A DNA stretch of 64,000 nucleotides from Humisphaera borealis (GTDB taxonomy: Bacteria > Planctomycetota > Phycisphaerae > Tepidisphaerales > Tepidisphaeraceae). The number at the start of each line of letters is the position of its first letter. The first letter of the stretch is position 1. Both the position numbers and the translations under genes were made by a program. The stretch spans positions 3,658,001 through 3,722,000 of the forward strand of contig NZ_CP063458.1 of the NCBI RefSeq assembly GCF_015169395.1. The letters run 5' to 3'. The notes under the pieces were generated by a model. It worked only from the letters and a program-made list of their open reading frames with translations. It did no database searches and was not told where the DNA came from. This document shows, piece by piece, positions 1 to 64,000 of this stretch.

Positions 1-2014
1 CCGTCATCGACAGCAGTTCCTGCACGCTGACAGTCCAGCGGCCAGCGGGATCATTGACGGCCAGCGGAAGGTCCAACCGAAGCATTCCGCGCTCGGTGGA
101 TCGCCAAAGGTCGTATCGCACAACGCCGAGGGAATCGATCACACGGACGCGGAGCGGGATGGCACCGTTGAGCGTTCGGCCGTCGGTATCGGCGACCGAC
201 GCGCCCAGCTCCAGGCGGATCGGCAGCGGGCCCTGGTAGTGGCTGACGACCTGTGGCGACGACACCTGCACCCCGCCGATCGGCCTGGCGGTGCGGGCGA
301 AGGCGCGGAGCTGACCGGCACCGAGGCGAAGAGTCGCGGCGACGCGCACGCCGTCCGACTTGAATCCCGCCGGCTGCCCGCTGATCGCGTCGTACACCGG
401 CCCGCCGGCCAGCGGCAGGCTCAGCGTGGCCCGCGATGCCTTCGCCGCCAGCGGCTCACTGCCGGCGGCATCGTCCGGCGTGGCATTCACGACGAAGAAG
501 TACTCGACGTCGCCGTAGGCGTGCCGGGTGACCAGCACCGTCGGCTGGTCGCACTCCATCGCCGGTCGAACGCCTGCCACTTCGAGCTTTGTTTTCATCG
601 CCCGCGCCAGCGGCTCGGCGGCACGAAGGAGCGCCGCGGGCCTGCGCAGGCGGATGGCGTCGGCCGACTTTCCGTCGGTGAGGAGCTTGTCGATCGCGGC
701 GAAGTGCGCGGTGTCGATCGCCGTGCCGAGCCTGGTCGCGCCGGGGATGTCGGCGGCGATATCGTCCGGCAAAAGCACCACGCCACCCGATTCAGCGTAG
801 CGACCCAGCGTTCCGGCAAGCGCCGAGTCCGCAGGATCGGCCGACACCACCACCGCCGCGCGGTAGTGCCGTGCCAACGTGCCGTCGATCACGTCGGCCG
901 GCGTAAGGATGTCCATCGGCTGGTGGATGGTCTGTCCCGCGATCCAGGCGATCAGGGCACGGTGGTGTTCGCCGGGGTCGCCGGGCGACGGTGAAACAAG
1001 CAGTGCGACGTTACAGCGCGTGGCCGGCATTGCCGTGAAGACCGTTCCCAGCCGCGCGGCGAGCTTGTTGGCCGCGGTCACCGCCTCCATCAATCGGGGT
1101 GAAGCGGCCGGTTCGTCGGCGGGCGCCGATCCAGCGAGGGGGCCGGCTGCTACGGCATGCTGACCGGCGACGAATGCGAGGTTTCGTTCCAACTGCCATG
1201 CGACGGGGTCGCGCGGCGACGTGCGCGCCAGGACGACTGCCGGGCGATCGCGGTCGCGGTCGCGGGCGTAGCTCAGCTCGAACTCGAATGAAGGCGCGAA
1301 CCAGGCGGCGGAACTCGCTTCCGAGCTGCTGTCGGAAACTCCCTTCGCCCGCCGCAACGGATCGGTGATCGGCGGTAGCCACAAGCCCGGGAGCGCGGCG
1401 TCGCCGGGGGGCGTGGCGACGATCAGCGGCTCGGCCGCCTTCGACCACGCCGCCGAAACGTTCGGGCGGTCCGCCTGCGGAAGCAGCACGTTGAAACCCA
1501 GGCCGTCCTGTCCCCGCGGCGACAACTCGAGGGCAGAGCCATCGAAACCGGCGTCGATGATCTGGAAGCTGCTTCGGCGGATCGACGAATGCAGCTCAAC
1601 GCCGAACGAACTGTTTGCCGCACCAACGGTCGTTGTGATGGCATACCGCCCGGGCCGCAGCACCCAAGGAGCGATCGTGGGACCCTGGGGATCGGGCTTT
1701 TCGCTGGGCGTCATCGCGCGCGAAATCGGTCGAAACGCCAGGCGAATTCTGGAGCCGTCGTCGCCGGCCAGCTGAACCTGGAGGTCAGGGGAAGTCGGAT
1801 CGACCGCATTCCACGCGCCGGCGCGAAGAGGAATGGCTGAGGCGGTGTAGCGTTCCTCGCGGCCTGGTGCGACAACCGCCGGGCGGAGTTCTGCCGGCGG
1901 TAGCGCGGGAGAAGTAGCGGGCCCTGCCCCACTCGCAATCGCCAGCAGAGATGGCCCGCCCAGACCCAATGCCAGAACGGCGCTGGGCTTCCAAAGTCGC
2001 AAGCAATTGGTCAT
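1..2014 (-). CDS. Large secreted protein of unknown function, 3' end outside the window
   Basis: The minus-strand frame opens with ATG at 2014-2012 and stays open through position 1, giving 671 codons and part of another. A GAGG-like ribosome binding site lies about 6 nt upstream. The first ~30 residues are hydrophobic (runs of L, A and G) and look like a signal peptide. Around residues 335-430 there is an alternating beta/alpha stretch ending in a Gly-Gly-Val-Val-Leu-Leu motif. It resembles the glutamine-amidotransferase-like middle domain of large beta-galactosidase-type glycosidases. A beta-rich segment follows (about 480-660). The family is not recognised; a role in carbohydrate processing is only inferred from fold resemblance and genomic setting. 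There is no internal stop, and codon use is high-GC like the neighbours. Confidence 0.75.
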   Translation of the reverse strand, partial: MTNCLRLWKPSAVLALGLGGPSLLAIASGAGPATSPALPPAELRPAVVAPGREERYTASAIPLRAGAWNAVDPTSPDLQVQLAGDDGSRIRLAFRPISRAMTPSEKPDPQGPTIAPWVLRPGRYAITTTVGAANSSFGVELHSSIRRSSFQIIDAGFDGSALELSPRGQDGLGFNVLLPQADRPNVSAAWSKAAEPLIVATPPGDAALPGLWLPPITDPLRRAKGVSDSSSEASSAAWFAPSFEFELSYARDRDRDRPAVVLARTSPRDPVAWQLERNLAFVAGQHAVAAGPLAGSAPADEPAASPRLMEAVTAANKLAARLGTVFTAMPATRCNVALLVSPSPGDPGEHHRALIAWIAGQTIHQPMDILTPADVIDGTLARHYRAAVVVSADPADSALAGTLGRYAESGGVVLLPDDIAADIPGATRLGTAIDTAHFAAIDKLLTDGKSADAIRLRRPAALLRAAEPLARAMKTKLEVAGVRPAMECDQPTVLVTRHAYGDVEYFFVVNATPDDAAGSEPLAAKASRATLSLPLAGGPVYDAISGQPAGFKSDGVRVAATLRLGAGQLRAFARTARPIGGVQVSSPQVVSHYQGPLPIRLELGASVADTDGRTLNGAIPLRVRVIDSLGVVRYDLWRSTERGMLRLDLPLAVNDPAGRWTVSVQELLSMT

Positions 2015-2225
2015 GCAGCCTCACGCTCGCCTAGCTCGTCCTGAAATTCCCGGATTGTTCCGGGACGCACCGGAGTTTACGTTGCGGCGGTCAGGAATCC
2101 GAAACCGGCGAGCCGCGGGGATGCACGGATGACGACGCTTTGTTCCCCGTGTCGAAAAGACGCAAGACGTCCGCCGCGGGCAAGCAGGTACGCTTGTTCA
2201 TTCCATCCATCTGCAGGGAACTCAG

Positions 2226-2499
2226 ATGCCGACTGTTCGATTCACGCAGAACATTCAGCGACACGTCGCCTGCCCGCCGGGCAATGTCGCCGCGACAACG
2301 GTTCGCGAGGCGCTGGAAGCCGTCTTTGCCGGTAATCCGGCGGCGCGGTCGGTCGTATGTGCTCGATGACCAGGGCCTGCTCCGCAAACATATGATTGTG
2401 TTCATAAACGGTGAGACGGTGCGCGACCGCGACCAGTTGACCGATGCGGTCACGGACGATGCAGAGATCTATGTAATGCAGGCGCTATCCGGGGGATGA
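2226..2499 (+). pseudogene. MoaD/ThiS-like ubiquitin-fold protein gene, frameshifted
   Basis: ATG at 2226 follows an AGGGA motif 6-10 nt upstream and opens a frame that reads as the first half of a MoaD/ThiS-type beta-grasp protein (MPTVRFTQNIQRHV, later VREALEAVF). This frame stops at 2367-2369. The second half (YVLDDQG, then VFINGE and the terminal ALSGG) continues in the +1 frame to a TGA at 2497-2499. The break sits on a tandem CGGT-CGGT at 2346-2353. Removing one 4-bp unit restores one continuous ~89-residue protein ending in Gly-Gly, the thiocarboxylate-accepting tail of the family. Either the gene is inactivated or the assembly has an error. The intact relative would be a sulfur-carrier-like protein. 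Confidence 0.75.
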
Positions 2500-2726
2500 T
2501 TGCGGTCGCCCGGCAGACGCAGACGCCGGGATTCCCCGTACGCAGATTCGCAATAATTCGCCTGTCTTTCCATTGCCGAGCGAAGTCCGGCCGAGCGAAT
2601 CAGAAAGATTGCATTTTCCTCGCTTTGCCAGGAGTTTTTCGCTGGCACTGCGGGTCATTCCCGATACGCTCGGGCCGACTTGCCAACCTTCATTTGTGAC
2701 CGGCACTAACCGGTAGAAGGCCGCTT

Positions 2727-4124
2727 TTGATTTCGCCACGCCGTCCTGTTGTTCAATCGAAGTTCGTCGAAATCCTGGAATCGCGATGTCTCCTCGCCGC
2801 TCAGCTGGCGACGGATGTCGGGCGACTGGTGTTCAACGACCCCGCCAACGGCGCTGCCAGCAGCGCTCGGTCGGTCGTCGTGCGCAACACCGGCGACCAG
2901 ACCCTGACGATTCGCAGCCTTGCGCTCGGCGGTGCGTCGCCGGGGCAGTTTCGGTTGCTGGCTTCGCCGGCCAGCGTCGCGCCGGGAGGGTCGCTGTCGA
3001 TCCCTGTGTCCTTCGCGCCGACGACGATCGGCCCCAAGGGCGCAACACTGATCATCAGCAGCAACGCGTCCAACCTGCCGGCGCAGACGATCACGCTTCG
3101 AGGCCTGGGCACGCGCGGGCTGCAGGGTGCCAATGAGCCGTCGCTCCAGTGGATCCTGGACACCTACCAGATTCCGGTGAAGGTCGGCGATTCCAACGCC
3201 GCCGAGGCAACGCTGGACCTGCCGGCGCGGACGCCGAACGATGAGATCGCCGCACAGATGTTCCGCAAGGCCGGCAGCGGCGTCGTCAGCCTGACGCCGA
3301 TCGCCATCTTCAGCAACGCGTCGAACCCGGGCGCGATCGCCGGCTACTACCGCACCAACGCCGCCGGCGCGGTCTCGCGAACGCAGCTCTACACGGTTCC
3401 GTCGGCCGATGTGCAAACGCTGAACCCGCGCGTGCAGGGGACGAGCAGTTTCGACCCTGGCGCCGACGCTTTCGGCCTGTACACCACCTGGCCCGCACAG
3501 GCATACCGCACGGTCTACACCGAGGACTTCCGCAATACGTTCATTTCGCCGGCAAGCAAGCGCCGGATGTTCCGCGCCTATCCACTCAAGACCGCAACCG
3601 GCAGCATCGTGCCCAACGCCTACGTGATCGGGAACGAGGAGGCGTTCAACAACGACCTCCAGGACGGCGTGTTCATCATCCGCAACGTAGTGCCGCTGGC
3701 GGTGGGCGAACCGTCCGCCGGCGCGTCGCCGCCACCGGTGCCCGGGACGACGCTGTACCAAGCGGAATCGGCGATCCTGAGCGGTGCCGCACGGTCGTCG
3801 GCCAATGCCGGCTTTTCCGGGACGGGTTACGCCGACTTCGTCAACGCCAGCAACGACTCGGTCCGCTGGAGTGCCCGCAGTTCGACCGCCGCCACGCGTA
3901 CTCTGACCTTCCGGTATGCCAACGGCGGATCGAGCGATCGGCCGCTGGAACTGCGCGTGAATGGCGTGGTGGTACGGAGCCGGCTTTCGTTCGCCGCGAC
4001 GGGTTCCTGGTCCACCTGGCGAACAGTCAGCCTGACGGTCAGCCTGGTCGCCGGAAGCAACAACATTCAGCTTACGGCGATCGGCGCGAGTGGGGCGAAC
4101 ATCGACTGGCTGTCGGTGGGATGA
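2727..4124 (+). CDS. Secreted protein with LEPR-like N-terminus, Ig-like domain and C-terminal CBM6/35-like domain
   Basis: A 465-residue protein starting at TTG 2727, with AGAAGG 7 nt upstream. Residues ~17-24 read LESRCLLA, a variant of the LEPRxLL surface-protein motif common in planctomycete exported proteins. Residues ~30-130 look like an immunoglobulin-like ASPM/Hydin ('choice-of-anchor D') domain, with VVVRNTGDQTLTI and SIPVSFAPTT segments. The middle (~140-330) has no recognised domain. It contains a stretch resembling a large-scale surface adhesin (SFDPGADAFGLYTTWP). The last ~125 residues start with YQAESA and end INWLSVG-like (ANIDWLSVG), the signature of CBM6/CBM35 carbohydrate-binding modules. 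Probably cell-surface and carbohydrate-binding; catalytic activity is not evident. Confidence 0.85.
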   Translation: MISPRRPVVQSKFVEILESRCLLAAQLATDVGRLVFNDPANGAASSARSVVVRNTGDQTLTIRSLALGGASPGQFRLLASPASVAPGGSLSIPVSFAPTTIGPKGATLIISSNASNLPAQTITLRGLGTRGLQGANEPSLQWILDTYQIPVKVGDSNAAEATLDLPARTPNDEIAAQMFRKAGSGVVSLTPIAIFSNASNPGAIAGYYRTNAAGAVSRTQLYTVPSADVQTLNPRVQGTSSFDPGADAFGLYTTWPAQAYRTVYTEDFRNTFISPASKRRMFRAYPLKTATGSIVPNAYVIGNEEAFNNDLQDGVFIIRNVVPLAVGEPSAGASPPPVPGTTLYQAESAILSGAARSSANAGFSGTGYADFVNASNDSVRWSARSSTAATRTLTFRYANGGSSDRPLELRVNGVVVRSRLSFAATGSWSTWRTVSLTVSLVAGSNNIQLTAIGASGANIDWLSVG

Positions 4125-4166
4125 AGTGCGGCCGCTAATAGGGCCTACGCCGACCACCACTGGCGG

Positions 4167-4979
4167 CTACAAGCTCGCCAGGCTCTCGATCACCGCATGA
4201 GGCTTGAGTTGCGGCGACGCATGTTCCGCGTCGGATCGCGTCGCGACGCCGGTCAAGGTCAGGATCGTCTTCATCCCGACGCCGTTGGCCCCCAGGATGT
4301 CGCTCTCGAGGTTATCCCCGATCAATACACACCGCTGTGGATTAACGCCCAGGCGACGGCACAACTCGTTGAAGAAACGCGGCTCCGGCTTGCCGCAGTA
4401 GACCGGCTTCTTATTGGCGGCGTAAGCGAACATTGCCGTGAACGCCCCGACCCCAAACTCCATCCCGCGCGGGCTCGGGTAGACGCGGTCGGCACAGATA
4501 GCGACCAGCTCGGCGGCACCCCGCAACTGGACCAGCGCCGCCCGCAGTCGGTCCTCGGTCGCGTGGACGTTCACTGGAACGCCACAGATCACCGCATCGC
4601 ACGGTGAATGGTCGTCCTTCACCCAGGTCACTTTGCCCTCAAGCATTTCGTCTACGCCGCTGGTGCTGATGTTCAGGACGCGCGGCCCCTGCGGGAATCG
4701 CTGCAATACGTAGTCGCACGCGGCGGAGGCGGCGGTGTAGATGTGCGCCGGATCGACCTCAACGCCCATCCGCTTCAGCCGCGAAACCAGTTGATGCGGG
4801 CTGGTCGTGCTGTTGGTCAGGCAGGCATAGGGCTGCCCGATCTTCTGCAGACGGAGGATAAGTTCCACCGCGCCGGGCAGCGCGTGGTCCTCGTGGTAAA
4901 CCGTGCCGTCGAGATCGAGCAGGACGGCCTGGTACTGGGAAAGATCGAGAACGGAACGATGGTCGGACCCTTGGCTCAC
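4167..4979 (-). CDS. HAD-superfamily phosphatase, subclass IIA (NagD-like)
   Basis: A 270-residue cytosolic protein with all HAD motifs of the IIA (NagD / phosphoglycolate-phosphatase-like) group. Motif I is D22-x-D24-G-T, with the two aspartates acting as nucleophile and acid/base. Motif II is TNS near residue 55, and the CGKPEP lysine lies near 195. The late GDNLESDILGA motif near 220 binds Mg2+. The C2 cap sits between motifs II and III, as usual for IIA. Length fits the family. The likely activity is dephosphorylation of a small phosphorylated metabolite; substrate cannot be told from sequence. It is followed on the same strand by the DUF1501 gene upstream at 5021, but a 41-bp gap gives no proof of co-transcription. 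Confidence 0.88.
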   Translation of the reverse strand: MSQGSDHRSVLDLSQYQAVLLDLDGTVYHEDHALPGAVELILRLQKIGQPYACLTNSTTSPHQLVSRLKRMGVEVDPAHIYTAASAACDYVLQRFPQGPRVLNISTSGVDEMLEGKVTWVKDDHSPCDAVICGVPVNVHATEDRLRAALVQLRGAAELVAICADRVYPSPRGMEFGVGAFTAMFAYAANKKPVYCGKPEPRFFNELCRRLGVNPQRCVLIGDNLESDILGANGVGMKTILTLTGVATRSDAEHASPQLKPHAVIESLASL

Positions 4980-5020
4980 GTACCGGAGTGTAGGGGCGTG
5001 CGAACCGGTGTAAAGAACGC

Positions 5021-6520
5021 TTACGCGATTGCAATCTTCTTGTAGGCGTCGCCTTCGTTGAGCGTGGCTCGCTCGGGCCGGCCTTTATGGAAGTACGTGA
5101 GCTTGCTGTGATCCATGCCCATCAGGTGCAGGATCGTCGCGTGCAGGTCGTGGACGTGCAGCCGGTCTTCGACGGCGTGCAGGCCGATTTCGTCGGTGCT
5201 GCCGATGGTTCGCCCGCCGATCACGCCACCGCCGGCCATCCACATGGTGAAGCCCGTCGGGTTGTGATCGCGACCGTCGCCCTTCTCGCTCATGGGTGTA
5301 CGACCGAACTCGCCACCCCAGATGACCAGCGTGCTGTCCAGCAGTCCGCGGCTCTTGAGGTCTTTGATCAGGCCGGCGACGGGCAGATCGGTCTGCCCGA
5401 AGAGGCCGCCGTGGTTGCTTTCGATCTTGCTGTGCGCATCCCACTTGCTGCCGGCACCGCTGTAAAGCTGAACGAACCGTACGCCACGCTCGACGAGCCG
5501 ACGGCTTAGCAGGCACATGCGGCCGAAGGTTTCGGTCTTCTTGTCGTCCAGACCGTAGAGCCGGCGGGTTGCTTCGGATTCCGAGGCAATATCAACCGCC
5601 TCGGGGGCTTCGGCCTGCATACGGAACGCCAGCTCGTAGCTCTTGATGCGGGCGTCGAGCTCGGTCAGGTCCTGACGGTTGCCGGCGTGCTGTCTGTTGA
5701 GATCCGCCAGCAACGCAAGCTTCGCCCGCTGTCGGTCGTCGCCGACGGCTCCGGGTGTCCGCAGATTGCTGATCGCCTCGTTCTGTGCCGACAGCTTGGT
5801 GCCCTGGAAGACGGCGGGCATGAAGCCCGCGCCCCAGTTGCGCGGGCCGTTCACGACCGAAGTGTTGCTGTCGGTCAGCACGCAGAACGCGGGCAGATTC
5901 TGGTTCTCGGTGCCCAGGCCGTAGGTCGTCCAAGCCCCCAGCGAGGGGCGGCCGGCCAGGATGCTGCCGGTGTTCATCTGGCAGACGCCGCCGGAGTGAT
6001 TGATGCCGTCGGACACGCAAGACCGCACCACGCAGATGTCGTCGGCCAGGTCGTGCATGTGCGAAACCCACTCGCTCATCCACATGCCGCTTTTGCCACA
6101 CTGCTTCCACTGCCGCGGGCTGCGCATCAGGGGGGCGTTGTATTCACCCATCGCGGTGATGACCGGCTTAAAGCTTGGTGGCAACTGCTGGCCGTGAAGC
6201 TTGTTGAGCAGCGGCTTGGGGTCGAATGTGTCGATGTGGCTCGGGCCGCCTTCCATGAACAGGAAGATGATGTTCTTGGCTTTGCCGAAGTAGTGCGGGG
6301 CACGGGCGGCGAGGTTGGCGATCGTCTGAGACGCGCTGGGCTTGCCGCCTACGCGGGCCAGGGCGTCGTCGGCACCGCTGGTGGCGGCGGAGGCCTGCTG
6401 GCTCATGAGGTAAGCCGCCGCCATCGCGCCAAATCCGCCGCCGGAGCGGGCCAGGAACTCGCGCCGGCTCCGCGGGGTTTCGTGGTGAGGAACGCCGAAG
6501 TTGTGGGTGAGGTTGGACAT
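5021..6520 (-). CDS. DUF1501 (sulfatase-fold) protein with Tat signal
   Basis: A 499-residue protein. The ATG at 6520 was chosen because AGGAG lies 12 nt upstream and it places the twin-arginine motif SRREFL at residues 18-23, followed by a hydrophobic h-region. The body is typical DUF1501: FLFMEGGPSHIDTFDPK near residue 90, GGVCQMNTGS, then GGEFGRTPMSE and GRDHNPTGFTMWMAGGGV near 400-430. DUF1501 proteins have an alkaline-phosphatase/sulfatase-like fold and are nearly always paired with PSD1/DUF1549/DUF1553 proteins in planctomycetes. Here the partner ends only 51 bp upstream on the same strand, so the two are probably co-transcribed. Their biochemical role is not established; an exported, polysaccharide-linked function is inferred. 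Confidence 0.93.
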   Translation of the reverse strand: MSNLTHNFGVPHHETPRSRREFLARSGGGFGAMAAAYLMSQQASAATSGADDALARVGGKPSASQTIANLAARAPHYFGKAKNIIFLFMEGGPSHIDTFDPKPLLNKLHGQQLPPSFKPVITAMGEYNAPLMRSPRQWKQCGKSGMWMSEWVSHMHDLADDICVVRSCVSDGINHSGGVCQMNTGSILAGRPSLGAWTTYGLGTENQNLPAFCVLTDSNTSVVNGPRNWGAGFMPAVFQGTKLSAQNEAISNLRTPGAVGDDRQRAKLALLADLNRQHAGNRQDLTELDARIKSYELAFRMQAEAPEAVDIASESEATRRLYGLDDKKTETFGRMCLLSRRLVERGVRFVQLYSGAGSKWDAHSKIESNHGGLFGQTDLPVAGLIKDLKSRGLLDSTLVIWGGEFGRTPMSEKGDGRDHNPTGFTMWMAGGGVIGGRTIGSTDEIGLHAVEDRLHVHDLHATILHLMGMDHSKLTYFHKGRPERATLNEGDAYKKIAIA

Positions 6521-6571
6521 CTTGGTTTCACTCCTGATTCCCGCTCCCCGGCGGCCGGGGAGAGGGAGCAA

Positions 6572-9500
6572 TCAATCGACGTACAGGAACTCATTGGAGT
6601 TCAAGAGCACATGGCACAGGTCGATCAACGCCGGGTCGATCTTCAGTGCCGACGCAGGCGCGACTGTTGTCGCCTTGGGTTCGGTCTTCGACTTCACCGC
6701 CTTGCTCGTCATCCGCACCAGGTCCGGCGTACGGCCGGCGACTTCTTTCAGGAAGCCCGGCGACTCTTCAAAACGCCAGTGACCGACGATCTCTTTCAGC
6801 TCGCCATCGTTCCAGAGAATGTCTTCAGCCTTGGCCGTGGCGGTCGCGATGCGGACTTCGCCAATGAGGCCGTCCCAGCCATGGGCCGGCTTGCCCGAAG
6901 GGTCGTCGCGGCCACCGATCATCAGCGGCGACGCCGACGCGATCGGTCCGGTGACGGTATGTTTCACCTTCGCGGTTCGCAGCGGCGCATCCATGTCGCC
7001 GACTTCCTTCATCCAGAAGGTGATCCCCTTGTCGCTGGTGTCGGTCATTTTCACCGTCACGCCGACGTAGTAGACCTTGTGAAGTTCCAACCGAAGATTT
7101 GAAGCGATCACTTCGTATCCGCCTTTGCGGCCTTCGGCCTCGGCGCCGATGACCTGAAGAATCAGGTTCCGCGGCTGATGCTTCGACTTTTCGCTCGTGA
7201 CGCCCAGCGACCAGCCCGGCGAAGTCTGCACGCCATTCCACTGGCTCGCGATCACCCGGACATTGGCGTTTTCGTAGATCGATTCGAGCAGGACATAGGC
7301 TTCGATCGTGAACTCGTCGCCGAACAACTTGCCGTCGCGCGGCATCTTCAGCATGTCGACGGGGTTGGCATTGCGCATCAGCACGGCCTGCCCGCCGGTC
7401 TGCGGCATGACCTGCGTGATGGGCATTTCGTTGATGTCGTTCATCGGGTCGTGGTCGGGCGACGAAGGCTTGGTGGCAGGCGTGGCTGCAGGCGTCGCGA
7501 CCGCGACGACCGGTGCCTTTCGTTCCTGCGACAGGAAGGCCACGACCGCCTTGCGTTCGGCGTCGGTCGGAAGCCGGCCGAAGGCGATCTTGTAGGCAGT
7601 CTCGGCGCGGGACGCAGGATCGGCCGAGGGGGATTCCTTTGCCAGCCGCTGCGCGAACGCCGCCGCTCGCTTGAGCACCCAGTCTCCATTGACCATCAAC
7701 AGCGACTGCGTCGGCGTGGTCGTCACGTTTCGATTCGCGACCGACCCGAAACTCTCGGCGACATCGAAGACTTCCAGCAGCGGGTCCCGGGCATTGCGGA
7801 CCAGCTTCGTGTGGATCGTCCGCGCCGGTGCGGTGTAATCGATCGACGGGCCGGACGTGACGTCCAGTTTGAGCTCGCCGCTCGCAGCCAGCATCGCGTC
7901 GCGGATCTGTTCGGCCTGCAGTCGCCGGGTGTCGAACCGCCAGTGCAGCCGGTTCTCAGGATCCTTCAGCTTCGCGATTTCGGGCACCTCACGGAGCGCG
8001 GCCTGGCGATACGTTGCCGACGTCATGATGAGCCGGTGCATCGCCTTCATGCTCCAGCCGCCTTCGATGAAGCGGGCGGTCAGGTAGTCGAGCAGTTCAG
8101 GATGGCTTGGCTTTTCGCCGAGGGTGCCGTAGTCGCTGCTGGTTCGCACCAGCCCGTGGCCGAAATGCCACTGCCAGATCCGGTTGGCAATCACGCGGGT
8201 CGTCAGCGGGTTGGTCGGCGTGGTGATCCAGTTCGCCAGCGCGGTACGGCGACCGGTGGACGTCTGGCTCGCGGTGATTGCCGGGGTCGGGAGCTTCAGG
8301 TGATCCAGCACGACCGGGTAACCCGGATCGAGGTGTCGCTTTTGCGGGTCGCCGGGAATCATCGTCGGCGGCGCGACCGGGCCGACATCGGTGGCGCAAA
8401 GCGCCGTCGGCAGTTCCTTCGGGCGGTCGTCGTCATACTTCGACAACTCGATTCGCAAGGCAACCAGACGATCCTTTTCAGCCCCCTTGATGCGGTCGTC
8501 GAGCTTCAGCAGATCGCCGTCGACCTGCCGCTGCACCAGGTAAGTGAGCTGCTTCTCGTACGGAAGCTGCTGGTCGTAAGGCTTGCTGACCATCGCCTGC
8601 ACTTCAGGCGGGAACCGGCCGATCATCCGCTCGGTGATGAACTTGCGCGCCGGCGCCTCAATGGCGGCAATTTCGTCGCGGAGCTTCTTTGTCTTCGCTT
8701 CCCACTTGGCCATCTCTGCGTTGTACGACTTGAGGTCAACGCCGGGCGAAGCGGGCAGATCATTGCGGGGCAAGATCGGCTTAAGGAATGCCTGCAGCCG
8801 GAAATAGTCGGTCTGGAGAATCGGGTCGAACTTGTGGTCGTGGCAACGGGCGCAGCCCATCGACAGACCGATGAACGCGTCGCTGGTGACGTCAGTCAGG
8901 TCATTAATGCTGTCAGACCACTGGCCTTCGGCATTCTTCTGGTTGTATTCGTACATCCCGTGCCGCAGGTACCCGGTGGCGATGCGGGCTTCGGACGAAT
9001 CGGGGAACAGTTCGTCGCCGGCCAATTGTTCCTTGACGAACTGGTCGTACGGCTTGTCGGCGTTCAATGACGCGACGACGTAATCGCGGTACATCCACGC
9101 GTTGGTGCGATACGCGTCCTGACGGAAGCCGTCGCTCTCGGCGTAGCGAACGACGTCCAGCCAATGCCGGCCGTATCGTTCGCCATAGTGCGGGCTGGCG
9201 AGGAGTCGATCGATCAGTTTTTCGTAGGCGTCAGGCGACTTGTCGGCGACGAATGCATCGATCTCGGCCGGCGTCGGCGGAAGGCCGGAAAGATCGAATG
9301 TCGCCCGGCGGATGAGCGTGACCCGATCGGCTTCCCTCGCCGGCGAAAGCCCTTCAGACTGCAGCCTGGCCAGTACAAAACGGTCGATCGCGTTCTTCGA
9401 CCAGTTGTCGTCGGCGATGGCAGGCGGGGCCGAATCCTTCACCGGCTGGAACGACCAGAACTGGCGATCCTGATCGCGGATCGTCCGCTTCTTTCCCACC

Positions 9501-9976
9501 AGGCCGCCGACCGCTGCGATCTTCGCGTCCGTTGCCGGCCAGGGGGCACCCATGGCGACCCAATCGGTCAGCACCTTGATCTTGTCGGCGGACAACTCCT
9601 CGTCCGGCGGCATCTGCAAGTCCTGATCCTTGTAGCCAATCGCCTTGATGAGCAGCGACTTGGAAGGATCGCCGGCGACCAGCGCCGGGCCGGTATCTCC
9701 TCCCTTAAGCGTATCGGCGAGCGTATCGAGGCGGAGGCGGCCCTTCTGCTTGGATTCGCCGTGACATTTGACGCAGCTTTCGACCAGGACCGGCCGAACC
9801 TTGGATTCAAAGAACTTGGCCTGCTCCGGCGTCGGCTCGCCCGAGGCGGCCACCGCCGGGCGGGCCGACAACAGGACCGACGCCGTCAACGCGACCAGAA
9901 ACCCGCGACGCAACGCCGAATCGACGACAGAAGACTTCCCGGGCGACCGCGACTTGATCCCTAGCTGTCGTGCCAT
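6572..9976 (-). CDS. PSD1 cytochrome-like / DUF1549 / DUF1553 protein with inserted LamG-type domain
   Basis: A 1134-residue exported protein. Residues ~25-44 form a signal sequence or anchor. The PSD1 domain has the haem-binding motif C68-x-x-C71-H72 and a methionine ligand candidate in DLQMPPDE. DUF1549 follows (about 195-400), ending in the characteristic CARCHDHKFDP motif. DUF1553 covers about 575-830 with WITTPTNPLTTRVIANRIW. An extra ~250-residue concanavalin-like (LamG) domain (about 845-1090, FTIEAYVLLES) interrupts DUF1553 before its terminal LLNSNEFLYVD tail. It is the first gene of the pair with the DUF1501 protein and is divergent from an AraC regulator. Electron transfer coupled to polysaccharide processing is an inference for the family. 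Confidence 0.93.
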   Translation of the reverse strand: MARQLGIKSRSPGKSSVVDSALRRGFLVALTASVLLSARPAVAASGEPTPEQAKFFESKVRPVLVESCVKCHGESKQKGRLRLDTLADTLKGGDTGPALVAGDPSKSLLIKAIGYKDQDLQMPPDEELSADKIKVLTDWVAMGAPWPATDAKIAAVGGLVGKKRTIRDQDRQFWSFQPVKDSAPPAIADDNWSKNAIDRFVLARLQSEGLSPAREADRVTLIRRATFDLSGLPPTPAEIDAFVADKSPDAYEKLIDRLLASPHYGERYGRHWLDVVRYAESDGFRQDAYRTNAWMYRDYVVASLNADKPYDQFVKEQLAGDELFPDSSEARIATGYLRHGMYEYNQKNAEGQWSDSINDLTDVTSDAFIGLSMGCARCHDHKFDPILQTDYFRLQAFLKPILPRNDLPASPGVDLKSYNAEMAKWEAKTKKLRDEIAAIEAPARKFITERMIGRFPPEVQAMVSKPYDQQLPYEKQLTYLVQRQVDGDLLKLDDRIKGAEKDRLVALRIELSKYDDDRPKELPTALCATDVGPVAPPTMIPGDPQKRHLDPGYPVVLDHLKLPTPAITASQTSTGRRTALANWITTPTNPLTTRVIANRIWQWHFGHGLVRTSSDYGTLGEKPSHPELLDYLTARFIEGGWSMKAMHRLIMTSATYRQAALREVPEIAKLKDPENRLHWRFDTRRLQAEQIRDAMLAASGELKLDVTSGPSIDYTAPARTIHTKLVRNARDPLLEVFDVAESFGSVANRNVTTTPTQSLLMVNGDWVLKRAAAFAQRLAKESPSADPASRAETAYKIAFGRLPTDAERKAVVAFLSQERKAPVVAVATPAATPATKPSSPDHDPMNDINEMPITQVMPQTGGQAVLMRNANPVDMLKMPRDGKLFGDEFTIEAYVLLESIYENANVRVIASQWNGVQTSPGWSLGVTSEKSKHQPRNLILQVIGAEAEGRKGGYEVIASNLRLELHKVYYVGVTVKMTDTSDKGITFWMKEVGDMDAPLRTAKVKHTVTGPIASASPLMIGGRDDPSGKPAHGWDGLIGEVRIATATAKAEDILWNDGELKEIVGHWRFEESPGFLKEVAGRTPDLVRMTSKAVKSKTEPKATTVAPASALKIDPALIDLCHVLLNSNEFLYVD

Positions 9977-10245
9977 CGTGCGCTCTCATTCGCTCAGTGA
10001 GGAGATATCTGGTGTCGCAATGCGGCGACTCCGCCGCTTGATAAAGGGTGCCGCCGATAACCCCACCTTGATCAACCACTACCCATCGGGGAGTGTCCGC
10101 TTCAATGTTACTTACGCTGCCGAAGACGCTGAGTTGACCGCGATTCGTCCGCGATGCACCGCCGCAACGGCGGACGGTAAAGGATATCGTTCGGCGCGAC
10201 GTCGGGGCAATCCTGACTTTGCAGCATTTGATATCCATTTGACGC

Positions 10246-11103
10246 ATGCCAACAATGGCACCAGACCGCATGTCCAGCAGCCTGACCCCCATCAATTCCC
10301 CCCGGTACAAGGGTCGCTTTGCCATTGCCGCACCGGAAGTGGGAATTCCGTATCTCGCCGAGGCAGGGTTGGAGATCACGTCGCCCCACGAACGCCATGC
10401 GCACAACGAGATCCAGGTGATCTGGGTGCTCGAAGGGGACATGGGGATGGAAATCGGCTCCCATGCGGTACACGTCAAAGGGGGAAAGGGCCTCATTCTC
10501 CTGCCGGACCACAAGCATCGGGTGGTCCTGCCTTCGGACATGGCACGCGCCCGTTCGCGGATCATCGACCTGCGACTCGTGGATGATCGCAACAATGCGA
10601 TGGCCGCTTTCGTGCGGGAGCTGTCGCCCCATGTGCCGCTGGGCGGCAGCGTGACGGCAATCGCAGGCGGCGCAGACCGGCTTCGTCACGCCCGCAGCTT
10701 TGCCGGCGCCGAGCGGACGGCACGGATGCTGTCGGCGGTGTGGGATCTGCTGGCAGGACTTTCGTGCGAGCCGGTCGGCCCGTCGGACGACGCCGGGCAG
10801 CGACGACTGCTGCGCGCCGAACAATTCATGCGCGACCATTTATCGGACGCGATCGGCGTCGATACGGTCGCCGAGCATGTCGGTCTTTCCCGCAGTCAGC
10901 TCACGCGGCTGATGAAGAGGGGTCGCAATATGGGGCCTGCCGAGCTGTTGCGAAAGCTGAGGGTTGTCCGGGCAGAGGAGCTGCTGCAACAAAGCACTTT
11001 GTCGATCAAAGAGATATCCCGCGTCTGCGGCTTTGCATCCCAGCATCACTTCTCTCGCGTCTTCTTTGCGTCGACCGGAAAACGGCCGACCGCGTCTCGA
11101 TGA
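10246..11103 (+). CDS. AraC-family transcriptional regulator with cupin sensor
   Basis: A 285-residue protein (ATG 10246; alternatives at 10255 and 10270 have no better ribosome binding site). Residues ~45-105 form a cupin-like sensor domain with HERHAHNEIQVIWVLEG and a later LLPDHKHRV segment. Residues ~185-285 carry the two helix-turn-helix motifs of AraC proteins. The first is VAEHVGLSRSQLTRLMK and the second is IKEISRVCGFASQHHFSRVF, followed by the usual TGKRPT tail. It is transcribed away from the PSD1-DUF1501 pair across a 269-bp spacer. That spacer is the obvious place for its operator, and a sugar-type inducer is inferred from the cupin domain and the neighbours. Confidence 0.92.
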   Translation: MPTMAPDRMSSSLTPINSPRYKGRFAIAAPEVGIPYLAEAGLEITSPHERHAHNEIQVIWVLEGDMGMEIGSHAVHVKGGKGLILLPDHKHRVVLPSDMARARSRIIDLRLVDDRNNAMAAFVRELSPHVPLGGSVTAIAGGADRLRHARSFAGAERTARMLSAVWDLLAGLSCEPVGPSDDAGQRRLLRAEQFMRDHLSDAIGVDTVAEHVGLSRSQLTRLMKRGRNMGPAELLRKLRVVRAEELLQQSTLSIKEISRVCGFASQHHFSRVFFASTGKRPTASR

Positions 11104-11316
11104 GGTCCGAATGCTGCGAGTGCTAAGAGTTCCACTGACCTCCTGTCGGGTGGGCAGCGTAATTGCTTATGTCGATGTAACTCTTTTCCGAAGAATCTTT
11201 TGAGTGCTGAGAACTGTGAGTTATGCTACGCGTACTACTCTCGCTGCTGAGGTGGGGCTCGGTACGCGAATGTTAGGATGTTTTACACCCTGGATTGACA
11301 CCTGAGAGAGGTATTC

Positions 11317-12546
11317 TTGCGACCCACATGGCCGCATCTTGTTGTTTTGACTGTTGTTGTTGTCGGTAGCTTTGCGGCCGGACTGACCTTTCGTGCCTCC
11401 GGCGTGACTCCGGGATCCAAGGGAAAGCCGGGCGCCACAGCGCCGTCGTCGCGACTGTCTTCGGATCGCACCGGCCCCTGGGGCGACCTTCGCGTGACGC
11501 GGATCGTCATCGAGCCGCTGGAATCCGCTGCCGCCGCATTGATTCCGCCGGAACCAACCCGCTGGGTCTTGCCGCAGCAATCTCCGGTCGGTGTCGAGCG
11601 GATGTTGGCCGACTCGGGAATGGACCCGGCGCTGATTCGCCGTATCGCACCCACAATCTCGTGGGATCCGGCTCTGGGCGCATCGGTCGTTCAACCAGAT
11701 GTTGAGGCGGTGATGGCTATTCCGCCCAAGGTACGGGCGGACTTCTACCTGGAATTGTCGCGGTATCCCGTCAACCAGTACCAGGCCAAGCCGTTCCGAT
11801 TCCGACAGGCATTCGTCAACCAATGGTTCGAGGCCGCGTCGCTGTCAGACAAGACGCTGGGAATTCTCAAGCGCCTTCTCTATACGCGCGGCGATACGGT
11901 GTTTATCTCCGACGTGCAGGCGGCGTGTGCGCAGATCGATTCGAAGGACGAGCAGGCCAAGATGCTCAAGGCGCTTTCGCGCACTTCAACCCTGCTGGTG
12001 AACCTGGTCATTCGCCCGGACACCGATATCGACGCGTTGACCAGCTACTGGGGGTTCGGCAAGCGGCTGCGCGACGTTCGGCCGATCCTGGAATCGCTCA
12101 AGCGTGTGCCCCAGGGAATGCCGCTGGATATCTCGCACCTGCTGACACGGTTCGCCCGCAAACGGCTGTACGCCTTCCCCGCACGTGACGGCAAGTCACT
12201 CGACCCGCTGTACGACTGCCACTGGTCGAGCATGAACTTCTGGAACGATCCGCCGGACGATCGCCTCAACGAAACGTCTTTCGTCGTGCATACGATCATG
12301 ACGGACTACGTGAAGGTCGCCGAAGGGGATTTTCGCTTCGGCGATGTGGTGCTGCTGGGCAAGTCGGAAGATGAGCTGATTCACTCCTGTGTCTACATCG
12401 CCGACAACATCGTCTTTACCAAGAACGGACCATCGCACCTGACCCCGTGGGTACTGATGGAACTCGACGACCTGTTGGCCTACTACGAGATGCCGGACCG
12501 CTCGGCGGTGCGCGCCTACCGGCCCAAAGACGTCAGCGAGCGGTAG
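11317..12546 (+). CDS. Membrane-anchored protein with possible papain/NlpC-like C-terminal domain
   Basis: A 409-residue protein starting at TTG 11317, with GAGAGAGG about 8 nt upstream. Residues 7-24 form one hydrophobic anchor, then a Ser/Pro/Gly-rich linker. The main body (~85-290) is helical and unrecognised. The C-terminal ~110 residues have a cysteine in LYDCHWSSMNFW (about residue 300) and a histidine in a strand after GDVVLL (LIHSCVYIADN, about 357). This cysteine, then GDVV, then histidine order is that of NlpC/P60-type papain-fold hydrolases. The catalytic assignment is an inference from that order alone. No operon partner: the next gene is convergent. Confidence 0.8.
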   Translation: MRPTWPHLVVLTVVVVGSFAAGLTFRASGVTPGSKGKPGATAPSSRLSSDRTGPWGDLRVTRIVIEPLESAAAALIPPEPTRWVLPQQSPVGVERMLADSGMDPALIRRIAPTISWDPALGASVVQPDVEAVMAIPPKVRADFYLELSRYPVNQYQAKPFRFRQAFVNQWFEAASLSDKTLGILKRLLYTRGDTVFISDVQAACAQIDSKDEQAKMLKALSRTSTLLVNLVIRPDTDIDALTSYWGFGKRLRDVRPILESLKRVPQGMPLDISHLLTRFARKRLYAFPARDGKSLDPLYDCHWSSMNFWNDPPDDRLNETSFVVHTIMTDYVKVAEGDFRFGDVVLLGKSEDELIHSCVYIADNIVFTKNGPSHLTPWVLMELDDLLAYYEMPDRSAVRAYRPKDVSER

Positions 12547-12562
12547 ACCGATCCCCCGGGCA

Positions 12563-13510
12563 TCAGGCAACGCCGCCCAGCCACCGTTCGATGTGTGCCG
12601 AATAAACCGACATCAGGATTGCCAGCAACAGCAGCCCCGCGCCGCACAACCGCCAGGCCAGTTTCGAGCCACCGGCCGACATCTCGGTGTTTCCCCACCA
12701 GTGTCCCACCAGCCAGACCGCGACGACGCTCCACAGCCCGCGCGAGTTGTAGACCACGTTGATCTCGGTCACTCGATCGACCATCGTGATGGTCGTGATC
12801 AGCAGCATTGATTGCAGTGCGATCAGGGCCGACCCAACCAGCAGGGGCACGGCGGCTTCACGTGAGATCCTGAGTGACGGCCCGTCGAAAAAGGGGACCA
12901 TCGCTAGCGAATACACTGCCCCGATGCCGAACATGAGCGGCAGCAGCCGCCCGCTGCCCCACGCCGGCGACCAGCGGCGGACCATGACATCGAATATGGC
13001 ATAGCACGCCGCCGCCGCGAGCGACGAGACCACCGTCCTGCCGACGTTCTTCTTGCCGCCCGACCCGCCGCGATTGAGTACCCCAATGCCCAGCGCGCTC
13101 ATCGCCGCGGACATCCATACCGGCCACGCAAGGCGATTCCCCAGAATCAGCGTCGCGAAGAACGCGACGAAGATCACCTTCGTTCCCACGACGGGCGTCG
13201 CGATCGACACGTCGCCTTTGTTCAGTGCGTACATCGTGCACGCCTGACCGACGACAAACGCGAGCGCGATCAACGCCGGCTGCCACAGCGGCATGGGCCC
13301 GGCGGTGGAAGGCATGAAGATCGGGAACAGCGCCATCGGCGAAAACAGCACCGCTGTCGTCACATTGCTGACGAACGCCGTCCGCCAGATTCCCGCCCCG
13401 GCCTGGCTCGCCCGCTTGAGCGATAGCGCTCCGGCGACATAGATCAAACTGCTGGCGAGTGGGAACAGCAGAAACAACTGAGATTCAACCGGCGCGGCGG
13501 CAAGGAACAT
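12563..13510 (-). CDS. DMT-superfamily (EamA-like) membrane transporter
   Basis: A 315-residue integral membrane protein with about ten hydrophobic segments. ATG at 13510 is preferred because the longer frame upstream runs through a palindromic repeat (13521-13542) and encodes nothing membrane-like. The protein has two halves of about five helices each, as in EamA-type drug/metabolite transporters. The motif CTMYALNKGDVSIATPVVGTKVIFVAFFA is typical of that fold, with the polar KGD/PV pair in the fourth helix of the first half. Substrate is unknown. The sulfatase gene upstream on the same strand ends at 13623. Confidence 0.85.
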   Translation of the reverse strand: MFLAAAPVESQLFLLFPLASSLIYVAGALSLKRASQAGAGIWRTAFVSNVTTAVLFSPMALFPIFMPSTAGPMPLWQPALIALAFVVGQACTMYALNKGDVSIATPVVGTKVIFVAFFATLILGNRLAWPVWMSAAMSALGIGVLNRGGSGGKKNVGRTVVSSLAAAACYAIFDVMVRRWSPAWGSGRLLPLMFGIGAVYSLAMVPFFDGPSLRISREAAVPLLVGSALIALQSMLLITTITMVDRVTEINVVYNSRGLWSVVAVWLVGHWWGNTEMSAGGSKLAWRLCGAGLLLLAILMSVYSAHIERWLGGVA

Positions 13511-13520
13511 GGCGAAGTTG

Positions 13521-13542
13521 TAGGGTCCGCCTTGGCGGACGC
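13521..13542. repeat. Copy of the TAGGGTCCGCC palindromic repeat
   Basis: A 22-bp sequence whose core, GTCCGCC-TT-GGCGGAC, is a perfect palindrome. The same sequence forms both arms of the hairpin at 54498-54640. Here it lies directly in front of the transporter start at 13510, so it would be in the 5' leader of that mRNA. A single copy with no partner arm was found nearby. Confidence 0.85.
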
Positions 13543-13622
13543 AAGGGGGAATAAGGAGGCAGTCGGTTGGGAGATGGGGATGCGGAGTATGGAAGTAATC
13601 AATAACCCTACCTGCGCACACC

Positions 13623-15008
13623 CTACTCCTTGGCTTTCCCGCCCTCCCACGGCGTATGCGCCTCGGCCATCATCTTCTCGGCTTTGGCGACGATGTCGGG
13701 ATGGGCCGAGGCCACGTCCCGCTCTTCCCCGATGTCCTGCACGATCTGATAAAGCTCGGTCTTTGCCGCCGAACCCCTGGCCTTCCCGCGGCTAGTCCGA
13801 ACGGCTTTCCAGTCGCCGAACCGCACCGCCTGGCCGAACCCGCCTTCGTGGAACTCCCAGTAGAGGTAGTCGTGCTTCTTCTGCTCATTCGGCTTGCCGA
13901 GCAGCGTGGGGACGATACTGATGCCGTCGGTCTTCGGGGCTTCGGCGCCGGCCAGATCGGCGAGTGTCGCCATCATGTCGACCGATGAACCGATGTGATT
14001 GCTCACCTGCCCCGGCGCGATCTTTCCCTGCCAGCGCGCGACGAAGGGAACGCGGATACCGCCGTCGGTCAGATCGCGCTTGGTGCCGCGGACGGGACCG
14101 TTGGAATCGTGGAAGTCGGGATTGCCGCCTCCCTCCTTATGCGGGCCGTTGTCGCTGGTAAAGATAATGAGCGTCCTGTCGTCGATCCCAAGTTCCTTCA
14201 CCTTCGCCATCACGTTGCCGATGTGCATGTCCATCCGCGAGTCCATCGCGGCCTGGCCCTTTTGCGGATCAGGCCAGTCAGTGCTGGCGTAGATGCCGTA
14301 GTCCGGCACTTCCATGCCCTTGTTCTTCGCTTCGTTGTTGGCGTGCGGCACAGTGAACGCCAGGTAGAGGAAGAAGGGGTTGTCTTTGCTCCGCGCGATG
14401 AAGTCGACGGCTTCTTCGCCGAAGCGGTCGGTGGAGTAGACGACTTTCTTCGATGCCACGCCCCCGCCACGCGGGTCTGCTTCGAGCTGCTCGTTGGGAA
14501 GCAGGTGTTTCTCTTCGTTCCGCCAGAGGAACGACGGGTAGTGGTTGTGCGCGTGGAAGTTGTTGAGGTAGCCGTAGAAGTAGTCGAAGCCCTTCTTGCG
14601 CGGCAGGCCGGTGGAGCCTTCCACGCCGATGCCCCACTTGCCGACGACGCCGTTGGTGTAGCCGACCTTCTTGAGCACTTCGGGGATGATGACATCGGTT
14701 GGCCGCAGGTTTTCCGGGCCGTTGGCGCGGATCCAGCCGTGGCCGTTGTGGAGCCCGGTCATCAGCGTCGCCCGGCTCGGGCTGCAGACTGTCCCGCCGG
14801 CGTAGAAGTCGGTGAAGCGAATGCCTTCGGCCGCCAGGCGATCGATGTTGGGCGTCTTGATCGCCTTGTTGCCGTAGCAGCTAGGTTCGCCGTAGCCCAT
14901 GTCGTCGGCGAGGATGAAGATGATGTTGGGCTTGTCGGCAGCCGGTGCCTCCGCTACGCCACCCGAGATCAGTGCGAGAACCAACGCATATCGAAATAGA
15001 TTTCGCAT
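13623..15008 (-). CDS. Secreted arylsulfatase-type sulfatase
   Basis: A 461-residue protein with an N-terminal signal peptide (about residues 1-23, ending AEAPAADKPN). The metal site starts with D35-D36 in FILADDMGYG. The catalytic cysteine is C75 in the CSPSRA motif, which formylglycine-generating enzyme converts to formylglycine. Further sulfatase features are GKWGIG near 125, TSDNGPHKEGG near 285, and a C-terminal LYQIVQDIGEERDVA segment. Full family length. The product hydrolyses sulfate esters outside the cytoplasm, probably on algal or animal polysaccharides. Substrate is not predictable here. No sulfatase-maturing enzyme is encoded in the window. Confidence 0.94.
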   Translation of the reverse strand: MRNLFRYALVLALISGGVAEAPAADKPNIIFILADDMGYGEPSCYGNKAIKTPNIDRLAAEGIRFTDFYAGGTVCSPSRATLMTGLHNGHGWIRANGPENLRPTDVIIPEVLKKVGYTNGVVGKWGIGVEGSTGLPRKKGFDYFYGYLNNFHAHNHYPSFLWRNEEKHLLPNEQLEADPRGGGVASKKVVYSTDRFGEEAVDFIARSKDNPFFLYLAFTVPHANNEAKNKGMEVPDYGIYASTDWPDPQKGQAAMDSRMDMHIGNVMAKVKELGIDDRTLIIFTSDNGPHKEGGGNPDFHDSNGPVRGTKRDLTDGGIRVPFVARWQGKIAPGQVSNHIGSSVDMMATLADLAGAEAPKTDGISIVPTLLGKPNEQKKHDYLYWEFHEGGFGQAVRFGDWKAVRTSRGKARGSAAKTELYQIVQDIGEERDVASAHPDIVAKAEKMMAEAHTPWEGGKAKE

Positions 15009-15045
15009 GGGAAGCCTGCTCTTCGCGAGTCGCCGATGTAGCAGA

Positions 15046-15405
15046 TCACTCGTAAAAGAACATCAGAAGGACGACATAAGCCGGTACAAAATTGGCGAAT
15101 CCGGTAAGAGCGGCAACAGACCTCACCAACGCCGGCGAACGATGCCACAGAAAACTTTGGTACAGCACAAATGCCACGATCGCGGAGACTATCACCGACG
15201 CGAACACAAATAGCATTACGCCTTGGTCGCCCCGCCGGCCAAACAACCACATCGCCGTGATCGGCTCGAAGACGAAAAGCCCCATCAGGGCACCCAACAG
15301 GTGTGTGCCGAAAAACTCCAGAGAGTCACATCGTCGCCTACGGTTGGGGCCGGCGGCGTAATTGAGGTGAATGGGAATCTTCTCGTCGTGACTTTCCATT
15401 CCCAC
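15046..15405 (-). CDS. Small membrane protein of unknown function
   Basis: A 119-residue protein; ATG at 15405, with a second ATG two codons later. The first ~30 residues are polar. About three hydrophobic segments follow (about 34-52, 62-82 and 95-117), consistent with an integral membrane protein ending LLMFFYE. No family is recognised. It lies between a sulfatase and the dnaN-DUF721 pair, all on the same strand, with gaps of 37 and 21 bp. Co-transcription downstream of dnaN is possible but not shown. Confidence 0.65.
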   Translation of the reverse strand: MGMESHDEKIPIHLNYAAGPNRRRRCDSLEFFGTHLLGALMGLFVFEPITAMWLFGRRGDQGVMLFVFASVIVSAIVAFVLYQSFLWHRSPALVRSVAALTGFANFVPAYVVLLMFFYE

Positions 15406-15426
15406 TACTCTCGTTGATCCGAACCC

Positions 15427-15837
15427 TTAGAACTTCACCCTGCGATCGCCCGCCGTCCCGCCTTCTTCGTACCAGCTTCCCCGCTTAAGCGTGATCTTCT
15501 TCAGCCCCGCCGCCGAGCACGCCAGCAGCAACTGCTTCTCGAGCCCTGCCAGCAGGAGCTGCTTCAGTTCGTAGAGGTGGCTTGACGAGTCAACGACCAC
15601 CGCCAGCGTGCCGCGGCTGAAGCTCTCCAGCGCGCTGTGATCGGCGAGCACCTGTGGCACCAGCTTCATCCAGACGTCGGCGATCTTGCTGAACTTGGCG
15701 TTCCGCTTCTCGACCGACACCTTAAAGAACGAGATCAGCTCCGGCCCGATCGCCGCGGCGTCATAAGGCGTGCGCTGCTTCACCCGCGAAAGGCGGGCGA
15801 GCTCGGCGTTTTGAAGTCGTGGATCGGTGGAATCCAT
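15427..15837 (-). CDS. DUF721 / DciA-like replication-associated protein
   Basis: A 136-residue protein. ATG at 15837 (MDSTDPRL) is preferred over an upstream in-frame start that would read through tandem hairpins. Residues ~35-120 match the DUF721 pattern: a W-x-K-L-V-P-Q-V-L-A-x-H-S core, a TLAVVVDSSSHLYEL strand-helix, and a helix with paired leucines ahead of KITLKRG. DUF721 includes DciA, the protein that helps load the replicative helicase in bacteria that lack DnaC/DnaI. The gene lies 67 bp downstream of dnaN on the same strand, next to a candidate origin, which supports a replication role. The extra N-terminal part is short, as in minimal family members. Confidence 0.82.
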   Translation of the reverse strand: MDSTDPRLQNAELARLSRVKQRTPYDAAAIGPELISFFKVSVEKRNAKFSKIADVWMKLVPQVLADHSALESFSRGTLAVVVDSSSHLYELKQLLLAGLEKQLLLACSAAGLKKITLKRGSWYEEGGTAGDRRVKF

Positions 15838-15856
15838 GATCGTTACATCCCCGCAT

Positions 15857-15898
15857 TTCATGCCTCCGGCATGAAGAGCCACAGACTCGCAGTCTGTG
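15857..15898. repeat. Two tandem hairpins between dnaN and the DUF721 gene
   Basis: The first stem is TTCATGCC at 15857-15864 paired with GGCATGAA at 15868-15875. The second is CACAGACT at 15880-15887 paired with AGTCTGTG at 15891-15898; both have 3-nt loops. They fall in the 67-bp spacer after the dnaN stop. With no T-tract they are more like repeat palindromes or mRNA-processing sites than terminators. Confidence 0.8.
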
Positions 15899-15904
15899 CG
15901 ACGA

Positions 15905-17008
15905 TCACTGCAGATTCACCGGCATGATCACATACGTGAACCCCGCCCCAGCCCGCACCAGGCCCGGGCGATTCGGGGCGGTCAGCTCGAGCGTGATCTC
16001 GTCCGTGTCGACCACCTTCAGCGCGTCGACCAGGAAGCTCGGGTTGAAGCCGATCTCGACGTCCGTCCCTTCGAACTTGCACGGGAAATTGATCGTCGCT
16101 TCGCCGCTCTCGGGGCTACGGCTCTGCAGGACCAGGCCCTTCTTGGTGAACGTCAGGCGGACACCTTTGCTCTCTTCGGTCGTCAGCAGCGCGGCCCGGC
16201 GAATCGCCGACAGGAAGTCGGCCGTGCTCGCCGTCATCTTCTTGTCGGTGTCCTTCGGGATGACGTCTTCGTACGGCGGGAACTGCCCTTCGACCAGGTT
16301 GCTCGTCAGCGTCGCGCTGCTGGTGTGAAAGATGACCTGGTTCTCGCGAATCTGGAAGCCGACCGCCTCTTCCGGATCGTCGATGAGCTTGTCGATCATC
16401 GTCATCGCCTTGGCGGGGATGATCGCGGTCGCGCCTTCCTTGGACAGCTTGTCGCTCACCAGATCAGCCTTGGCCGAGGCCAGCCGCCGGCCGTCGGTCG
16501 CGACCAGGTTCACCTTCTTGCCCTTGGCGACGACGAGGATCCCGTTGAACGCGTACCGGGTGCTTTCCTTCGCCGCGGCAAACAGCGTCTGCCCGATGAG
16601 CTGCTTGAGCGTACCGCCGGTGATGGTGAAGTCGGCTTCGCCTTCAAAATCTGGCACCGGCGGAAAGTCGGCCGCCTTCTGCGTGAAGATCTTGAAGTGC
16701 GAATCCTGCCCGCGGATGTTGGCAACGTTGTCCACCACTTCGATCGCGAGCGTGTCGTCGATGCTCTCGCGGACGATGTCGCGGAACTTGTCCGCCGGCA
16801 GAAGGGTTTCGCCGGGCTGCTCGATCTGCACCTGGGCATCGCTGTAGCGGATCGCGACCTCCAGGTCGGTCGCGGCGATGGTGAGTTTGTCGTCGGCGGC
16901 GGTGACCTTCAGGCACTGCAGCACCGGCTTGGGGGTTCGCGATGCGACGGCATTGCCGGCGACGGAGATCGCTTCGAGCAGCGCGCCTCGGTTACAGATC
17001 ACTTTCAT
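15905..17008 (-). CDS. dnaN: DNA polymerase III beta subunit (sliding clamp)
   Basis: A 367-residue protein starting at ATG 17008 (MKVICNRGALLEAI), the position that gives the standard clamp N-terminus; the upstream in-frame extension is non-homologous. It has the three-repeat beta-clamp layout: PKPVLQCLKV in domain 1, FAAAKESTRYAFNGILV at the start of domain 2, and the terminal YVIMPVNLQ, which carries the M-P-x-x-L tail of the peptide-binding cleft. The clamp tethers the replicative polymerase to DNA. The DUF721/DciA-like gene follows in the same direction. The upstream side carries DnaA-box-like sites, a common arrangement of origins. Confidence 0.97.
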   Translation of the reverse strand: MKVICNRGALLEAISVAGNAVASRTPKPVLQCLKVTAADDKLTIAATDLEVAIRYSDAQVQIEQPGETLLPADKFRDIVRESIDDTLAIEVVDNVANIRGQDSHFKIFTQKAADFPPVPDFEGEADFTITGGTLKQLIGQTLFAAAKESTRYAFNGILVVAKGKKVNLVATDGRRLASAKADLVSDKLSKEGATAIIPAKAMTMIDKLIDDPEEAVGFQIRENQVIFHTSSATLTSNLVEGQFPPYEDVIPKDTDKKMTASTADFLSAIRRAALLTTEESKGVRLTFTKKGLVLQSRSPESGEATINFPCKFEGTDVEIGFNPSFLVDALKVVDTDEITLELTAPNRPGLVRAGAGFTYVIMPVNLQ

Positions 17009-17118
17009 TGAACTTGAGCCTTTCCGCGGGTCACGTCTCCGAGCGGCCGCGCTCCGCGGCCACCCCTTCACGCCGGATCATACCGAACCGTGCCCGCGCT
17101 GAGAAACTTCGGGCCAGT

Positions 17119-17560
17119 TCAAACTCATCCACAATCTGCGATGGCGGACGACCGAGTCGTCGCATCCCCGAGATGCCTCTTTCCGGTGCATCCTCTTTCT
17201 GTAGTTTTAAGTAAGTTATTCAAACTCATCGTCGTAGTAGTAGGGGCTGGCGCATTGTGGATGAATACGGTCTCCGGATTGTAATCGCCTGTAAGTTATA
17301 CGCTTACACTCCATTTTGACGCCTCTCAATTGTGGAGAAGCTGTGCGATGCGACTTCAGACGTCTGTCCTTGCCGGCGGGGTTTCATGACGCCCTACCGG
17401 CCCGGACGATGGTGTGCTGTCGTCGGCAGGTCGCTGTGGCGCTTCTCTCCCGCGCGCATCTGGCAGTTTTTCCACAATGCGCCCAAACTGCCTGTTGAAG
17501 CCCGAATCGTCGGCGCGCCCGTTCCTCCAGCGGTTATCCACCGGTCGACAGCAGGCAATC
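17119..17560. other. Candidate replication origin (oriC) with DnaA-box-like sites
   Basis: This gap between dnaN and the next gene has five sequences within one mismatch of the DnaA box TTATCCACA. They are TCATCCACA at 17125-17133, its inverse TGTGGATGA at 17256-17264, TGTGGAGAA (inverse TTCTCCACA) at 17331-17339, TTTTCCACA at 17468-17476, and TTATCCACC at 17534-17542. Two AT-rich stretches, unusual for this GC-rich DNA, lie between them (17192-17226 and 17289-17317), each containing GTAAGTTAT. Neighbouring dnaN and a DciA-like gene support an origin. No dnaA gene is in the window. Confidence 0.6.
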
Positions 17561-17578
17561 CATCACACAAGGGCAAAG

Positions 17579-18013
17579 ATGTATCGCAACCGCCGCCCGA
17601 TTTTTCTCCAGATTCTTCTCTACGCCTGGGCGCTTCCCACCACGGCCGTCGGACTTCTGTTCGTTCCCGCCGCACTGATCGGTGGCCGATTGCGGTGGGT
17701 TGATGGCGTCCTCGAGCTGCACGGGGGCGGCGTACGGTACTTCCTGGAACATGGCACGTTACTCCCCGGCGGTGCCTCGGCGATGACCCTCGGTCACGTC
17801 GTACTCGGCCGCGATCAGGCCGCACTCGATCGCACGCGCAGCCACGAACGCGTCCACGTCCGGCAGGTCGAGCGCTGGGGGCCGCTGTTCCTCCCTGCAT
17901 ATGTGGTCGCCTCGATCGTCGCCGCCGTCCGGGGGCGAGACGCTTACCGCGACAACATGTTCGAACGAGAGGCGTTCGCGGACGACGAGCGGCGGCGTAG
18001 GAATCGTGGATGA
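17579..18013 (+). CDS. Membrane protein with HExxH zinc-peptidase-like motif
   Basis: A 144-residue protein. ATG 17579 (MYRNRRPIF) is preferred because the longer reading frame upstream overlaps the DnaA-box region and its translation looks random. Residues 8-36 are hydrophobic, and another hydrophobic stretch lies at ~103-117. Between them is SHERVHVRQ, with H89-E90-x-x-H93 as a zinc-binding HExxH motif. Downstream FEREA (E129/E131) is a possible third ligand, as in small gluzincin-like membrane peptidases. The family itself is not recognised, and catalysis is only inferred. It is transcribed away from dnaN. Confidence 0.72.
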   Translation: MYRNRRPIFLQILLYAWALPTTAVGLLFVPAALIGGRLRWVDGVLELHGGGVRYFLEHGTLLPGGASAMTLGHVVLGRDQAALDRTRSHERVHVRQVERWGPLFLPAYVVASIVAAVRGRDAYRDNMFEREAFADDERRRRNRG

Positions 18014-18029
18014 CAGGACGTTTCGCCGA

Positions 18030-18863
18030 TCAGCGCAGTCGAAGCGCGTCGCGCAGATTCCCGCCCAGGATCTTCTGCGTATCCGCCTCGGGCAGCCCCA
18101 GTTCCTTAATCGCCCGGATCCCCTGCTTCACGTTGTCTTCCAGGTTGTACGGGAAGTCGAGACCGAAGATCAGCTGGTCCGGCGTCGCCTGCGCCACGGC
18201 TTCGATCAGTCGGTCCTTGGGCATGTACCAGAAGCGGCAGAAGTGCGGCGTGAATACGCTCGTCAGCCCGCCGTAGACCATGCACCGCTTACCGGGCACC
18301 GGCGGGAACGGGATGCGATTGACGATCACCGCCAGGCACTCCGCGAAGAAGCTGTACCCGCCCATGTGTTCCATGCTGAACGCCAGGTTCGGAAACTTCT
18401 CGGCGACCTCGTCGAACTTCAGCACGTGGTAGTTGGCAATGCGATACGCATGCACCCCACTATGAAACGTAATGAACAGCCCGTACTTCTCGGCCGCGGC
18501 GTACGCTTCCATCGCCTCGGGGGCGAGGATGTCAAACTCCTGGGCGTTGGGGTGCAGCTTGATGCCGACCAGGCCCAGTTCGCGAATGCGCTTGACCTGG
18601 TCGGTCACCGACTGTGCATCCACATGGTGCCTGAAATCGACCGTGCCGAACCCGTGCATCCGCTTGCGGGTCGACAGCTCGTTGGCGAGCCACTCATTGT
18701 GGTGCATGCCGCGTCCGGCGATCTGATGAGCAAAGGGAGCAAAGCAGACCTGTTCCGAGATGCCGCAGACGTCCATCAGCCTTTGAAGCCGATCGATAGT
18801 CCCCTCGGCATTGACCGAGCTCGGGAAGACGTGGGCGTGATTGGCAAAAACCTGAATAGACAT
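18030..18863 (-). CDS. Amidohydrolase-2 family metal-dependent hydrolase
   Basis: A 277-residue TIM-barrel protein of the amidohydrolase-2 (ACMSD/LigW-like) group. Metal-site features in order are NHAHVF near residue 8 (H9 and H11, the HxH pair), GIKLHPN near 120, ITFHSGVH near 150, SMEHMGG near 180, and GLDFPYN near 235 with the barrel-end aspartate. There is no signal peptide, so it is cytosolic. Such enzymes hydrolyse or decarboxylate small carboxylated or lactone substrates; which one cannot be said. It converges with the small HExxH gene and stands alone. Confidence 0.88.
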   Translation of the reverse strand: MSIQVFANHAHVFPSSVNAEGTIDRLQRLMDVCGISEQVCFAPFAHQIAGRGMHHNEWLANELSTRKRMHGFGTVDFRHHVDAQSVTDQVKRIRELGLVGIKLHPNAQEFDILAPEAMEAYAAAEKYGLFITFHSGVHAYRIANYHVLKFDEVAEKFPNLAFSMEHMGGYSFFAECLAVIVNRIPFPPVPGKRCMVYGGLTSVFTPHFCRFWYMPKDRLIEAVAQATPDQLIFGLDFPYNLEDNVKQGIRAIKELGLPEADTQKILGGNLRDALRLR

Positions 18864-19197
18864 GAAAAGACGGGATTACACGGGTCACACACAAAGCGAG
18901 GCTGCCCGACGGAGGATTCTAACGAGTGTAAACCACGCTGCCAGTGAGGGCTACCGATTTCGACTGAGCTAACCTGCGGCCGGCGATTTCTGCAATACCC
19001 CGATCAGGGCTATCGACCGCCGGGACCGATATTGGGACGTCAATACCAATCGCGATTGATTGCCCTCGGGCCACACAATCGCTACAAACTTCCTGTCCAC
19101 GACGCCTGTGAAGGTGGGCACCGCCCACCTGAGTCCTGTCACTCACACTCCCGGATCGGGCATGACTCCATCGAATGTTCACTATTTTCTGGTCGCC
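18864..19197. other. Intergenic stretch with one small hairpin
   Basis: 334 bp between divergent genes. A perfect 8-bp stem with a 3-nt loop, AGGTGGGC-ACC-GCCCACCT, lies at 19112-19130. In-frame ATGs at 19060 and 19162 precede the barrel protein, but the signal peptide begins at 19198. No clear promoter or other gene was seen. Confidence 0.6.
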
Positions 19198-20691
19198 ATG
19201 CGCAAACCCCTGCTAGTCGTCGGCATCGCGGTTGCCGCCCTTGCGTTGCCTGCGTCGGCCCAGCCGGTGCCCGGCGGCCCCGGTGCCGAGAGCCTGCAGC
19301 GACAGGCGCGCATCGACGAGCTTCAGAAGTTCGAGCTCGACAACCGCTATCGCGCCAACGAAGGCGTGCCTGCTGGACAGCGGGTTCTCTTCGACTACGG
19401 CGTCTTCCTCCAGTTCAGTTACCTGTCGCTGGACGACGCGCTGGGTGCCAACCACGGCCTGCGTCAATACGACGTCGTTCCATACGTCCGCTTCAACATC
19501 GACGGCGCCCAGGAGCTGTTTCTTCGCGGACGCTTCGGCTACCGCGATTTCAACTACGGCGACAGCTTCGACGGCCGCGGCGATGAGCCGATCGACGGCG
19601 ACCTCGACCGCGGCTACTACTCCTTCGACACCCGCCGCTACAACGCCGCTTACAACAAGAAGGTCCTCGGGGCCGACCCCTCGTCGGACTTCAACTTCGT
19701 CTTCAAGGGCGGCCGCGATCTGACCTACTGGGCCAACGGCCTGGTGCTCGGCACCACGCTCGACGGCATCACGGTCACCCTCGAAAAAGGTGCGCTAGGC
19801 GTTGATGTCATCGCCGGTATCACGCCCATTCGAACCGTCGATTTCGACAGCTCCCGCCCCGGCTTCGACTACAACACCCGCCGGGGCTTCTACGGGGCGA
19901 TCGCCAAGCTCAACGCCGGCGATCACCAGCCGTTCCTGTACGGCCTGATCCAGCGCGACTACAACGAGATGGACACGTTGGACCTGGGCCTGATCCAGAC
20001 CGACTACGAATACAACTCGTGGTACATCGGCTTCGGTTCCACCGGCGCGCTCGGCCCGAACCTGCGGTACGGTATCGAGTTCGCCTATGAAGGCGGCACC
20101 ACGCTCTCCAACAGCTTCGAGGCATCAGGGGCCGGCGGCCTGTTTCCGATCGAGCAGACCGAAGACAAGATCGCCGCCGCGGCGCTGGACATCCGCCTCG
20201 ACTACTTCTTTAACGACAGAAGGCAGACCCGCCTGAGCTTCGAGTTCCTCGCCGCCACCGGCGACAAGGACCGCGGCACCAGCACCAACACGTTCAACGG
20301 CAACGCCTCCGGCACCGAAGACCACGGCTTCAACGCGTTCGGCCTGATCAACACCGGCCTGGCGCTGGCACCCGATCCTTCGAACCTGCTGCTGCTGCGA
20401 TTCGGCGTGGCTACCCTACCGCTGCCCGACCACGGGATCTTCTCCCGCATGCAGATCGGTGTGGACTTCTTCGTCATCAACAAGCTCCAGGCCGAGGCCC
20501 CCATCGACCAGGTGACGTCCGGCGAACACCGCTTCCTCGGCGTCGAGCCCGACCTTTATCTCAACTGGCAGGTCACCAGCGACCTGACCCTGGCGCTGCG
20601 TTACGGCGTCTTCTTCCCCAACAGCCAGGCGTTCGGTGCCAACGACGAACCGCGCCAGTTTTTCTATGGCGGCCTGACGTTCTCGTTCTGA
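19198..20691 (+). CDS. Outer-membrane beta-barrel protein (AlgE/porin-like)
   Basis: A 497-residue protein. ATG 19198 starts a clean signal peptide (MRKPLLVVG...LPASAQ, cleavage near residue 22); upstream ATGs would place 46 unrelated residues in front of it. The mature part alternates aromatic-ended beta strands (FLQFSYLSL, ELFLRGRFGYRDFNYG, SWYIGFGSTG, DLTLALRYGVFF) and ends in phenylalanine (GGLTFSF), the outer-membrane insertion signal. This resembles alginate-export (AlgE-like) barrels. It is probably a channel or exporter for a sugar-like solute. A lipoprotein gene follows 90 bp later on the same strand and may be its partner. Confidence 0.87.
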   Translation: MRKPLLVVGIAVAALALPASAQPVPGGPGAESLQRQARIDELQKFELDNRYRANEGVPAGQRVLFDYGVFLQFSYLSLDDALGANHGLRQYDVVPYVRFNIDGAQELFLRGRFGYRDFNYGDSFDGRGDEPIDGDLDRGYYSFDTRRYNAAYNKKVLGADPSSDFNFVFKGGRDLTYWANGLVLGTTLDGITVTLEKGALGVDVIAGITPIRTVDFDSSRPGFDYNTRRGFYGAIAKLNAGDHQPFLYGLIQRDYNEMDTLDLGLIQTDYEYNSWYIGFGSTGALGPNLRYGIEFAYEGGTTLSNSFEASGAGGLFPIEQTEDKIAAAALDIRLDYFFNDRRQTRLSFEFLAATGDKDRGTSTNTFNGNASGTEDHGFNAFGLINTGLALAPDPSNLLLLRFGVATLPLPDHGIFSRMQIGVDFFVINKLQAEAPIDQVTSGEHRFLGVEPDLYLNWQVTSDLTLALRYGVFFPNSQAFGANDEPRQFFYGGLTFSF

Positions 20692-20769
20692 TTTCAAAGA
20701 GCCTGCGACCTGGTCGCCGTTTTTGCCTCGAATGCTGTCGTCGATGACCCTTGGAACGCTCCAATCGTC

Positions 20770-20881
20770 GGAGAATGAAAAATGAAAAACATGCAATGCA
20801 AAATGCAGAATGAGAAAAGCGGTCAACGGCGCCCGGTCCGTTTTGCAGTTTTCATTGCCTGTTTTTCATTTTTCGTTCTCC
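20770..20881. repeat. Large hairpin built of AATGAAAA-type units, reading into a lipoprotein gene
   Basis: The left arm at 20770-20791 and right arm at 20860-20881 are inverted copies with one mismatch in 22. The similarity continues inward with AATGCAAA-like units on both sides, so each arm is about 45 bp. The left arm spans the ribosome binding site and start of the lipoprotein gene; the right arm encodes part of its signal peptide. The base composition (A/T-rich homopurine runs) is unlike the rest of the window. Confidence 0.85.
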
Positions 20882-21501
20882 CCGTCTTTTCGATGACAGG
20901 TTGCGCGCCTGCCGTCGTGGAAAAGCCGCTCGCTCCGACGCTCGGTGGCGTGGAGCCGGAGAAGCAGATGGAGTTCTGGCATCAGCTCGCCGAGCAGCCG
21001 GTCACGAGCAATGACGACGCCTTTCACGCCCTGTTGATCTTCATTGACGGCCAGGACGCCGCCGCCGACTACGCCGCCCGGGTCGCAGCCTTGAAGGAAA
21101 AGGGACTGCTGCCGGCGTCGTTCAATCAGCCGGCCACGCAGGCCGCCGACCGTGGCACGCTGTCGGTCGCACTCGCCAAGACACTGAAGCTCCGCGGCGG
21201 CATCGTCTACAGCATCTTCGGCCCGTCGCCGCGCTACGCCACCAAGGAACTGGAACACGCCGAGATCTATCCGCCCAGCAGCCCCAACCAGATCTTCAGC
21301 GGCAGCGAGTTTCTGGCCGTCATGAGCCGGGCCGAGGAATACCAGTTGAGCAAGTCGACCGGCGGCAAGCCCGGCGACGCCAACTACGTCCCGCCGGAAC
21401 TCGAGCTCCGTCAGGGCATTCAGCAGCCGGTCAAGCCCGTCCCCGCCCCGTCGACCCAGCCCGCGACAGAGCCCGCAGGCGCGGCCACCAAGGCACTTTA
21501 G
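20782..21501 (+). CDS. Lipoprotein of unknown function with repeat-derived signal peptide
   Basis: A 239-residue protein from ATG 20782. Residues 20-40 are hydrophobic and end in FSMTGC, with C41 as the lipidation site, so this is an exported lipoprotein. The mature part has a ~130-residue folded region (EFWHQLAEQPVTSNDDAFHALL, KLRGGIVYSIFGPSPRYATKELEH) and a Pro/Thr-rich tail typical of planctomycete proteins (PAPSTQPATEPAG). The family is not recognised. The first ~37 codons lie inside the inverted-repeat element at 20770-20881. The body is GC-rich like its neighbours, so the leader may have been replaced or donated by the repeat. Confidence 0.78.
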   Translation: MKNMQCKMQNEKSGQRRPVRFAVFIACFSFFVLPVFSMTGCAPAVVEKPLAPTLGGVEPEKQMEFWHQLAEQPVTSNDDAFHALLIFIDGQDAAADYAARVAALKEKGLLPASFNQPATQAADRGTLSVALAKTLKLRGGIVYSIFGPSPRYATKELEHAEIYPPSSPNQIFSGSEFLAVMSRAEEYQLSKSTGGKPGDANYVPPELELRQGIQQPVKPVPAPSTQPATEPAGAATKAL

Positions 21502-21529
21502 TCCGTTCGCGATCTTGCTTCCGCAATCG

Positions 21530-21568
21530 CCCACGGCGTTGCCGTGGGTCCCACCGCGACGCGGTGGG
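21530..21568. terminator. Double hairpin, probable bidirectional terminator
   Basis: Two back-to-back perfect 8-bp stems with 3-nt loops: CCCACGGC/GCCGTGGG at 21530-21548 and CCCACCGC/GCGGTGGG at 21550-21568. CGTTTTCG follows on the plus strand. They lie between the convergent lipoprotein and glutamate dehydrogenase genes. The short T-run makes termination likely but not certain. Confidence 0.55.
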
Positions 21569-21593
21569 CGTTTTCGCTGTCGCTTGTGTGCCC

Positions 21594-22859
21594 CTACGGA
21601 AATAATCCCCGTAACCGGCACGCCTCGGCGACCCGGCTGATCGCGATCGTGTACGCCGCCGTCCGGTAGTCGCAGTCGGCCTGGTCCGCCTTGGCGTTCA
21701 CCTCGTCGAACGCCTTCTCCATCACCTTCTGCAACTCGTCCTGCACGCGCTTGCCGTCCCAGAAGAAACTCTCCAAGCCCTGCACCCATTCGAAGTAACT
21801 GACCGTCACACCGCCGGCGTTGGCCAGGATGTCGGGCAGCACGGTGATGCCGTTGTCCTGAAGGATCTCGTCGGCCTTTGGCGTGGTCGGGCCGTTGGCA
21901 CCCTCGACAACCACCCTCGCCCGCACGTGCGGGGCGACGTCTTCGGTCAGCGTGTTCTCCATCGCCGCGGGAACCAGCACGTCGCAGTCGCAGGTCAGCA
22001 GTTCCTCGTTGCTGATTTCGTCGCAGTCGGCGAAGCCGGCGAGGGTGCCGTTCTCGCGGTAGTAGTTGTGGGCGGCTTCGACCTCGATCCCCGTGTCGTC
22101 GTAGATACCGCTCGACCGCTCGGTGACCGCGACCACCGTCGCCCCGCGCTCGGCCAGCAATCGGGCGGCGTGGAAGCCGACATTGCCGAACCCCTGCACC
22201 GCGACCTTCACGTCGGCCAATGTCTTGTTCTGCGTCGCCAGGAACTTGCGGAGGATGTTCATCACGCCACGCCCGGTGGCGTCTTCGCGGCCGACCGATC
22301 CGCCGATCGCCACCGGCTTGCCCGTCACCACGCCCAGCGCCTGGTAGCCGACCATCATGCTATAGGTATCGAGGAACCACGCCATCACCTGGGCGTCGGT
22401 GCCGGCGTCGGGTGCGGGGATGTCGTGGTGCGGGCCGATGATTGGCAGCATCTCGGCGGTATACCGGCGGGTGAGGCGTTCCTTCTCGCCGAGCGACAGC
22501 TTCTTGGGGTCGCAGATAATGCCCCCCTTCGCCCCGCCGTAGGGCAGACCGACCAGCGCGTTCTTCCAGGTCTGGATCATTGCCAGCGCCATGACTTCGT
22601 CGATGTTGACGCCCATGTCGAAGCGGATGCCCCCCTTGAACGGGCCGAGTGCGTTGTTGTGCTGGGCGCGAAAGCCGGTAAAGGTCTGGATGGTTCCGTT
22701 GTCGAGCCGGATCGGACACGAGACCGTCATCACCCGCTTGGGGTGGGTCAGGTAGTCCCGCCAGATGGGGTCGAGGCCCATCGTGCCGTAGACACGATCG
22801 AAGTAGTGGTGGGCGTTCTGCCAGAAGGCCGAGTGTGTCGATCCGTTGGAGGCTGCCAT
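21594..22859 (-). CDS. Glutamate dehydrogenase
   Basis: A 421-residue protein of the Glu/Leu/Phe/Val dehydrogenase family. The N-terminal catalytic domain has GFRAQHNNALGPFKGGIRF (first substrate lysine) and GLPYGGAKGGI (second lysine) near residues 63-110, with PAPDAGT around 148. The C-terminal Rossmann domain has AVQGFGNVGFHAA near 218 and ANAGGVTVSYFEW near 345. It catalyses reversible oxidative deamination of glutamate to 2-oxoglutarate, linking carbon and nitrogen metabolism. Length fits the hexameric bacterial type. Whether it uses NAD or NADP cannot be told safely. The gene stands alone, upstream of a repeat-rich non-coding region. Confidence 0.95.
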   Translation of the reverse strand: MAASNGSTHSAFWQNAHHYFDRVYGTMGLDPIWRDYLTHPKRVMTVSCPIRLDNGTIQTFTGFRAQHNNALGPFKGGIRFDMGVNIDEVMALAMIQTWKNALVGLPYGGAKGGIICDPKKLSLGEKERLTRRYTAEMLPIIGPHHDIPAPDAGTDAQVMAWFLDTYSMMVGYQALGVVTGKPVAIGGSVGREDATGRGVMNILRKFLATQNKTLADVKVAVQGFGNVGFHAARLLAERGATVVAVTERSSGIYDDTGIEVEAAHNYYRENGTLAGFADCDEISNEELLTCDCDVLVPAAMENTLTEDVAPHVRARVVVEGANGPTTPKADEILQDNGITVLPDILANAGGVTVSYFEWVQGLESFFWDGKRVQDELQKVMEKAFDEVNAKADQADCDYRTAAYTIAISRVAEACRLRGLFP

Positions 22860-22942
22860 GGCGGAAGTCTATCGTGTTGCCAACCGAGTAGGGAGACGGC
22901 GGGACTTCGGGAGGTTTCACCTCGCGCATCTCATGCCCCGCC

Positions 22943-23413
22943 GCCGAACGAACCCGAGGAGAAACGGCCGAACGAACCCGACGATGAACGAGAACATCGA
23001 ACATCGAACACCCAACATCGAACACCGAATCGCCGTGCGCGGACTGCCGAACGAACCCGAGCTCGGCTTCGCTGACATCGCCGAACGAACCCGAGATCGT
23101 CTCCGGTCTCCTCCTCCGGTACGCCGGGGGAGGGTTAGGGAGGGGGTTGTGGCGGAGTCGCGCTCCCATGCGTCCTCGTTTGGCCGAACGAACCGGAGGA
23201 TGAAGGCGAACGTCGAACGTCGAACATCGAACATCGAACACCCAACATCGAACACCGAATCAGCAAGCGGTGACGGCCGAACGAACCCGAGACGCTATAC
23301 AAGGGACGTTCACCGGCGCGTCGCGGCCGGTCATCCGGGTCTTCGGAGTACCTCAGACACCGGCGTGAAATTCGCCGAACGAACCCGAGATCGGACAGCC
23401 GAACGAACCCGAG
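22943..23413. repeat. Cluster of eight 16-bp direct repeats GCCGAACGAACCCGAG
   Basis: Copies start at 22943, 22967, 23046, 23080, 23183, 23276, 23374 and 23398, all in the same orientation. Six are exact; the 22967 copy ends in C and the 23183 copy has CCGG in place of CCCG. Spacing between starts is irregular (24, 79, 34, 103, 93, 98 and 24 bp), which is unlike a CRISPR array. Nothing else in the region looks coding. Confidence 0.9.
22992..23261. repeat. Perfect 40-bp direct repeat of CATCGAACA-type units
   Basis: The 40-bp segment 22992-23031 is repeated exactly at 23222-23261, 230 bp away and in the same orientation. Each copy is itself made of short periodic units (CATCGAACA variants). 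Between the copies is a G-rich run with GAGGGTTAGGGAGGGGG at 23130-23146. The same unit recurs in the inverted repeat near 30883. The surrounding gap 22860-24151 contains no gene that I can support. Confidence 0.9.
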
Positions 23414-23686
23414 GCGGCGGGGAACAGTCCAGCCGCTCCGTGTCGCCGACGCATAGGCGCACCGAGAGCGTGCCCGGCCACTCGATCTGCGAACGCGAGT
23501 CGACCTTCAGACCGCCGCGGATCACACCCGCCGGGCCAAAGGCACGAGCGCAGCACCAGCCAGGAAGGCCGGCGACGAGCCGCCAATTTGTTCTATATAT
23601 GTTAGGTTTAAGGCAGGCTAATGCAAGCAGAATCCGCGCTTTGTCGCCGCACGGGCGTATCGCATATTTTGTGATTAAGTCCTTGA

Positions 23687-23922
23687 GCCTCGAAGAGGCG
23701 GCAGGGCCATAGCCCAGGGCGCTGGCCGGCTCAGCCGGACGAGCCCTGGGTTTGCGGCTCACAAGAGGTTGAGCCCTGAAGGGGCGAAAGAGCCGTCGCC
23801 GTGCCGACGTCGCGAGCTCTGTCGCCCCTTCAGGGCTTAAGGCGGATCGGTCGATCAACCCAGGGTTGCGGTCGGCGTACCGACCTCCACCCTGGGCTAT
23901 GGCTCTGCCGCCTCTTCGAGGC
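23687..23922. repeat. 236-bp multi-stem palindromic element, copy 1
   Basis: The outer arms 23687-23719 and 23890-23922 are inverted copies (33 bp, one mismatch). An inner pair, AGCCCTGAAGGGGCG and its inverse around 23772-23840, forms another long stem. Smaller hairpins lie between (CCGGCT/AGCCGG near 23733; GGTCGG/CCGACC near 23870). The second copy at 50696-50931 has the same length and architecture. No open reading frame inside is convincing. Confidence 0.9.
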
Positions 23923-24151
23923 TTCGGATTGTCTCACTCGGTTATCGCATCCATCGAGAACCCAGGAGGACCGTTTTTTGAAGCAGAGCATGCGTCGAAT
24001 GCTTTCAGTGCCTCCGTGGCTTCCTCTGTCTTTGGTTGCGGCCGGGCCGCGCTGAGTGACTTTGTGCCCTTCGTGACTTCGTGCCCTTCGTGTTGAAATC
24101 GACCTGCCGGAGCGATTTGACTCGCATCAAGCCGGCTTCCTCGGTTCGCCG
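23923..24151. other. Gene-free stretch ending in TTCGTGCC-type short repeats
   Basis: A non-coding stretch between the palindromic element and the ABC permease stop. Positions 24061-24092 hold a run of TTCGTGMCC-like units (TTTGTGCCCTTCGTGACTTCGTGCCCTTCGTG split over the run). The same unit appears near the HIT gene at 43951-43979. No gene seen. Confidence 0.6.
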
Positions 24152-26317
24152 TTACCGGCTTTGCTTGCGGATTGTCATGTCGAACCCCTTCACCATGCCC
24201 GTGTACATCTGCCAGACGATCGCGACGTAAATGCCGACCGCGACGAGTGTGGTCACGGTGACGATGGACCGTGCGGTCCACAGGGCGCTGGCGGAAATCC
24301 CGCGGTAGTTGCGCCCGCTGGCGTAGGGGTCGATCAACATCTGCATCAGCGTGAATGGGCTGAAACTGCCGACGATCAACGCCATCTGGTTCTGGCTCGA
24401 ATCCAGGAAGCTGTAGCCGCACCAACCCATGCCGGCGCAGATGCCGACCACGATGCCGACACTGCTCATCACCGCCGCGACCGTCGTGCGACAGCGGAGC
24501 GACATCTGCATACCCAGGATCGCCGCGAAGGCGCAGATGATGATCAGCATGCCCGGCAGCAGCAGCACCGCCTCGGGGAAAACGAGCCATTGGAACAGTT
24601 CGCCACTGGTCCCGGTGATCTGCTGGAAAATGTCGTACACGACGAACAGGCCCGCACTGACCACCGGCACCGCGACAAGCGGCATGACGAAACTGACGAG
24701 CCCGCGGAGCTTGCCCCAGATGTAATACCGGCTGGTGATCGGACTGCTCAGCAGCAGGTCGAGCGTGCCGTCTTCCTTTTCGCGGGTGACCGTACTGGCG
24801 GCGGCGTTGGTGACGATCAGAAGGATGACCGCGAACTCCACCGCGCACAGCCCGAGCAGGTACTTGCGGGCCAGGCCGGCGTCCAGCCCGCGGGCCGGCG
24901 GGCGGACCACGAGCGTGTTAAGGAACCGCGACGGGTCGCGCCGGCCCATCTGCCCTTTGACGAACGAGTTCTGCGTCGGCGGCGCTTCGGCGAAGGTCGT
25001 GTAGCTCACGACTTCCATCGTCCCCTGCATCCGCCGAAGGTCGACTTCTTCAGGTTCGTCGTCCGGATTGTCCGTTGGCAGGACCACCTTCGTCCCGCCG
25101 GGAATGACGTTCAATGTCTTCGGCGAGCCCTTGCCGTCGAGCGCCGGGAGGGTGATCTGCTCCAGCCGTTCGTCGTAACTGCCGCGGACGATGGCATTCA
25201 CCGGCGCCGACGTATTGGCGTACGCGATGACCAGGTACACCGCCGCCCCGAGGCCGATGAGGATAAAGCTGTACCGCAGCACGGTCGCCCGGGCGGCCGA
25301 CGCCTTGGTGCGGGCTTCGCGCCACGCGATCGGGTTGGTCCAGACGGTTCGCGGCTTGCGGTTGCGGTCGCCTTTGGACAGCTTCAGCTTCTGCAGGATC
25401 TGCGACCGCAAATTGGTCGAGCTTTGCGCCATCCGTCGAAGCAGCGCGATCGACGGCAACACCAGCACGAAGCTGAACAGGAACATGAAGCTGATGTAAA
25501 ACCCGGTCGGGTTGCTCAGCATGTAACCCACCGGCCAGGACTGCTGGGCGGCCGGCAGGTCTTCGAAGTTCGGCGGGGCGTAGGTGGGGTCTTTGAAGAT
25601 CACCCGCAGCGCCAGGAACGGGTTGAACGCCGTGAAGTAGCTGATGTGCGATTCAATGCCCTGCGTGACGGTACGGCCCCTGACCTGGAACTGCGGGAAC
25701 GTATCCAGCACGATTCCGCCGGCCATGTAGACGACGATGAACAGGTAGAAGCTGAAAATCGTCCGGCGGGTGCCGACCTTGAAGGTGGCGATCGCCATCG
25801 CGAGCGCCCCCGTGGCAAACGCCGTCCCCGCCGCCAGCAGGAACGAGAGAACGATGCTCTTGATCGCGACGCCGCCGAAGATCTGCGTGATCGAGAAAAC
25901 CGGTATGCCGCTGACGAGCAGGGCGATGATAAAAAACAGCCGGCTCAGGAGTGAACCGAGCACGATCTGCCCGTTGGTCAGTGGCGTGGCGAGCAGGATG
26001 TCATACGTCTGGCTGTCCTTTTCCTGGGTAATCGCCCCGGCGGTAAACACCGGTGCCAGCAGCGCCACCAGCCCGAGCTGCAGGTAGCTCATGCTCTGGA
26101 ACAAGCTGGCGGAGGTCTTGGCGAGCGAAGACAGGCTGCCCGACCCGCCAGTGCCGGAAGCACTGACGAGCGAGATGACGACAAATGCGACCAGCAGGCC
26201 GAGGTAGGCGCAGCGGATAAACAGATCGCGCCGCCGCTTCCCGCCGGAATCGACGACCCGGAGGAGGATGGGGTTGGCGGGGATGAGTCGCCAGAGATAG
26301 TGGTGGATGCCGAGCAT
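24152..26317 (-). CDS. ABC-2 type transporter permease, duplicated two-module form
   Basis: A 721-residue membrane protein (ATG 26317; a TTG four codons earlier is possible). It has two ABC-2 permease modules in one chain, each with about six transmembrane segments. Each begins with a conserved REK/QEKD element after the first helix pair (AITQEKDSQTYDILLATPL near residue 100 and TVTREKEDGTLDLLLSSPI near 515), the coupling motif that meets the ATPase. A soluble loop of ~130 residues separates the modules. It is the permease for the ATPase at 27168 and the periplasmic partner at 28179, all on the same strand. An S23-type gene now sits between it and the ATPase. Confidence 0.9.
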   Translation of the reverse strand: MLGIHHYLWRLIPANPILLRVVDSGGKRRRDLFIRCAYLGLLVAFVVISLVSASGTGGSGSLSSLAKTSASLFQSMSYLQLGLVALLAPVFTAGAITQEKDSQTYDILLATPLTNGQIVLGSLLSRLFFIIALLVSGIPVFSITQIFGGVAIKSIVLSFLLAAGTAFATGALAMAIATFKVGTRRTIFSFYLFIVVYMAGGIVLDTFPQFQVRGRTVTQGIESHISYFTAFNPFLALRVIFKDPTYAPPNFEDLPAAQQSWPVGYMLSNPTGFYISFMFLFSFVLVLPSIALLRRMAQSSTNLRSQILQKLKLSKGDRNRKPRTVWTNPIAWREARTKASAARATVLRYSFILIGLGAAVYLVIAYANTSAPVNAIVRGSYDERLEQITLPALDGKGSPKTLNVIPGGTKVVLPTDNPDDEPEEVDLRRMQGTMEVVSYTTFAEAPPTQNSFVKGQMGRRDPSRFLNTLVVRPPARGLDAGLARKYLLGLCAVEFAVILLIVTNAAASTVTREKEDGTLDLLLSSPITSRYYIWGKLRGLVSFVMPLVAVPVVSAGLFVVYDIFQQITGTSGELFQWLVFPEAVLLLPGMLIIICAFAAILGMQMSLRCRTTVAAVMSSVGIVVGICAGMGWCGYSFLDSSQNQMALIVGSFSPFTLMQMLIDPYASGRNYRGISASALWTARSIVTVTTLVAVGIYVAIVWQMYTGMVKGFDMTIRKQSR

Positions 26318-26331
26318 GGGACTTATCAATG

Positions 26332-26473
26332 ACGAATGACGAAACTCGAATGGCGAATGAAACTCGAATGCCGCGCGGGAAGAACTGGAGAATCTGACAG
26401 GTAGAAGCGTTCAGATGTCAGACTTCGAATCTCAAATCTGAAATTTCAAACCGCAAACTTCAGATCTCAACTA
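26332..26473. repeat. Short-period repeats downstream of the S23-type gene
   Basis: Two runs of simple units. GACGAATGACGAAACTCGAATG-type words (split over 26332-26371) are followed by ATCTCAAATCTGAAATTTC-type words (26424-26473). The second run resembles the repeat on the other side of the S23-type gene at 27103-27158. It is A/T-rich against the GC-rich surroundings. Confidence 0.7.
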
Positions 26474-26533
26474 TTTCAAATGCATGATCTCGCAGATCGC
26501 AGAGTTCAGGCACTCAACTCGCGCTTCAAGACT

Positions 26534-27034
26534 TCATGTCTCCGACGCCGACGCCGAACTCCTTCCATTGCGAATGTCGTTCAACTTCTCCATAAACTTC
26601 GCGGTCCGCTCCTTCTGACGATACTCCGCCTGGGACTGCTCGGTCATTCGGCGCTGGCCGGCGATGTCCGAGTTCTGAAGGCTGTTCGCCCAACCACGAA
26701 GCTGACGCGCGACCGACTCTGACAACTGAATCGTCGCCGAAATATCGGAGTGAAGGTGTCGCATCTTCGGCCTGCCTTCTGCGAATCGAAGGCCCGAGCG
26801 CGTCTCGCCCGCTGAGCCTTTGGCGATGTACAGGTATTGGATCAACTCATTCGTCGATCCTCGTTCAAACCCTTCGGCGATGTTGTTCGAGATCGACAAC
26901 GACGATCGCTGAAGCTGATTTCTCAAGTCGCCTTGTCCCATGAACGCGAGGTCGTCCACCAGATCGAAGACCCTGTGGGCCAAAGTGATCGCCGCCTGCC
27001 AGGCGGGCGTATCTTCGAAGCGCTCGTAGGTCAT
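26534..27034 (-). CDS. Four-helix-bundle protein of the S23 (23S rRNA-intervening-sequence) family
   Basis: A 166-residue protein. ATG 27034 (MTYERFEDTPAWQ) is chosen because GGAG lies ~8 nt upstream and the family starts this way. Typical S23 features: F-x-D-x-x-x-W-Q-x-A near residue 6-15, LRNQLQRSSLSISNNIAEGFERGS near 42-66, and FLYIAKGS-like QYLYIAKGSAGE near 72. A C-terminal ~50-residue extension (MTEQSQAEYRQKERTAKF) is charged. S23 proteins are small bundles of unclear function; relatives (Avd) assist diversity-generating retroelements. The gene splits the ABC export operon and has short-period repeats on both sides, suggesting insertion. Confidence 0.9.
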   Translation of the reverse strand: MTYERFEDTPAWQAAITLAHRVFDLVDDLAFMGQGDLRNQLQRSSLSISNNIAEGFERGSTNELIQYLYIAKGSAGETRSGLRFAEGRPKMRHLHSDISATIQLSESVARQLRGWANSLQNSDIAGQRRMTEQSQAEYRQKERTAKFMEKLNDIRNGRSSASASET

Positions 27035-27102
27035 AGTGGTGGCTCCAATCGGTGCGTTGCAGATATCGAAAGCAGGAGCGAAGGAACGAGCGCGCGGCAG
27101 CC

Positions 27103-27158
27103 TTTCAGATCTCAAATCTCAGATCTCAAATCTCAGATTTCAGATTTCAGATCTGAAA
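27103..27158. repeat. Short-period hairpin upstream of the S23-type gene
   Basis: Units of CAGATCTCAAATCT type run from 27103 to 27158. The ends TTTCAGATCT (27103-27112) and AGATCTGAAA (27149-27158) are exact inverted copies, so the run can fold back. It fills the gap between the ATPase stop (27168) and the S23-type gene. Similar units lie on the far side of that gene. Confidence 0.8.
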
Positions 27159-27167
27159 CTGACTCCA

Positions 27168-28106
27168 CTACTGCACCATCCCTTTCGTCAACCTCATAAA
27201 CGCCGTCTCCAGGTTCACCTCTTCTTCCTTGAGCAGCCGCAGCTTCATCCCATTGGCCAGCAGCTTTTCCGGCACGAACGAGTAATCCGTCACGCCGTCT
27301 TTGAGCGCGACTTCCATGTACGTGTCCAGCGGGTTGACGCTCTCGACGTTCGGGTCTTCGCTCAGCAGGCTGGCAGCTTTGACTTGCTGGTCGTCGGGGA
27401 CACCGACGTGCAGGATCATGCCGCCGCGGGCTTTTCGGACGATGTCGGTCCAGGGGCCGGAATAGATGAGTTCGCCCTGCTCGATGATGCCCACCGTGTT
27501 ACACAGATCCTGCAATTCGGGCAGGATGTGCGAACTGATGAGGATCGTCTTGCCCATGCGCTGCAGCTCTTTGAGCAGCTCGCGCATCTCGATACGGGCA
27601 CGCGGGTCAAGATTGCCGGCCGGTTCGTCCAGCAGCAGGACCTTGGGGTCGTGCAGCAGCACGCGGGCGATGCTCAGCCGCTGCTTCATGCCGCGGCTCA
27701 GGCCGTCAACCGGGGCGTCGCGCTTGTAGCCGAGGTCGGTGAGTTCCAGTACCTGCTCGACGACCTTGTTCCGCTCGACGCCGTTGATGTTGTACGCGGC
27801 GGCGAAGAACTCCAGGTACTCCTGAACGACCATGTCTTCGTACGCACCGAAGTAGTCGGGCACGTAGCCGATCAGCGGGCGGATCTGACGGCTCTGGTAG
27901 CCGACGACAAAGTCGCACACCCGCGCCTCGCCCCACGTCGGCTGAAGCAGCGTGGCGAGGATCTTGATCGTCGTGCTCTTGCCCGCGCCGTTGGGGCCGA
28001 TGAACCCGAAACAGTCCCCTTCGTGGATCTCCAGGTTCAGGTTCGACAGCGCGACAAGGCTGCCGTAGCGCTTGGTGAGATTGACGGTCTTGATCATCAC
28101 GGCCAT
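27168..28106 (-). CDS. ABC transporter ATP-binding protein (ABC-2 export type)
   Basis: A 312-residue ATPase. Walker A is GPNGAGKS at residues ~37-44, the signature is LSRGMKQRLSIARVL near 145, and Walker B is VLLLDEPAGNLDP near 165, followed by the ILISSHILPEL switch histidine. The C-terminal ~80 residues form the accessory domain seen in export-type ATPases. It would energise the permease at 24152 and lies just downstream of the periplasmic GldG-like gene on the same strand. Substrate is unknown. ATG 28106 was kept; MIK three codons later is an alternative start. Confidence 0.95.
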   Translation of the reverse strand: MAVMIKTVNLTKRYGSLVALSNLNLEIHEGDCFGFIGPNGAGKSTTIKILATLLQPTWGEARVCDFVVGYQSRQIRPLIGYVPDYFGAYEDMVVQEYLEFFAAAYNINGVERNKVVEQVLELTDLGYKRDAPVDGLSRGMKQRLSIARVLLHDPKVLLLDEPAGNLDPRARIEMRELLKELQRMGKTILISSHILPELQDLCNTVGIIEQGELIYSGPWTDIVRKARGGMILHVGVPDDQQVKAASLLSEDPNVESVNPLDTYMEVALKDGVTDYSFVPEKLLANGMKLRLLKEEEVNLETAFMRLTKGMVQ

Positions 28107-28114
28107 AGATGGTC

Positions 28115-28197
28115 AGTAGGCAGTACGCAGTAGGCAGTAGGCAGTAAAGAAGAGAAGCCGATCTTTACTGCGTACTGCTTACTGCGTACTGCCTACT
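28115..28197. repeat. Hairpin with arms of CAGTAGG-type units
   Basis: The left arm 28115-28149 and right arm 28163-28197 are inverted copies over 35 bp with two mismatches, with a 13-bp loop. Each arm is a tandem of ~7-8-bp AGTAGGC/AGTACGC units. The right arm overlaps the last codons and the stop of the 872-residue gene, which therefore ends in repeat-encoded residues (GVGSTQ). The left arm ends 9 bp before the start of the ATPase gene, so the hairpin fills the operon spacer. Confidence 0.93.
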
Positions 28198-30797
28198 CCT
28201 TTCGTCGTCGGCTGACTTGTCGGCTGTGTCTGGGGCACGGGTTTCAGGGCGGATCGGTCCAGGGGCAGGCTGACCTGATAGTACGTCGTGCCGCGGCTTT
28301 CGAACCCGCCGCCGTTCACCTGCATGGGCAGCGGGACCGGGGCATCCAGCGCCTGGGCCATCACGATCAGCCGGCCGGACGCGACCAGTTGCGACACATT
28401 GAACTCGCGTCCGCCCCGGCGGATCGGCTCCGGGCGGGTGTCATCGTTACCCTGTGCCCGGCGGAACGGGCCGACGCGATCGACCAGGCCCATCAGCGGG
28501 AACGTCCGCAGGATGCCGCTCTGACCCTTGTCGTACACCTCGCCGCCGAAGGTACCGCTGAAGTCGCCCAGGAGGTACTTGCTCCAGCCATCAGTCGTCG
28601 CTGGCATCAGGCGGTCGTAAACGTTGCTCGTGCCCGATCCGGGCGATGCGCCATTGATGCCGATGACCGGCTTGGCCTTGCTCGCTTCGACGCCAAGGTC
28701 GATGGTCGCGCCGTTCTTCCAATTGGGGATGAACAGGATCAGGTCGTTGGTGGAGGATCGTCGCTCGCCGGCATCCACCCAGCCGGAGGAGAACGCGAGG
28801 TAGACGTTGGACAAATCGCGGCCGAGCTTGTTCGTCAGCGTGCCGCTGATACCGCCGGGCGTCATCGCGGCGTTGCCGGTGATGCCCTCGGCGATCGATC
28901 CTGCCCAGCGGGCTTCGATCTTTTTAAGCGTGCTGCGGTACGGGAAGCCGACAGAAGCGGCCTTTCCCGACAGGATCGGATCGGTATCGACAAAGTACTT
29001 GGCGGTGTCGGTAAAGCCGGCGTCAGTGTCGTCCTTCAGCCACTGGGGGTGGACGGCGTAAGGCGAGACAGACGCCGTCCGCTCGGGGCCGGGATCGGAG
29101 ACCGAGACCGTCTGTTCGCCGTCGCGGGGGATGTAAAGCCCCATCCGCGTGTGCATGCTGGCGGCGAAGCGTGGGGAGCCGTCGGCGGCCTTGGCGTCGG
29201 GCGAGAGCCGCACCAGCGTGACGTGCCGCGCCTCGGCCCCGCCGCGAAGCAGGACCTTGACCAGGACGACTGTGAGGAGCGTCGCCGCCAGGGCGCTGGC
29301 ACCGAAGACGGTCCAGCTCAGGCCCTTCTTCTTTTTGTTCGCGAGATAGAGATACGACCCGGGGCCGGCGATGACCCAGTAAATGATGAAGAACAGAACG
29401 ACCAGGAAGACGTACGCCGTGCTGCGGGCGCCGTGCTCGGTGGCGCGGTCGATCATCGCCTTGCCGATATCGACGCCGCCGCCGCGGGGGTACTGGTTGG
29501 CGGCAAGCTGGTAGATCGCCTCTCGGGCGGGCCCCTGGTTCTGCGCCTTGAGGTCCTCCATTTCGCCATTGGTGCGCGTCTGATTGCGCCAGCCGAAGAC
29601 CTTGTCCCACAGCCGGGGCCAGCCGTTGGTCAGCAGTGTGCGACGGGGCCGCGACGGTTTGGTGGTGCCGGCGATCGGCGGGGGAATGTCGGTGGGGTCG
29701 GGTGCTTCGTTGAGCAGGCCGCTGCCCAGCTCCTGCGCCACCCAGGTGACCGAACCCATGCCGTAGGCCCGGCGGGCGATGAACGGGGTCTTGTCTTCCT
29801 TTTCGCCTTGCTTGTTCCAGGAGATCCAGGCGTCCACCATCGCGTCGGGGCGAGCCTGGGCATACGCCAGTTCGAACGACGGACTGGCTTTGATCACGGC
29901 TTTCCACGCCGCATCGTTGAACTTCAGCGCCAGCGACGTGTCCTGAAGCACCTCGAGGATGTGGTCGAGGTCCGACTTCTGCCGAAGCTGAATCGCCCAG
30001 GCCGCATCCGCCGCAGGGCTGACCTTGCCCACCACCGGCAGCATGTCGGCGGCGATCAGCGCTTCGAGCTGACTGCGGTCGGACTGGTGACAGATCGCGA
30101 AGTTCCCGCCCTGACGGATCCACTGCTGCAAGGCGCCGAACGAGGGCGTGTTGCGAATGGTGTTGAGTTTGCCGTCGAGCCAGAGGATGGCATCGACCAT
30201 CTGGTAGCCCAGCGCGTGGTCGGGCAGGCCGGTCTGGTCGAGCCGTACGGGGATGAAGAGCACGTCTTCGATGACGCCATGGGCGTTGGCGAACTCCTGG
30301 GCGTGGTAGTTGCCGGTTTCGCGGACGACGAGCACGACCTTGACCGCACGCTCTCCGCCCAGGCCGCTACCGCCGGTATCGAGGCTGTTCGCTTTAACGG
30401 TGCTCTGGATCGGCAGTTTGGCGATGTGCTTCTTGCCGGCCTTGTCGTAGAGGTGCACCTTCAGGACGTCGCCCAGCGGCGTGGCGGACGTTCCCCCCGG
30501 CAGGCCGTCGTTGGTCGGCTGCGGTTGAAAGTAAACCCAGACGTTATCCCTGGCCTGCGGGCCGAGGGTGATCGTGCGCGTGTAGACGACGGTGTCCTGG
30601 TCCAGGTCCTGCTGATGGATCTGGATCTGGTACTCGGCGGGCTCACTAATGGTGGATTCGAGGTGGACGTACAACGGCGTCCAGCAGTCGGGCCGGTAGT
30701 TGCCGTCGAAGCCCAATTCACGAACGTAGCCGTTGGCTTGCGCCAAGGCCCCGGAGGTCAGGGAAAGAACGAATAATCCCGCCCAGAGGAAACGCAT
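28179..30797 (-). CDS. GldG-like periplasmic/membrane partner of the ABC exporter
   Basis: An 872-residue protein with a signal peptide (MRFLWAGLFVL...GALAQ, about 1-19). The N-terminal half (~20-360) is beta-rich with a class I amidotransferase-like stretch (DAILWLDGKLNTIRN, QQWIRQGGNFAICHQ) as in GldG/DUF4350-type ABC-linked proteins. A transmembrane segment lies near 450 (FLVVLFFIIYWVIAGPGSYLY) and another near 490. A large extracytoplasmic C-terminal domain follows. It is the first gene of the exporter operon, with the ATPase and permease downstream. The function is probably binding or processing of the exported substrate; the exact family was not identified. Its last codons lie in a hairpin. 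Confidence 0.78.
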   Translation of the reverse strand: MRFLWAGLFVLSLTSGALAQANGYVRELGFDGNYRPDCWTPLYVHLESTISEPAEYQIQIHQQDLDQDTVVYTRTITLGPQARDNVWVYFQPQPTNDGLPGGTSATPLGDVLKVHLYDKAGKKHIAKLPIQSTVKANSLDTGGSGLGGERAVKVVLVVRETGNYHAQEFANAHGVIEDVLFIPVRLDQTGLPDHALGYQMVDAILWLDGKLNTIRNTPSFGALQQWIRQGGNFAICHQSDRSQLEALIAADMLPVVGKVSPAADAAWAIQLRQKSDLDHILEVLQDTSLALKFNDAAWKAVIKASPSFELAYAQARPDAMVDAWISWNKQGEKEDKTPFIARRAYGMGSVTWVAQELGSGLLNEAPDPTDIPPPIAGTTKPSRPRRTLLTNGWPRLWDKVFGWRNQTRTNGEMEDLKAQNQGPAREAIYQLAANQYPRGGGVDIGKAMIDRATEHGARSTAYVFLVVLFFIIYWVIAGPGSYLYLANKKKKGLSWTVFGASALAATLLTVVLVKVLLRGGAEARHVTLVRLSPDAKAADGSPRFAASMHTRMGLYIPRDGEQTVSVSDPGPERTASVSPYAVHPQWLKDDTDAGFTDTAKYFVDTDPILSGKAASVGFPYRSTLKKIEARWAGSIAEGITGNAAMTPGGISGTLTNKLGRDLSNVYLAFSSGWVDAGERRSSTNDLILFIPNWKNGATIDLGVEASKAKPVIGINGASPGSGTSNVYDRLMPATTDGWSKYLLGDFSGTFGGEVYDKGQSGILRTFPLMGLVDRVGPFRRAQGNDDTRPEPIRRGGREFNVSQLVASGRLIVMAQALDAPVPLPMQVNGGGFESRGTTYYQVSLPLDRSALKPVPQTQPTSQPTTKGVGSTQ

Positions 30798-30874
30798 CGC
30801 CGCGGAATTTACGGGGGCGGTGGAGGAGCGTCAATCGTAATGCGGAGAGTGTTCGCTGGCGGATGACCTAAAGG

Positions 30875-30960
30875 GCGAACGCCGAACATCGAACGTCCGA
30901 CGCCGAATGTCGAATAACGGCCGTGCGGAGCATGTCCTATTCGGCGTTCGATGTTCGGGC
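30875..30960. repeat. Inverted repeat of ATCGAACG-type units
   Basis: CGAACATCGAACG at 30883-30895 is an exact inverted copy of CGTTCGATGTTCG at 30945-30957. Between them are more GCCGAAT/TCGAAT-like words. The unit is related to the one in the 40-bp direct repeats at 22992 and 23222. It lies between the flippase-like gene stop (30980) and the GldG-like gene start (30797). Confidence 0.8.
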
Positions 30961-30979
30961 CCGTATCGATGCACTGCCC

Positions 30980-32653
30980 TTACCCCGCCACCTCGCCGCG
31001 CCCCCGTTTGGCCCCGCTCCAGTCGAGCAGATACGCTAAGCCGGTCAGCAGCAATTCGCCGACGGTCGCCCAGATGCGGAGAAGGACGCTGAGGAAGATC
31101 AGGAACAGTTGCCGTTGTTCGGGGTCCTGCAATTGGCCGCTGCGGACGGCATGGGGAATGGCAAAGCTCATCGCGGCGATAAAGACCGCTTCGCGAACGC
31201 CCAGCCCGCCCGGCGCCCAGAACGCCAGGAACCCGGCACACCAGGACAGGCAGAACGCGCCCGTCACCACCCACCACTTGGCGATCGGCAACTGAAGCAA
31301 CTCGGCGACCACCAGGTAGATCGCCAATCCCTGCACCGTCAGGCCGAGCACGTTCCACAGCAGCAGGTCGATCAGGCTCTTCCAACGCATGCGTTTCTGG
31401 ATCGGCGGCTTCTTGAGGGCGACCAGGATCTTGTCGGCGAGCGTGTAAAACACCTTGGGGTGCAGCGCCAGCGACAGCAACGGCACCAGGCCGGCGGCAA
31501 CGATCATCATCGTCCGTTCGCGGCCTTCGAAGCTCTTCCAGCCCAGGAATGTCAGTGCGCCCAGCGCCACGATCAGATTCGCCAGCAGGTAAAGGGCCAG
31601 CTCCATCACCTGGCTCGTTGAGCAGACGCTGCCGCGGACGCCGTAGGGTTTGATCAGGTACACGCGCCCCACCACCTGCCACACCGAGCCGGGCAGGTAG
31701 CGGGCCAGTTCGGAGGTGGACCAGATGCGGACCGTCGGCCAGATCGGCAGCTTGTGCCCGAAGTTCTTCAGCAGCCGCCGCCAGACCAGGGCGCGAAAGG
31801 TAAACAGGTAGGCGGCGAATAACGCCGAGGCGATCGCGACGCGGCCCCAGTTCATCTCCCAGATACGGTCTTTGACCTTGTCCCAGTTCAGGACGATCGG
31901 CTTGAGAATCCAGACGAAGATTCCGATGGTCAGCACCACCCCGAGAACCTTCTTGCCCCAGCGGCGGGCGACGACGCTCCAATGCTGCATCCGGGTGACG
32001 TGGCGCTGGTCGAGTTGAAGGATCGTTTCGTCCATGAAATCGGTCGTCGTCGAGTTCCTGGCGACGTTGACGAATCGACGTCGTCGCCTGGGCGGCAGCA
32101 GATCGATGCCGCGGTCGCGCATCCACGGACGGACGCGACGGCGGATTACCGGCACCTTGCGGATCAGCCAGTTCAGGAGCCGGCCGTTCCAGAACACCCA
32201 CAGCGTCAGCCCGGCGACGGCAAGGTAGCAGGCAAACGTAGCGATGGCCAACTCATTGGTGGCGTACCGCCATAACTTCCATTGCAGTTCGATGTACGCG
32301 AGCACCGCCGCCGGCACCAGAAACGCCGTCGCGGTCGCGGCGATTCGATAGGAGGCACTGCGGGCATCGACCGGCCTGCCGCGCAGCACGCGGGCCGTCA
32401 GCTTCCGTTTGCCGGGGAAGGTGATCAGCGCGAATCCGACGATGAAGACTGGAATCCCGCCGGGCCCGGGAATGGCCGGCCCGATGATGAACGACGCCAC
32501 GATCAGGGCCCAGCCGAAGACGTTCTTCAACAGGAACGCGACCCACTGCAACGCCCAGGCGGACGTTGAGTGGCCAGCCGGTTGATCGGTTTGCTCCTTC
32601 ACGTCGGGCGGATTGTACCCCGGCGATACTTGTGAACGAGGACGGTCGCTCAC
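30980..32653 (-). CDS. Flippase-like (LPG-synthase transmembrane domain) protein with N-terminal PGPGW-type domain
   Basis: A 557-residue membrane protein starting at GTG 32653. Its start overlaps the stop of the upstream gene (GTGA, 32653-32650), a sign of translational coupling. Residues ~30-85 form a PGPGW-like two-helix domain (IIGPAIPGPGGIPVFIVGFAL then TFPGKRKL). Residues ~230-545 match the lysylphosphatidylglycerol-synthase transmembrane domain of the UPF0104 flippase-like family, with ELARYLPGSVWQVVGRV near 330 and SWCAGFLAFWAPGGLGVREAVF near 480. These proteins are linked to lipid or polyprenyl-sugar translocation. The separate PGPGW-like head is an unusual fusion. Confidence 0.85.
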   Translation of the reverse strand: MSDRPRSQVSPGYNPPDVKEQTDQPAGHSTSAWALQWVAFLLKNVFGWALIVASFIIGPAIPGPGGIPVFIVGFALITFPGKRKLTARVLRGRPVDARSASYRIAATATAFLVPAAVLAYIELQWKLWRYATNELAIATFACYLAVAGLTLWVFWNGRLLNWLIRKVPVIRRRVRPWMRDRGIDLLPPRRRRRFVNVARNSTTTDFMDETILQLDQRHVTRMQHWSVVARRWGKKVLGVVLTIGIFVWILKPIVLNWDKVKDRIWEMNWGRVAIASALFAAYLFTFRALVWRRLLKNFGHKLPIWPTVRIWSTSELARYLPGSVWQVVGRVYLIKPYGVRGSVCSTSQVMELALYLLANLIVALGALTFLGWKSFEGRERTMMIVAAGLVPLLSLALHPKVFYTLADKILVALKKPPIQKRMRWKSLIDLLLWNVLGLTVQGLAIYLVVAELLQLPIAKWWVVTGAFCLSWCAGFLAFWAPGGLGVREAVFIAAMSFAIPHAVRSGQLQDPEQRQLFLIFLSVLLRIWATVGELLLTGLAYLLDWSGAKRGRGEVAG

Positions 32654-33237
32654 TTCTTGGGCAGGGGCAGCGAGCCTTCACCCGTGAAGTAGGACGGGTC
32701 GGGAATGATCTGAAGCTCCGACTTGTCGATGCTGACCGGCACGTCTTCCACCTTGTAGCCGGGTTTGGGCTTGCCCGGTACGGTGCGGTCGCGGGCCCGG
32801 GTGCCCAGAAATGTGTAGGTCGCGCAGGCGACGTCGTCGATCGACCACTTGGCGTAGTAAAGACCGACGTCCTGAATCTTGATCGGCAGGTTGATCAGGA
32901 TCTGGGCATCAACCGGACCCTCGGCTTTGTTCCGCTGGCTGGCCAGTTGCACCTTCACCACCCTGGGTGCCGCGTCCATCTTCACCCATTCCTTCTTGTC
33001 GCGGTCGTATTTCCAGATTTCCTTGAACTGGAAGTTCGCTTCCTCTTTGGCGTCCCTGTCGTAGATCGCCAGGGAGAAAAGGTTGGTGTCTTCCTGGCCG
33101 TAGAACTGGACGATGTTCTGCCACTTGATGCGTTTGGCCAGATTCTCTTTGGCGTCGCCGGTGGCGGCACCGTGCGGTAGGACCAGCGCGAGCAGCAGTG
33201 CCGTTGCGAGCCCACGATTCCAGGAATTGCGATTCAT
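32650..33237 (-). CDS. Secreted protein of unknown function
   Basis: A 195-residue protein. ATG 33237 (MNRNSWNRGLATALLLALVLP) gives a signal peptide of about 25 residues; upstream in-frame sequence is not used. The mature part is rich in charged residues and beta strands (FSLAIYDRDAKEEANFQFKEIWKYDRDKKEW). No family is recognised. Its TGA overlaps the GTG of the flippase-like gene, so the two proteins are likely made together, possibly acting in the same envelope process. Confidence 0.72.
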   Translation of the reverse strand: MNRNSWNRGLATALLLALVLPHGAATGDAKENLAKRIKWQNIVQFYGQEDTNLFSLAIYDRDAKEEANFQFKEIWKYDRDKKEWVKMDAAPRVVKVQLASQRNKAEGPVDAQILINLPIKIQDVGLYYAKWSIDDVACATYTFLGTRARDRTVPGKPKPGYKVEDVPVSIDKSELQIIPDPSYFTGEGSLPLPKK

Positions 33238-33368
33238 CGGACCTCCGGTTGCAGGACAAAACGTCGACACCGGTCGGCCATTAGGCAAAACCAAGGTCGG
33301 ACCAGAAGTGTAACCGCCCGGCCACCCTTCCCGCAGCGTTTTTGCCAACGCCGCTTATAATCGGAGGC

Positions 33369-33848
33369 ATGAACCGTCTTTTCTCAATCGTGGTGACCCT
33401 GACCTGGGGCATTTGGACCGGCGGATTGATGGGCGTGACGCTGTCGGTGATCGCGCTGGCCAGGACCTTCCCGCCCCGGACCGACGGGAACTTCGCTCTG
33501 GCCGCGCCACCGATCTTTGCAATGTTCGAGCGCGTGCAGTTGGGGCTCGCGGCGGCAGCGCTGATCTTCACATTTGCCTGGCGACTTCGGCCGGGCGCCA
33601 AGGGTGTCAAGAGCCTGCTGTTCGCGTTGTTTGCCCTCGGAACGGTCGGCGCGGTCGTCGAGGCGACCTACGTCGCCCCGCGCATCAACGAACTGCGCGT
33701 CGAACGCGCCAGCCGGGAAGCCGAGTTCAATCAGGCTCACCAGCTGTCCGAACGGCTTTACGGCGGCACGTTTGTGGTTCTGGTCATAGCCGGGTTGGTA
33801 TTGCCCGTCGCGATCGCCAACGACGGACGGAAAAAGGAAGCCGCCTGA
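33369..33848 (+). CDS. Small integral membrane protein, DUF4149/TMEM205-like
   Basis: A 159-residue protein from ATG 33369, with CGGAGG directly upstream. Four hydrophobic segments are visible (about 3-33, 45-68, 78-98 and 132-150). The pattern, with GGLMGVTLSVI in the first helix, a conserved FERVQLGLAAAALI segment, EATYVAPRINELR after the third helix and a terminal helix, resembles DUF4149 (TMEM205-like) proteins. Function is unknown. It is transcribed ahead of the EboE-like gene 84 bp further on, but no shared role is proven. Confidence 0.75.
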   Translation: MNRLFSIVVTLTWGIWTGGLMGVTLSVIALARTFPPRTDGNFALAAPPIFAMFERVQLGLAAAALIFTFAWRLRPGAKGVKSLLFALFALGTVGAVVEATYVAPRINELRVERASREAEFNQAHQLSERLYGGTFVVLVIAGLVLPVAIANDGRKKEAA

Positions 33849-33932
33849 GAAGCCAGTCTTTCCGGGTCGTGTCAGTAGGGTCGAGCGGGAGTCATGCGTT
33901 TGGCGGCCTCTGGCCGTATAGTTGGCCCGACC

Positions 33933-35099
33933 ATGCCCCTGAGCACGCTACCCCTGAGTTACTGCACCAACGTCCACCCCGGCCGAACGGTTGCCGAAGT
34001 CGAGGAAGGACTGGACCGCTACACGGTCGGTGTCGCCAAGGCGTTCGGAAAACCGCTGGCGGCGGGCCTGTGGCTCGCAAAGCCCGTCGTCGATGAGCTG
34101 CTTTCAACCGCGCAAGGCGTAACAAACTTCGCCGCCGGACTCGCCCGGCGCGGACTGACGTGCCACACCCTCAACGCGTTCCCCTTCGGCGACTTCCATT
34201 CGACCCGCGTCAAGGAAAAGGTTTACCTCCCCGATTGGTCCACCCGCGACCGACTGACCTACACCGAGCAGTGTGCGGCGATCCTGGCCGAGCTGTTGCC
34301 GGCGGGTGTCGATGGCAGCATCTCCACGCTGCCGCTCGGTTTCAAAGGGTTCGTTCACCCGGCGGACTTCGCGGAGCAATGCGCGACGATGCTGGTCGCC
34401 GCCGCCGTCTCACTGGCCGATCTCAAGCGGCGTACGGGCAGAATGATCCGCCTGGCGATCGAACCCGAGCCGTTTTGCGTCCTGGAAACCACCGAGGAAG
34501 CGATCGCGTTTTTCCGACAGCTTTGGCGTGAGGCTGACCGCCTCTCTGCCGAGCCGGCCGTTCGCGAGCACGTCGGCCTCTGCTATGACGTCTGCCACCA
34601 GGCGGTCGAGTTCGAAGACATCGCCGGCTCGATCCGGCAATTTCAGTCGGCGGGCGTTCGCCTCAACAAGATCCACCTGAGCTGCGCCCTGCAACTGGAC
34701 GACCCCGCGACCAATACCGCAGGTCGCGCCGAGCTGAAACGCTATGTCGAAGAGCGGTACCTGCATCAGACGATGGCGAGCCTGCCGGGCGGAAAGGTGG
34801 CACGGTTTGTCGACCTGTGCGAACAGTTGATCGATCTGCCTGATGCCGACTTCCTCGCCGCCCCCGCCTGGCGGGTGCATTTTCATGTGCCGGTGGACGC
34901 CGACCGGCTGGGCCCGCTCGCGACCACCCGGCCGCAGTTGAAGGAAGCGATCGCCGCCGTCGCCTCGCTGGACTATGCGCCCCACCTGGAAGTCGAAACC
35001 TACACCTGGCAGGTGCTGCCCGGACAGACCAAGCCCGACCTGGTGACCGGCCTGGCCCGTGAGTTGTCGGCAACGGCCGAGCTGCTGTCGCGGCGATGA
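33933..35099 (+). CDS. eboE: EboE-like metabolite traffic protein
   Basis: A 388-residue protein of the sugar-phosphate-isomerase/epimerase (xylose-isomerase-like TIM barrel) fold. The start at ATG 33933 (MPLSTLPLSYCTNVHPG) matches the way EboE proteins begin; an ATG 39 bp upstream is also in frame. Family features include YCTNVHPG at residues 9-16, NAFPFGDFH near 100, ARLAIEPEPFCVLE-like IRLAIEPEPFCVLET near 190, GLCYDVCHQAVEFED near 222, and HFHVPVD near 313. EboE is part of the eboABCDEF operon for export or transfer of lipid-linked metabolites. No other ebo gene is in this window. Confidence 0.82.
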   Translation: MPLSTLPLSYCTNVHPGRTVAEVEEGLDRYTVGVAKAFGKPLAAGLWLAKPVVDELLSTAQGVTNFAAGLARRGLTCHTLNAFPFGDFHSTRVKEKVYLPDWSTRDRLTYTEQCAAILAELLPAGVDGSISTLPLGFKGFVHPADFAEQCATMLVAAAVSLADLKRRTGRMIRLAIEPEPFCVLETTEEAIAFFRQLWREADRLSAEPAVREHVGLCYDVCHQAVEFEDIAGSIRQFQSAGVRLNKIHLSCALQLDDPATNTAGRAELKRYVEERYLHQTMASLPGGKVARFVDLCEQLIDLPDADFLAAPAWRVHFHVPVDADRLGPLATTRPQLKEAIAAVASLDYAPHLEVETYTWQVLPGQTKPDLVTGLARELSATAELLSRR

Positions 35100-35148
35100 A
35101 GGCGGTTTGACCACGGCTGGTCCTGAGACTTTCCAGGCGCCTCGCGAT

Positions 35149-36951
35149 ATGCTCACCGCCCCGGCGGCGTTGGATCGTCGGCACCCCCGTATGGACCGTA
35201 CTGATCCCGCGACTTCCGCCGCCGCCACGCCCCGGGCTGAGGCAGTCTCCCAAGAAACCAGCATCCTCGCGTCAGACAGTCAACGATTGTCCGACCGCGT
35301 CCTGTCGATGGCCGACCGGTACCGGTACTGGCTGTTGGCGCTCACGCTTGTTCTCTACATCGCGGGTTTTAATGCCCAGTGGCGGCTGGAGCCTGACAGC
35401 GCCCTCTACCTGTCCATCGGGCGGAACTTGGTCGAAGGGCAGGGTTACACCTTCCACGGAAAAGACCATCGCCTGGCCTATCCAGGCGTGCCGATGCTCT
35501 TTGCCGCAATCTTCAAAGTCTTCGGCACCGGCAGCTTGGTGCCGCACCTGGTCGTTTTGTGGCTGATGGGATTGGCAACCCTCGCGCTGGTGTATCGGTT
35601 GTTCTTCCTCCACGCCGGACGCCCGACCGCCGTGCTGATGACCTTCGGCGTCGCCATCAGCAGGGTGTTCTACCGATACACGTTCGAGCTACTGACGGAT
35701 CTGCCGTTCCTGTTCGGCGTAATGGCATTCTTCGTCGGGTACGAGGCGATCTTCCATCGGCGATCGGGGAAGACCGGCGAAGAATCGCGCGTCGCAGGGC
35801 GGGCGATCTGGCTGGATGGCGTGCTGATGCTCGCAGGGCTGGCGATCGCGATTTCCACCCGCCCGTCGATGCTGGCGCTCGTCCTGGCCGCCGTGCTCAG
35901 CGCGATCTGGTCGCTGGTGCGCGGGAAGGCGAGGTGGGGACACCTGGTGGTTGCGGCACTGATTGTCGCCGCCGTCGCGGTGTTCTATGTGAAAGATCCC
36001 CGAAGCGAGAACAGTGCCGGGTCGGTCAGCACGAGCTACGCCGAAGAAGACCAGCTGTTCAACCTCAACGTCGAGAGCCTCGTACAGTTCGCACGCAAAG
36101 CTGGCGGAAATGCCTGGGAGGTGCTCAACGGGGCGGTGGTCAAGGCATCGTTCGGGTTGCAGGTGGTGCCGGGTCTGAACGCGATTCTGTCGGTCACCGT
36201 ACTGCTGGCCGGCATACTGCTCGTTCGCACCCGACCGCTCTGGGGTATGTGGGTGCTGGCGACGCTGGCGATGGTTCTGCTGGTGCCCAAACCGCTGGAC
36301 CGGTACTTCCTGCCCGTCGTCCCGGTGCTGGTGTTTGCCTGGTGGAACTTCGTACGCTGGGCGGAAAGTCGATTCACGGCGATCAGGGGACGGTACGTCT
36401 TCCTGCTTCTGTTCGGGCTCGGCGGGATCTGCAATATTCTGTCGACGGTGGACTTCGTGATCCAGAATCGCCGGCTGCCGTTTCTGACCTATTACAAGGA
36501 GGGTCGATACGCGTCGGTGTACGACGTGGCGAAGATGATCGAATCCAGCACGCCGCCGAGCGGTTCAGTAGGCGATCCGAAAACGACCTGGGTTGCGGTG
36601 CCGGATAAGTTCGCGCGCATCCTCTCGTTCCTGAGCCGCCGGTACTGCATCGAACCCGATCGGTACAGCGCGCTCGACCCGCGAACCCAGAACGTCTTCG
36701 TTCTGACGCCGTTGCGTTCGCAGCAGTCGGAGTCCGACAGCGCCCGGCAGCCGACGGAAGTCTGGCTGCAGTCGCGGGGGGCGGGGATCGAACCGGTCCC
36801 CATCGCGGCCGTGCCGAACAAGAACCCGGACGATCGTCGTCCGTTCACGCTGCATGACGTCGTACCGGCCGAGGCGCTGGCCACCAGGCCGACGACCACG
36901 ACATCACCGGCGGCTACGAATCCGGCACCGAATCCCCAGGGCCCGCGATGA
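35149..36951 (+). CDS. GT39/ArnT-type membrane glycosyltransferase
   Basis: A ~600-residue membrane protein with an uncertain start: 35149 is used, and ATG 35191 is equally plausible, while any start before 35099 would overlap the eboE-like gene. Transmembrane segments begin at residue ~60 with the PMT/ArnT signature (YIAGFNAQWRLEPDSALYLSIGRNLVEGQGY), containing the catalytic-loop acidic residue in EPDSALY. About ten hydrophobic segments follow, then a soluble C-terminal domain. Such enzymes transfer a sugar from a polyprenyl phosphate to lipid or protein outside the membrane. A GT2 gene follows with a 4-bp overlap. Confidence 0.83.
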   Translation: MLTAPAALDRRHPRMDRTDPATSAAATPRAEAVSQETSILASDSQRLSDRVLSMADRYRYWLLALTLVLYIAGFNAQWRLEPDSALYLSIGRNLVEGQGYTFHGKDHRLAYPGVPMLFAAIFKVFGTGSLVPHLVVLWLMGLATLALVYRLFFLHAGRPTAVLMTFGVAISRVFYRYTFELLTDLPFLFGVMAFFVGYEAIFHRRSGKTGEESRVAGRAIWLDGVLMLAGLAIAISTRPSMLALVLAAVLSAIWSLVRGKARWGHLVVAALIVAAVAVFYVKDPRSENSAGSVSTSYAEEDQLFNLNVESLVQFARKAGGNAWEVLNGAVVKASFGLQVVPGLNAILSVTVLLAGILLVRTRPLWGMWVLATLAMVLLVPKPLDRYFLPVVPVLVFAWWNFVRWAESRFTAIRGRYVFLLLFGLGGICNILSTVDFVIQNRRLPFLTYYKEGRYASVYDVAKMIESSTPPSGSVGDPKTTWVAVPDKFARILSFLSRRYCIEPDRYSALDPRTQNVFVLTPLRSQQSESDSARQPTEVWLQSRGAGIEPVPIAAVPNKNPDDRRPFTLHDVVPAEALATRPTTTTSPAATNPAPNPQGPR

Positions 36952-37733
36952 AGATCTCCATCGTGACGCCAACCCTGAACCGCCGCGATTACCTCGCCTC
37001 GACCGGCCAGAGCATCCTGTCGCAGAAGGGACAGTTCGATCTCGAGTGGATCGTGGTCGACGGCGGCAGTACGGACGGAAGCGTCCCCTGGCTGGAGGAG
37101 TTGTCCCGGCGGAATTGCCGCGTTCGGTACACGAGCGAGCCCGACGCCGGACAGTCGGACGCGATCAACAAGGGTTTGGCGATGGCGACCGGCGATGTCG
37201 TCGCATGGCTGAATGCCGATGACCTGTACGCCGACGATACGCTGGCCGCCGTCGCGCAAGTGTTCGAGGCGAACGCAGGCGTGCAATGGCTGGTCGGCGG
37301 GTATGAGGTCATCGATGCCGACGGCCGATCGATCCGCCGATCGATCGTACGGTACAAGCGTCGGCGATTGGCGCGGTACAGCTATGCGGCGCTGCTGCGG
37401 GAGAACATCATTCCCCAGCCGGCCGTGTTTTGGCGGAGATCGTTCGGCGAGCAGATCGGCCGGCTCGACACCTCATTGCACTGGACGATGGATTACGACC
37501 TCTGGTTGCGGATGGCAAAGCAGTCCCCGCCGCGTGTGCTTGATCGGCTGCTGGCGCGGTTCCGCCATCACGGAACCAGCAAGTCCGGCGACTTCAATCG
37601 AAGGCAGTTCGACGAAGGTTATGAAGTTGCGCGTCGCCACGCCTGTGGCGACCGTCGAAGCCTGGTCATTCATCGGCTCAACGTCGAGAAGATTGTCTGG
37701 GCGTACCGTGTGATGCGGCTGATCGGGAAGTGA
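36948..37733 (+). CDS. Family 2 glycosyltransferase
   Basis: A 261-residue cytosolic GT-A enzyme. The nucleotide-sugar site shows TPTLNRRDYL near residue 7, IVVDGGSTDGS near 35, and WLNADDLY near 85, whose NADD is the DxD-type metal site. The acceptor region has ENIIPQPAVFWRRS near 150 and MDYDLWLRMA near 178. Its ATG overlaps the stop of the GT39-type gene (ATGA at 36948-36951), so the two are translated together. Together they suggest a small envelope-glycan pathway. Confidence 0.93.
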   Translation: MKISIVTPTLNRRDYLASTGQSILSQKGQFDLEWIVVDGGSTDGSVPWLEELSRRNCRVRYTSEPDAGQSDAINKGLAMATGDVVAWLNADDLYADDTLAAVAQVFEANAGVQWLVGGYEVIDADGRSIRRSIVRYKRRRLARYSYAALLRENIIPQPAVFWRRSFGEQIGRLDTSLHWTMDYDLWLRMAKQSPPRVLDRLLARFRHHGTSKSGDFNRRQFDEGYEVARRHACGDRRSLVIHRLNVEKIVWAYRVMRLIGK

Positions 37734-37783
37734 GCCCCTTTTGAGCTACCGCCAGGTTCTCTCGTTCGGTAGATTCCCGCCCC

Positions 37784-38728
37784 GTGGACCACGACCGCCT
37801 CTTTAAACAACTCCTGCAGACTTATTTCGTCGAGTTCCTGGAGTTGTTCTGCGCGGATCTGCTGGCGCACATAGAACCCGGCAGCATCGAGTTCCTGGAC
37901 AAGGAGATCTTCACCGATCTCGCCGGTGGCGACCGCCATGAGGTGGACCTGCTCGTGAAATGCCGTTTTCGCGGCGAGTGGGTGTGCTTTCTGATTCATG
38001 TGGAAGTCCAGGCGTCGCCGCAGGCAGACTTTGCGGCACGGATGTTCTGGTACTTTGCGAGGCTGACCGAATCACACAAACTGCCGGTCTACCCGATCGC
38101 ACTGTTCACGTTCGATACGCCCCAGCGGCCGGAGGCCGACACGTTCGAGGTGGCGTTCCCCGGCCGGCCGGTGTTGTCGTTTCGGTATCACGCGATTCAG
38201 CTCAATCAATTGAACTGGCGGGATTTCGTCCGTCGGCCGAACCCGGTCGCCGCGGCGCTGATGACAAAGATGAAGATCGCGACCGAGGACCGCCCGCGGG
38301 TCAAGCTGGAATGCCTGCGGCTGATGGTGACGCTGAAGCTGGACCGGGCAAAACAGGCTTTGATCCGTGAGTTTATGGATTCCTATCTTCGCTTGAGTGC
38401 CGCAGAGATGGGGGTGTACAATCGGGAGCTGAAGTCGATCGACCCGCCAGAACGCGAGGCTGTTATGGAAGTCATCAACGAATGGGAAGCATTGGGAGAG
38501 GCGCGGGGTATCGCGCTCGGCGAAGCACGCGGCATCGCGATGGGAGAAGCCCGTGGAAAGGCCGACCTTGTGCTAGGCCTGCTACGACAAAGGTTCGGAG
38601 CGGTGCCCGATGAGCTGCGGCAACACGTAACATCCCTCTCGTCCTCAAAACTGCAGGAGTTTGGTGAAGCCGTGCTCGGATTCTCGTCGGCGGCGGACGC
38701 CAAAGCCTGGATCGCGGTTCATGGCTGA
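37784..38728 (+). CDS. Rpn-family (PD-(D/E)XK) nuclease/transposase-like protein
   Basis: A 314-residue protein from GTG 37784 (VDHDRLFKQLLQTYFVEFLE), the usual start of Rpn/YhgA-like proteins. The PD-(D/E)XK core is visible in residues ~50-75: D near 53 (HEVDLLVKC) and the E-x-Q of FLIHVEVQ. The C-terminal third contains a short tandem repeat, GEARGIALGEARGIAMGEARGK, at about residues 236-257 (three 8-residue units, coded by a direct repeat at the DNA level). Rpn proteins promote recombination and are mobile-looking in many genomes. The gene stands alone, followed by a large hairpin. Confidence 0.87.
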   Translation: MDHDRLFKQLLQTYFVEFLELFCADLLAHIEPGSIEFLDKEIFTDLAGGDRHEVDLLVKCRFRGEWVCFLIHVEVQASPQADFAARMFWYFARLTESHKLPVYPIALFTFDTPQRPEADTFEVAFPGRPVLSFRYHAIQLNQLNWRDFVRRPNPVAAALMTKMKIATEDRPRVKLECLRLMVTLKLDRAKQALIREFMDSYLRLSAAEMGVYNRELKSIDPPEREAVMEVINEWEALGEARGIALGEARGIAMGEARGKADLVLGLLRQRFGAVPDELRQHVTSLSSSKLQEFGEAVLGFSSAADAKAWIAVHG

Positions 38729-38734
38729 TTCGCG

Positions 38735-38820
38735 GGCCTACGCCCGTTGCCAGTTCAGCTGGCGAACGCCTGTCACACGCTATGACACGGCGTTCGCCGG
38801 CTGAACGGGCACGAGGCCTA
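38735..38820. terminator. Extended hairpin between convergent genes
   Basis: GGCGAACGCC at 38761-38770 pairs with GGCGTTCGCC at 38789-38798; TGTCA/TGACA inside and GTTCAGC/GCTGAAC and GGCCT/AGGCC outside extend the stem. It fills the whole gap between the Rpn-type and EF-G-type stops and probably blocks read-through in both directions. There is no T-tract, so it may equally be a repeat palindrome. Confidence 0.6.
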
Positions 38821-40899
38821 TTCTTCCACCTCGACCGGCTTGTACTGGCTCGCCACCTGCTGCTGTACCTGCGGCGGAACCGGTTCATAGTGGCTTAACT
38901 CCATCACGAATGTTCCCTGCCCGCCGGTCACACTTTTAAGCTGGCTCTGGTATTGCATCACCTCCGCAAGTGGCGCCTGTGCCTTCACCACCGCCATGCC
39001 ACCAGGCAGCATGTTGGTTCCCTGGATGCGGCCTCGCTTGCCGGACAGATCGCCGGTGACGGCGCCCATCTGTCCCTCCGGCACCGTCACCTCCATATTG
39101 ACGATCGGTTCCAGCAGCGCGGGTTTGGCTTTCAGGAACGCGTCCTTGAACGCGAACTTGCCGGCGGTTTTGAACGCGACTTCCTTGCTGTCCACCGGGT
39201 GGTGCTTGCCGTCGTATACCGCTACGCGGACGTCCTGCACCGGGTAGCCGGCGATCACGCCGGTCTCGAGAAGTTCGCGGACGCCCTTCTCGATCGCCGG
39301 CAGGTATTGGCCGGGTATGGTGCCGCCGAAGATCTCGTCGGAGAACTCGAACCCCGGGCCGCCGTTTTTCTTGCTGAAAGGGGATTCGCCGTTGAGCGGC
39401 TCGACCCGAAGGTACACCTCGCCGAACTGCCCCGCGCCGCCCGTCTGCTTCTTGTGGCGATAGTGCCCCTCGGCTTTCATGGTGATCGTCTCCTTATAGG
39501 CGATCTTGGGCGGTTTGGTGTCGACCTGAATGCCGCGGTTCTTCAGCCGTTCCAGCACCATCCGCAGGTGCAGTTCGCCGATGCCGTTGATCACCATCTC
39601 GTGCGTCTGGCGGTTCGTGCCCCAGTGGAAGGTCGGGTCTTCCTCGGCCAGCTTGTGCAGCTGCTGGCTGATCTTCTGCTCGTCGCCGCGAGCCCTGGGC
39701 GTGATGGCCAGGCCGTACATTGGCGTGGGGAAGGTCAGCGGTTTCAGGTGGACGCTGTCGAGCGCGTGGTCGTCGTGCAAGACATCGCCGGTGTGAATTT
39801 CCTCAATCTTTGCCACCGCACCGATGTCGCCGGCGATGATCTCATTGACCTCGTGGTGCTCTTTGCCCTGGAGGTGGAAGATGTGTCCGAGCTTGATCGC
39901 CTTCTTACTGTGGCCGATGAGGACCTGCGATTGGCCGGTGACCTTGCCCTGGTGAACCCGGAACACCGCGAGCTTGCCGACAAACGGATCCGTCGTCACC
40001 TTGAACACATGGGCCAGCAGCGGCTTCATCGCGTCATTGGTGTAGGTAAACGGACGCTCATCCTGTCGATCGTCCGGCCCCGACCCGACCAGGAACGGCC
40101 GCGGATTGCCTTCAAGGGGCGATGGGAACCAGCGGATGAGAAAGTCCAGCAGTTCTCGAACGCCAAGCCCGGTCCTTGCGTCGGTGAACAGGATGGGCAC
40201 CACGTGCCCTTCGTCCATGCATTGCTCGAACGGGTCGTGCAGCGCTTCGAAGTTCGGCTCTTCTCCGCCGAGGTACTTCTCCATCAGGTTTTCGTCGATC
40301 TCGACGATCTGATCGAGGATTCGGCTGTGCGCCTCGGCGACTTCGCCCAGGTCGCTCGTGCCTTCCTTGTTCAGCAGGCAGTCAACGACGCGCTTGCCGT
40401 TGTCGGCAGGCAGGTTGACGGGGATGCATTCGGTACCGAAGGATTCGCGCAGTTGCCGGACGACCGCGGCTAGATCGACCTCGGTCATGTTGCACTTGTT
40501 GACGACGATCGCCCGCGGCAGGTTGCGGTCTTTGGCCGATTCCATCATGCGTCGGGTAACGACTTCCACGCCGTGCTGGGCGTTAACGACGAGGACCACC
40601 GTCTCCACCGCCGGCAGACAGGCGATCGCCTGGCCGATGAGGTCGGGCGACCCCGGCGTGTCGATGATGTTGACGCGTTTGCCGTCGTGATCGAGGTGCA
40701 GGAGCGTGGAGAAGATCGAGTGCTTGTGTTCCTTTTCTTCCTTTTCGTAGTCGCTGAAGCTGGTGCCCTCGGCGGGATTGCCCTTGCGGGTGACGGCCTT
40801 GGCTTCGAAGAGCATCGCATCGAGTAGCGATGTTTTGCCACACACGTGGTGGCCGGTAAGAACAATGTTGCGGATATCGGCGGTCGTATAGGCGGGCAT
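38818..40899 (-). CDS. EF-G paralogue (translation-factor GTPase)
   Basis: A 693-residue GTPase with EF-G domain order. G1 is GHHVCGKTS (residues ~16-24; canonical EF-G has GHxDxGKT), the G3 motif is DTPG near 80, and G4 is NKCN near 134 rather than NKxD, so guanine specificity may be altered. EF-G domains II-V follow, with VKDVRVAVYDGKHHPVDSKEVAFK-like VQDVRVAVYDGKHHPVD near 565 and a terminal SHYEPVPPQ. It is likely a second, specialised EF-G (EF-G2-type) acting in ribosome recycling or stress, not the main elongation factor. No ribosomal-protein neighbours. Confidence 0.88.
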   Translation of the reverse strand: MPAYTTADIRNIVLTGHHVCGKTSLLDAMLFEAKAVTRKGNPAEGTSFSDYEKEEKEHKHSIFSTLLHLDHDGKRVNIIDTPGSPDLIGQAIACLPAVETVVLVVNAQHGVEVVTRRMMESAKDRNLPRAIVVNKCNMTEVDLAAVVRQLRESFGTECIPVNLPADNGKRVVDCLLNKEGTSDLGEVAEAHSRILDQIVEIDENLMEKYLGGEEPNFEALHDPFEQCMDEGHVVPILFTDARTGLGVRELLDFLIRWFPSPLEGNPRPFLVGSGPDDRQDERPFTYTNDAMKPLLAHVFKVTTDPFVGKLAVFRVHQGKVTGQSQVLIGHSKKAIKLGHIFHLQGKEHHEVNEIIAGDIGAVAKIEEIHTGDVLHDDHALDSVHLKPLTFPTPMYGLAITPRARGDEQKISQQLHKLAEEDPTFHWGTNRQTHEMVINGIGELHLRMVLERLKNRGIQVDTKPPKIAYKETITMKAEGHYRHKKQTGGAGQFGEVYLRVEPLNGESPFSKKNGGPGFEFSDEIFGGTIPGQYLPAIEKGVRELLETGVIAGYPVQDVRVAVYDGKHHPVDSKEVAFKTAGKFAFKDAFLKAKPALLEPIVNMEVTVPEGQMGAVTGDLSGKRGRIQGTNMLPGGMAVVKAQAPLAEVMQYQSQLKSVTGGQGTFVMELSHYEPVPPQVQQQVASQYKPVEVEE

Positions 40900-41344
40900 G
40901 ATTTCGGCTCCTCGCGCGGCTGCGCGCTGCGTACGCCATGTCCGCTGGTGCGTCGCCCGCCCGGGCGTTCGAGAGATGAAAGAGCGTGGGCGGCGCGTCC
41001 GGCGAAGCGTGGCGGGGGCATCAAGCCCCTTGGACCTCGACCCTCCGGAGGCTCGAATGGTGTCGAGACTCCAGCACGGGCGCGGAAGGATGGTCGCCGT
41101 CAGTCCGTCAGAAACACCGCGAGTTACGCGCCGACTACAGTCGTGCCGCGCGCGGTCTGCGAGAGACAGCGGCCGCCGATCCGAGCGTTCACGTGAGTCC
41201 GGCTCGGCCGGACTGTTAAACAGTGTATATGACGGCGTTTAGATGGGGCAAGGTTCAAGTTGCCGGCAAAGGGGGTGCTGTCGGCGAGTTTGGTATGTTG
41301 CTCGTGCGTCGGCCGGCCTCGTTGATGGCAAGGACGTAGGGCTA
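40900..41344. other. Gene-free stretch with overlapping palindromes
   Basis: 445 bp with no supported gene or tRNA. At 41196-41214 there is a perfect 8-bp stem (AGTCCGGC-TCG-GCCGGACT), which runs into the second palindrome ACTGTT-A-AACAGT at 41212-41224. It lies about 300 bp before the EF-G-type start on its 5' side and could hold its promoter or an operator. Confidence 0.5.
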
Positions 41345-42256
41345 TCACACCGATTGGTGCGATCTAACCTGCTGCTCGGCATGATAGCTGCTCCTCACCA
41401 GCGGCCCGCTTTCGACGTGCCTCAGGCCGCGCGATTCGCCCCGCTCTTTCCACATCGCAAACTCGTCCGGGTGTACCCAGCGTTTCACCGGCAAATGCTT
41501 CGGCGTCGGCTGAAGATACTGGCCGAGCGTGAGGATCTCGCAGCCGATCGACACCAGATCGTCGATCACCGAATCGATCTCGGCTTCTTCCTCGCCCAGG
41601 CCCAGCATCATGCCGGTCTTGCTGACCAGGCCTTTCTCGCGGGCGATCTGGAGCAGTTTCAGGCTGCGCGGGTACTTGGCCTGCGGGCGGACAATCTTGT
41701 ACAGGCTCGGCACGCTCTCGATGTTGTGATTCAGAATGTCCGGCTTCTGGTCGAGCACCAGTTGCAGTGCGTCCCAGTCGCCACAGAAATCGGGGATCAG
41801 TACTTCCACGCTCGTGCCCGGCGACTGCAGGCGGATTTGGCGGATGGTCTCGGCCCAGATCGCCGCCCCGCCGTCGGCCAGTTCGTCGCGGTTCACGCTG
41901 GTGATGACCACATGGTTCAGCGACATCTGCTTGACCGCATAACCGACGCGGGCCGGTTCTTCTGTGTCGAGCGTGGGCGGTTTGCCGGTGGCGATGTGGC
42001 AGAAGCCGCACGAGCGGGTGCAGACGTCGCCGAGGATCATCAGCGTCGCCGTGCCGGCCGACCAGCACTCGCCCATGTTGGGGCAGCGGGCTTCCTGGCA
42101 GACGGTGTGGAGCCGCTGGTCGTTGACGAGGTTGAGCAGGCGCGAGTAGTTCTCGCCGGTGGGCAGCTTCATCTTGAGCCAGGAGGGCTTGCGACCCAGG
42201 CCCGAATTGGCGGAAGCGGCGGGTTCGTGGGGGACGACGTTGAGGGAAACTGCCAT
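41345..42256 (-). CDS. lipA: Lipoyl synthase
   Basis: A 303-residue radical-SAM enzyme. The auxiliary cluster cysteines are in the CxxxxCxxxxxC motif CQEARCPNMGEC near residue 54, and the radical-SAM cluster motif is CTRSCGFC (CxxxCxxC) near 80. The conserved HSVxS-type tail is present as SSYHAEQ at the C-terminus. LipA inserts two sulfur atoms into the octanoyl chain on the E2/GcvH domains of 2-oxoacid dehydrogenases and the glycine cleavage system. The gene stands alone, with its stop near position 41345. No lipB or gcv genes are in the window. Confidence 0.97.
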   Translation of the reverse strand: MAVSLNVVPHEPAASANSGLGRKPSWLKMKLPTGENYSRLLNLVNDQRLHTVCQEARCPNMGECWSAGTATLMILGDVCTRSCGFCHIATGKPPTLDTEEPARVGYAVKQMSLNHVVITSVNRDELADGGAAIWAETIRQIRLQSPGTSVEVLIPDFCGDWDALQLVLDQKPDILNHNIESVPSLYKIVRPQAKYPRSLKLLQIAREKGLVSKTGMMLGLGEEEAEIDSVIDDLVSIGCEILTLGQYLQPTPKHLPVKRWVHPDEFAMWKERGESRGLRHVESGPLVRSSYHAEQQVRSHQSV

Positions 42257-42427
42257 GGTGGTGAAACGATCTTAGGGCCGTGGCGACGCGCATTCAAAGG
42301 TGTTTCGACGCAGTCGCCGCCCTGCCGCTTGCCGCAGTAGCGGCGATGGCGTAGGGTCCGGCAGGAAGCGTCCGGCCCACGACCGTGCGAATAAACTCGC
42401 GAATGCCCGCCAGACCGGGTTTGCCTC

Positions 42428-43096
42428 ATGTCTTCAACAAACGCCACGAAGAAATCAAAACCGTCGGACGAGCGGGGAACGATCACCTCCCGCATCCTGC
42501 GAGCGGGCAACCGGGTCTACGCCCGCACCTTCCACCGCATCGACGTGCAGACGCCCTGCCGATTGCCCCGAACCGGACCGGCGATCCTGGTCTGTAATCA
42601 CATCAGCGGCCTGGATCCTTTGCTGCTGCAGGCCGTTATCCCCAGGCCCATCGTCTGGATGATGGCCCGCGAATACTATGATATCGCCGCCCTTCGATGG
42701 GTTTATCAAGCCGTCGATGCCATCCCGGTCGAACGCAACGGCCGCGACTCTTCCGCCACGCGGGCGGCCTTGCGGGCGCTGGGCAGCGGGCGTGTTTTGG
42801 GTGTGTTCCCGGAAGGCCGGATCGAGACCTCGCGCGAACTGCTCCCGTTCCATACCGGCGTCGCGATGATGGCGACGCGCGCAGAGGTCCCGGTTGTTCC
42901 CGCGTATCTCGACGGATCCAACAGGGGAATGGAGATGCTTGAAGCGTTCGTCGAACCCAATGACGTCAAGCTCCGCTTCGGCCCGGCGGTGGATCTAGCG
43001 CCCAGCACCCCGGGTGAAAAGATCGATCTGAATATCTGCACATCAAGAATCTTCGATTCGGTTTCAAGTCTCAAGAAGACAATGGCTTATGCGTGA
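42428..43096 (+). CDS. 1-acyl-glycerol-3-phosphate acyltransferase (PlsC family)
   Basis: A 222-residue protein from ATG 42428. The acyltransferase catalytic motif is NHISGLD (NHx4D) near residue 57, and the second motif is FPEGRIE near 127, followed by VPVVPAYLDGS near 152. These are the four-block signature of PlsC-type lipid acyltransferases, which acylate lysophosphatidate in membrane-lipid synthesis. No obvious transmembrane helix at the N-terminus beyond a short hydrophobic patch. It is followed by a candidate small RNA, not by other lipid genes. Confidence 0.93.
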   Translation: MSSTNATKKSKPSDERGTITSRILRAGNRVYARTFHRIDVQTPCRLPRTGPAILVCNHISGLDPLLLQAVIPRPIVWMMAREYYDIAALRWVYQAVDAIPVERNGRDSSATRAALRALGSGRVLGVFPEGRIETSRELLPFHTGVAMMATRAEVPVVPAYLDGSNRGMEMLEAFVEPNDVKLRFGPAVDLAPSTPGEKIDLNICTSRIFDSVSSLKKTMAYA

Positions 43097-43235
43097 TTTG
43101 CGGCGGATTTCGGCATGGGGATAACCTGTTGTGTAGAAATGTCTGATGCGGAAGCGGACGGTCGGACGATCAATATATCAGAAACGTAGTAGCCCATCTG
43201 GTGCATCGGCGGAGCAAGAAGAGATGAGAAACCAG

Positions 43236-43265
43236 TTGACAACAAAGGGATAGCCCTACGATAAT
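43236..43265 (+). promoter_or_regulatory. Strong sigma-70-like promoter for a candidate small RNA
   Basis: The -35 box TTGACA (43236-43241) is a perfect match, and the -10 box GATAAT (43260-43265) matches five of six. Spacing is 18 bp. The predicted start of transcription is near 43272. No coding frame of useful size follows before the terminator at 43313-43349. Confidence 0.65.
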
Positions 43266-43271
43266 TTGGGG

Positions 43272-43349
43272 GATACAGGATACTTAGCGCGACGGCGCAT
43301 TTTCTCCCTCCGGAAGACACCGTGCAGCAATGCCGGTGTCTTCTTTTTT
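43272..43349 (+). ncRNA. Candidate small RNA (~78 nt) with own promoter and terminator
   Basis: The segment lies between a consensus-like promoter (43236-43265) and a textbook intrinsic terminator (43313-43349). The 5' part (about 43272-43312) is mostly unstructured and ends in a pyrimidine-rich stretch, TTTTCTCCCTCC, which could bind purine-rich ribosome binding sites. I do not recognise it as SRP RNA, 6S RNA, RNase P or tmRNA. The transcript is inferred from signals only; no gene shares the strand nearby apart from PlsC 140 bp upstream of the promoter. Confidence 0.55.
43313..43349 (+). terminator. Intrinsic terminator
   Basis: A 10-bp perfect stem, GAAGACACCG (43313-43322) with CGGTGTCTTC (43334-43343). 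The loop can extend by GCA/TGC closing a GCAA (GNRA-type) tetraloop, and six T residues follow at 43344-43349. This is one of only two canonical intrinsic terminators found in the window. Confidence 0.85.
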
Positions 43350-43481
43350 AACTCTTCTCGGTTCGCGCCTTGGTTCGCTGTTATCCCGGACTTCTGCTCC
43401 ACGCCCGCATCCGGAAAAGTAGGCCGCTCCACTTTGGGTCGGTCCCCGCTTGGAAAAATGTCCTCGCCGTGACCGCTGGAC

Positions 43482-43820
43482 TCACCCCGGCGGCCACGTG
43501 AACTCCCGCCCCGCCAGGACGTGTAGGTGCAGGTGAAAGACGGTCTGCTGTGCCCCCGCGCCGCAGTTGAACACCGTTCGGTAGTCGGTGTGTCCGAGTT
43601 CCTTCATCACCTTCGAAGCGACCAGAAACAGGTGCCCGGCGAGCGGCGCATCCTCCGGCTTGAGGTCATTGAGCGTCGGAACGAGCTTCTTCGGAATCAC
43701 CAGAATGTGCGCCGGCGCTTTGGGCGAGACGTCGTGAATCGCGATGCAGAGATCGTCCTCGTGAAGGAACTTCGCCGGAATCTCGCGATCGATGATTTTC
43801 TGAAAGATAGTTTTGGACAT
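43482..43820 (-). CDS. HIT-family nucleotide-binding hydrolase
   Basis: A 112-residue HIT protein from ATG 43820 (MSKTIFQKIIDREIP), the usual family start; an in-frame ATG seven codons upstream is not preferred. The catalytic histidine triad is HLHLHVL near residue 98-104. Other features are ELLxHEDD-like FLHEDDLCIAI near 19 and NCGAGAQQTVFHLH near 88. Length fits HINT-type AMP-hydrolases that cleave AMP-lysine or similar phosphoramidates. It is a single-gene unit convergent with PlsC and divergent from the MacB-type permease. Confidence 0.95.
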   Translation of the reverse strand: MSKTIFQKIIDREIPAKFLHEDDLCIAIHDVSPKAPAHILVIPKKLVPTLNDLKPEDAPLAGHLFLVASKVMKELGHTDYRTVFNCGAGAQQTVFHLHLHVLAGREFTWPPG

Positions 43821-43834
43821 AAGGTGTGGGGTAG

Positions 43835-43979
43835 AAGGCACAAAGGCACCGAGGACGCGTGGTTCAAAATCGCCGGCAAACGAAGGCTTGCGTCCGAGCG
43901 TAATAATGGGGACTCTCTGGCCAAGAGTAAATGGGTTGAACAGACCCGCCGTGCCTTCGTGCCTCTTCGTCTTCGTGCC
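43835..43979. repeat. Inverted repeat of AGGCACAA/TTCGTGCC-type units
   Basis: The left arm (43835-43857) has AGGCACAAAGGCACCGAGG words, and the right arm (43951-43979) has the complementary GTGCCTTCGTGCC words. They are ~95 bp apart. The unit matches the run at 24061-24092. The structure fills the spacer between the HIT gene start and the MacB-type permease start. Confidence 0.7.
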
Positions 43980-43990
43980 GTCGATCTCCC

Positions 43991-45331
43991 ATGTTCAACT
44001 TTCTGCTGGAAACCTTCCGCCTTGGCCTTAAGAACCTTCGGCTGCACAAGTTGCGCAGCTTGCTGACGGCGCTGGGCATCATCATCGGCGTTGCAGCGGT
44101 CATCATCATGGTGGCGATCGGCGAAGGCGCGAAGCGCGACGCCCTCGAACAGCTCCAGCAGCTCGGGGCCCGCAACATCCTGGTCAGGTCCGTCCGTCCG
44201 CCGGAAAGCTCCGAAGCCTCCGGACGCACCAGCTTTGTCGCCTCCTACGGCATCAAGCGGAGCGACTTGGCCCGCCTGCGCACCATTCCCGACATTGAAG
44301 TCGTCGTCGCATTGCGCGACACCGAGCAGAAGGTCGTCCACCACGACATGCGCATCCTGGCCAACCCGATCGGCACCACGCCCGATGCGTTCGACGTCAT
44401 CAATCTGAAGCTCCTCCGCGGGCAGTATTTCGATCAGCTCCAGTGCGACCGCGCCGAGCCCGTATGCGTCCTCGGCAACAAGGCCGCCCAGCAGCTGTTT
44501 CCCTACGAAGACCCCATGGGCCAGCAGATTCGTGTAGGCACCAGCCGATCGGGCACGGCGATGCTGACGGTCGTGGGCGTACTGGAGCCGACCGGCCTTC
44601 GCGCCGGCAGCGAAGGGGCCGCGATGATGAACCGCGACCTCGACATGGACATCTACTTCCCGCTCACGCTTGCCGAGGACGTCTTCGGCGACATGATCCG
44701 CAAAGAGGTCGCCGGCTCGCGGGAATACAAGCGGATCGAAATATCGGAAGTCTGGCTCAAGGCCAAGAAGACCGAAGACGTCGAAACGTTGGCCGCAACC
44801 GTCGAGAACCTGCTCGAAATCCAGCAGCGCGGCGGGCCGCAGGACATGAAGTCGACACCCCGGCTCGACGTCGAAGTCAAAGCCCCCATTCAAATCCTTC
44901 GCGCCGCCGAGCGCACCCAGAAGACGTTCAACGCGATCATGGTAAGCGTGGCCAGCTTCTCGCTGGTGGTCGGTGGCATCGGCATCATGAACATCATGCT
45001 GGCGACGGTGACCGAGCGCACCAAGGAGATCGGCATCCGCCGGGCGCTGGGCGCCAAGCGCAAGCACATCACGCTGCAGTTCCTGATCGAGACAACGGTC
45101 ATCTCCCTGACCGGCGGCCTGATCGGCATCGGCCTGGGTGCCGGCGTGGCCAAGGTACTGCCGGGTCTGGTGAACTACCTCGATTCGAGCCAGAACTACC
45201 CCACCGTCATCGCCCCCTGGAGCGTCATCGGCTCGTTCGCGATCAGCGGCCTGATCGGCGTCGGCTTCGGCCTCTACCCCGCGATGAAAGCGGCATGGAT
45301 GAACCCGATCGAAGCACTGCGGCACGCGTGA
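43991..45331 (+). CDS. MacB-type ABC transporter permease
   Basis: A 446-residue membrane protein with the MacB layout. A transmembrane segment at residues ~21-45 (LTALGIIIGVAAVIIMVAIGEGAKR) is followed by a ~260-residue periplasmic domain (MacB_PCD-like; MGQQIRVGTSRSGTAMLTVVGVLEP near 178). Three C-terminal helices of the FtsX domain come last (VASFSLVVGGIGIMNIMLATVTERTKEIGIRRALGAKR near 320). It should work with an ATPase such as MacB/LolD, which is not next to it here. The likely role is lipoprotein handling or efflux. The start ATG 43991 is at a clean position. Confidence 0.93.
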   Translation: MFNFLLETFRLGLKNLRLHKLRSLLTALGIIIGVAAVIIMVAIGEGAKRDALEQLQQLGARNILVRSVRPPESSEASGRTSFVASYGIKRSDLARLRTIPDIEVVVALRDTEQKVVHHDMRILANPIGTTPDAFDVINLKLLRGQYFDQLQCDRAEPVCVLGNKAAQQLFPYEDPMGQQIRVGTSRSGTAMLTVVGVLEPTGLRAGSEGAAMMNRDLDMDIYFPLTLAEDVFGDMIRKEVAGSREYKRIEISEVWLKAKKTEDVETLAATVENLLEIQQRGGPQDMKSTPRLDVEVKAPIQILRAAERTQKTFNAIMVSVASFSLVVGGIGIMNIMLATVTERTKEIGIRRALGAKRKHITLQFLIETTVISLTGGLIGIGLGAGVAKVLPGLVNYLDSSQNYPTVIAPWSVIGSFAISGLIGVGFGLYPAMKAAWMNPIEALRHA

Positions 45332-45334
45332 CCG

Positions 45335-46354
45335 CTAACCAACCTGCCCCCATTCGCGGACGCGCTGGCTGCAAACCATCCGAGGATAGGTAAGGCACAA
45401 TCCTGCGAGGAAAAGGGCCGAAGCAATGACCGCGGGAGCCAGATGCACGACGTCGAGATAGCCCACCATTGGATGCACGCCAATTGCGGTGCCAAAGCCG
45501 ATCACCCCCGACACCAGGAGGGCCTGCCAAAGGCTACGGCTCGGCCGGCCATTCCAAACGCAGAGGAAGACGGTCACGCCCGTTGCACACAGCCCCCCGC
45601 CGAAGCCTGCCCTGTCGTGAGCGATCAGCGGCACCAGCCGGGGGTTGATCGCGTGTAGATCTGCCGGTTCAAGGCCCATGAAGGCCAGGTCCTGGGGCAC
45701 GAACACGCTTGTCATCCCCACCACCATGATCACGATGCCGGCGGCCACAAGCGCGACGGCAGTCAGTAGCAGGCAAGCCCGGCCAACACCGAAACGCGAC
45801 GACCACCCTGACGGTGTTGCGCGGTCGGTATCGGGTTGGTGGTCCAATCGTCGCGGCACTACCAACGCACGGCGGGTCCGCCCCATGCCCCAGACATAGC
45901 ACGGCAGCAGTACGAGCGTCGCAGTGCCGTGCCATGTGTCGAGATATCCGTAACCAAGGTACGTCAAAAAGCTCACGAACCCGACGGACCCACTGGCGAG
46001 CATCGTCCACCACGCCCATGCATCGCCACGACGAAGGGGAACGGCGACCAGCCAGAGGTAGAGGATTCCCACTGAGATGAGAGAACCGCCGAACGCCCCG
46101 CGGTCGTGGTACATGAAGTGGACAACCTTGCACCCGTGGAGATCGCAAAGCTGGTCGGCCGTCATACCAAGGAACTGCTCATCGTGCGGAAGGAAGTGCC
46201 CGGTTGCGACCAAAAACAGTGCGAAACCGCCCGAGAGAACCAGCGCCAACCCGACAAACGACAGCAGCGGCCGCCCGTCGCCAACGAGAGCCGACACCAG
46301 CCCGCGGTCTTCAACCGGGGGCTCGACGATGGCGTTCTGTAGTGGCTGTTGCAT
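45335..46354 (-). CDS. Integral membrane protein with two homologous halves
   Basis: A 339-residue protein from ATG 46354 (MQQPLQNAIVEPP). About eight hydrophobic segments are visible. Each half has the same core pattern: F-x-P-x-D-x-x-F-L/M-G, then a D/Q-L-H segment, then H-D-R-x-x-F-G-G. In the first half this is FLPHDEQFLGM...LHG...YHDRGAFGG; in the second FVPQDLAFMGL...LHA...AHDRAGFGG. The family is not recognised. The shared histidine and aspartate clusters suggest a metal or quinone site, but that is inference. It is 20 bp from a desaturase-like gene on the same strand, which may supply a related function. Confidence 0.75.
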   Translation of the reverse strand: MQQPLQNAIVEPPVEDRGLVSALVGDGRPLLSFVGLALVLSGGFALFLVATGHFLPHDEQFLGMTADQLCDLHGCKVVHFMYHDRGAFGGSLISVGILYLWLVAVPLRRGDAWAWWTMLASGSVGFVSFLTYLGYGYLDTWHGTATLVLLPCYVWGMGRTRRALVVPRRLDHQPDTDRATPSGWSSRFGVGRACLLLTAVALVAAGIVIMVVGMTSVFVPQDLAFMGLEPADLHAINPRLVPLIAHDRAGFGGGLCATGVTVFLCVWNGRPSRSLWQALLVSGVIGFGTAIGVHPMVGYLDVVHLAPAVIASALFLAGLCLTYPRMVCSQRVREWGQVG

Positions 46355-46374
46355 CGTCTGTCCCCAATGGCATC

Positions 46375-47193
46375 CTAGAACACACGCTGAGGCTCCACGC
46401 CAGCTTCCCGGAAGTGCGGATCTAGCCGGCGGGCCAGCCGCTTCCAGTTCTGATGCGGCACCTGCGGATACAGATGATGCTCCAGGTGGTAGAGGTGGTC
46501 CAGTGCGATCATTGAATAGAACGTGCCACGAAACAGCCGGGTTTGCCGAAGCACGCCATCCTCCTCTGGCCGGTGGACGAGATACGACGTCACCAATGGA
46601 ATGATCCACGAACCCGCGTAAACCAACGCGCAATACGCCAGTGGAATCAGCGTCAAAGGCGAGACCGCAAGGCTTGCCAGCACGATCGTCGCAATGCCGA
46701 ACCATTCGGCGGTCATCCGGCGACGATCGACCGTTGAAGCCCGCCGACACGCCCAACGGCCAAGCGTGAACTGAAACACGATCCCCTCGAATAACGTGCG
46801 GACAAGACTGAATCGCGCTGCGGCCCCCTCAGGATCGTCGTGCGCGTCAGGGTACTTCGCGTGATGGTTCAGATGAACGATGCGGTAGACCGTTCCACTC
46901 CGAAGCATCAGCAGTTCCAACAGGCTTAGCAGCTTTCGATTGAGCGCCCGGGGTAGACCCAGGTTCGCATGAACAAGATCGTGAGAGACCGACCCGTAAG
47001 TCAGAAAGCTGAGCACTACCACTGCGAGAAGCGCCAGGACTGGTTGGCCCATCGCGGCAAAGAAAAAATAGGCCGCAAAGCACAAGAACGGGCAGGCTAG
47101 CGCGACCGCCCGTCGCAGGGGGCTGATTCGCAGCAGGTCGGTGCCAAGCTCTCTGATCGGCGGTCGTCTCCAGGCTTGGCTTGGCGTGGACAT
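46375..47193 (-). CDS. Fatty acid desaturase / beta-carotene hydroxylase-like di-iron enzyme
   Basis: A 272-residue membrane protein from ATG 47193 (MSTPSQAWRR). It has the three histidine boxes of the superfamily: SHDLVH near residue 72, HLNHH near 103, and HLYHLEHH near 242, which hold a di-iron centre. Four hydrophobic segments surround them. The spacing fits desaturases and carotenoid hydroxylases equally. Next to it lies the two-half membrane protein with its own His/Asp motifs (20 bp away on the same strand), so they may form one operon. Confidence 0.87.
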   Translation of the reverse strand: MSTPSQAWRRPPIRELGTDLLRISPLRRAVALACPFLCFAAYFFFAAMGQPVLALLAVVVLSFLTYGSVSHDLVHANLGLPRALNRKLLSLLELLMLRSGTVYRIVHLNHHAKYPDAHDDPEGAAARFSLVRTLFEGIVFQFTLGRWACRRASTVDRRRMTAEWFGIATIVLASLAVSPLTLIPLAYCALVYAGSWIIPLVTSYLVHRPEEDGVLRQTRLFRGTFYSMIALDHLYHLEHHLYPQVPHQNWKRLARRLDPHFREAGVEPQRVF

Positions 47194-47253
47194 GCGACGC
47201 ATTCTATGCGCGGTCGTCCCGACTTGGCGTATTCGCGACGTGGCCCCCCGATG

Positions 47254-47275
47254 AGCGGTCGCACCGCAGGTGCAC
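47254..47275. repeat. Single copy of the AGCGGTCGCACC repeat
   Basis: The 22-bp core AGCGGTCGCACCGCAGGTGC-AC also occurs in both arms of the hairpin at 53234-53313 and at 59868-59892. The copy here is between the desaturase start and the sulfatase start, with no inverted partner nearby. Confidence 0.85.
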
Positions 47276-47388
47276 GCTTCTTCCCCCGCGCCGTCGAAAA
47301 TGCCTGGTAACAACTCAGGCCCTGCGGCGTTTCACAGGGGCTTTGACGGTGCATCAACCGATGCCCGCCCCTTCCACTGGAAACTCCT

Positions 47389-48762
47389 ATGCGAAGCAGA
47401 ATCGTCGTCGCGGCCCTCTTGTTGTTGCTGCCTCTTGTCGCGTCAGCCCAGGCCGGTGCTGCCATTGTCGGGAAGCCCAACATCGTTGTGATTGTGGCTG
47501 ACGATCTGGGGTATGCCGACGTGCTGTTCAACCCGCAGCACCCGAAGGAAGTCACCACGCCGAACCTCGCCGCCCTGGCTTCGCAGAGCGTAGTCTGCCG
47601 GCAGGGGTACGTCAGCGGGCATGTCTGCTCGCCGACGCGCGCCGGGCTCATGACCGGCCGATATCAGCAGCGGCTCGGCCTCTACACCGGCGGCGAGGCC
47701 GGCAGCGGGCTGCCCCTGAGCGAGAAGATCTTCCCGCAGTTTTTCAAGCCGGCCGGGTACGCGACGGCACAGTTCGGCAAGTGGCACCTGGGGCCTACGC
47801 CGGAATGGAGCCCCGCCCTTCGTGGGTTTGATGAGGTGTTCGGATTTCTCGGGCGCGGCGCTCACGACTACTTCAAGCTGAACGATCCCGAAGACCCCAT
47901 TTACCGCGGCACCAAGCCCGTGCAGGAGATGGGCTACCTCACCGACCGCCTTGGCGACGAGGCGGCGGCGTTCATCACGCGTCATAAGGCCGAGCCATTC
48001 CTCGTCTACCTGGCGTTCAATGCGGTTCACGCACCCCTGCAGGCGCCCGAGGATGAGATCGCCAAGTTCAACACCGGCAACGCCAACCGCAACACCCTGC
48101 TGGCGATGGGCAAACGGATGGACGACGCGATCGGCAAGGTCGTCGCGACGCTGAAGCAACAGGGCGTGTGGGAAAACACATTGCTGTTCTTCATCAGCGA
48201 TAACGGCGGCCCGCTCGCGCAGGGTGCCGTCAACGCGCCTCTCCGCGGCGGCAAACACCAGGATTACGAAGGCGGCATCCGCGTGCCCTTCCTCGTCTGC
48301 TGGCCCGCCCAACTGAAACCCGGCGAATGCCAGTCACCCGTGATCTCTCTCGACATCCTGCCAACGGCGCTGGCGGCGGCCGGCATCGTCCCCCCTGATG
48401 CCAAGCCGTTTGATGGAAAGAACATTCTTCCGCTCCTGCGAGGCGAACCGGCGCAGCCGCGCAACCTGTTCTGGAGCGCCGGCGGTACCGAAGGCTGGTG
48501 GGCGGTGCGATCCGGCGACTGGAAGCTGGTCGCCGAGAAGGGACGTCTGGGCCTCTTCGATCTCGGCAAGGATGTTTCGGAGAAGAATGACCTTTCCGCC
48601 ACCAGCCCGGAAAAGGTGGCCGAACTGACAAAGCTTCACGACGGCTGGCTTGCCGAAATGGCCAACCCAGTCCACGGTGGCGGCAAACGCTTCGGCCAGG
48701 CCGCGCCGGGAGACGCCCCGGCGAAGAAAAAGAAGAAAGACGGCAAAGCCGCCAAGCAGTAG
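47389..48762 (+). CDS. Secreted sulfatase
   Basis: A 457-residue protein from ATG 47389 with a signal peptide (MRSRIVVAALLLLLPLVASAQA). D38-D39 lie in VIVADDLGYA. The catalytic cysteine is C80 in CSPTRA, with T in the position of the usual S, still compatible with formylglycine formation (C-x-P-x-R). GKWHLG near 128 and ISDNGGPL near 270 complete the active site. A Lys-rich tail (KKKKKDGKAAKQ) ends the protein. Its substrate is a sulfated polysaccharide by inference. The gene stands apart from the other sulfatases in the window. Confidence 0.94.
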   Translation: MRSRIVVAALLLLLPLVASAQAGAAIVGKPNIVVIVADDLGYADVLFNPQHPKEVTTPNLAALASQSVVCRQGYVSGHVCSPTRAGLMTGRYQQRLGLYTGGEAGSGLPLSEKIFPQFFKPAGYATAQFGKWHLGPTPEWSPALRGFDEVFGFLGRGAHDYFKLNDPEDPIYRGTKPVQEMGYLTDRLGDEAAAFITRHKAEPFLVYLAFNAVHAPLQAPEDEIAKFNTGNANRNTLLAMGKRMDDAIGKVVATLKQQGVWENTLLFFISDNGGPLAQGAVNAPLRGGKHQDYEGGIRVPFLVCWPAQLKPGECQSPVISLDILPTALAAAGIVPPDAKPFDGKNILPLLRGEPAQPRNLFWSAGGTEGWWAVRSGDWKLVAEKGRLGLFDLGKDVSEKNDLSATSPEKVAELTKLHDGWLAEMANPVHGGGKRFGQAAPGDAPAKKKKKDGKAAKQ

Positions 48763-48829
48763 TCCCTCGCGGAAGAATTCGGAGCATGGCTTGCGGTCCC
48801 TTCCGTCCTGACCACAATCCCCCGTCCCG

Positions 48830-50641
48830 ATGACGTTGCTCCTTAACTGTTCCAGTCTTTCCAAGGCGTTCGGTGCCCGACCGCTCTTCCAGGGGATCTC
48901 CATCTCCTTCGACGATTCCGAACGCACCGGCCTGATCGGGCCGAACGGGTCGGGGAAATCGACGCTGATGAAGATCCTCGCCGGCATTGAACAGCCGGAC
49001 GACGGGAAGATCGAAGCCAAGCGGAACCTGCGGCTCGGGTATCTGCCGCAGGAAGACCGGTTCCCCGCCGGCAAGACCTGCCATCAAGTACTGGTAGATG
49101 CCCAGAACGGCGCCCACGCTGACGAGCACGAGCGTGAGCTGGAAGCGACGATCCTGCTGAGCAAGCTGGAATTCCCCGACCACGACCAGGCGGCGGCCGA
49201 ACTCTCCGGCGGCTGGCGCAAACGGCTCGCGATTGCGCGGGAACTCATCCGCAAGCCCGACCTGCTGCTGCTGGACGAGCCGACGAACCATCTTGACCTC
49301 GAAGGCATTCTCTGGCTGGAAGACCTGCTTTCGAACGCGCCGTTCGCGTTCGTGCTGGTCAGCCACGATCGGTACTTCCTGGAGAACGCGACAAACCGCA
49401 CCGTCGAACTGAACGACAGCTACCCCGACGGCTACCTGAGCCACAACGGGCCCTACAGCCAGTTCGTGGAGAAGCGCGTCGAGTTCCTGGAAGCCCAGGC
49501 GGCCCGCGAGCAGGCGCTGGCGAGCACCGTTCGTCGGGAGATCGAATGGCTCCGCCGAGGGGCCAAGGCGCGGACGACCAAGGCTAAGGGCCGCATCAAC
49601 CAGGCCGGCCAGATGATGGACGAGCTGGCCGACCTGCGCAAGCGCAACGCGCCGCAAGGCGGGGCCGAGATCGACTTCTCTGCCAGCGGACGCCAGACGA
49701 AGAAGCTGCTGGTCGCCAAGAAGCTCAGCAAGGCGCTCGGCGGGCGGCAACTGTTCACGAACTTTGACCTGGTGATGTCGCCGGGCATGCGCCTCGGGTT
49801 GCTCGGGCCCAACGGCAGCGGCAAATCGACGCTGATTCGGCTGCTCGTCGGACAGCTCGCGCCCGATGGTGGAACGGTCGTCCCGGCAGACGGACTGCAG
49901 ATCGTCCATTTCGAGCAGACGCGGGCGGCGCTCGACCCGGCGCAAACCCTTCGCCGGGCACTCGCCCCGACCGGCGACAACGTCAGCTTCCGCGGGCAGA
50001 ACATGCACGTCAGCGGCTGGGCGGCGAAGTTCCTGTTCCGCAAGGAACAGTTGGATTTGCCCGTCGGCGATCTGTCCGGCGGCGAGCGTTCGCGCGTGCT
50101 GATTGCCCGGTTGATGCTCCTGCCGGCCGACCTCTTGATCCTCGACGAGCCGACGAACGACCTGGACATCTCGTCGCTCGACATCCTGGAAGAGAGCCTG
50201 TCGGACTTCCCCGGCGCGCTGCTGCTGGTGACGCACGATCGAATGATGCTCGACCGCCTGAGCACCGACCTGCTCGCGCTGGACGGCAAAGGCAATGCCA
50301 ACTTCTACGCCAGCCTCACGCAGTGGCAGGCGGCGAAAGAGGCCGCCGAGGAAGCCGAGGCGGCCAGGATTCGCGCGGCCAGCAAGGCGGCACGATCAGC
50401 CGCGCCGGCGGTCGAAGCGAAGAAAAAGCTTTCGTACATGGAGCAGCGCGAGCTGGAGCAGATCGAAGCCAAGATCCACACCGCTGAAGAGGACTTGGTC
50501 GCCCAGCAGAAGAAGATGGACGACCCCAAGGTGCTCGCCGACCGGAACAAGCTGCACGAGGTCTGCGCCGCGGTCGATGCGGCTCAGAAGAAGGTGACAG
50601 ACCTGTACGCCAGGTGGGAAGAACTGGAATCGCGGGCGTGA
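48830..50641 (+). CDS. ABC-F family ATPase (Uup-like)
   Basis: A 603-residue protein with two ATPase domains and no transmembrane part. Walker A motifs are GPNGSGKST at residues ~36 and ~325; signatures are LSGGWRKRLAIA near 125 and LSGGERSRVLIARL near 412; Walker B motifs LLLLDEPTNHLDL near 145 and LLILDEPTNDLDI near 430. A linker (~210-280) and a C-terminal coiled-coil helix pair (KKKLSYMEQRELEQI to the end) match Uup. ABC-F proteins act on ribosomes, resolving stalls or providing antibiotic protection. The gene stands alone. Confidence 0.93.
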   Translation: MTLLLNCSSLSKAFGARPLFQGISISFDDSERTGLIGPNGSGKSTLMKILAGIEQPDDGKIEAKRNLRLGYLPQEDRFPAGKTCHQVLVDAQNGAHADEHERELEATILLSKLEFPDHDQAAAELSGGWRKRLAIARELIRKPDLLLLDEPTNHLDLEGILWLEDLLSNAPFAFVLVSHDRYFLENATNRTVELNDSYPDGYLSHNGPYSQFVEKRVEFLEAQAAREQALASTVRREIEWLRRGAKARTTKAKGRINQAGQMMDELADLRKRNAPQGGAEIDFSASGRQTKKLLVAKKLSKALGGRQLFTNFDLVMSPGMRLGLLGPNGSGKSTLIRLLVGQLAPDGGTVVPADGLQIVHFEQTRAALDPAQTLRRALAPTGDNVSFRGQNMHVSGWAAKFLFRKEQLDLPVGDLSGGERSRVLIARLMLLPADLLILDEPTNDLDISSLDILEESLSDFPGALLLVTHDRMMLDRLSTDLLALDGKGNANFYASLTQWQAAKEAAEEAEAARIRAASKAARSAAPAVEAKKKLSYMEQRELEQIEAKIHTAEEDLVAQQKKMDDPKVLADRNKLHEVCAAVDAAQKKVTDLYARWEELESRA

Positions 50642-50695
50642 GCGGCCCCCATGCGATCTTGGGTCAGTTTGCACCTGATCTCGAGTTGATCAAAA

Positions 50696-50931
50696 GCCTC
50701 GAAGAGGCGAAAGAACCATAGCCCAGGGCGCTGTCTCCGCGAAGCGGGGCGAGCCCTGGGTTTGTCGTGAAGTCAATCAAAGCCCTGTAAGGGCGAAAGA
50801 GCCATCGCGCCGCTCACGTCGATCGCTCTTTCGCCCTTTCAGGGCTTGCTGTGAAATGACCTATGACCCAGGGTTCCGGCTCGCTGCGCGATCCTCCACC
50901 CTGGGCTATGGCTCTTTCGCCTCTTCGAGGC
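50696..50931. repeat. 236-bp multi-stem palindromic element, copy 2
   Basis: The outer arms 50696-50728 and 50899-50931 are inverted copies (33 bp, one mismatch). The inner stem AGCCCTG...CAGGGCT is at about 50783-50850, with small loops between. Relative to copy 1 at 23687-23922, the outer arms differ where GGCGGCAG on both arms of copy 1 is replaced by GGCGAAAG on both arms here, so pairing is kept. The length is also identical (236 bp). The element ends 36 bp before the oxidoreductase start. Confidence 0.93.
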
Positions 50932-50966
50932 TGAACTGTTCACGCGACCTGGAAGATGTCCGAACC

Positions 50967-51989
50967 ATGAAAGACCTCAACATCGCCATCATCGGATGCG
51001 GCCTGATCGGGAACAAACGCGCTAAAGCACTCGCCGGCGGGCGTCTGGTGGCCGTTGCCGACACCAACCTTGGCCGGGCCGAGCAGCTCGCCAAAGGCCA
51101 TCCGGGTTGTGTCGCGACCGACAACTGGCAGAAGGCGGCGCTGCGGGATGATGTGCAGGTTGTTGTCGTCGCGACGACCAACGACCAGCTCGCCCCGATC
51201 ACCCTCGCGGCGGTCAACGCCGGCAAGCATGTGCTGGTCGAGAAACCCGCCGCCCGCAACGCCGCCGAGCTCGAACCCGTCGCCGCCGCCGCCCGCAAGG
51301 CGTTCGCCGACAAGGGCGTCGTCGTGAAAGTCGGCTTCAATCACCGCTTCCATCCGGCGCTGTTCAAAGCGAAACAGATGATCGACGCCGGCGACGTCGG
51401 CCCGCTGATGTTCCTCCGCGCCCGCTACGGCCATGGCGGGCGAAAAGGCATGGAAACCGAATGGCGCGGCAACCCCGCGATGTCCGGCGGGGGCGAGATG
51501 CTCGACCAGGGCGTGCACCTGATCGACCTCGCCCGCTGGTACCTCGGCGACTTCCCCCACGTCATGGGTCACGTCAGCCGACATTTCTGGAACTGGGCCG
51601 TCGACGACAACGGCTTTGCCATCCTCCGCACCGAAGCCGGGCAGGTCGCGTTTCTCCACGCGACGTGCACCGAGTGGAAGAACCTGTTCTCCATGGAGAT
51701 TTATGGCCGCGACGGCAAACTGTCGATCGACGGCCTCGGCGGCAGCTATGGGGTGGAAAAACTGACCTATTACAAGATGCTTCCCCAGATGGGCCCGCCT
51801 GAAACGACCAGCTGGGAATACCCCTTCCCCGACACCAGCTGGGATCTGGAATGGGCCCACTTCGTCCAGTGCATCCGCGAGCGCAAGCAGGCGATGGGCA
51901 ACCTGGATGACGCCCTGGCGACGCTGGTGGTCATCGGCGAGCTGTACCGGCAGTCGCCGGAGATCGTGCCGTTCTCCGGCGGTCATTGA
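50967..51989 (+). CDS. Gfo/Idh/MocA-family oxidoreductase
   Basis: A 340-residue protein; ATG 50967 (MKDLNIAIIGCGLIG) is chosen because the longer frame reads into the palindromic element. The N-terminal Rossmann fold has IGCGLIGNKRA near residue 8 (NAD(P) loop) and VEKPAARN near 92, with the catalytic-lysine region EKP. The C-terminal domain has NHRFHPALFKA near 130 and GGEMLDQGVHLIDLARWY near 175. These enzymes oxidise or reduce sugars and related polyols; substrate unknown. Cytosolic, single gene. Confidence 0.95.
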   Translation: MKDLNIAIIGCGLIGNKRAKALAGGRLVAVADTNLGRAEQLAKGHPGCVATDNWQKAALRDDVQVVVVATTNDQLAPITLAAVNAGKHVLVEKPAARNAAELEPVAAAARKAFADKGVVVKVGFNHRFHPALFKAKQMIDAGDVGPLMFLRARYGHGGRKGMETEWRGNPAMSGGGEMLDQGVHLIDLARWYLGDFPHVMGHVSRHFWNWAVDDNGFAILRTEAGQVAFLHATCTEWKNLFSMEIYGRDGKLSIDGLGGSYGVEKLTYYKMLPQMGPPETTSWEYPFPDTSWDLEWAHFVQCIRERKQAMGNLDDALATLVVIGELYRQSPEIVPFSGGH

Positions 51990-52043
51990 GAATCGCAGCC
52001 GATTTTACCCCAACCGTCGCTTTTCATTCGAAGCGAGGGAATC

Positions 52044-52424
52044 GTGAATCATCTCGAACATTCGATGGCAGCGCTGATCAACAGCGAGTTGTCACGGGTC
52101 TGCGATCCCGCGCAGTGTGGCCGATTGCAAGGATTGCTCCAGCCGCCATCGCTTCTCAGCCTCGCGTGGGACTACGGTAGACCCGACGAGCGTTTCGATT
52201 GCTGGCAGGTCGGTCGCTCCCTGTGTGGTCGTGTGCTTCTCGTGTATTGCGAAAGTGGGTTCGGACCGTCGTTCCCCTGGGGATTCGTATCAGCCGCCGA
52301 AGGTTCGATGGGCATGGATAGTCAGTGGCACTCCGGCCTTGAAGATGCCGCAATCGGCGCGGGTTTGCTTCCTGCGCCTGCCGGCTATGAGGCACCAGGT
52401 CCGCGAACCAATCCCCTCGTCTAA
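52044..52424 (+). CDS. Small protein of unknown function
   Basis: A 126-residue protein starting at GTG 52044, with GCGAGGGA upstream. It has a well-composed middle (FDCWQVGRSLCGRVLLVYCESGFG and WGFV...GMDSQWHSGLEDAAI) and a cluster of aromatic and acidic residues, with no signal peptide. I do not recognise the family. A weak hairpin follows the stop (52432-52452). Confidence 0.55.
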   Translation: MNHLEHSMAALINSELSRVCDPAQCGRLQGLLQPPSLLSLAWDYGRPDERFDCWQVGRSLCGRVLLVYCESGFGPSFPWGFVSAAEGSMGMDSQWHSGLEDAAIGAGLLPAPAGYEAPGPRTNPLV

Positions 52425-52431
52425 CCCCTGA

Positions 52432-52452
52432 CGCCCCCCAATAGGGGTGGCG
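52432..52452. terminator. Hairpin after the small protein gene, possible terminator
   Basis: CGCCCCCC and GGGG-T-GGCG pair around an AATA loop, 8 nt after the stop of the 126-residue gene. There is no T-tract, so the call is weak. Confidence 0.35.
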
Positions 52453-52592
52453 GATATGGATACCAGAGCAGGCTCTGCCTTGTGATATCTCGCGAAAACA
52501 GGTCGGAATATAGGTGAATCGGGGCGGCAATCCATTATTCTGGCAGGTCGCCCGAACCCGCGTCGGGGTCGATACGTTGTTGCAGATAGACC

Positions 52593-53222
52593 ATGCTGTT
52601 ATTCCGATCCCTCGGGCCCGCCGGGCTCTCCATCTTGTTGCTTGCGATTTCCGCCGGTTGCCAGACCGGGACGCAGGTCGCGCGCCATCGCCTGATCGAG
52701 CATCAGGCGTTGATCGATTTCACCGGGCTTCGCGCCCCCGAGGTCGTTGAGCCGGTGCGCGTTCAGGTCGCGGTTCCGCAGACGTGGGTCGTTCATGATG
52801 TCGAACACCGCCCGCTCTTTACCCATCAGCAATGGAAGAGCCCGTCGGCCAGGACGGCTGTCGGCGTGATCTACGCCCGGCTTCCACTGCCGGTGAGTTC
52901 GGGCACCATCCTGTGGCTCGCGACCAAGCAATACACCGCCCGTGGCGACGACGGCAGGGAACTGGGCCGCTGGGACGACGAAGTCGGCCGTAAGTGGTTC
53001 GAATGTGAGACCGCGAAGTATCACGCCCGCGGCTATGTGATCGTCAACGGGCTGGACGCGTGGATCGCGTATTCCGGCTTTCGCACCGACGTTCCGCCGG
53101 AGCCCGGCGAGATCACCATGGGTATGCGGTGCATGGAATCGTTCGTGCCGATCGCGACGGGGGAGGAAGCGTCCAAGAGCCTTCCGACATCGCGGCCATC
53201 AACGCAGCCTGCTCTACCTTAG
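52593..53222 (+). CDS. Lipoprotein of unknown function
   Basis: A 209-residue protein from ATG 52593. The signal sequence ends in AISAGC, with C23 as the lipidation site. The mature part has a beta-rich 120-residue region (PLFTHQQWKSPSARTAVGVIYARLPLPVS; WFECETAKYHARGYVIVNG) and a Ser/Thr/Pro tail. No family recognised. Exported to the periplasm or outer membrane. Followed 12 bp later by a near-perfect long hairpin. Confidence 0.72.
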   Translation: MLLFRSLGPAGLSILLLAISAGCQTGTQVARHRLIEHQALIDFTGLRAPEVVEPVRVQVAVPQTWVVHDVEHRPLFTHQQWKSPSARTAVGVIYARLPLPVSSGTILWLATKQYTARGDDGRELGRWDDEVGRKWFECETAKYHARGYVIVNGLDAWIAYSGFRTDVPPEPGEITMGMRCMESFVPIATGEEASKSLPTSRPSTQPALP

Positions 53223-53233
53223 ATCAGACGATT

Positions 53234-53313
53234 GATTAGCGGTCGCACCGCAGGTGCACTCTTTTCCTCCCAAGGTCACCAGGAAGAGTGCACCTGCGGT
53301 GCGACCGCTAATC
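53234..53313. repeat. Near-perfect ~33-bp hairpin, AGCGGTCGCACC family
   Basis: The left arm 53234-53268 and right arm 53281-53313 are inverted copies with only a 2-nt bulge, and a 12-nt loop. The arm core is the same 22-bp repeat seen at 47254 and 59868. It lies between the lipoprotein and trpD. It could stop transcription, but its recurrence elsewhere as single arms points to a mobile palindrome. Confidence 0.93.
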
Positions 53314-53383
53314 GACCACGCCCGACGCGAACTGGCATCCCCCCTCCTTCGATCCTGTATCGGTTCGATGTATCCTTTGCGGC

Positions 53384-54412
53384 ATGTCCACCGCCGCTCC
53401 ACTGCGTGACATTCTGCTCAAGCTCTGCCGCCGGGAAGACCTGACGCGCGGCGAAGCTCGCGACGCCTTCACTCACCTGATGTCCGGCCAAGCGACCGAC
53501 GGGCAGATCGGCGGCTTGCTGGTCGGGCTTGCGGCGAAGGGGACGACGGTCGAAGAACTGGTCGGCGCGGCGCAGGCGATGCGGGCGAAAGTGCTGCCGG
53601 TCGAATCGCCCGCCGGCGGCGTCGTGCTCGACACCTGCGGCACCGGCGGCGACGTCCGCGGCACCTTCAACATCTCGACCGCCGCCGCCATCCTCGCGGC
53701 GTCCTGCGGCGTTAAAGTCGTCAAGCACGGGAACAAGTCGGCGACCAGCAAGAGCAGCAGCGCCGATGTGCTGGAACACCTGGGCATTAAGCTTGAAATC
53801 ACACCCGAAATCGCCCATCAGTGCCTCGCGTCCGCCGGGATCTGCTTCGCCTATGCCCGTAGCCATCACCCGGCGATGAAGTTCGTCGCGGCGACGCGCA
53901 CGTCACTGGGCATTCCCACGATCTTCAACCTGCTCGGCCCGCTCACAAACCCCGCCGGCGCGGCGCATCAACTGCTCGGCGTGTTCGCGCCGGAGCTCAC
54001 GGATCGCATGGCGACCGTGCTGCGCGAGCTGGGCAGCAAGCATGCCTGGGTGGTTCACGCCGAGGACGGCCTGGACGAGCTGTCGACGCTCGGGCCGACG
54101 CGGGTGAGTGAACTAAAGGACGGCGAAGTTCGGACGTTCACGGTCGATCCGGAAGACGTCGGTCTGCCTTACGCGCGGCTGTCGGACTTGCAGGCCGAAT
54201 CGCCGGAAGAGTCTGCGAACATCATTCGGCTCATGCTGCAGGGCAAGCCGGGCGCGGCGAAGGACATCGCCGTGCTGAACGCCGGCGCGGCGCTGCTGGT
54301 GGCGGGGAAGGTCAGCGAACTGCGCGACGGGATCACCGAAGCCGAGAACGCGCTGGAATCCGGCAAGGCCGCCGAGACCCTGGCGAAGTGGGTGAAGAGT
54401 TCGCACGGGTAG
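53384..54412 (+). CDS. trpD: Anthranilate phosphoribosyltransferase
   Basis: A 342-residue enzyme of tryptophan synthesis, adding the phosphoribosyl group from PRPP to anthranilate. The PRPP/Mg site shows DTCGTGGD near residue 84 and NISTAAAIL near 95; KHGNKSATSKSSSADVLE near 112 holds the anthranilate-binding loop; SHHPAMKFVAATRTSLGIPTIFNLLGPLTNPA near 164 follows. The start ATG 53384 is standard for the family. It is not next to trpC or trpG. A GC-rich hairpin 25 nt after the stop may terminate it. Confidence 0.97.
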   Translation: MSTAAPLRDILLKLCRREDLTRGEARDAFTHLMSGQATDGQIGGLLVGLAAKGTTVEELVGAAQAMRAKVLPVESPAGGVVLDTCGTGGDVRGTFNISTAAAILAASCGVKVVKHGNKSATSKSSSADVLEHLGIKLEITPEIAHQCLASAGICFAYARSHHPAMKFVAATRTSLGIPTIFNLLGPLTNPAGAAHQLLGVFAPELTDRMATVLRELGSKHAWVVHAEDGLDELSTLGPTRVSELKDGEVRTFTVDPEDVGLPYARLSDLQAESPEESANIIRLMLQGKPGAAKDIAVLNAGAALLVAGKVSELRDGITEAENALESGKAAETLAKWVKSSHG

Positions 54413-54437
54413 GGCGGACGACAGCCGGAGCAACACG

Positions 54438-54468
54438 CCGGGTCTGAGCGGTACTCCGCAAGACCCGG
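54438..54468 (+). terminator. Hairpin after trpD, possible terminator
   Basis: CCGGGTCT (54438-54445) pairs with AGACCCGG (54461-54468), and GCGG/CCGC pairs inside around TACT. It lies 25 nt after the trpD stop. There is no T-tract, so this could also be a repeat palindrome. Confidence 0.4.
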
Positions 54469-54497
54469 ATTCTGAGTGGGATCCGGGATCGCCTTTG

Positions 54498-54640
54498 TAG
54501 GGTCCGCCTTGGCGGACGCGTCGGCGTGCGCTCGCAGTCGGCCTTGCGGATACGCGCACCGTCTATCCGCGATCGTGTCGATCATTAGGTCGAGTCTTCG
54601 CTCGCAGGGTGAGTTTTCGCGTCCGCCAAGGCGGACCCTA
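54498..54640. repeat. Inverted repeat with TAGGGTCCGCC arms
   Basis: Arms 54498-54520 and 54618-54640 are exact inverted copies of 23 bp. Each arm has its own palindromic core GTCCGCC-TT-GGCGGAC. Between them lie ~97 bp with no gene. The same sequence occurs once at 13521-13542. It lies between trpD and miaE, just after the miaE stop. Confidence 0.93.
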
Positions 54641-54645
54641 CGAAC

Positions 54646-55260
54646 TCACGCACTATGCATCCGCGGCCCCGGCGGTTGCTGCTGGATCAGCTCCGCCTCG
54701 CTGTCGAGCATCTGGTTCCATCGCTTCGCGACGGCCGGCTCGGGCATGATTTGCTCGGCGAGCTGGATGAACGTGCGATAATGGCCGTGCTCGCTTGCCC
54801 ACAATCCCCGGTACAGCTTTTTCAATTCCGCGTCGTCCTCGACCCTTTCTCCGAGAAGCTTGAACCGCTCGCAGCTGCGGGCTTCGATCAATGCAGAAAT
54901 CATCAGCCGATCGACGAGCTCTTCCGGCCCCTGCCCCCGCCGGACGAGCTTGTGCAGCGCCGAAGCGTAGGGGTTGCCGTGCTGGCGGGTGAGCTTTCCG
55001 CCACGCCGGGCGAGCATTCGGCTGACGACCGAGAGGTGTTCGACCTCGTCCCGCGCGATCGCGGTCATCGCCGCCACCCAGTTCTCGGGCGGGTTGGGCT
55101 CGGGCCAGCGGTTGAGCAGTTCCAGGGCGTTGGCGGCGGCTTTCTTTTCCAGGTGCGCGTGGTCGTTCAGCAGGTCGAGCGGCCTGGCCAGAACGCCGGC
55201 GGCCCATTCGACGGGCGTGGTATAGCGGAGGGGAAGATCGGCGTCGCGTTCGCGGGTCAT
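54646..55260 (-). CDS. miaE: tRNA-(ms2io6A37) hydroxylase-like di-iron enzyme
   Basis: A 204-residue protein from ATG 55260 (MTRERDADLPLRYTT), a start supported by homologous beginnings. It has the ferritin-like di-iron core of MiaE: DHAHLEKKAA near residue 30, DEVEHLSVVSRML near 72, EARSCERFKLL near 125, and SEHGHYRTF near 158. MiaE hydroxylates the isopentenyl group of the modified adenine 37 of some tRNAs, after MiaA and MiaB. Those genes are not in this window. Single gene, or co-transcribed with a small membrane protein upstream. Confidence 0.9.
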   Translation of the reverse strand: MTRERDADLPLRYTTPVEWAAGVLARPLDLLNDHAHLEKKAAANALELLNRWPEPNPPENWVAAMTAIARDEVEHLSVVSRMLARRGGKLTRQHGNPYASALHKLVRRGQGPEELVDRLMISALIEARSCERFKLLGERVEDDAELKKLYRGLWASEHGHYRTFIQLAEQIMPEPAVAKRWNQMLDSEAELIQQQPPGPRMHSA

Positions 55261-55329
55261 GACCGGCGAAGCATACACGCCGGCGACACCGGCAACGAAC
55301 TCATGCAGCTGTCCCGAAAACAGAAGTGA

Positions 55330-55407
55330 TGAACGCCAAGACGCCGAGGAGCCAAGGATGTGATCCAAGGGATTGCAGCCCTTAGAGTCTTGGCGTCTCG
55401 GCGTTCA
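55330..55407. repeat. Hairpin with arms of CGCCAAGA-type units
   Basis: TGAACGCCAAGACGCCGAG (55330-55348) and the reverse complement of CTTGGCGTCTCGGCGTTCA (55389-55407) match in 17 of 19 positions, ~40 bp apart. The unit is CGCCAAGA/CGCCGAGA. The right arm contains the stop of the small membrane protein gene. The same unit appears at 61915-62088. Confidence 0.85.
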
Positions 55408-55596
55408 ATCCTGATTCGCCGCCGGGGCCGTTGCCGGTTGCGATTTTTCGCGCTGCATCGGGCTGGGCTGGCGGAACTTGAGACCAATCAGGCCCAGGAT
55501 CACTCCCAGAGCGACCACGATGAGCACAATCCACCGGCCGTCCACAGACGCTGCGGGAACCTCGCGGGGGTTATCAGGGCGGTCGATATCGGGCAT
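55405..55596 (-). CDS. Small single-span membrane protein
   Basis: A 63-residue protein. ATG 55596 (MPDIDRPDNPREV) was chosen because the upstream in-frame part passes through the intrinsic terminator at 55674-55712. Residues ~23-42 form one hydrophobic segment (WIVLIVVALGVILGLIGLKF). A charged tail ends ATAPAANQD. No family recognised. It would be co-transcribed with miaE downstream. Confidence 0.6.
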   Translation of the reverse strand: MPDIDRPDNPREVPAASVDGRWIVLIVVALGVILGLIGLKFRQPSPMQREKSQPATAPAANQD

Positions 55597-55673
55597 GAAA
55601 GGTGAGTGTAGCGGAAGAGTTGGGAAGTCGAATGTCGAATGACAATCCACAACCCACTCCCGCCCCGGCGCGC

Positions 55674-55712
55674 AAAAAAAGGCTGCACGGTGGAGGGTAG
55701 TACCGTGCAGCC
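55674..55712 (-). terminator. Intrinsic terminator on the minus strand
   Basis: On the minus strand an 11-bp perfect stem (GGCTGCACGGT with ACCGTGCAGCC, 55681-55691 and 55702-55712) has a 10-nt loop, followed directly by seven T residues (A-run 55674-55680 on the plus strand). It stops a transcript coming from higher coordinates, where no protein gene exists on this strand. It lies upstream of the small membrane protein gene in the direction of transcription, so it could be an attenuator. Confidence 0.88.
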
Positions 55713-55962
55713 TGGCGGAGGAGGAAACGAGGTTCGTGTGACTATGTTTCTTGCGGTTTCTCTCGTCCGGTCGCTTTTGGCGACTCTCTTTCACTTTTGA
55801 GGGTCTCCGACAGGCTGGTTCAGCTCAGCCTGTCGAAGCCCCACTTGACCCTGATCTCCCCTGAGCCCCAAACCTACCGGGGTCAGAGCCTGTTGCAGAG
55901 CAGTCCGTCGGCATCCATGCCAGGGTTCCCGTCTGCTCTCGGCCACATCATGCGACCTCAAA
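55674..55962 (-). ncRNA. Possible untranslated RNA or leader ended by the terminator
   Basis: A transcript ending at the terminator 55674-55712 must begin further right on the minus strand. No coding sequence lies there, so an RNA of up to ~290 nt or a regulatory leader is possible. It contains a polar, Arg/Lys-rich short frame just before the terminator and a 9-bp hairpin near 55810-55835. The 5' end is a guess. Confidence 0.3.
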
Positions 55963-56283
55963 GAACTACAATGTAAATGCCGTGCCAATCGCCGAAAAAA
56001 TAAGCTTTCCCCGTTACAATTACGCTAAGCCCGCGAAAAACCGCCATGAGGACGTCACAGACCCGTTTTCCTTTGCGGTCCTGCCCTCACGGAAGCTACA
56101 CTGTCTCGTTACCTGCTCATCCGCGTTTGCGTCGGCGGCCGACGAACAATCCGGCATTACGCCCTTTGCTGCCCAAACCCTGAGCACCCTTTGGTCGGCG
56201 GGTGCCGCGGGCCGTCGAGTGCAACTGGGGGCCGAAGAGAAACTTGTGTTGCAGAACTGTCACGCCCGAGCTGTAAATCACTG

Positions 56284-59200
56284 ATGACTTTCCGCATCCG
56301 ACAGTCGAAGACCCTTCCGACCTTCGCATCGCGTTGGCCGCGGTTGCATCATCCCAGGAATTGCCGGCCGGCACTGCTCGTGATGTTGCTCACGGTGCTG
56401 TCGGCACTGGCAGTCGGTTGTGGCGGCCGTGCTGCCGCCACTGCCGTTGGCAGCCTGCGCCTGACGCCTCTGCGCGACGAAGGCGCGGCGAGCCCCGATG
56501 GCATCAGGCTCGCCGGTGCCGGCAACGAATGGGTGAGCTTCATCGTCCAGCTGAGCGACCTTCCCCCGGGCGGGACGGCCGGTCTGTCGGTCGAGTTGTC
56601 TCCGCTGCTTAATCCTGCCATCGACACCACCGCCCTGCCGCCGACCGATGTTGCGGTGTATCAGCTCATCGACATGCCGATGGAAACCGGGCGGTCGGAG
56701 TTCGTCCGTCACGTGGGCCAGTCCACCGGGCAGATGAGCGTGTCGCGGGCGCTGCTGCCGCTGCCGGACGAAGTGGGCCGGTTTTCGCTGGCGTCGTTGC
56801 GCTCGTCGGCTTTCGCCGACGGCCCCGGTTCGGCCCCCGGCAAGACGGTCCGCCTGTGGGTGGATGTGCGGGCCGGAAAGGCCACCCCCGCCGGCACGTA
56901 TGCGGGTAAGTTCGAGGTGGTGTCGGTCGGAAAAGGCACCGCTCGCGGGGTAGCCGCCGGTGCAACGATCGCCGGTGCGGCACTTGGCGGTACGACGATC
57001 GCTTCGACCCCCGTCGAACTGAAGGTCCACAACTTTACGATTCCCGATCAGCGGGCGCTGAAGGTCGTCGGCCGGGTGGGGTGGGAGTCGCTGGTCCGGC
57101 ACTACGAAGGTGATTTCGAAGCCGTCACGCCCCGCAAGCTCAATCGGACCGACGACAAGTATGCAGTCACCGTTCGTCGGCTCGATGCGCTGATGTCGCT
57201 GGCACAGCGGCACCGCGTCTCGCTGGTCTACCCCGACCTGCAGCCGACGGTGAAGTGGCCGTCCGACATCAACAACGCCCCGCCGGACCTGTTCTGGGAC
57301 GACTTCGATTCCCTGATTGCGCCATGGCTGACCGGCAAGCGGTTTCCCGATGAGGTGGGCGTCGGCTTTTGGCCGCTGCCGGAATACGACCAGCTCCTGA
57401 GCCTCGACATCCGTTCGCGGCTGGCCTACTGGGGCCAGTGCGCGTCTCACTTCGATCAGCGCGACTGGATCGACGTCGCGCCGGTGCTGCTCCGCAAGGC
57501 CGGCGGCGGGCGGATCGAAGGGGCCGACGTGATCGAGATGTCGATGGAGGCGGCCAAGCTGCTGGCGTCGCACCCGCGGATTGCCGTCAGCACGCCGCTG
57601 GCCGACGGGCAGGTCCAGGTGATGGACCCGAACCAGCCGCCGGTTCTGGGCGGGGTGGACCGCGTTGACCCGATCCACATCCGCAGGCTGCGCACCGCCG
57701 CCCCGGGCCCGATCGCCTGGAAACAGGAATGGCCGGCCGGCCTCGAGGAACCAAGCCACTGGCTGCGGACCGATCTGCCCGATGCCGTCAGTGTCACCGG
57801 CGCCGGCGGCGAAGAGCGCGACATCCGTCAATGGGCGTGGCTCGCGTTCCTTCGCAAGGCCGACCAGGTGGTTTTCGGGCAGGCGTTGCCCGGCTTCAAG
57901 TCCCCCAAGACCCTTGCCGACCCGGCCGAGCTGGTCTGGTTCTATCCCGGCGAATGGTTTGGGCAGGCCGAGCCGGTGGCCACGGTTCAGCTGAAATGGC
58001 TCCGCGCCGCCGAGCAGGACTTCGAATACCTCAACCTCGCCCGCACGCGCGGCGAGACGCTCAACTCCCTCTGGATGGCCCGGCTGCTGACCAAGCCGGT
58101 GGAGGTCGGCCGGGTCGCCGATCCGTCGTACACCCTGATGACCGGCACCGCCGACGAGCGCGCCTGGATCGAAGCCCGGCGTCTGCTGGTCAAGCTGATC
58201 GAGCTGCGCGGCGCGGGCGAAGTCGACCCTGTCGCACAGTCGGCGCTGGAAGTCGAAATCCTGCAATGGGCTCGCCCGCAGGAGCGGCCGCTGCTCATTG
58301 GCCGCAGCACCGATTGGACCTGGAAGCGCCGCCCCGACGGCAAGCTCTGGGTCAACCTCACCCTCGGCCTCGACATCTACAACGCCTCCGACATCGCCCC
58401 CGGCGACAACCAGCTTCTCTGGACGGCGGTCCCGCCCGGCTTCGAGCGCCGGCCGGAACCCATGCCGGTTCCCAAGCTCGACCCGTTCCGCGTCGTTCGC
58501 GGCGGACTAGTAGCGAATGTAGACCCCGATAAAGTCCTGCCCACCGTCCGCCAGCCACTGGAACTGGAACTGACCGTCGATAGCCCGACCGTAAAGTTCA
58601 CCAGTCCGCTCAAGCTGTCGTTGCCGGTGGCGATGACCGATCGGCGGGAAGGGCGCTTCAGTTTCGACGGTCGGCTCGAAGACTGGATCGACGCCGACAA
58701 GATCCACGACGGCCCGCTGGTGAAAATGCTGTCGCGCCCCGCCGTGCTCGCCCAGGCGATGGAGCCGGCCGCCACGCCGAGCCGTGTCTACACCAACTGG
58801 GCGGCGGAGAACTTCTACGTCGGCTTCGCCGTCGAAGGCCTGAGCAAGGCCGATCCGGCCGGCGGCGGGTTCAAGAACTTCGTCGAATACCAGGCCCGCC
58901 GTGCCTGGGGCGAAGACCTGTGCCAGGTGCTGATCCAGCCGATCTACGGCGACAACACCCTCGGCCCGATCCTGCACGTGGTCTGCAAGCCCAACGGCAG
59001 CAACTGGGTGGAGCGCAAGCTCGACCCGCGACTGAACGCCGACCCGTGGGAATCCTTCGAAGGCACCGGCACCCGCTACGCCGCCCACCTTTCCGGCGAC
59101 AAATGGACCGGCGAATTGGCGATCCCCTGGAAGGTCCTCGACAGCAAAGAGCACGGCCGCCCCACGCTGCTGCGGTTTAACTTCGTCCAACACCGCTCGG

Positions 59201-59358
59201 CGTTCGGCGAAAGCGCCAGCTGGGCCGGCCCGGTCGATTTCGGCCGCGACGACGCCCTGACCGGCCTGCTCGTCCTGAAGTACCCCCTGCCCGGCAACCC
59301 CGGCGACGCCGTCCAGGCCCCAGGCGGATCAGGCACGCCCGGCGTGATCGAACGATAG
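56284..59358 (+). CDS. Secreted DUF4091-type lipoprotein with C-terminal CBM9-like domain
   Basis: A 1024-residue protein from ATG 56284. The signal ends LAVGC, near residue 46, so it is a lipoprotein. Residues ~50-250 are beta-rich; the middle holds a TIM-barrel-like glycosidase region (DLFWDDFDSLIAPWL near 335, GVGFWPLPEYD near 358). WLKWLRAAEQDFEYLNLAR-like VQLKWLRAAEQDFEYLNLA near 570 is the DUF4091 motif. The C-terminal ~220 residues (RFSFDGRLEDWIDAD, NFYVGFAVEG) resemble CBM9-type modules. Probably polysaccharide-acting at the cell surface; catalytic residues not identified. Confidence 0.85.
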   Translation: MTFRIRQSKTLPTFASRWPRLHHPRNCRPALLVMLLTVLSALAVGCGGRAAATAVGSLRLTPLRDEGAASPDGIRLAGAGNEWVSFIVQLSDLPPGGTAGLSVELSPLLNPAIDTTALPPTDVAVYQLIDMPMETGRSEFVRHVGQSTGQMSVSRALLPLPDEVGRFSLASLRSSAFADGPGSAPGKTVRLWVDVRAGKATPAGTYAGKFEVVSVGKGTARGVAAGATIAGAALGGTTIASTPVELKVHNFTIPDQRALKVVGRVGWESLVRHYEGDFEAVTPRKLNRTDDKYAVTVRRLDALMSLAQRHRVSLVYPDLQPTVKWPSDINNAPPDLFWDDFDSLIAPWLTGKRFPDEVGVGFWPLPEYDQLLSLDIRSRLAYWGQCASHFDQRDWIDVAPVLLRKAGGGRIEGADVIEMSMEAAKLLASHPRIAVSTPLADGQVQVMDPNQPPVLGGVDRVDPIHIRRLRTAAPGPIAWKQEWPAGLEEPSHWLRTDLPDAVSVTGAGGEERDIRQWAWLAFLRKADQVVFGQALPGFKSPKTLADPAELVWFYPGEWFGQAEPVATVQLKWLRAAEQDFEYLNLARTRGETLNSLWMARLLTKPVEVGRVADPSYTLMTGTADERAWIEARRLLVKLIELRGAGEVDPVAQSALEVEILQWARPQERPLLIGRSTDWTWKRRPDGKLWVNLTLGLDIYNASDIAPGDNQLLWTAVPPGFERRPEPMPVPKLDPFRVVRGGLVANVDPDKVLPTVRQPLELELTVDSPTVKFTSPLKLSLPVAMTDRREGRFSFDGRLEDWIDADKIHDGPLVKMLSRPAVLAQAMEPAATPSRVYTNWAAENFYVGFAVEGLSKADPAGGGFKNFVEYQARRAWGEDLCQVLIQPIYGDNTLGPILHVVCKPNGSNWVERKLDPRLNADPWESFEGTGTRYAAHLSGDKWTGELAIPWKVLDSKEHGRPTLLRFNFVQHRSAFGESASWAGPVDFGRDDALTGLLVLKYPLPGNPGDAVQAPGGSGTPGVIER

Positions 59359-59382
59359 GGAGACGGCCTCAAGAGCCCCGCG

Positions 59383-59790
59383 CTACTTCGCCCGCATGCG
59401 GTTATTCTTCGGGTTGTGCTCCAGTTCGCACAGGCCCAGTGCTTCCATGAGCGGCGGCACGTAGACGCCGAAGCGGCCACGCAGGCCTTTCTTCAAACCG
59501 TACCACCCGCCGACAGGATTCTTCGACGAGCGACCCCAGGCTTCCACCGTGCCTTCTTTCGCGGGCTTTTGTTCGTCGGCACCGCCGAGGTCCATCCAGT
59601 CGCCGCGGGCTTTCAGCATGGCGTGGAGGTCCTGAATGCACCGCGCGTCGTAGTGTAAAACCGTTTTGCCCACCGTGCAGACAAGGATCGCCACGCCATC
59701 CTTGGTATCGGCGTGCATCGTGAATTCCGCGGTGCCCGGCGGCGTCTTGAGCGCCAGCGGGTTGTCCTTGGTTCGGTCGAAGGTGGCCAT
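59383..59790 (-). CDS. Small protein of unknown function
   Basis: A 135-residue protein from ATG 59790 (MATFDRTKDNPLALKTPPGT). The middle has FTMHADTKDGVAILVCTVGKTVLHYDARCIQDLHAML, then GRSSKNPVGGWYGLKKGLRGRFGVYVPPLMEALGL and a basic tail. No signal peptide. The family is not recognised; the composition looks like a small cytosolic or DNA/RNA-binding protein, but that is not supported further. Confidence 0.7.
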   Translation of the reverse strand: MATFDRTKDNPLALKTPPGTAEFTMHADTKDGVAILVCTVGKTVLHYDARCIQDLHAMLKARGDWMDLGGADEQKPAKEGTVEAWGRSSKNPVGGWYGLKKGLRGRFGVYVPPLMEALGLCELEHNPKNNRMRAK

Positions 59791-59867
59791 CGGGTTGCTC
59801 CGTCGCTTGGAGGTGTTCGCCGGCATCTCATCCGGACGCTACTTGCTGAATCCCGCACGCCGCCTGT

Positions 59868-59892
59868 TTAGCGGTCGCACCGCAGGTGCACT
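59868..59892. repeat. Single copy of the AGCGGTCGCACC repeat
   Basis: The same 22-bp core as at 47254-47275 and in the hairpin at 53234-53313. It lies between the small gene start and the GH99-like gene stop, with no inverted partner. Confidence 0.85.
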
Positions 59893-59923
59893 TTGATCGC
59901 ACGCCATTCAATGATTATTAGGA

Positions 59924-61084
59924 TCACCTTCCACGAATACCCGCCGTCAGCTCCCGCGTCAGCTTCAGGTACATGTCGCCATACTCCGTGGACGGCTCTA
60001 CCTCGGTCCCCTCGTGCCACTCGTTGAACGTCGTGATCAGCAGAAACGGCTGGTCGGGCCCGACGAACGCCGACGCGACGCCCCAGTTCTCGCGATAAAA
60101 CTGCCCGCGCCGGCGGTTGATCGTCACCCGCTCGGTGCCGCGCAGCGGCGTGTCGTCGTAGCCCGGCATGACGTTAGGGATCAGCCGCATCCCCTGGGCA
60201 CGTGCGGCGCTGTCGGCCGACTTGAACTGCTTTTGCACCGCGTCGAGGAACTTCGGCCGGTAATACATGTTGTACGCGGTGACGGCCTGGAAGTGCTCCT
60301 TCAGGAACGCCCAGTCGAGCTTGTCCGGCGATTCCCAGTAGATCACGTCGGCAATCAGGTACAGGTCGATGCCGCGATCGCTCATTCGCTGGCGGATGGA
60401 TTTGAGGTACGCACCGGCGTTGATCATGTCGCGGACGAGGTAGACCGTCACGACCGCCTTGCCGCCAAACCGCAGATACTGCGGATGCTTCAGGTAGGTG
60501 TCGGCGAGGTGGTCGAAGTGCTCGACCATGCGGTCGCCGGCGGTCGGGCTATGGGCCGGGTTTCCCTCGGCCGGCTTGCCGCTCGCGGCCTTGCCGTCCG
60601 TCAACTTCGCCGCCAGGTCGATCGGTTTGCCGGCGGGGGTGTCCAGCGCCAGCGGCGTTTCGTAGAGCAGCGCGAAGCGAAAGTTCGCGCTCGCCAGCTC
60701 CGGCAGGACGGCATCCTTCAGGTTCTTTCCTTCCCGGCCGTCGGCCTTGAGCCAGGAGACCAGGAAGAAGTCGATGTCTGCCTGCTTCGCGAAGCGGATG
60801 TGCTCGGCGGCAACCTTGCGGTCGTCGCTGGTGTACCAGCCGAGCGCCGGCGTATTACAGACGGGCTCGTTCGTCCAGCGTTCCTTGTAGTACCAGGGAT
60901 AGTAATACGCGCCGACCAGCCGTTCCCCGGTCGACGCGGCGCGCTGCGTGGGCGGAACCGGTTGGGCCGGCTCGGCCGTCCATGCGGTCACGCCTGTCGT
61001 CGCGAGTGCGAGCACCAGCGCGATGCAAGACACCACACCGCACCGCCGCGATCGAGACGCCGGCCTGCCGAAAACAACGCGCAT
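59924..61084 (-). CDS. Secreted GH99-like glycoside hydrolase
   Basis: A 386-residue protein from ATG 61084 (MRVVFGRPASRSRR). The signal sequence ends near ATTGVTAWTAEP (about residue 40). The body matches GH99/GH71-like families: GAYYYPWYYKERW near 58, SDDRKVAAEHIRFAKQADIDFFLVSW near 85, and TFNEWHEGTEVEPSTEYGDMYL near 350, which carries conserved acidic residues (E in NEWHEGTEVEPS). Such enzymes cleave alpha-mannosides or related linkages from outside the cytoplasm. Near the DUF4091 lipoprotein and a sulfatase, this suggests a polysaccharide-use locus. Confidence 0.85.
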   Translation of the reverse strand: MRVVFGRPASRSRRCGVVSCIALVLALATTGVTAWTAEPAQPVPPTQRAASTGERLVGAYYYPWYYKERWTNEPVCNTPALGWYTSDDRKVAAEHIRFAKQADIDFFLVSWLKADGREGKNLKDAVLPELASANFRFALLYETPLALDTPAGKPIDLAAKLTDGKAASGKPAEGNPAHSPTAGDRMVEHFDHLADTYLKHPQYLRFGGKAVVTVYLVRDMINAGAYLKSIRQRMSDRGIDLYLIADVIYWESPDKLDWAFLKEHFQAVTAYNMYYRPKFLDAVQKQFKSADSAARAQGMRLIPNVMPGYDDTPLRGTERVTINRRRGQFYRENWGVASAFVGPDQPFLLITTFNEWHEGTEVEPSTEYGDMYLKLTRELTAGIRGR

Positions 61085-61141
61085 CAGGCACTCCCACATT
61101 GAGTAGCTCGCGGCGGGTCGCCTGTCCCGGCCGGCATTCCA

Positions 61142-61873
61142 TCACTTGATCGCCGCCCAGACGCGGTGGACGTCGTCGTGTTCGTCCAGGGCGTGCAGGA
61201 AGTCGCCGACTTCTTCCTGCTGGGCTTCGGTCAGTTCCGAGAACGTTTTCGCAATAAAGCCGATTTCACTCGTGATGACCGTCCATCCGTTGGCCGCCAG
61301 CCATTTGGAAACGTTCGCGACCTCGGTGCGTTCGCAGATGAACTTCGCACCAGCCGCGCCGACGGGGATGTCGTCGTTCTGATCTCGGGTGAGCGGTTCG
61401 ACTTCGTTGGCCCCGGCTTCGATCGCCGCCTCTTCCGGGTCGATCGTCGCATCCGGGTGATGCGCCTCGACCAGGCCGACGTTGTCGAACACGAACTTGT
61501 TCGCCCCGGAACTGGCGAGCTGTCCCTTGCGGAAAAGCACGCGAATCTCTGGGGCCGTGCGCTGTACGTTGTCGGTGTACACCTCAATGATGACCGGCAC
61601 GTTGTGCGGTGCCCGGCCTTCGTAGACGACGTATTCGAGCGTCAGTTTGTCGTCGCCGACGCCGGCCCCCTTGTTGATCGCCCGCTGGATCGCGTCCTTC
61701 GGGACGCTGTCTTTCTTCGCTTTTTCGACAGCGGCAAAGAGCCGGGCGTTCATCGTCGGATCAGCCCCGCCCATCTTCGCCGCGAGCGTGATTTCGCGGA
61801 CCAGCTTGGTGTTGGTCTTGGCCTTCTTGGCCCCGGCAACCAGTCGTTTCGCATGCAGCCATTGGCGTCCCAT
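61142..61873 (-). CDS. YebC/PmpR-family transcriptional/translational regulator
   Basis: A 243-residue protein from ATG 61873 (MGRQWLHAKRLVAGAKKAK). The family features are KLVREITLAAKMGGADP near 23, NARLFAAVEKAKKDSVPKDAIQRAINKG near 42, YEGRAPHNVPVIIEVYTDNVQRTAPEIRVLFRKG near 85, and a terminal domain with FIAKTFSEL. YebC proteins relieve ribosome stalling at proline runs or act as regulators. No ruvC next to it, as is usual in many genomes. Confidence 0.93.
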   Translation of the reverse strand: MGRQWLHAKRLVAGAKKAKTNTKLVREITLAAKMGGADPTMNARLFAAVEKAKKDSVPKDAIQRAINKGAGVGDDKLTLEYVVYEGRAPHNVPVIIEVYTDNVQRTAPEIRVLFRKGQLASSGANKFVFDNVGLVEAHHPDATIDPEEAAIEAGANEVEPLTRDQNDDIPVGAAGAKFICERTEVANVSKWLAANGWTVITSEIGFIAKTFSELTEAQQEEVGDFLHALDEHDDVHRVWAAIK

Positions 61874-61914
61874 AGTCGGGACAGTTTAGCAGGTCGCGGC
61901 GAACGGCGTGAGCA

Positions 61915-62088
61915 TTGAACGCCAAGACACCGAGACGCCAAGACGCCGGTGTAGCGCAAGAGATCAACGCTTGCGTGTTCTTCGGGTGCCATGGACTGCG
62001 GTACTCCGCTGCCCGTGGTGAGATGTGACTGCAGCGAAGCCGCCACGCACCAGGAGAGCACCTTGGCAACTCTGCGTCTTGGCGTTCG
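61915..62088. repeat. Separated inverted arms of CGCCAAGA-type units
   Basis: The left arm (61915-61950) has TTGAACGCCAAGACACCGAG-type units and the right arm (62071-62088) is TCTGCGTCTTGGCGTTCG, the complementary form. They are ~120 bp apart, with the same unit as at 55330-55407. No gene between them. Confidence 0.65.
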
Positions 62089-62178
62089 TCACTTCTCTTT
62101 TCGGGGCAGACACGGCGGCATCTTGGGTCGCCGGGCGCGCCTCCGTGTCTCCGTGCCTGCTCCGAAAATGCATTAAGG

Positions 62179-62247
62179 AACCGCAGATTCCGCAGATTGC
62201 GCAGATTTCAGAGAAGACAATCTGCGAGATCTGCGCAATCTGCGGTT
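62179..62247. repeat. Hairpin with arms of CGCAGATT-type units
   Basis: The left arm 62179-62207 and right arm 62219-62247 are inverted copies with three mismatches in 29. Each arm is three copies of the 9-bp unit CGCAGATTS. The loop is 11 bp. It lies 150 bp upstream of the sulfatase start in its likely 5' leader. Confidence 0.92.
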
Positions 62248-62400
62248 TCACCCTCTTGGTGTAAGGATCACGGTGTCGTGATGAACTCGATGGTGATTCT
62301 TCTGCCGCGCCACGGCAGCCTCGACAATTTCGATGCACCAACGCCGTTTGTTCCTTACCGATCGAACCCGACGAGCCCAGCCACCACCCACGGAGCCATC

Positions 62401-63960
62401 ATGAAACACCTCCCCGTACTCCTCGCCGTACTGTTGATGGCGTCGCTGTCGGCGTTCGCCGCCGCTGCCGCGTCAGTCGGCAAGCCGAACATCGTCATCA
62501 TCCTCGCCGACGATCTCGGCTACGGCGACGTGCAGTGCAACAACCCCGATCGCGGCAAGATCGCCACGCCCCATATCGACAAGCTCGCCTCGCAGGGCAT
62601 GCGCTTTACCGACGGGCATTCCTCGTCCGGCGTCTGCACGCCTTCGCGCTACTCCCTTCTCACCGGGCGGTACCACTGGCGCACGTCGCTGCAAAAAGGC
62701 GTCCTCGGCGGCATGAGCAAGCCGCTCATCCCACCCGACCGTCTCACCCTGGCCGGCTTGGTCAAGGCGCACGGTTACGACACGGCGTGCGTCGGCAAGT
62801 GGCACCTGGGAATGACCATGCCCACGCCGATCACGGAGGGATCGATCAAGGACGGCCCTACCACCCACGGCTTTGACTACTACTTCGGTATCAGCGCCTC
62901 CCTCGACATGCCGCCGTACGCGTTCATCGAAAACGACCGCTTCACCGAATCGCCCACGGCGAAGAAGTCGCTGCTGTGGATCGGCGGCAAAGAGGAGTCG
63001 CGGCTGGGCCCCGCCGCGCCAGGGTTCGAATCGGAGCAGGTGTTGCCGATGTTCGTGCGGAAGTCGGCCGACTGGATCGCCGCTCGCAAGGACAAGCCGT
63101 TCCTGCTTTATCTCGCGCTCAACTCGCCGCATACGCCGGTCGCCCCGACGCAGGAGTGGAAGGGCAAAAGCGGTCTGGGCGACTACGCCGACTTCGTGAT
63201 GCAGACCGACGCCGCCGTCGGCGACGTGCTGGCGGCGCTGGCGACCGCCGGCGTGGCCGACAACACCCTGGTGATTCTCACCAGCGACAACGGCTGCGCG
63301 CCCTATGTGGGCACCAAGGTGTCCGCCAACCCGCGCGATTCCAACGAGGGGATGGAGGCCGTCAAAGACCTGGAGAAGAAGGGGCACTTCCCCAGCGGAC
63401 CGCTGCGCGGGTACAAGGCCGACGCCTGGGAAGGCGGGCACCACGTGCCCTTCATCGCCCGCTGGCCGACCGCCGTTGCGGCCGGGACAGTCTGCAACCA
63501 GCTGGTGCAGCAGGCCGACCTGATGGCCACCATCGCCGACATCCTCGGCGACAAGCTTCCCGACAACGCCGGCGAGGACAGCTTCAGCCTGCTGCCGCTG
63601 CTCAAAGGCAACGACCAGCCCGTCCGCCCGAACGCCGTCAGCGCCGCCATGGGCGGCGTGCCGTCGGTGCGCCAGGGGCACTGGAAATACATCGCCGCCC
63701 CCGGCTCCGGCGGTTGGGGCAAGGGCGGCGATCAGAGCCAGCCCGTGCAGCTCTACAACCTCGCCGACGACCTGGCCGAAACAAAGAACCTCGCCGCGGC
63801 GATGCCCGAGAAAGTCGCCGAGCTCAAGGCCCTGCTGGAGAAGCTCATCACCGAAGGCCGCAGCACGCCCGGCGCGCGGCAGAAGAATGACGTCGAGGTG
63901 AAACGCTTCCCCGCCGAAGCCGCCGAGACCCCGAAGAAGAAGGCCAAGGCGGGGAAATAG
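62401..63960 (+). CDS. Secreted sulfatase
   Basis: A 519-residue protein from ATG 62401 (MKHLPVLLAVLLMASLSAFAA), the clean signal-peptide start; a longer in-frame opening at 62197 would read through the CGCAGATT hairpin. Metal-binding D37-D38 lie in IILADDLGYG. The catalytic cysteine is C79 in CTPSRY (C-x-P-S-R). GKWHLGM near 138 and TSDNGCAPYVGT near 300 complete the site. The tail is Lys-rich (PKKKAKAGK). A third, separate sulfatase in the window, with a different motif tail (Y in place of A), so probably a different substrate. Confidence 0.94.
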   Translation: MKHLPVLLAVLLMASLSAFAAAAASVGKPNIVIILADDLGYGDVQCNNPDRGKIATPHIDKLASQGMRFTDGHSSSGVCTPSRYSLLTGRYHWRTSLQKGVLGGMSKPLIPPDRLTLAGLVKAHGYDTACVGKWHLGMTMPTPITEGSIKDGPTTHGFDYYFGISASLDMPPYAFIENDRFTESPTAKKSLLWIGGKEESRLGPAAPGFESEQVLPMFVRKSADWIAARKDKPFLLYLALNSPHTPVAPTQEWKGKSGLGDYADFVMQTDAAVGDVLAALATAGVADNTLVILTSDNGCAPYVGTKVSANPRDSNEGMEAVKDLEKKGHFPSGPLRGYKADAWEGGHHVPFIARWPTAVAAGTVCNQLVQQADLMATIADILGDKLPDNAGEDSFSLLPLLKGNDQPVRPNAVSAAMGGVPSVRQGHWKYIAAPGSGGWGKGGDQSQPVQLYNLADDLAETKNLAAAMPEKVAELKALLEKLITEGRSTPGARQKNDVEVKRFPAEAAETPKKKAKAGK

Positions 63961-64000
63961 GTGAGGAAGAGCCAAGTGATCCCGCCGGCGGCGACTAGCC

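Follow-up and report, generated by a model that had tools for sequence, protein, structure and literature searches.

In the Firmicutes, the sRNAs RsaE/RoxS, with UCCCC motifs, and FsrA block ribosome-binding sites by means of C-rich single-stranded seeds. The alphaproteobacterial 'cuckoo' RNAs carry conserved anti-Shine-Dalgarno CCUCCUCCC motifs, which lie in hairpin loops; these RNAs are present in several copies per genome and in many hosts, and many of them are associated with Hfq. (The CCUCCUCCC motif occurs in PMC3927594.) In Xanthomonas, sX13 uses C-rich loops and represses, independently of Hfq, via G-rich sites near start codons (PMC3771888). Very few small RNAs have been described in the Planctomycetota and their relatives; according to a 2022 survey, the PVC group as a whole has 8 Rfam sRNA families (PMC9029176).

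The locus described here lies within a 64-kb window (the whole stretch of DNA that was analysed) and may represent a new sRNA family of this known kind, which by analogy would work like the C-rich anti-Shine-Dalgarno sRNAs of other phyla without being a member of them. Like sX13, for which Hfq-independence is known, the RNA has a C-rich unpaired motif with complementarity to G-rich motifs close to translation starts. However, sX13 is gammaproteobacterial, measures 115 nt and has three stems and loops that are C-rich, whereas here one linear tract adjoins the terminator, and the two share no sequence or structural homology. With the 'cuckoo' RNAs it has in common a conserved anti-Shine-Dalgarno pyrimidine motif and multiple copies per genome, but it is specific to the Phycisphaerae, a lineage apparently without Hfq. 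The C-rich single-stranded (putative) seed is a likeness to RsaE/RoxS and FsrA, from which the RNA differs in phylum, in fold and in having no Rfam match. The features of the locus, in window coordinates, are these:

42428..43096, + strand: upstream gene, a 1-acylglycerol-3-phosphate O-acyltransferase (plsC-like)
43236..43265, + strand: sigma70-type promoter
43272..43349, + strand: predicted small RNA of ~78 nt (covariance match to model R2, see below, at 43289-43350, 58.7 bits)
43287..43298, + strand: small 5' hairpin GCGC-GACG-GCGC, in most members from the window's family, not class-wide
43300..43313, + strand: conserved tract UUUUCUCCCUCCGG, almost unchanged among 64 members drawn from many families
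43312..43344, + strand: terminator hairpin with an 11-bp outer stem and an inner GCA-GCAA-TGC
43344..43349, + strand: T-tract of the intrinsic terminator, six T, read from the sequence
43482..43841, - strand: downstream convergent gene for a histidine-triad (HinT-like) protein

The promoter is present just as the original prediction had it, with a perfect TTGACA (-35) at 43236-43241, an 18-bp spacer and GATAAT (-10) at 43260-43265 on the + strand. In a scan of the 64-kb window it is the sole sigma70-like site with at least 10 of 12 matches, and shuffled windows contain a mean of 0.1 sites with 11/12 matches. Most relatives in the window's family (f1, 26 genomes) have a TTGAC-type -35 followed, at a comparable distance, by an AT-rich -10. 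The RNA thus has the promoter of its own that is expected of an independently transcribed sRNA, in the window and, as retained motifs, in its relatives. When the 5' end is placed ~7 nt past the -10 element, the predicted RNA of ~78 nt has a fold of -34 kcal/mol (z -5.2 against shuffles); a transcript of this length without a coding frame had been proposed. No tRNA or tmRNA was found. An ORF of 68 codons, with a TTG at 43266, spans the sRNA region, and it was rejected as a gene because it starts inside the promoter, continues beyond the terminator and would have to accommodate a seed that differs in length by one base from that of the relatives.

The terminator is as predicted or slightly stronger, since its arms (43312-43322 and 43334-43344) form 11 pairs, the last of them a G-U, rather than the 10 that had been claimed; within the hairpin a T is bulged out and GCAA caps a 3-bp GCA/TGC stem. 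(It should be noted that both signals had been considered far stronger than anything else in the window. This is true of the promoter, but not of the terminator, because the minus strand carries, at 55713, a hairpin of 12 pairs with seven T.) At 11 of the 13 terminator consensus pairs both sides have changed with pairing retained, G-U pairs included; none of 500 shuffles was as good, and shifted registers were much worse. As expected for an intrinsic terminator, the structure is conserved, with 95% of the alignment cells paired. The covariation, the G-U pairs and the dependence on register show an RNA structure rather than a DNA palindrome.

A similarity search of the 25 other genomes of the window's family with a 181-base query gave significant matches in 20 of them (E 3e-21 to 1.5e-9), always to the same ~57-77 bases, which run from just 5' of the CU tract through the T-tract. 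The element is present in 21 of the 26 family genomes, where the identity of 82-98% is limited to the seed and the terminator, and the proposed check in related genomes was borne out for promoter, CU tract and stem alike. Some of the five family genomes that gave no match are incomplete (G001 and others); the results for G024 (95% complete) and G009 (91%) suggest true losses of the sRNA. Extra copies, diverged or degenerate, were seen within the same family in G002 (L243) and G014 (L244 and L245), and the latter two look like decayed copies without a good terminator. A covariance model built from the sequences of this family (R1) matched other families of the class, and a second model (R2), built from 40 sequences of many families, detects the element at E<=1e-6 in 212 of 397 Phycisphaerae genomes and in at least 15 families, with 2-3 copies in several genomes. 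The remainder of the phylum-wide search, which served as the control for restriction to the class, gave R2 matches that are weak (at most ~33 bits); those inspected were terminator-only, without the CUCCCCUCC tract, or isolated seed-like strings, and the weak matches were counted as chance because the inspected ones do not have the core-plus-terminator architecture.

Searches of Rfam 15 with the window and seven related loci gave no family at the gathering threshold, and at E<=10 there was no meaningful match to the sRNA, which agrees with the earlier statement that it matches no known RNA; the literature covered, that is, papers readable without a subscription, yielded no account of an RNA like this from these organisms. 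The term orphan is therefore apt as regards known RNAs, but not otherwise, since the RNA is a member of a large class-wide family. Taken together, these comparisons show an RNA gene that is conserved, has a promoter and a covarying intrinsic terminator of its own, and is found across the Phycisphaerae in unrelated contexts. An sRNA family that about half of the sampled Phycisphaerae genomes possess, with a near-invariant core of 12-14 nt, would rank among the sRNAs most widely kept within a single bacterial class; with the alignment and the covariance model, the gene can be annotated directly and its deletion becomes testable in cultured members of the class.

The CU-rich tract of the original prediction is real (43300-43311, + strand). 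In relatives it reads CUCCCCUCC, and the window copy, UUUUCUCCCUCCGG, is without one C; in the alignment of the window's family the GCGCATTTTCTCCCCTCCGGAAGAC block is almost invariant, and the missing C makes the window copy unusual. The class-wide tract, UYYYCCCUCCGG, is mostly unpaired, lies directly 5' of the terminator and is almost invariant across families; of 64 members, 41 have TTTTCTCCCCTCCGG and 16 have TTCTTTCCCCTCCGG. Its last ~10 positions are at or near 2 bits, and the flank 5' of the tract is near 0 outside the window's family. The computed unpaired probability of the 13-nt tract has a mean of 0.70-0.75 (about 0.72) and is >0.5 in 86-89% of members; in the window copy, modelled folding indicates that the tract may pair weakly with 5' GGA sequences. 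The complement of the tract, CCGGAGGG(G)ARRRR, corresponds to a Shine-Dalgarno sequence plus spacer, and in the window's family it runs on to AUGCGC, the underlying GCGC being limited to that family. Thus, as in the C-rich sRNAs of other phyla, there is an accessible C-rich motif that is complementary to ribosome-binding sites (complement CCGGAGGGGA).

By analogy with those systems, the RNA probably acts as a C-rich antisense sRNA that pairs with ribosome-binding sites and so blocks them, without the need for Hfq. It would be a trans-acting small RNA of ~78 nt, independently transcribed, in which the near-invariant unpaired tract serves as the seed; by pairing, without Hfq, with purine-rich ribosome-binding sites in at least one mRNA, this seed would keep the 30S subunit from binding and so reduce translation. 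A multi-target seed would be expected to look like this one, invariant and next to a terminator that covaries freely. With a PF17209 profile, no Hfq gene was found in any of 14 Phycisphaerae genomes, including the window's own, and the control genomes were positive; if that search was complete, Hfq is not the helper in these genomes, and an Hfq-independent mode fits. An Hfq-dependent sRNA was accordingly set aside for the genomes tested. The family would offer a clean test of base-pairing sRNA action where Hfq seems absent.

The original prediction had also proposed that the tract could pair with ribosome-binding sites. This is plausible because no other part of the RNA is as conserved as the tract, but the target searches gave the idea no support. 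In G353, a single-contig genome that has the sRNA (2.0 of 2.27 Mb scanned, 1478 genes called), seed pairing in start regions was no better than that of shuffled seeds or that within internal coding sequence, and no functional gene class was enriched among the long seed matches. Exported/prepilin proteins were considered as a target class on the strength of a few top matches and dropped after a negative Fisher test (at least 6 matched bases). The extended complement GGAGG-N1-4-AAAAUGCGC is present in 24 of the 26 family genomes, mostly as the reverse strand of the sRNA itself, and its sites have no recurrent gene start across these genomes. When 15 genomes were searched for GGAGGGGA-N2-9-AUG, patterns complementary to the core outnumbered the reversed control pattern, as is expected of any Shine-Dalgarno-like string; the few genes that recurred in this search do not keep the site, and the best of these candidates, an ATP-cone protein, was rejected because its site is not conserved in the orthologues. 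In the window's own genome GGAGGGAGA-N1-8-AUG gives, apart from the sRNA itself, two sites, and the frames that follow them are short and doubtful. The enriched or conserved start-codon targets that would mark a C-rich anti-Shine-Dalgarno sRNA were thus not found in these searches. This leaves three readings: targets are few, pairing is short and governed by accessibility, or a protein binds the tract.

If the tract were a protein-binding site, the RNA would titrate or guide an RNA-binding protein (a translation factor or a chaperone that replaces Hfq) with no mRNA pairing. Such a role would be consistent with the failure of the complementarity searches to yield targets and with a tract of 12-14 nt that is near-invariant throughout the class, even at positions that a seed could vary alongside its targets; nevertheless it is rather unlikely, since the tract is exactly anti-Shine-Dalgarno in sense and is linear and unpaired, without a conserved surrounding hairpin outside the window's family. 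The anti-Shine-Dalgarno sequence of 16S rRNA is CCUCC, which the CCCCUCC of the tract resembles, and an RNA that acts in bulk, by mimicking the 16S tail and competing for Shine-Dalgarno sequences generally, would be a global translation brake, in keeping with the invariant seed and with the finding that no specific target stands out. This is improbable: the conserved tract of 13-15 nt is far longer than such an activity requires, and a generic anti-Shine-Dalgarno RNA should prefer genes led by a Shine-Dalgarno sequence, for which there was no excess over shuffled seeds.

In the window the RNA lies between the plsC-like gene, which is upstream in 16 of 21 family loci, and the HinT-like gene, of which it is not a leader because that gene is convergent. 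Elsewhere in the class the neighbours are others: in f20 the sRNA comes after nrdJ (class II ribonucleotide reductase) and/or is convergent with secA; in f14, f17 and f3 one copy follows nrdJ; and in f4, f5 and f21 cmk is nearby. (The distance to nrdJ in f20, f14, f17 and f3 is 90-220 nt, the sRNA being downstream, as at L206, L226, L229 and L248. Nucleotide-metabolism genes, nrdJ and cmk, recur near the sRNA; this is an observation on neighbourhood, and a functional link is not claimed.) The combination of unrelated neighbours between families and a sequence that is itself kept argues for a free-standing gene rather than a leader; a leader or attenuator was rejected because the neighbours vary and are often convergent.

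If there were no separate RNA, the element would only terminate the upstream gene strongly, or be a 3'-UTR element with a conserved tract. In favour of this, the copies in the window's family and those linked to nrdJ follow a same-strand gene at a distance of 90-300 nt; it seems very unlikely in view of the consensus-hexamer promoter in the window, the fixed-spacing promoter at 17 other loci and the retention of the tract where the upstream gene differs or is on the opposite strand. A cis-acting leader or small gene on either strand (for example, from a minus-strand GGAGGGGAGAAAATGCGC start) is hardly credible: the reverse strand in the window's family does read a Shine-Dalgarno sequence plus ATGCGC, but almost no member from other families keeps the ATG (typically ...GGGGAGAAAACT), which is essentially confined to that one, and this led to the rejection of a reverse-strand gene. 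In addition, frames and stops are not preserved, the gene downstream is often convergent, and one base is deleted in the window copy.

The fixed-spacing promoter just mentioned, TAAAG-N16-NNCGA, is found upstream of the sRNA with exactly the same spacing at 17 loci (f20, f16, f8 and f26). In three f20 genomes (L253, L254 and L257) a canonical TAAAGT-N13-GCCGATAA precedes a gene that, from its sequence, presumably encodes a sigma-28-like factor, and the position of this motif before the gene suggests that the gene is autoregulated. The sRNA promoters of the same families have the same hexamers in the form TAAAG(T)-N15-GCCGATAA, which is 2 bases longer than the version before the sigma-28-like gene. 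A sigma-28-like factor may drive the sRNA in part of the class (f20/f16/f8, TAAAG-N16-NNCGATAA), although such control is uncertain because the spacing is longer than that of the canonical version.

The window contains another CCUCC-rich element:

55668-55750, - strand: second conserved RNA element, in 15 of 26 family genomes and in four copies in the window's genome

The other copies in that genome are at 3881863, 3936047 and 5059220. The element consists of CCUCGUUUCCUCCUCCGCCA followed by a terminator hairpin with ACCCUCC in its loop (consensus CCUCGUUUCCUCCUCCGCCARGCYGCACGG-loop with ACCCUCC-CCGUGCRGCYUUUUUU), so that CCUCC is found twice over, once in unpaired sequence and once in the loop of the terminator. 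It has no Rfam match and no match to R2, no conserved promoter was found, and its neighbours are variable; the changes in its stem, GCUGCACGG/CCGUGCAGC and GCCGCACGG/CCGUGCGGC, look compensatory. Judged from these sequences, the presence of the second element suggests a recurring use of anti-Shine-Dalgarno RNA elements in these genomes. It is conceivable, though put forward only tentatively, that a class in which no Hfq is detectable keeps a near-invariant anti-Shine-Dalgarno sRNA as a core regulator of translation, partly under a sigma-28-like promoter and within a broader set of CCUCC-rich RNAs, two of them in the window. Of these two, the second element looks closer to the 'cuckoo' RNAs than the sRNA does.
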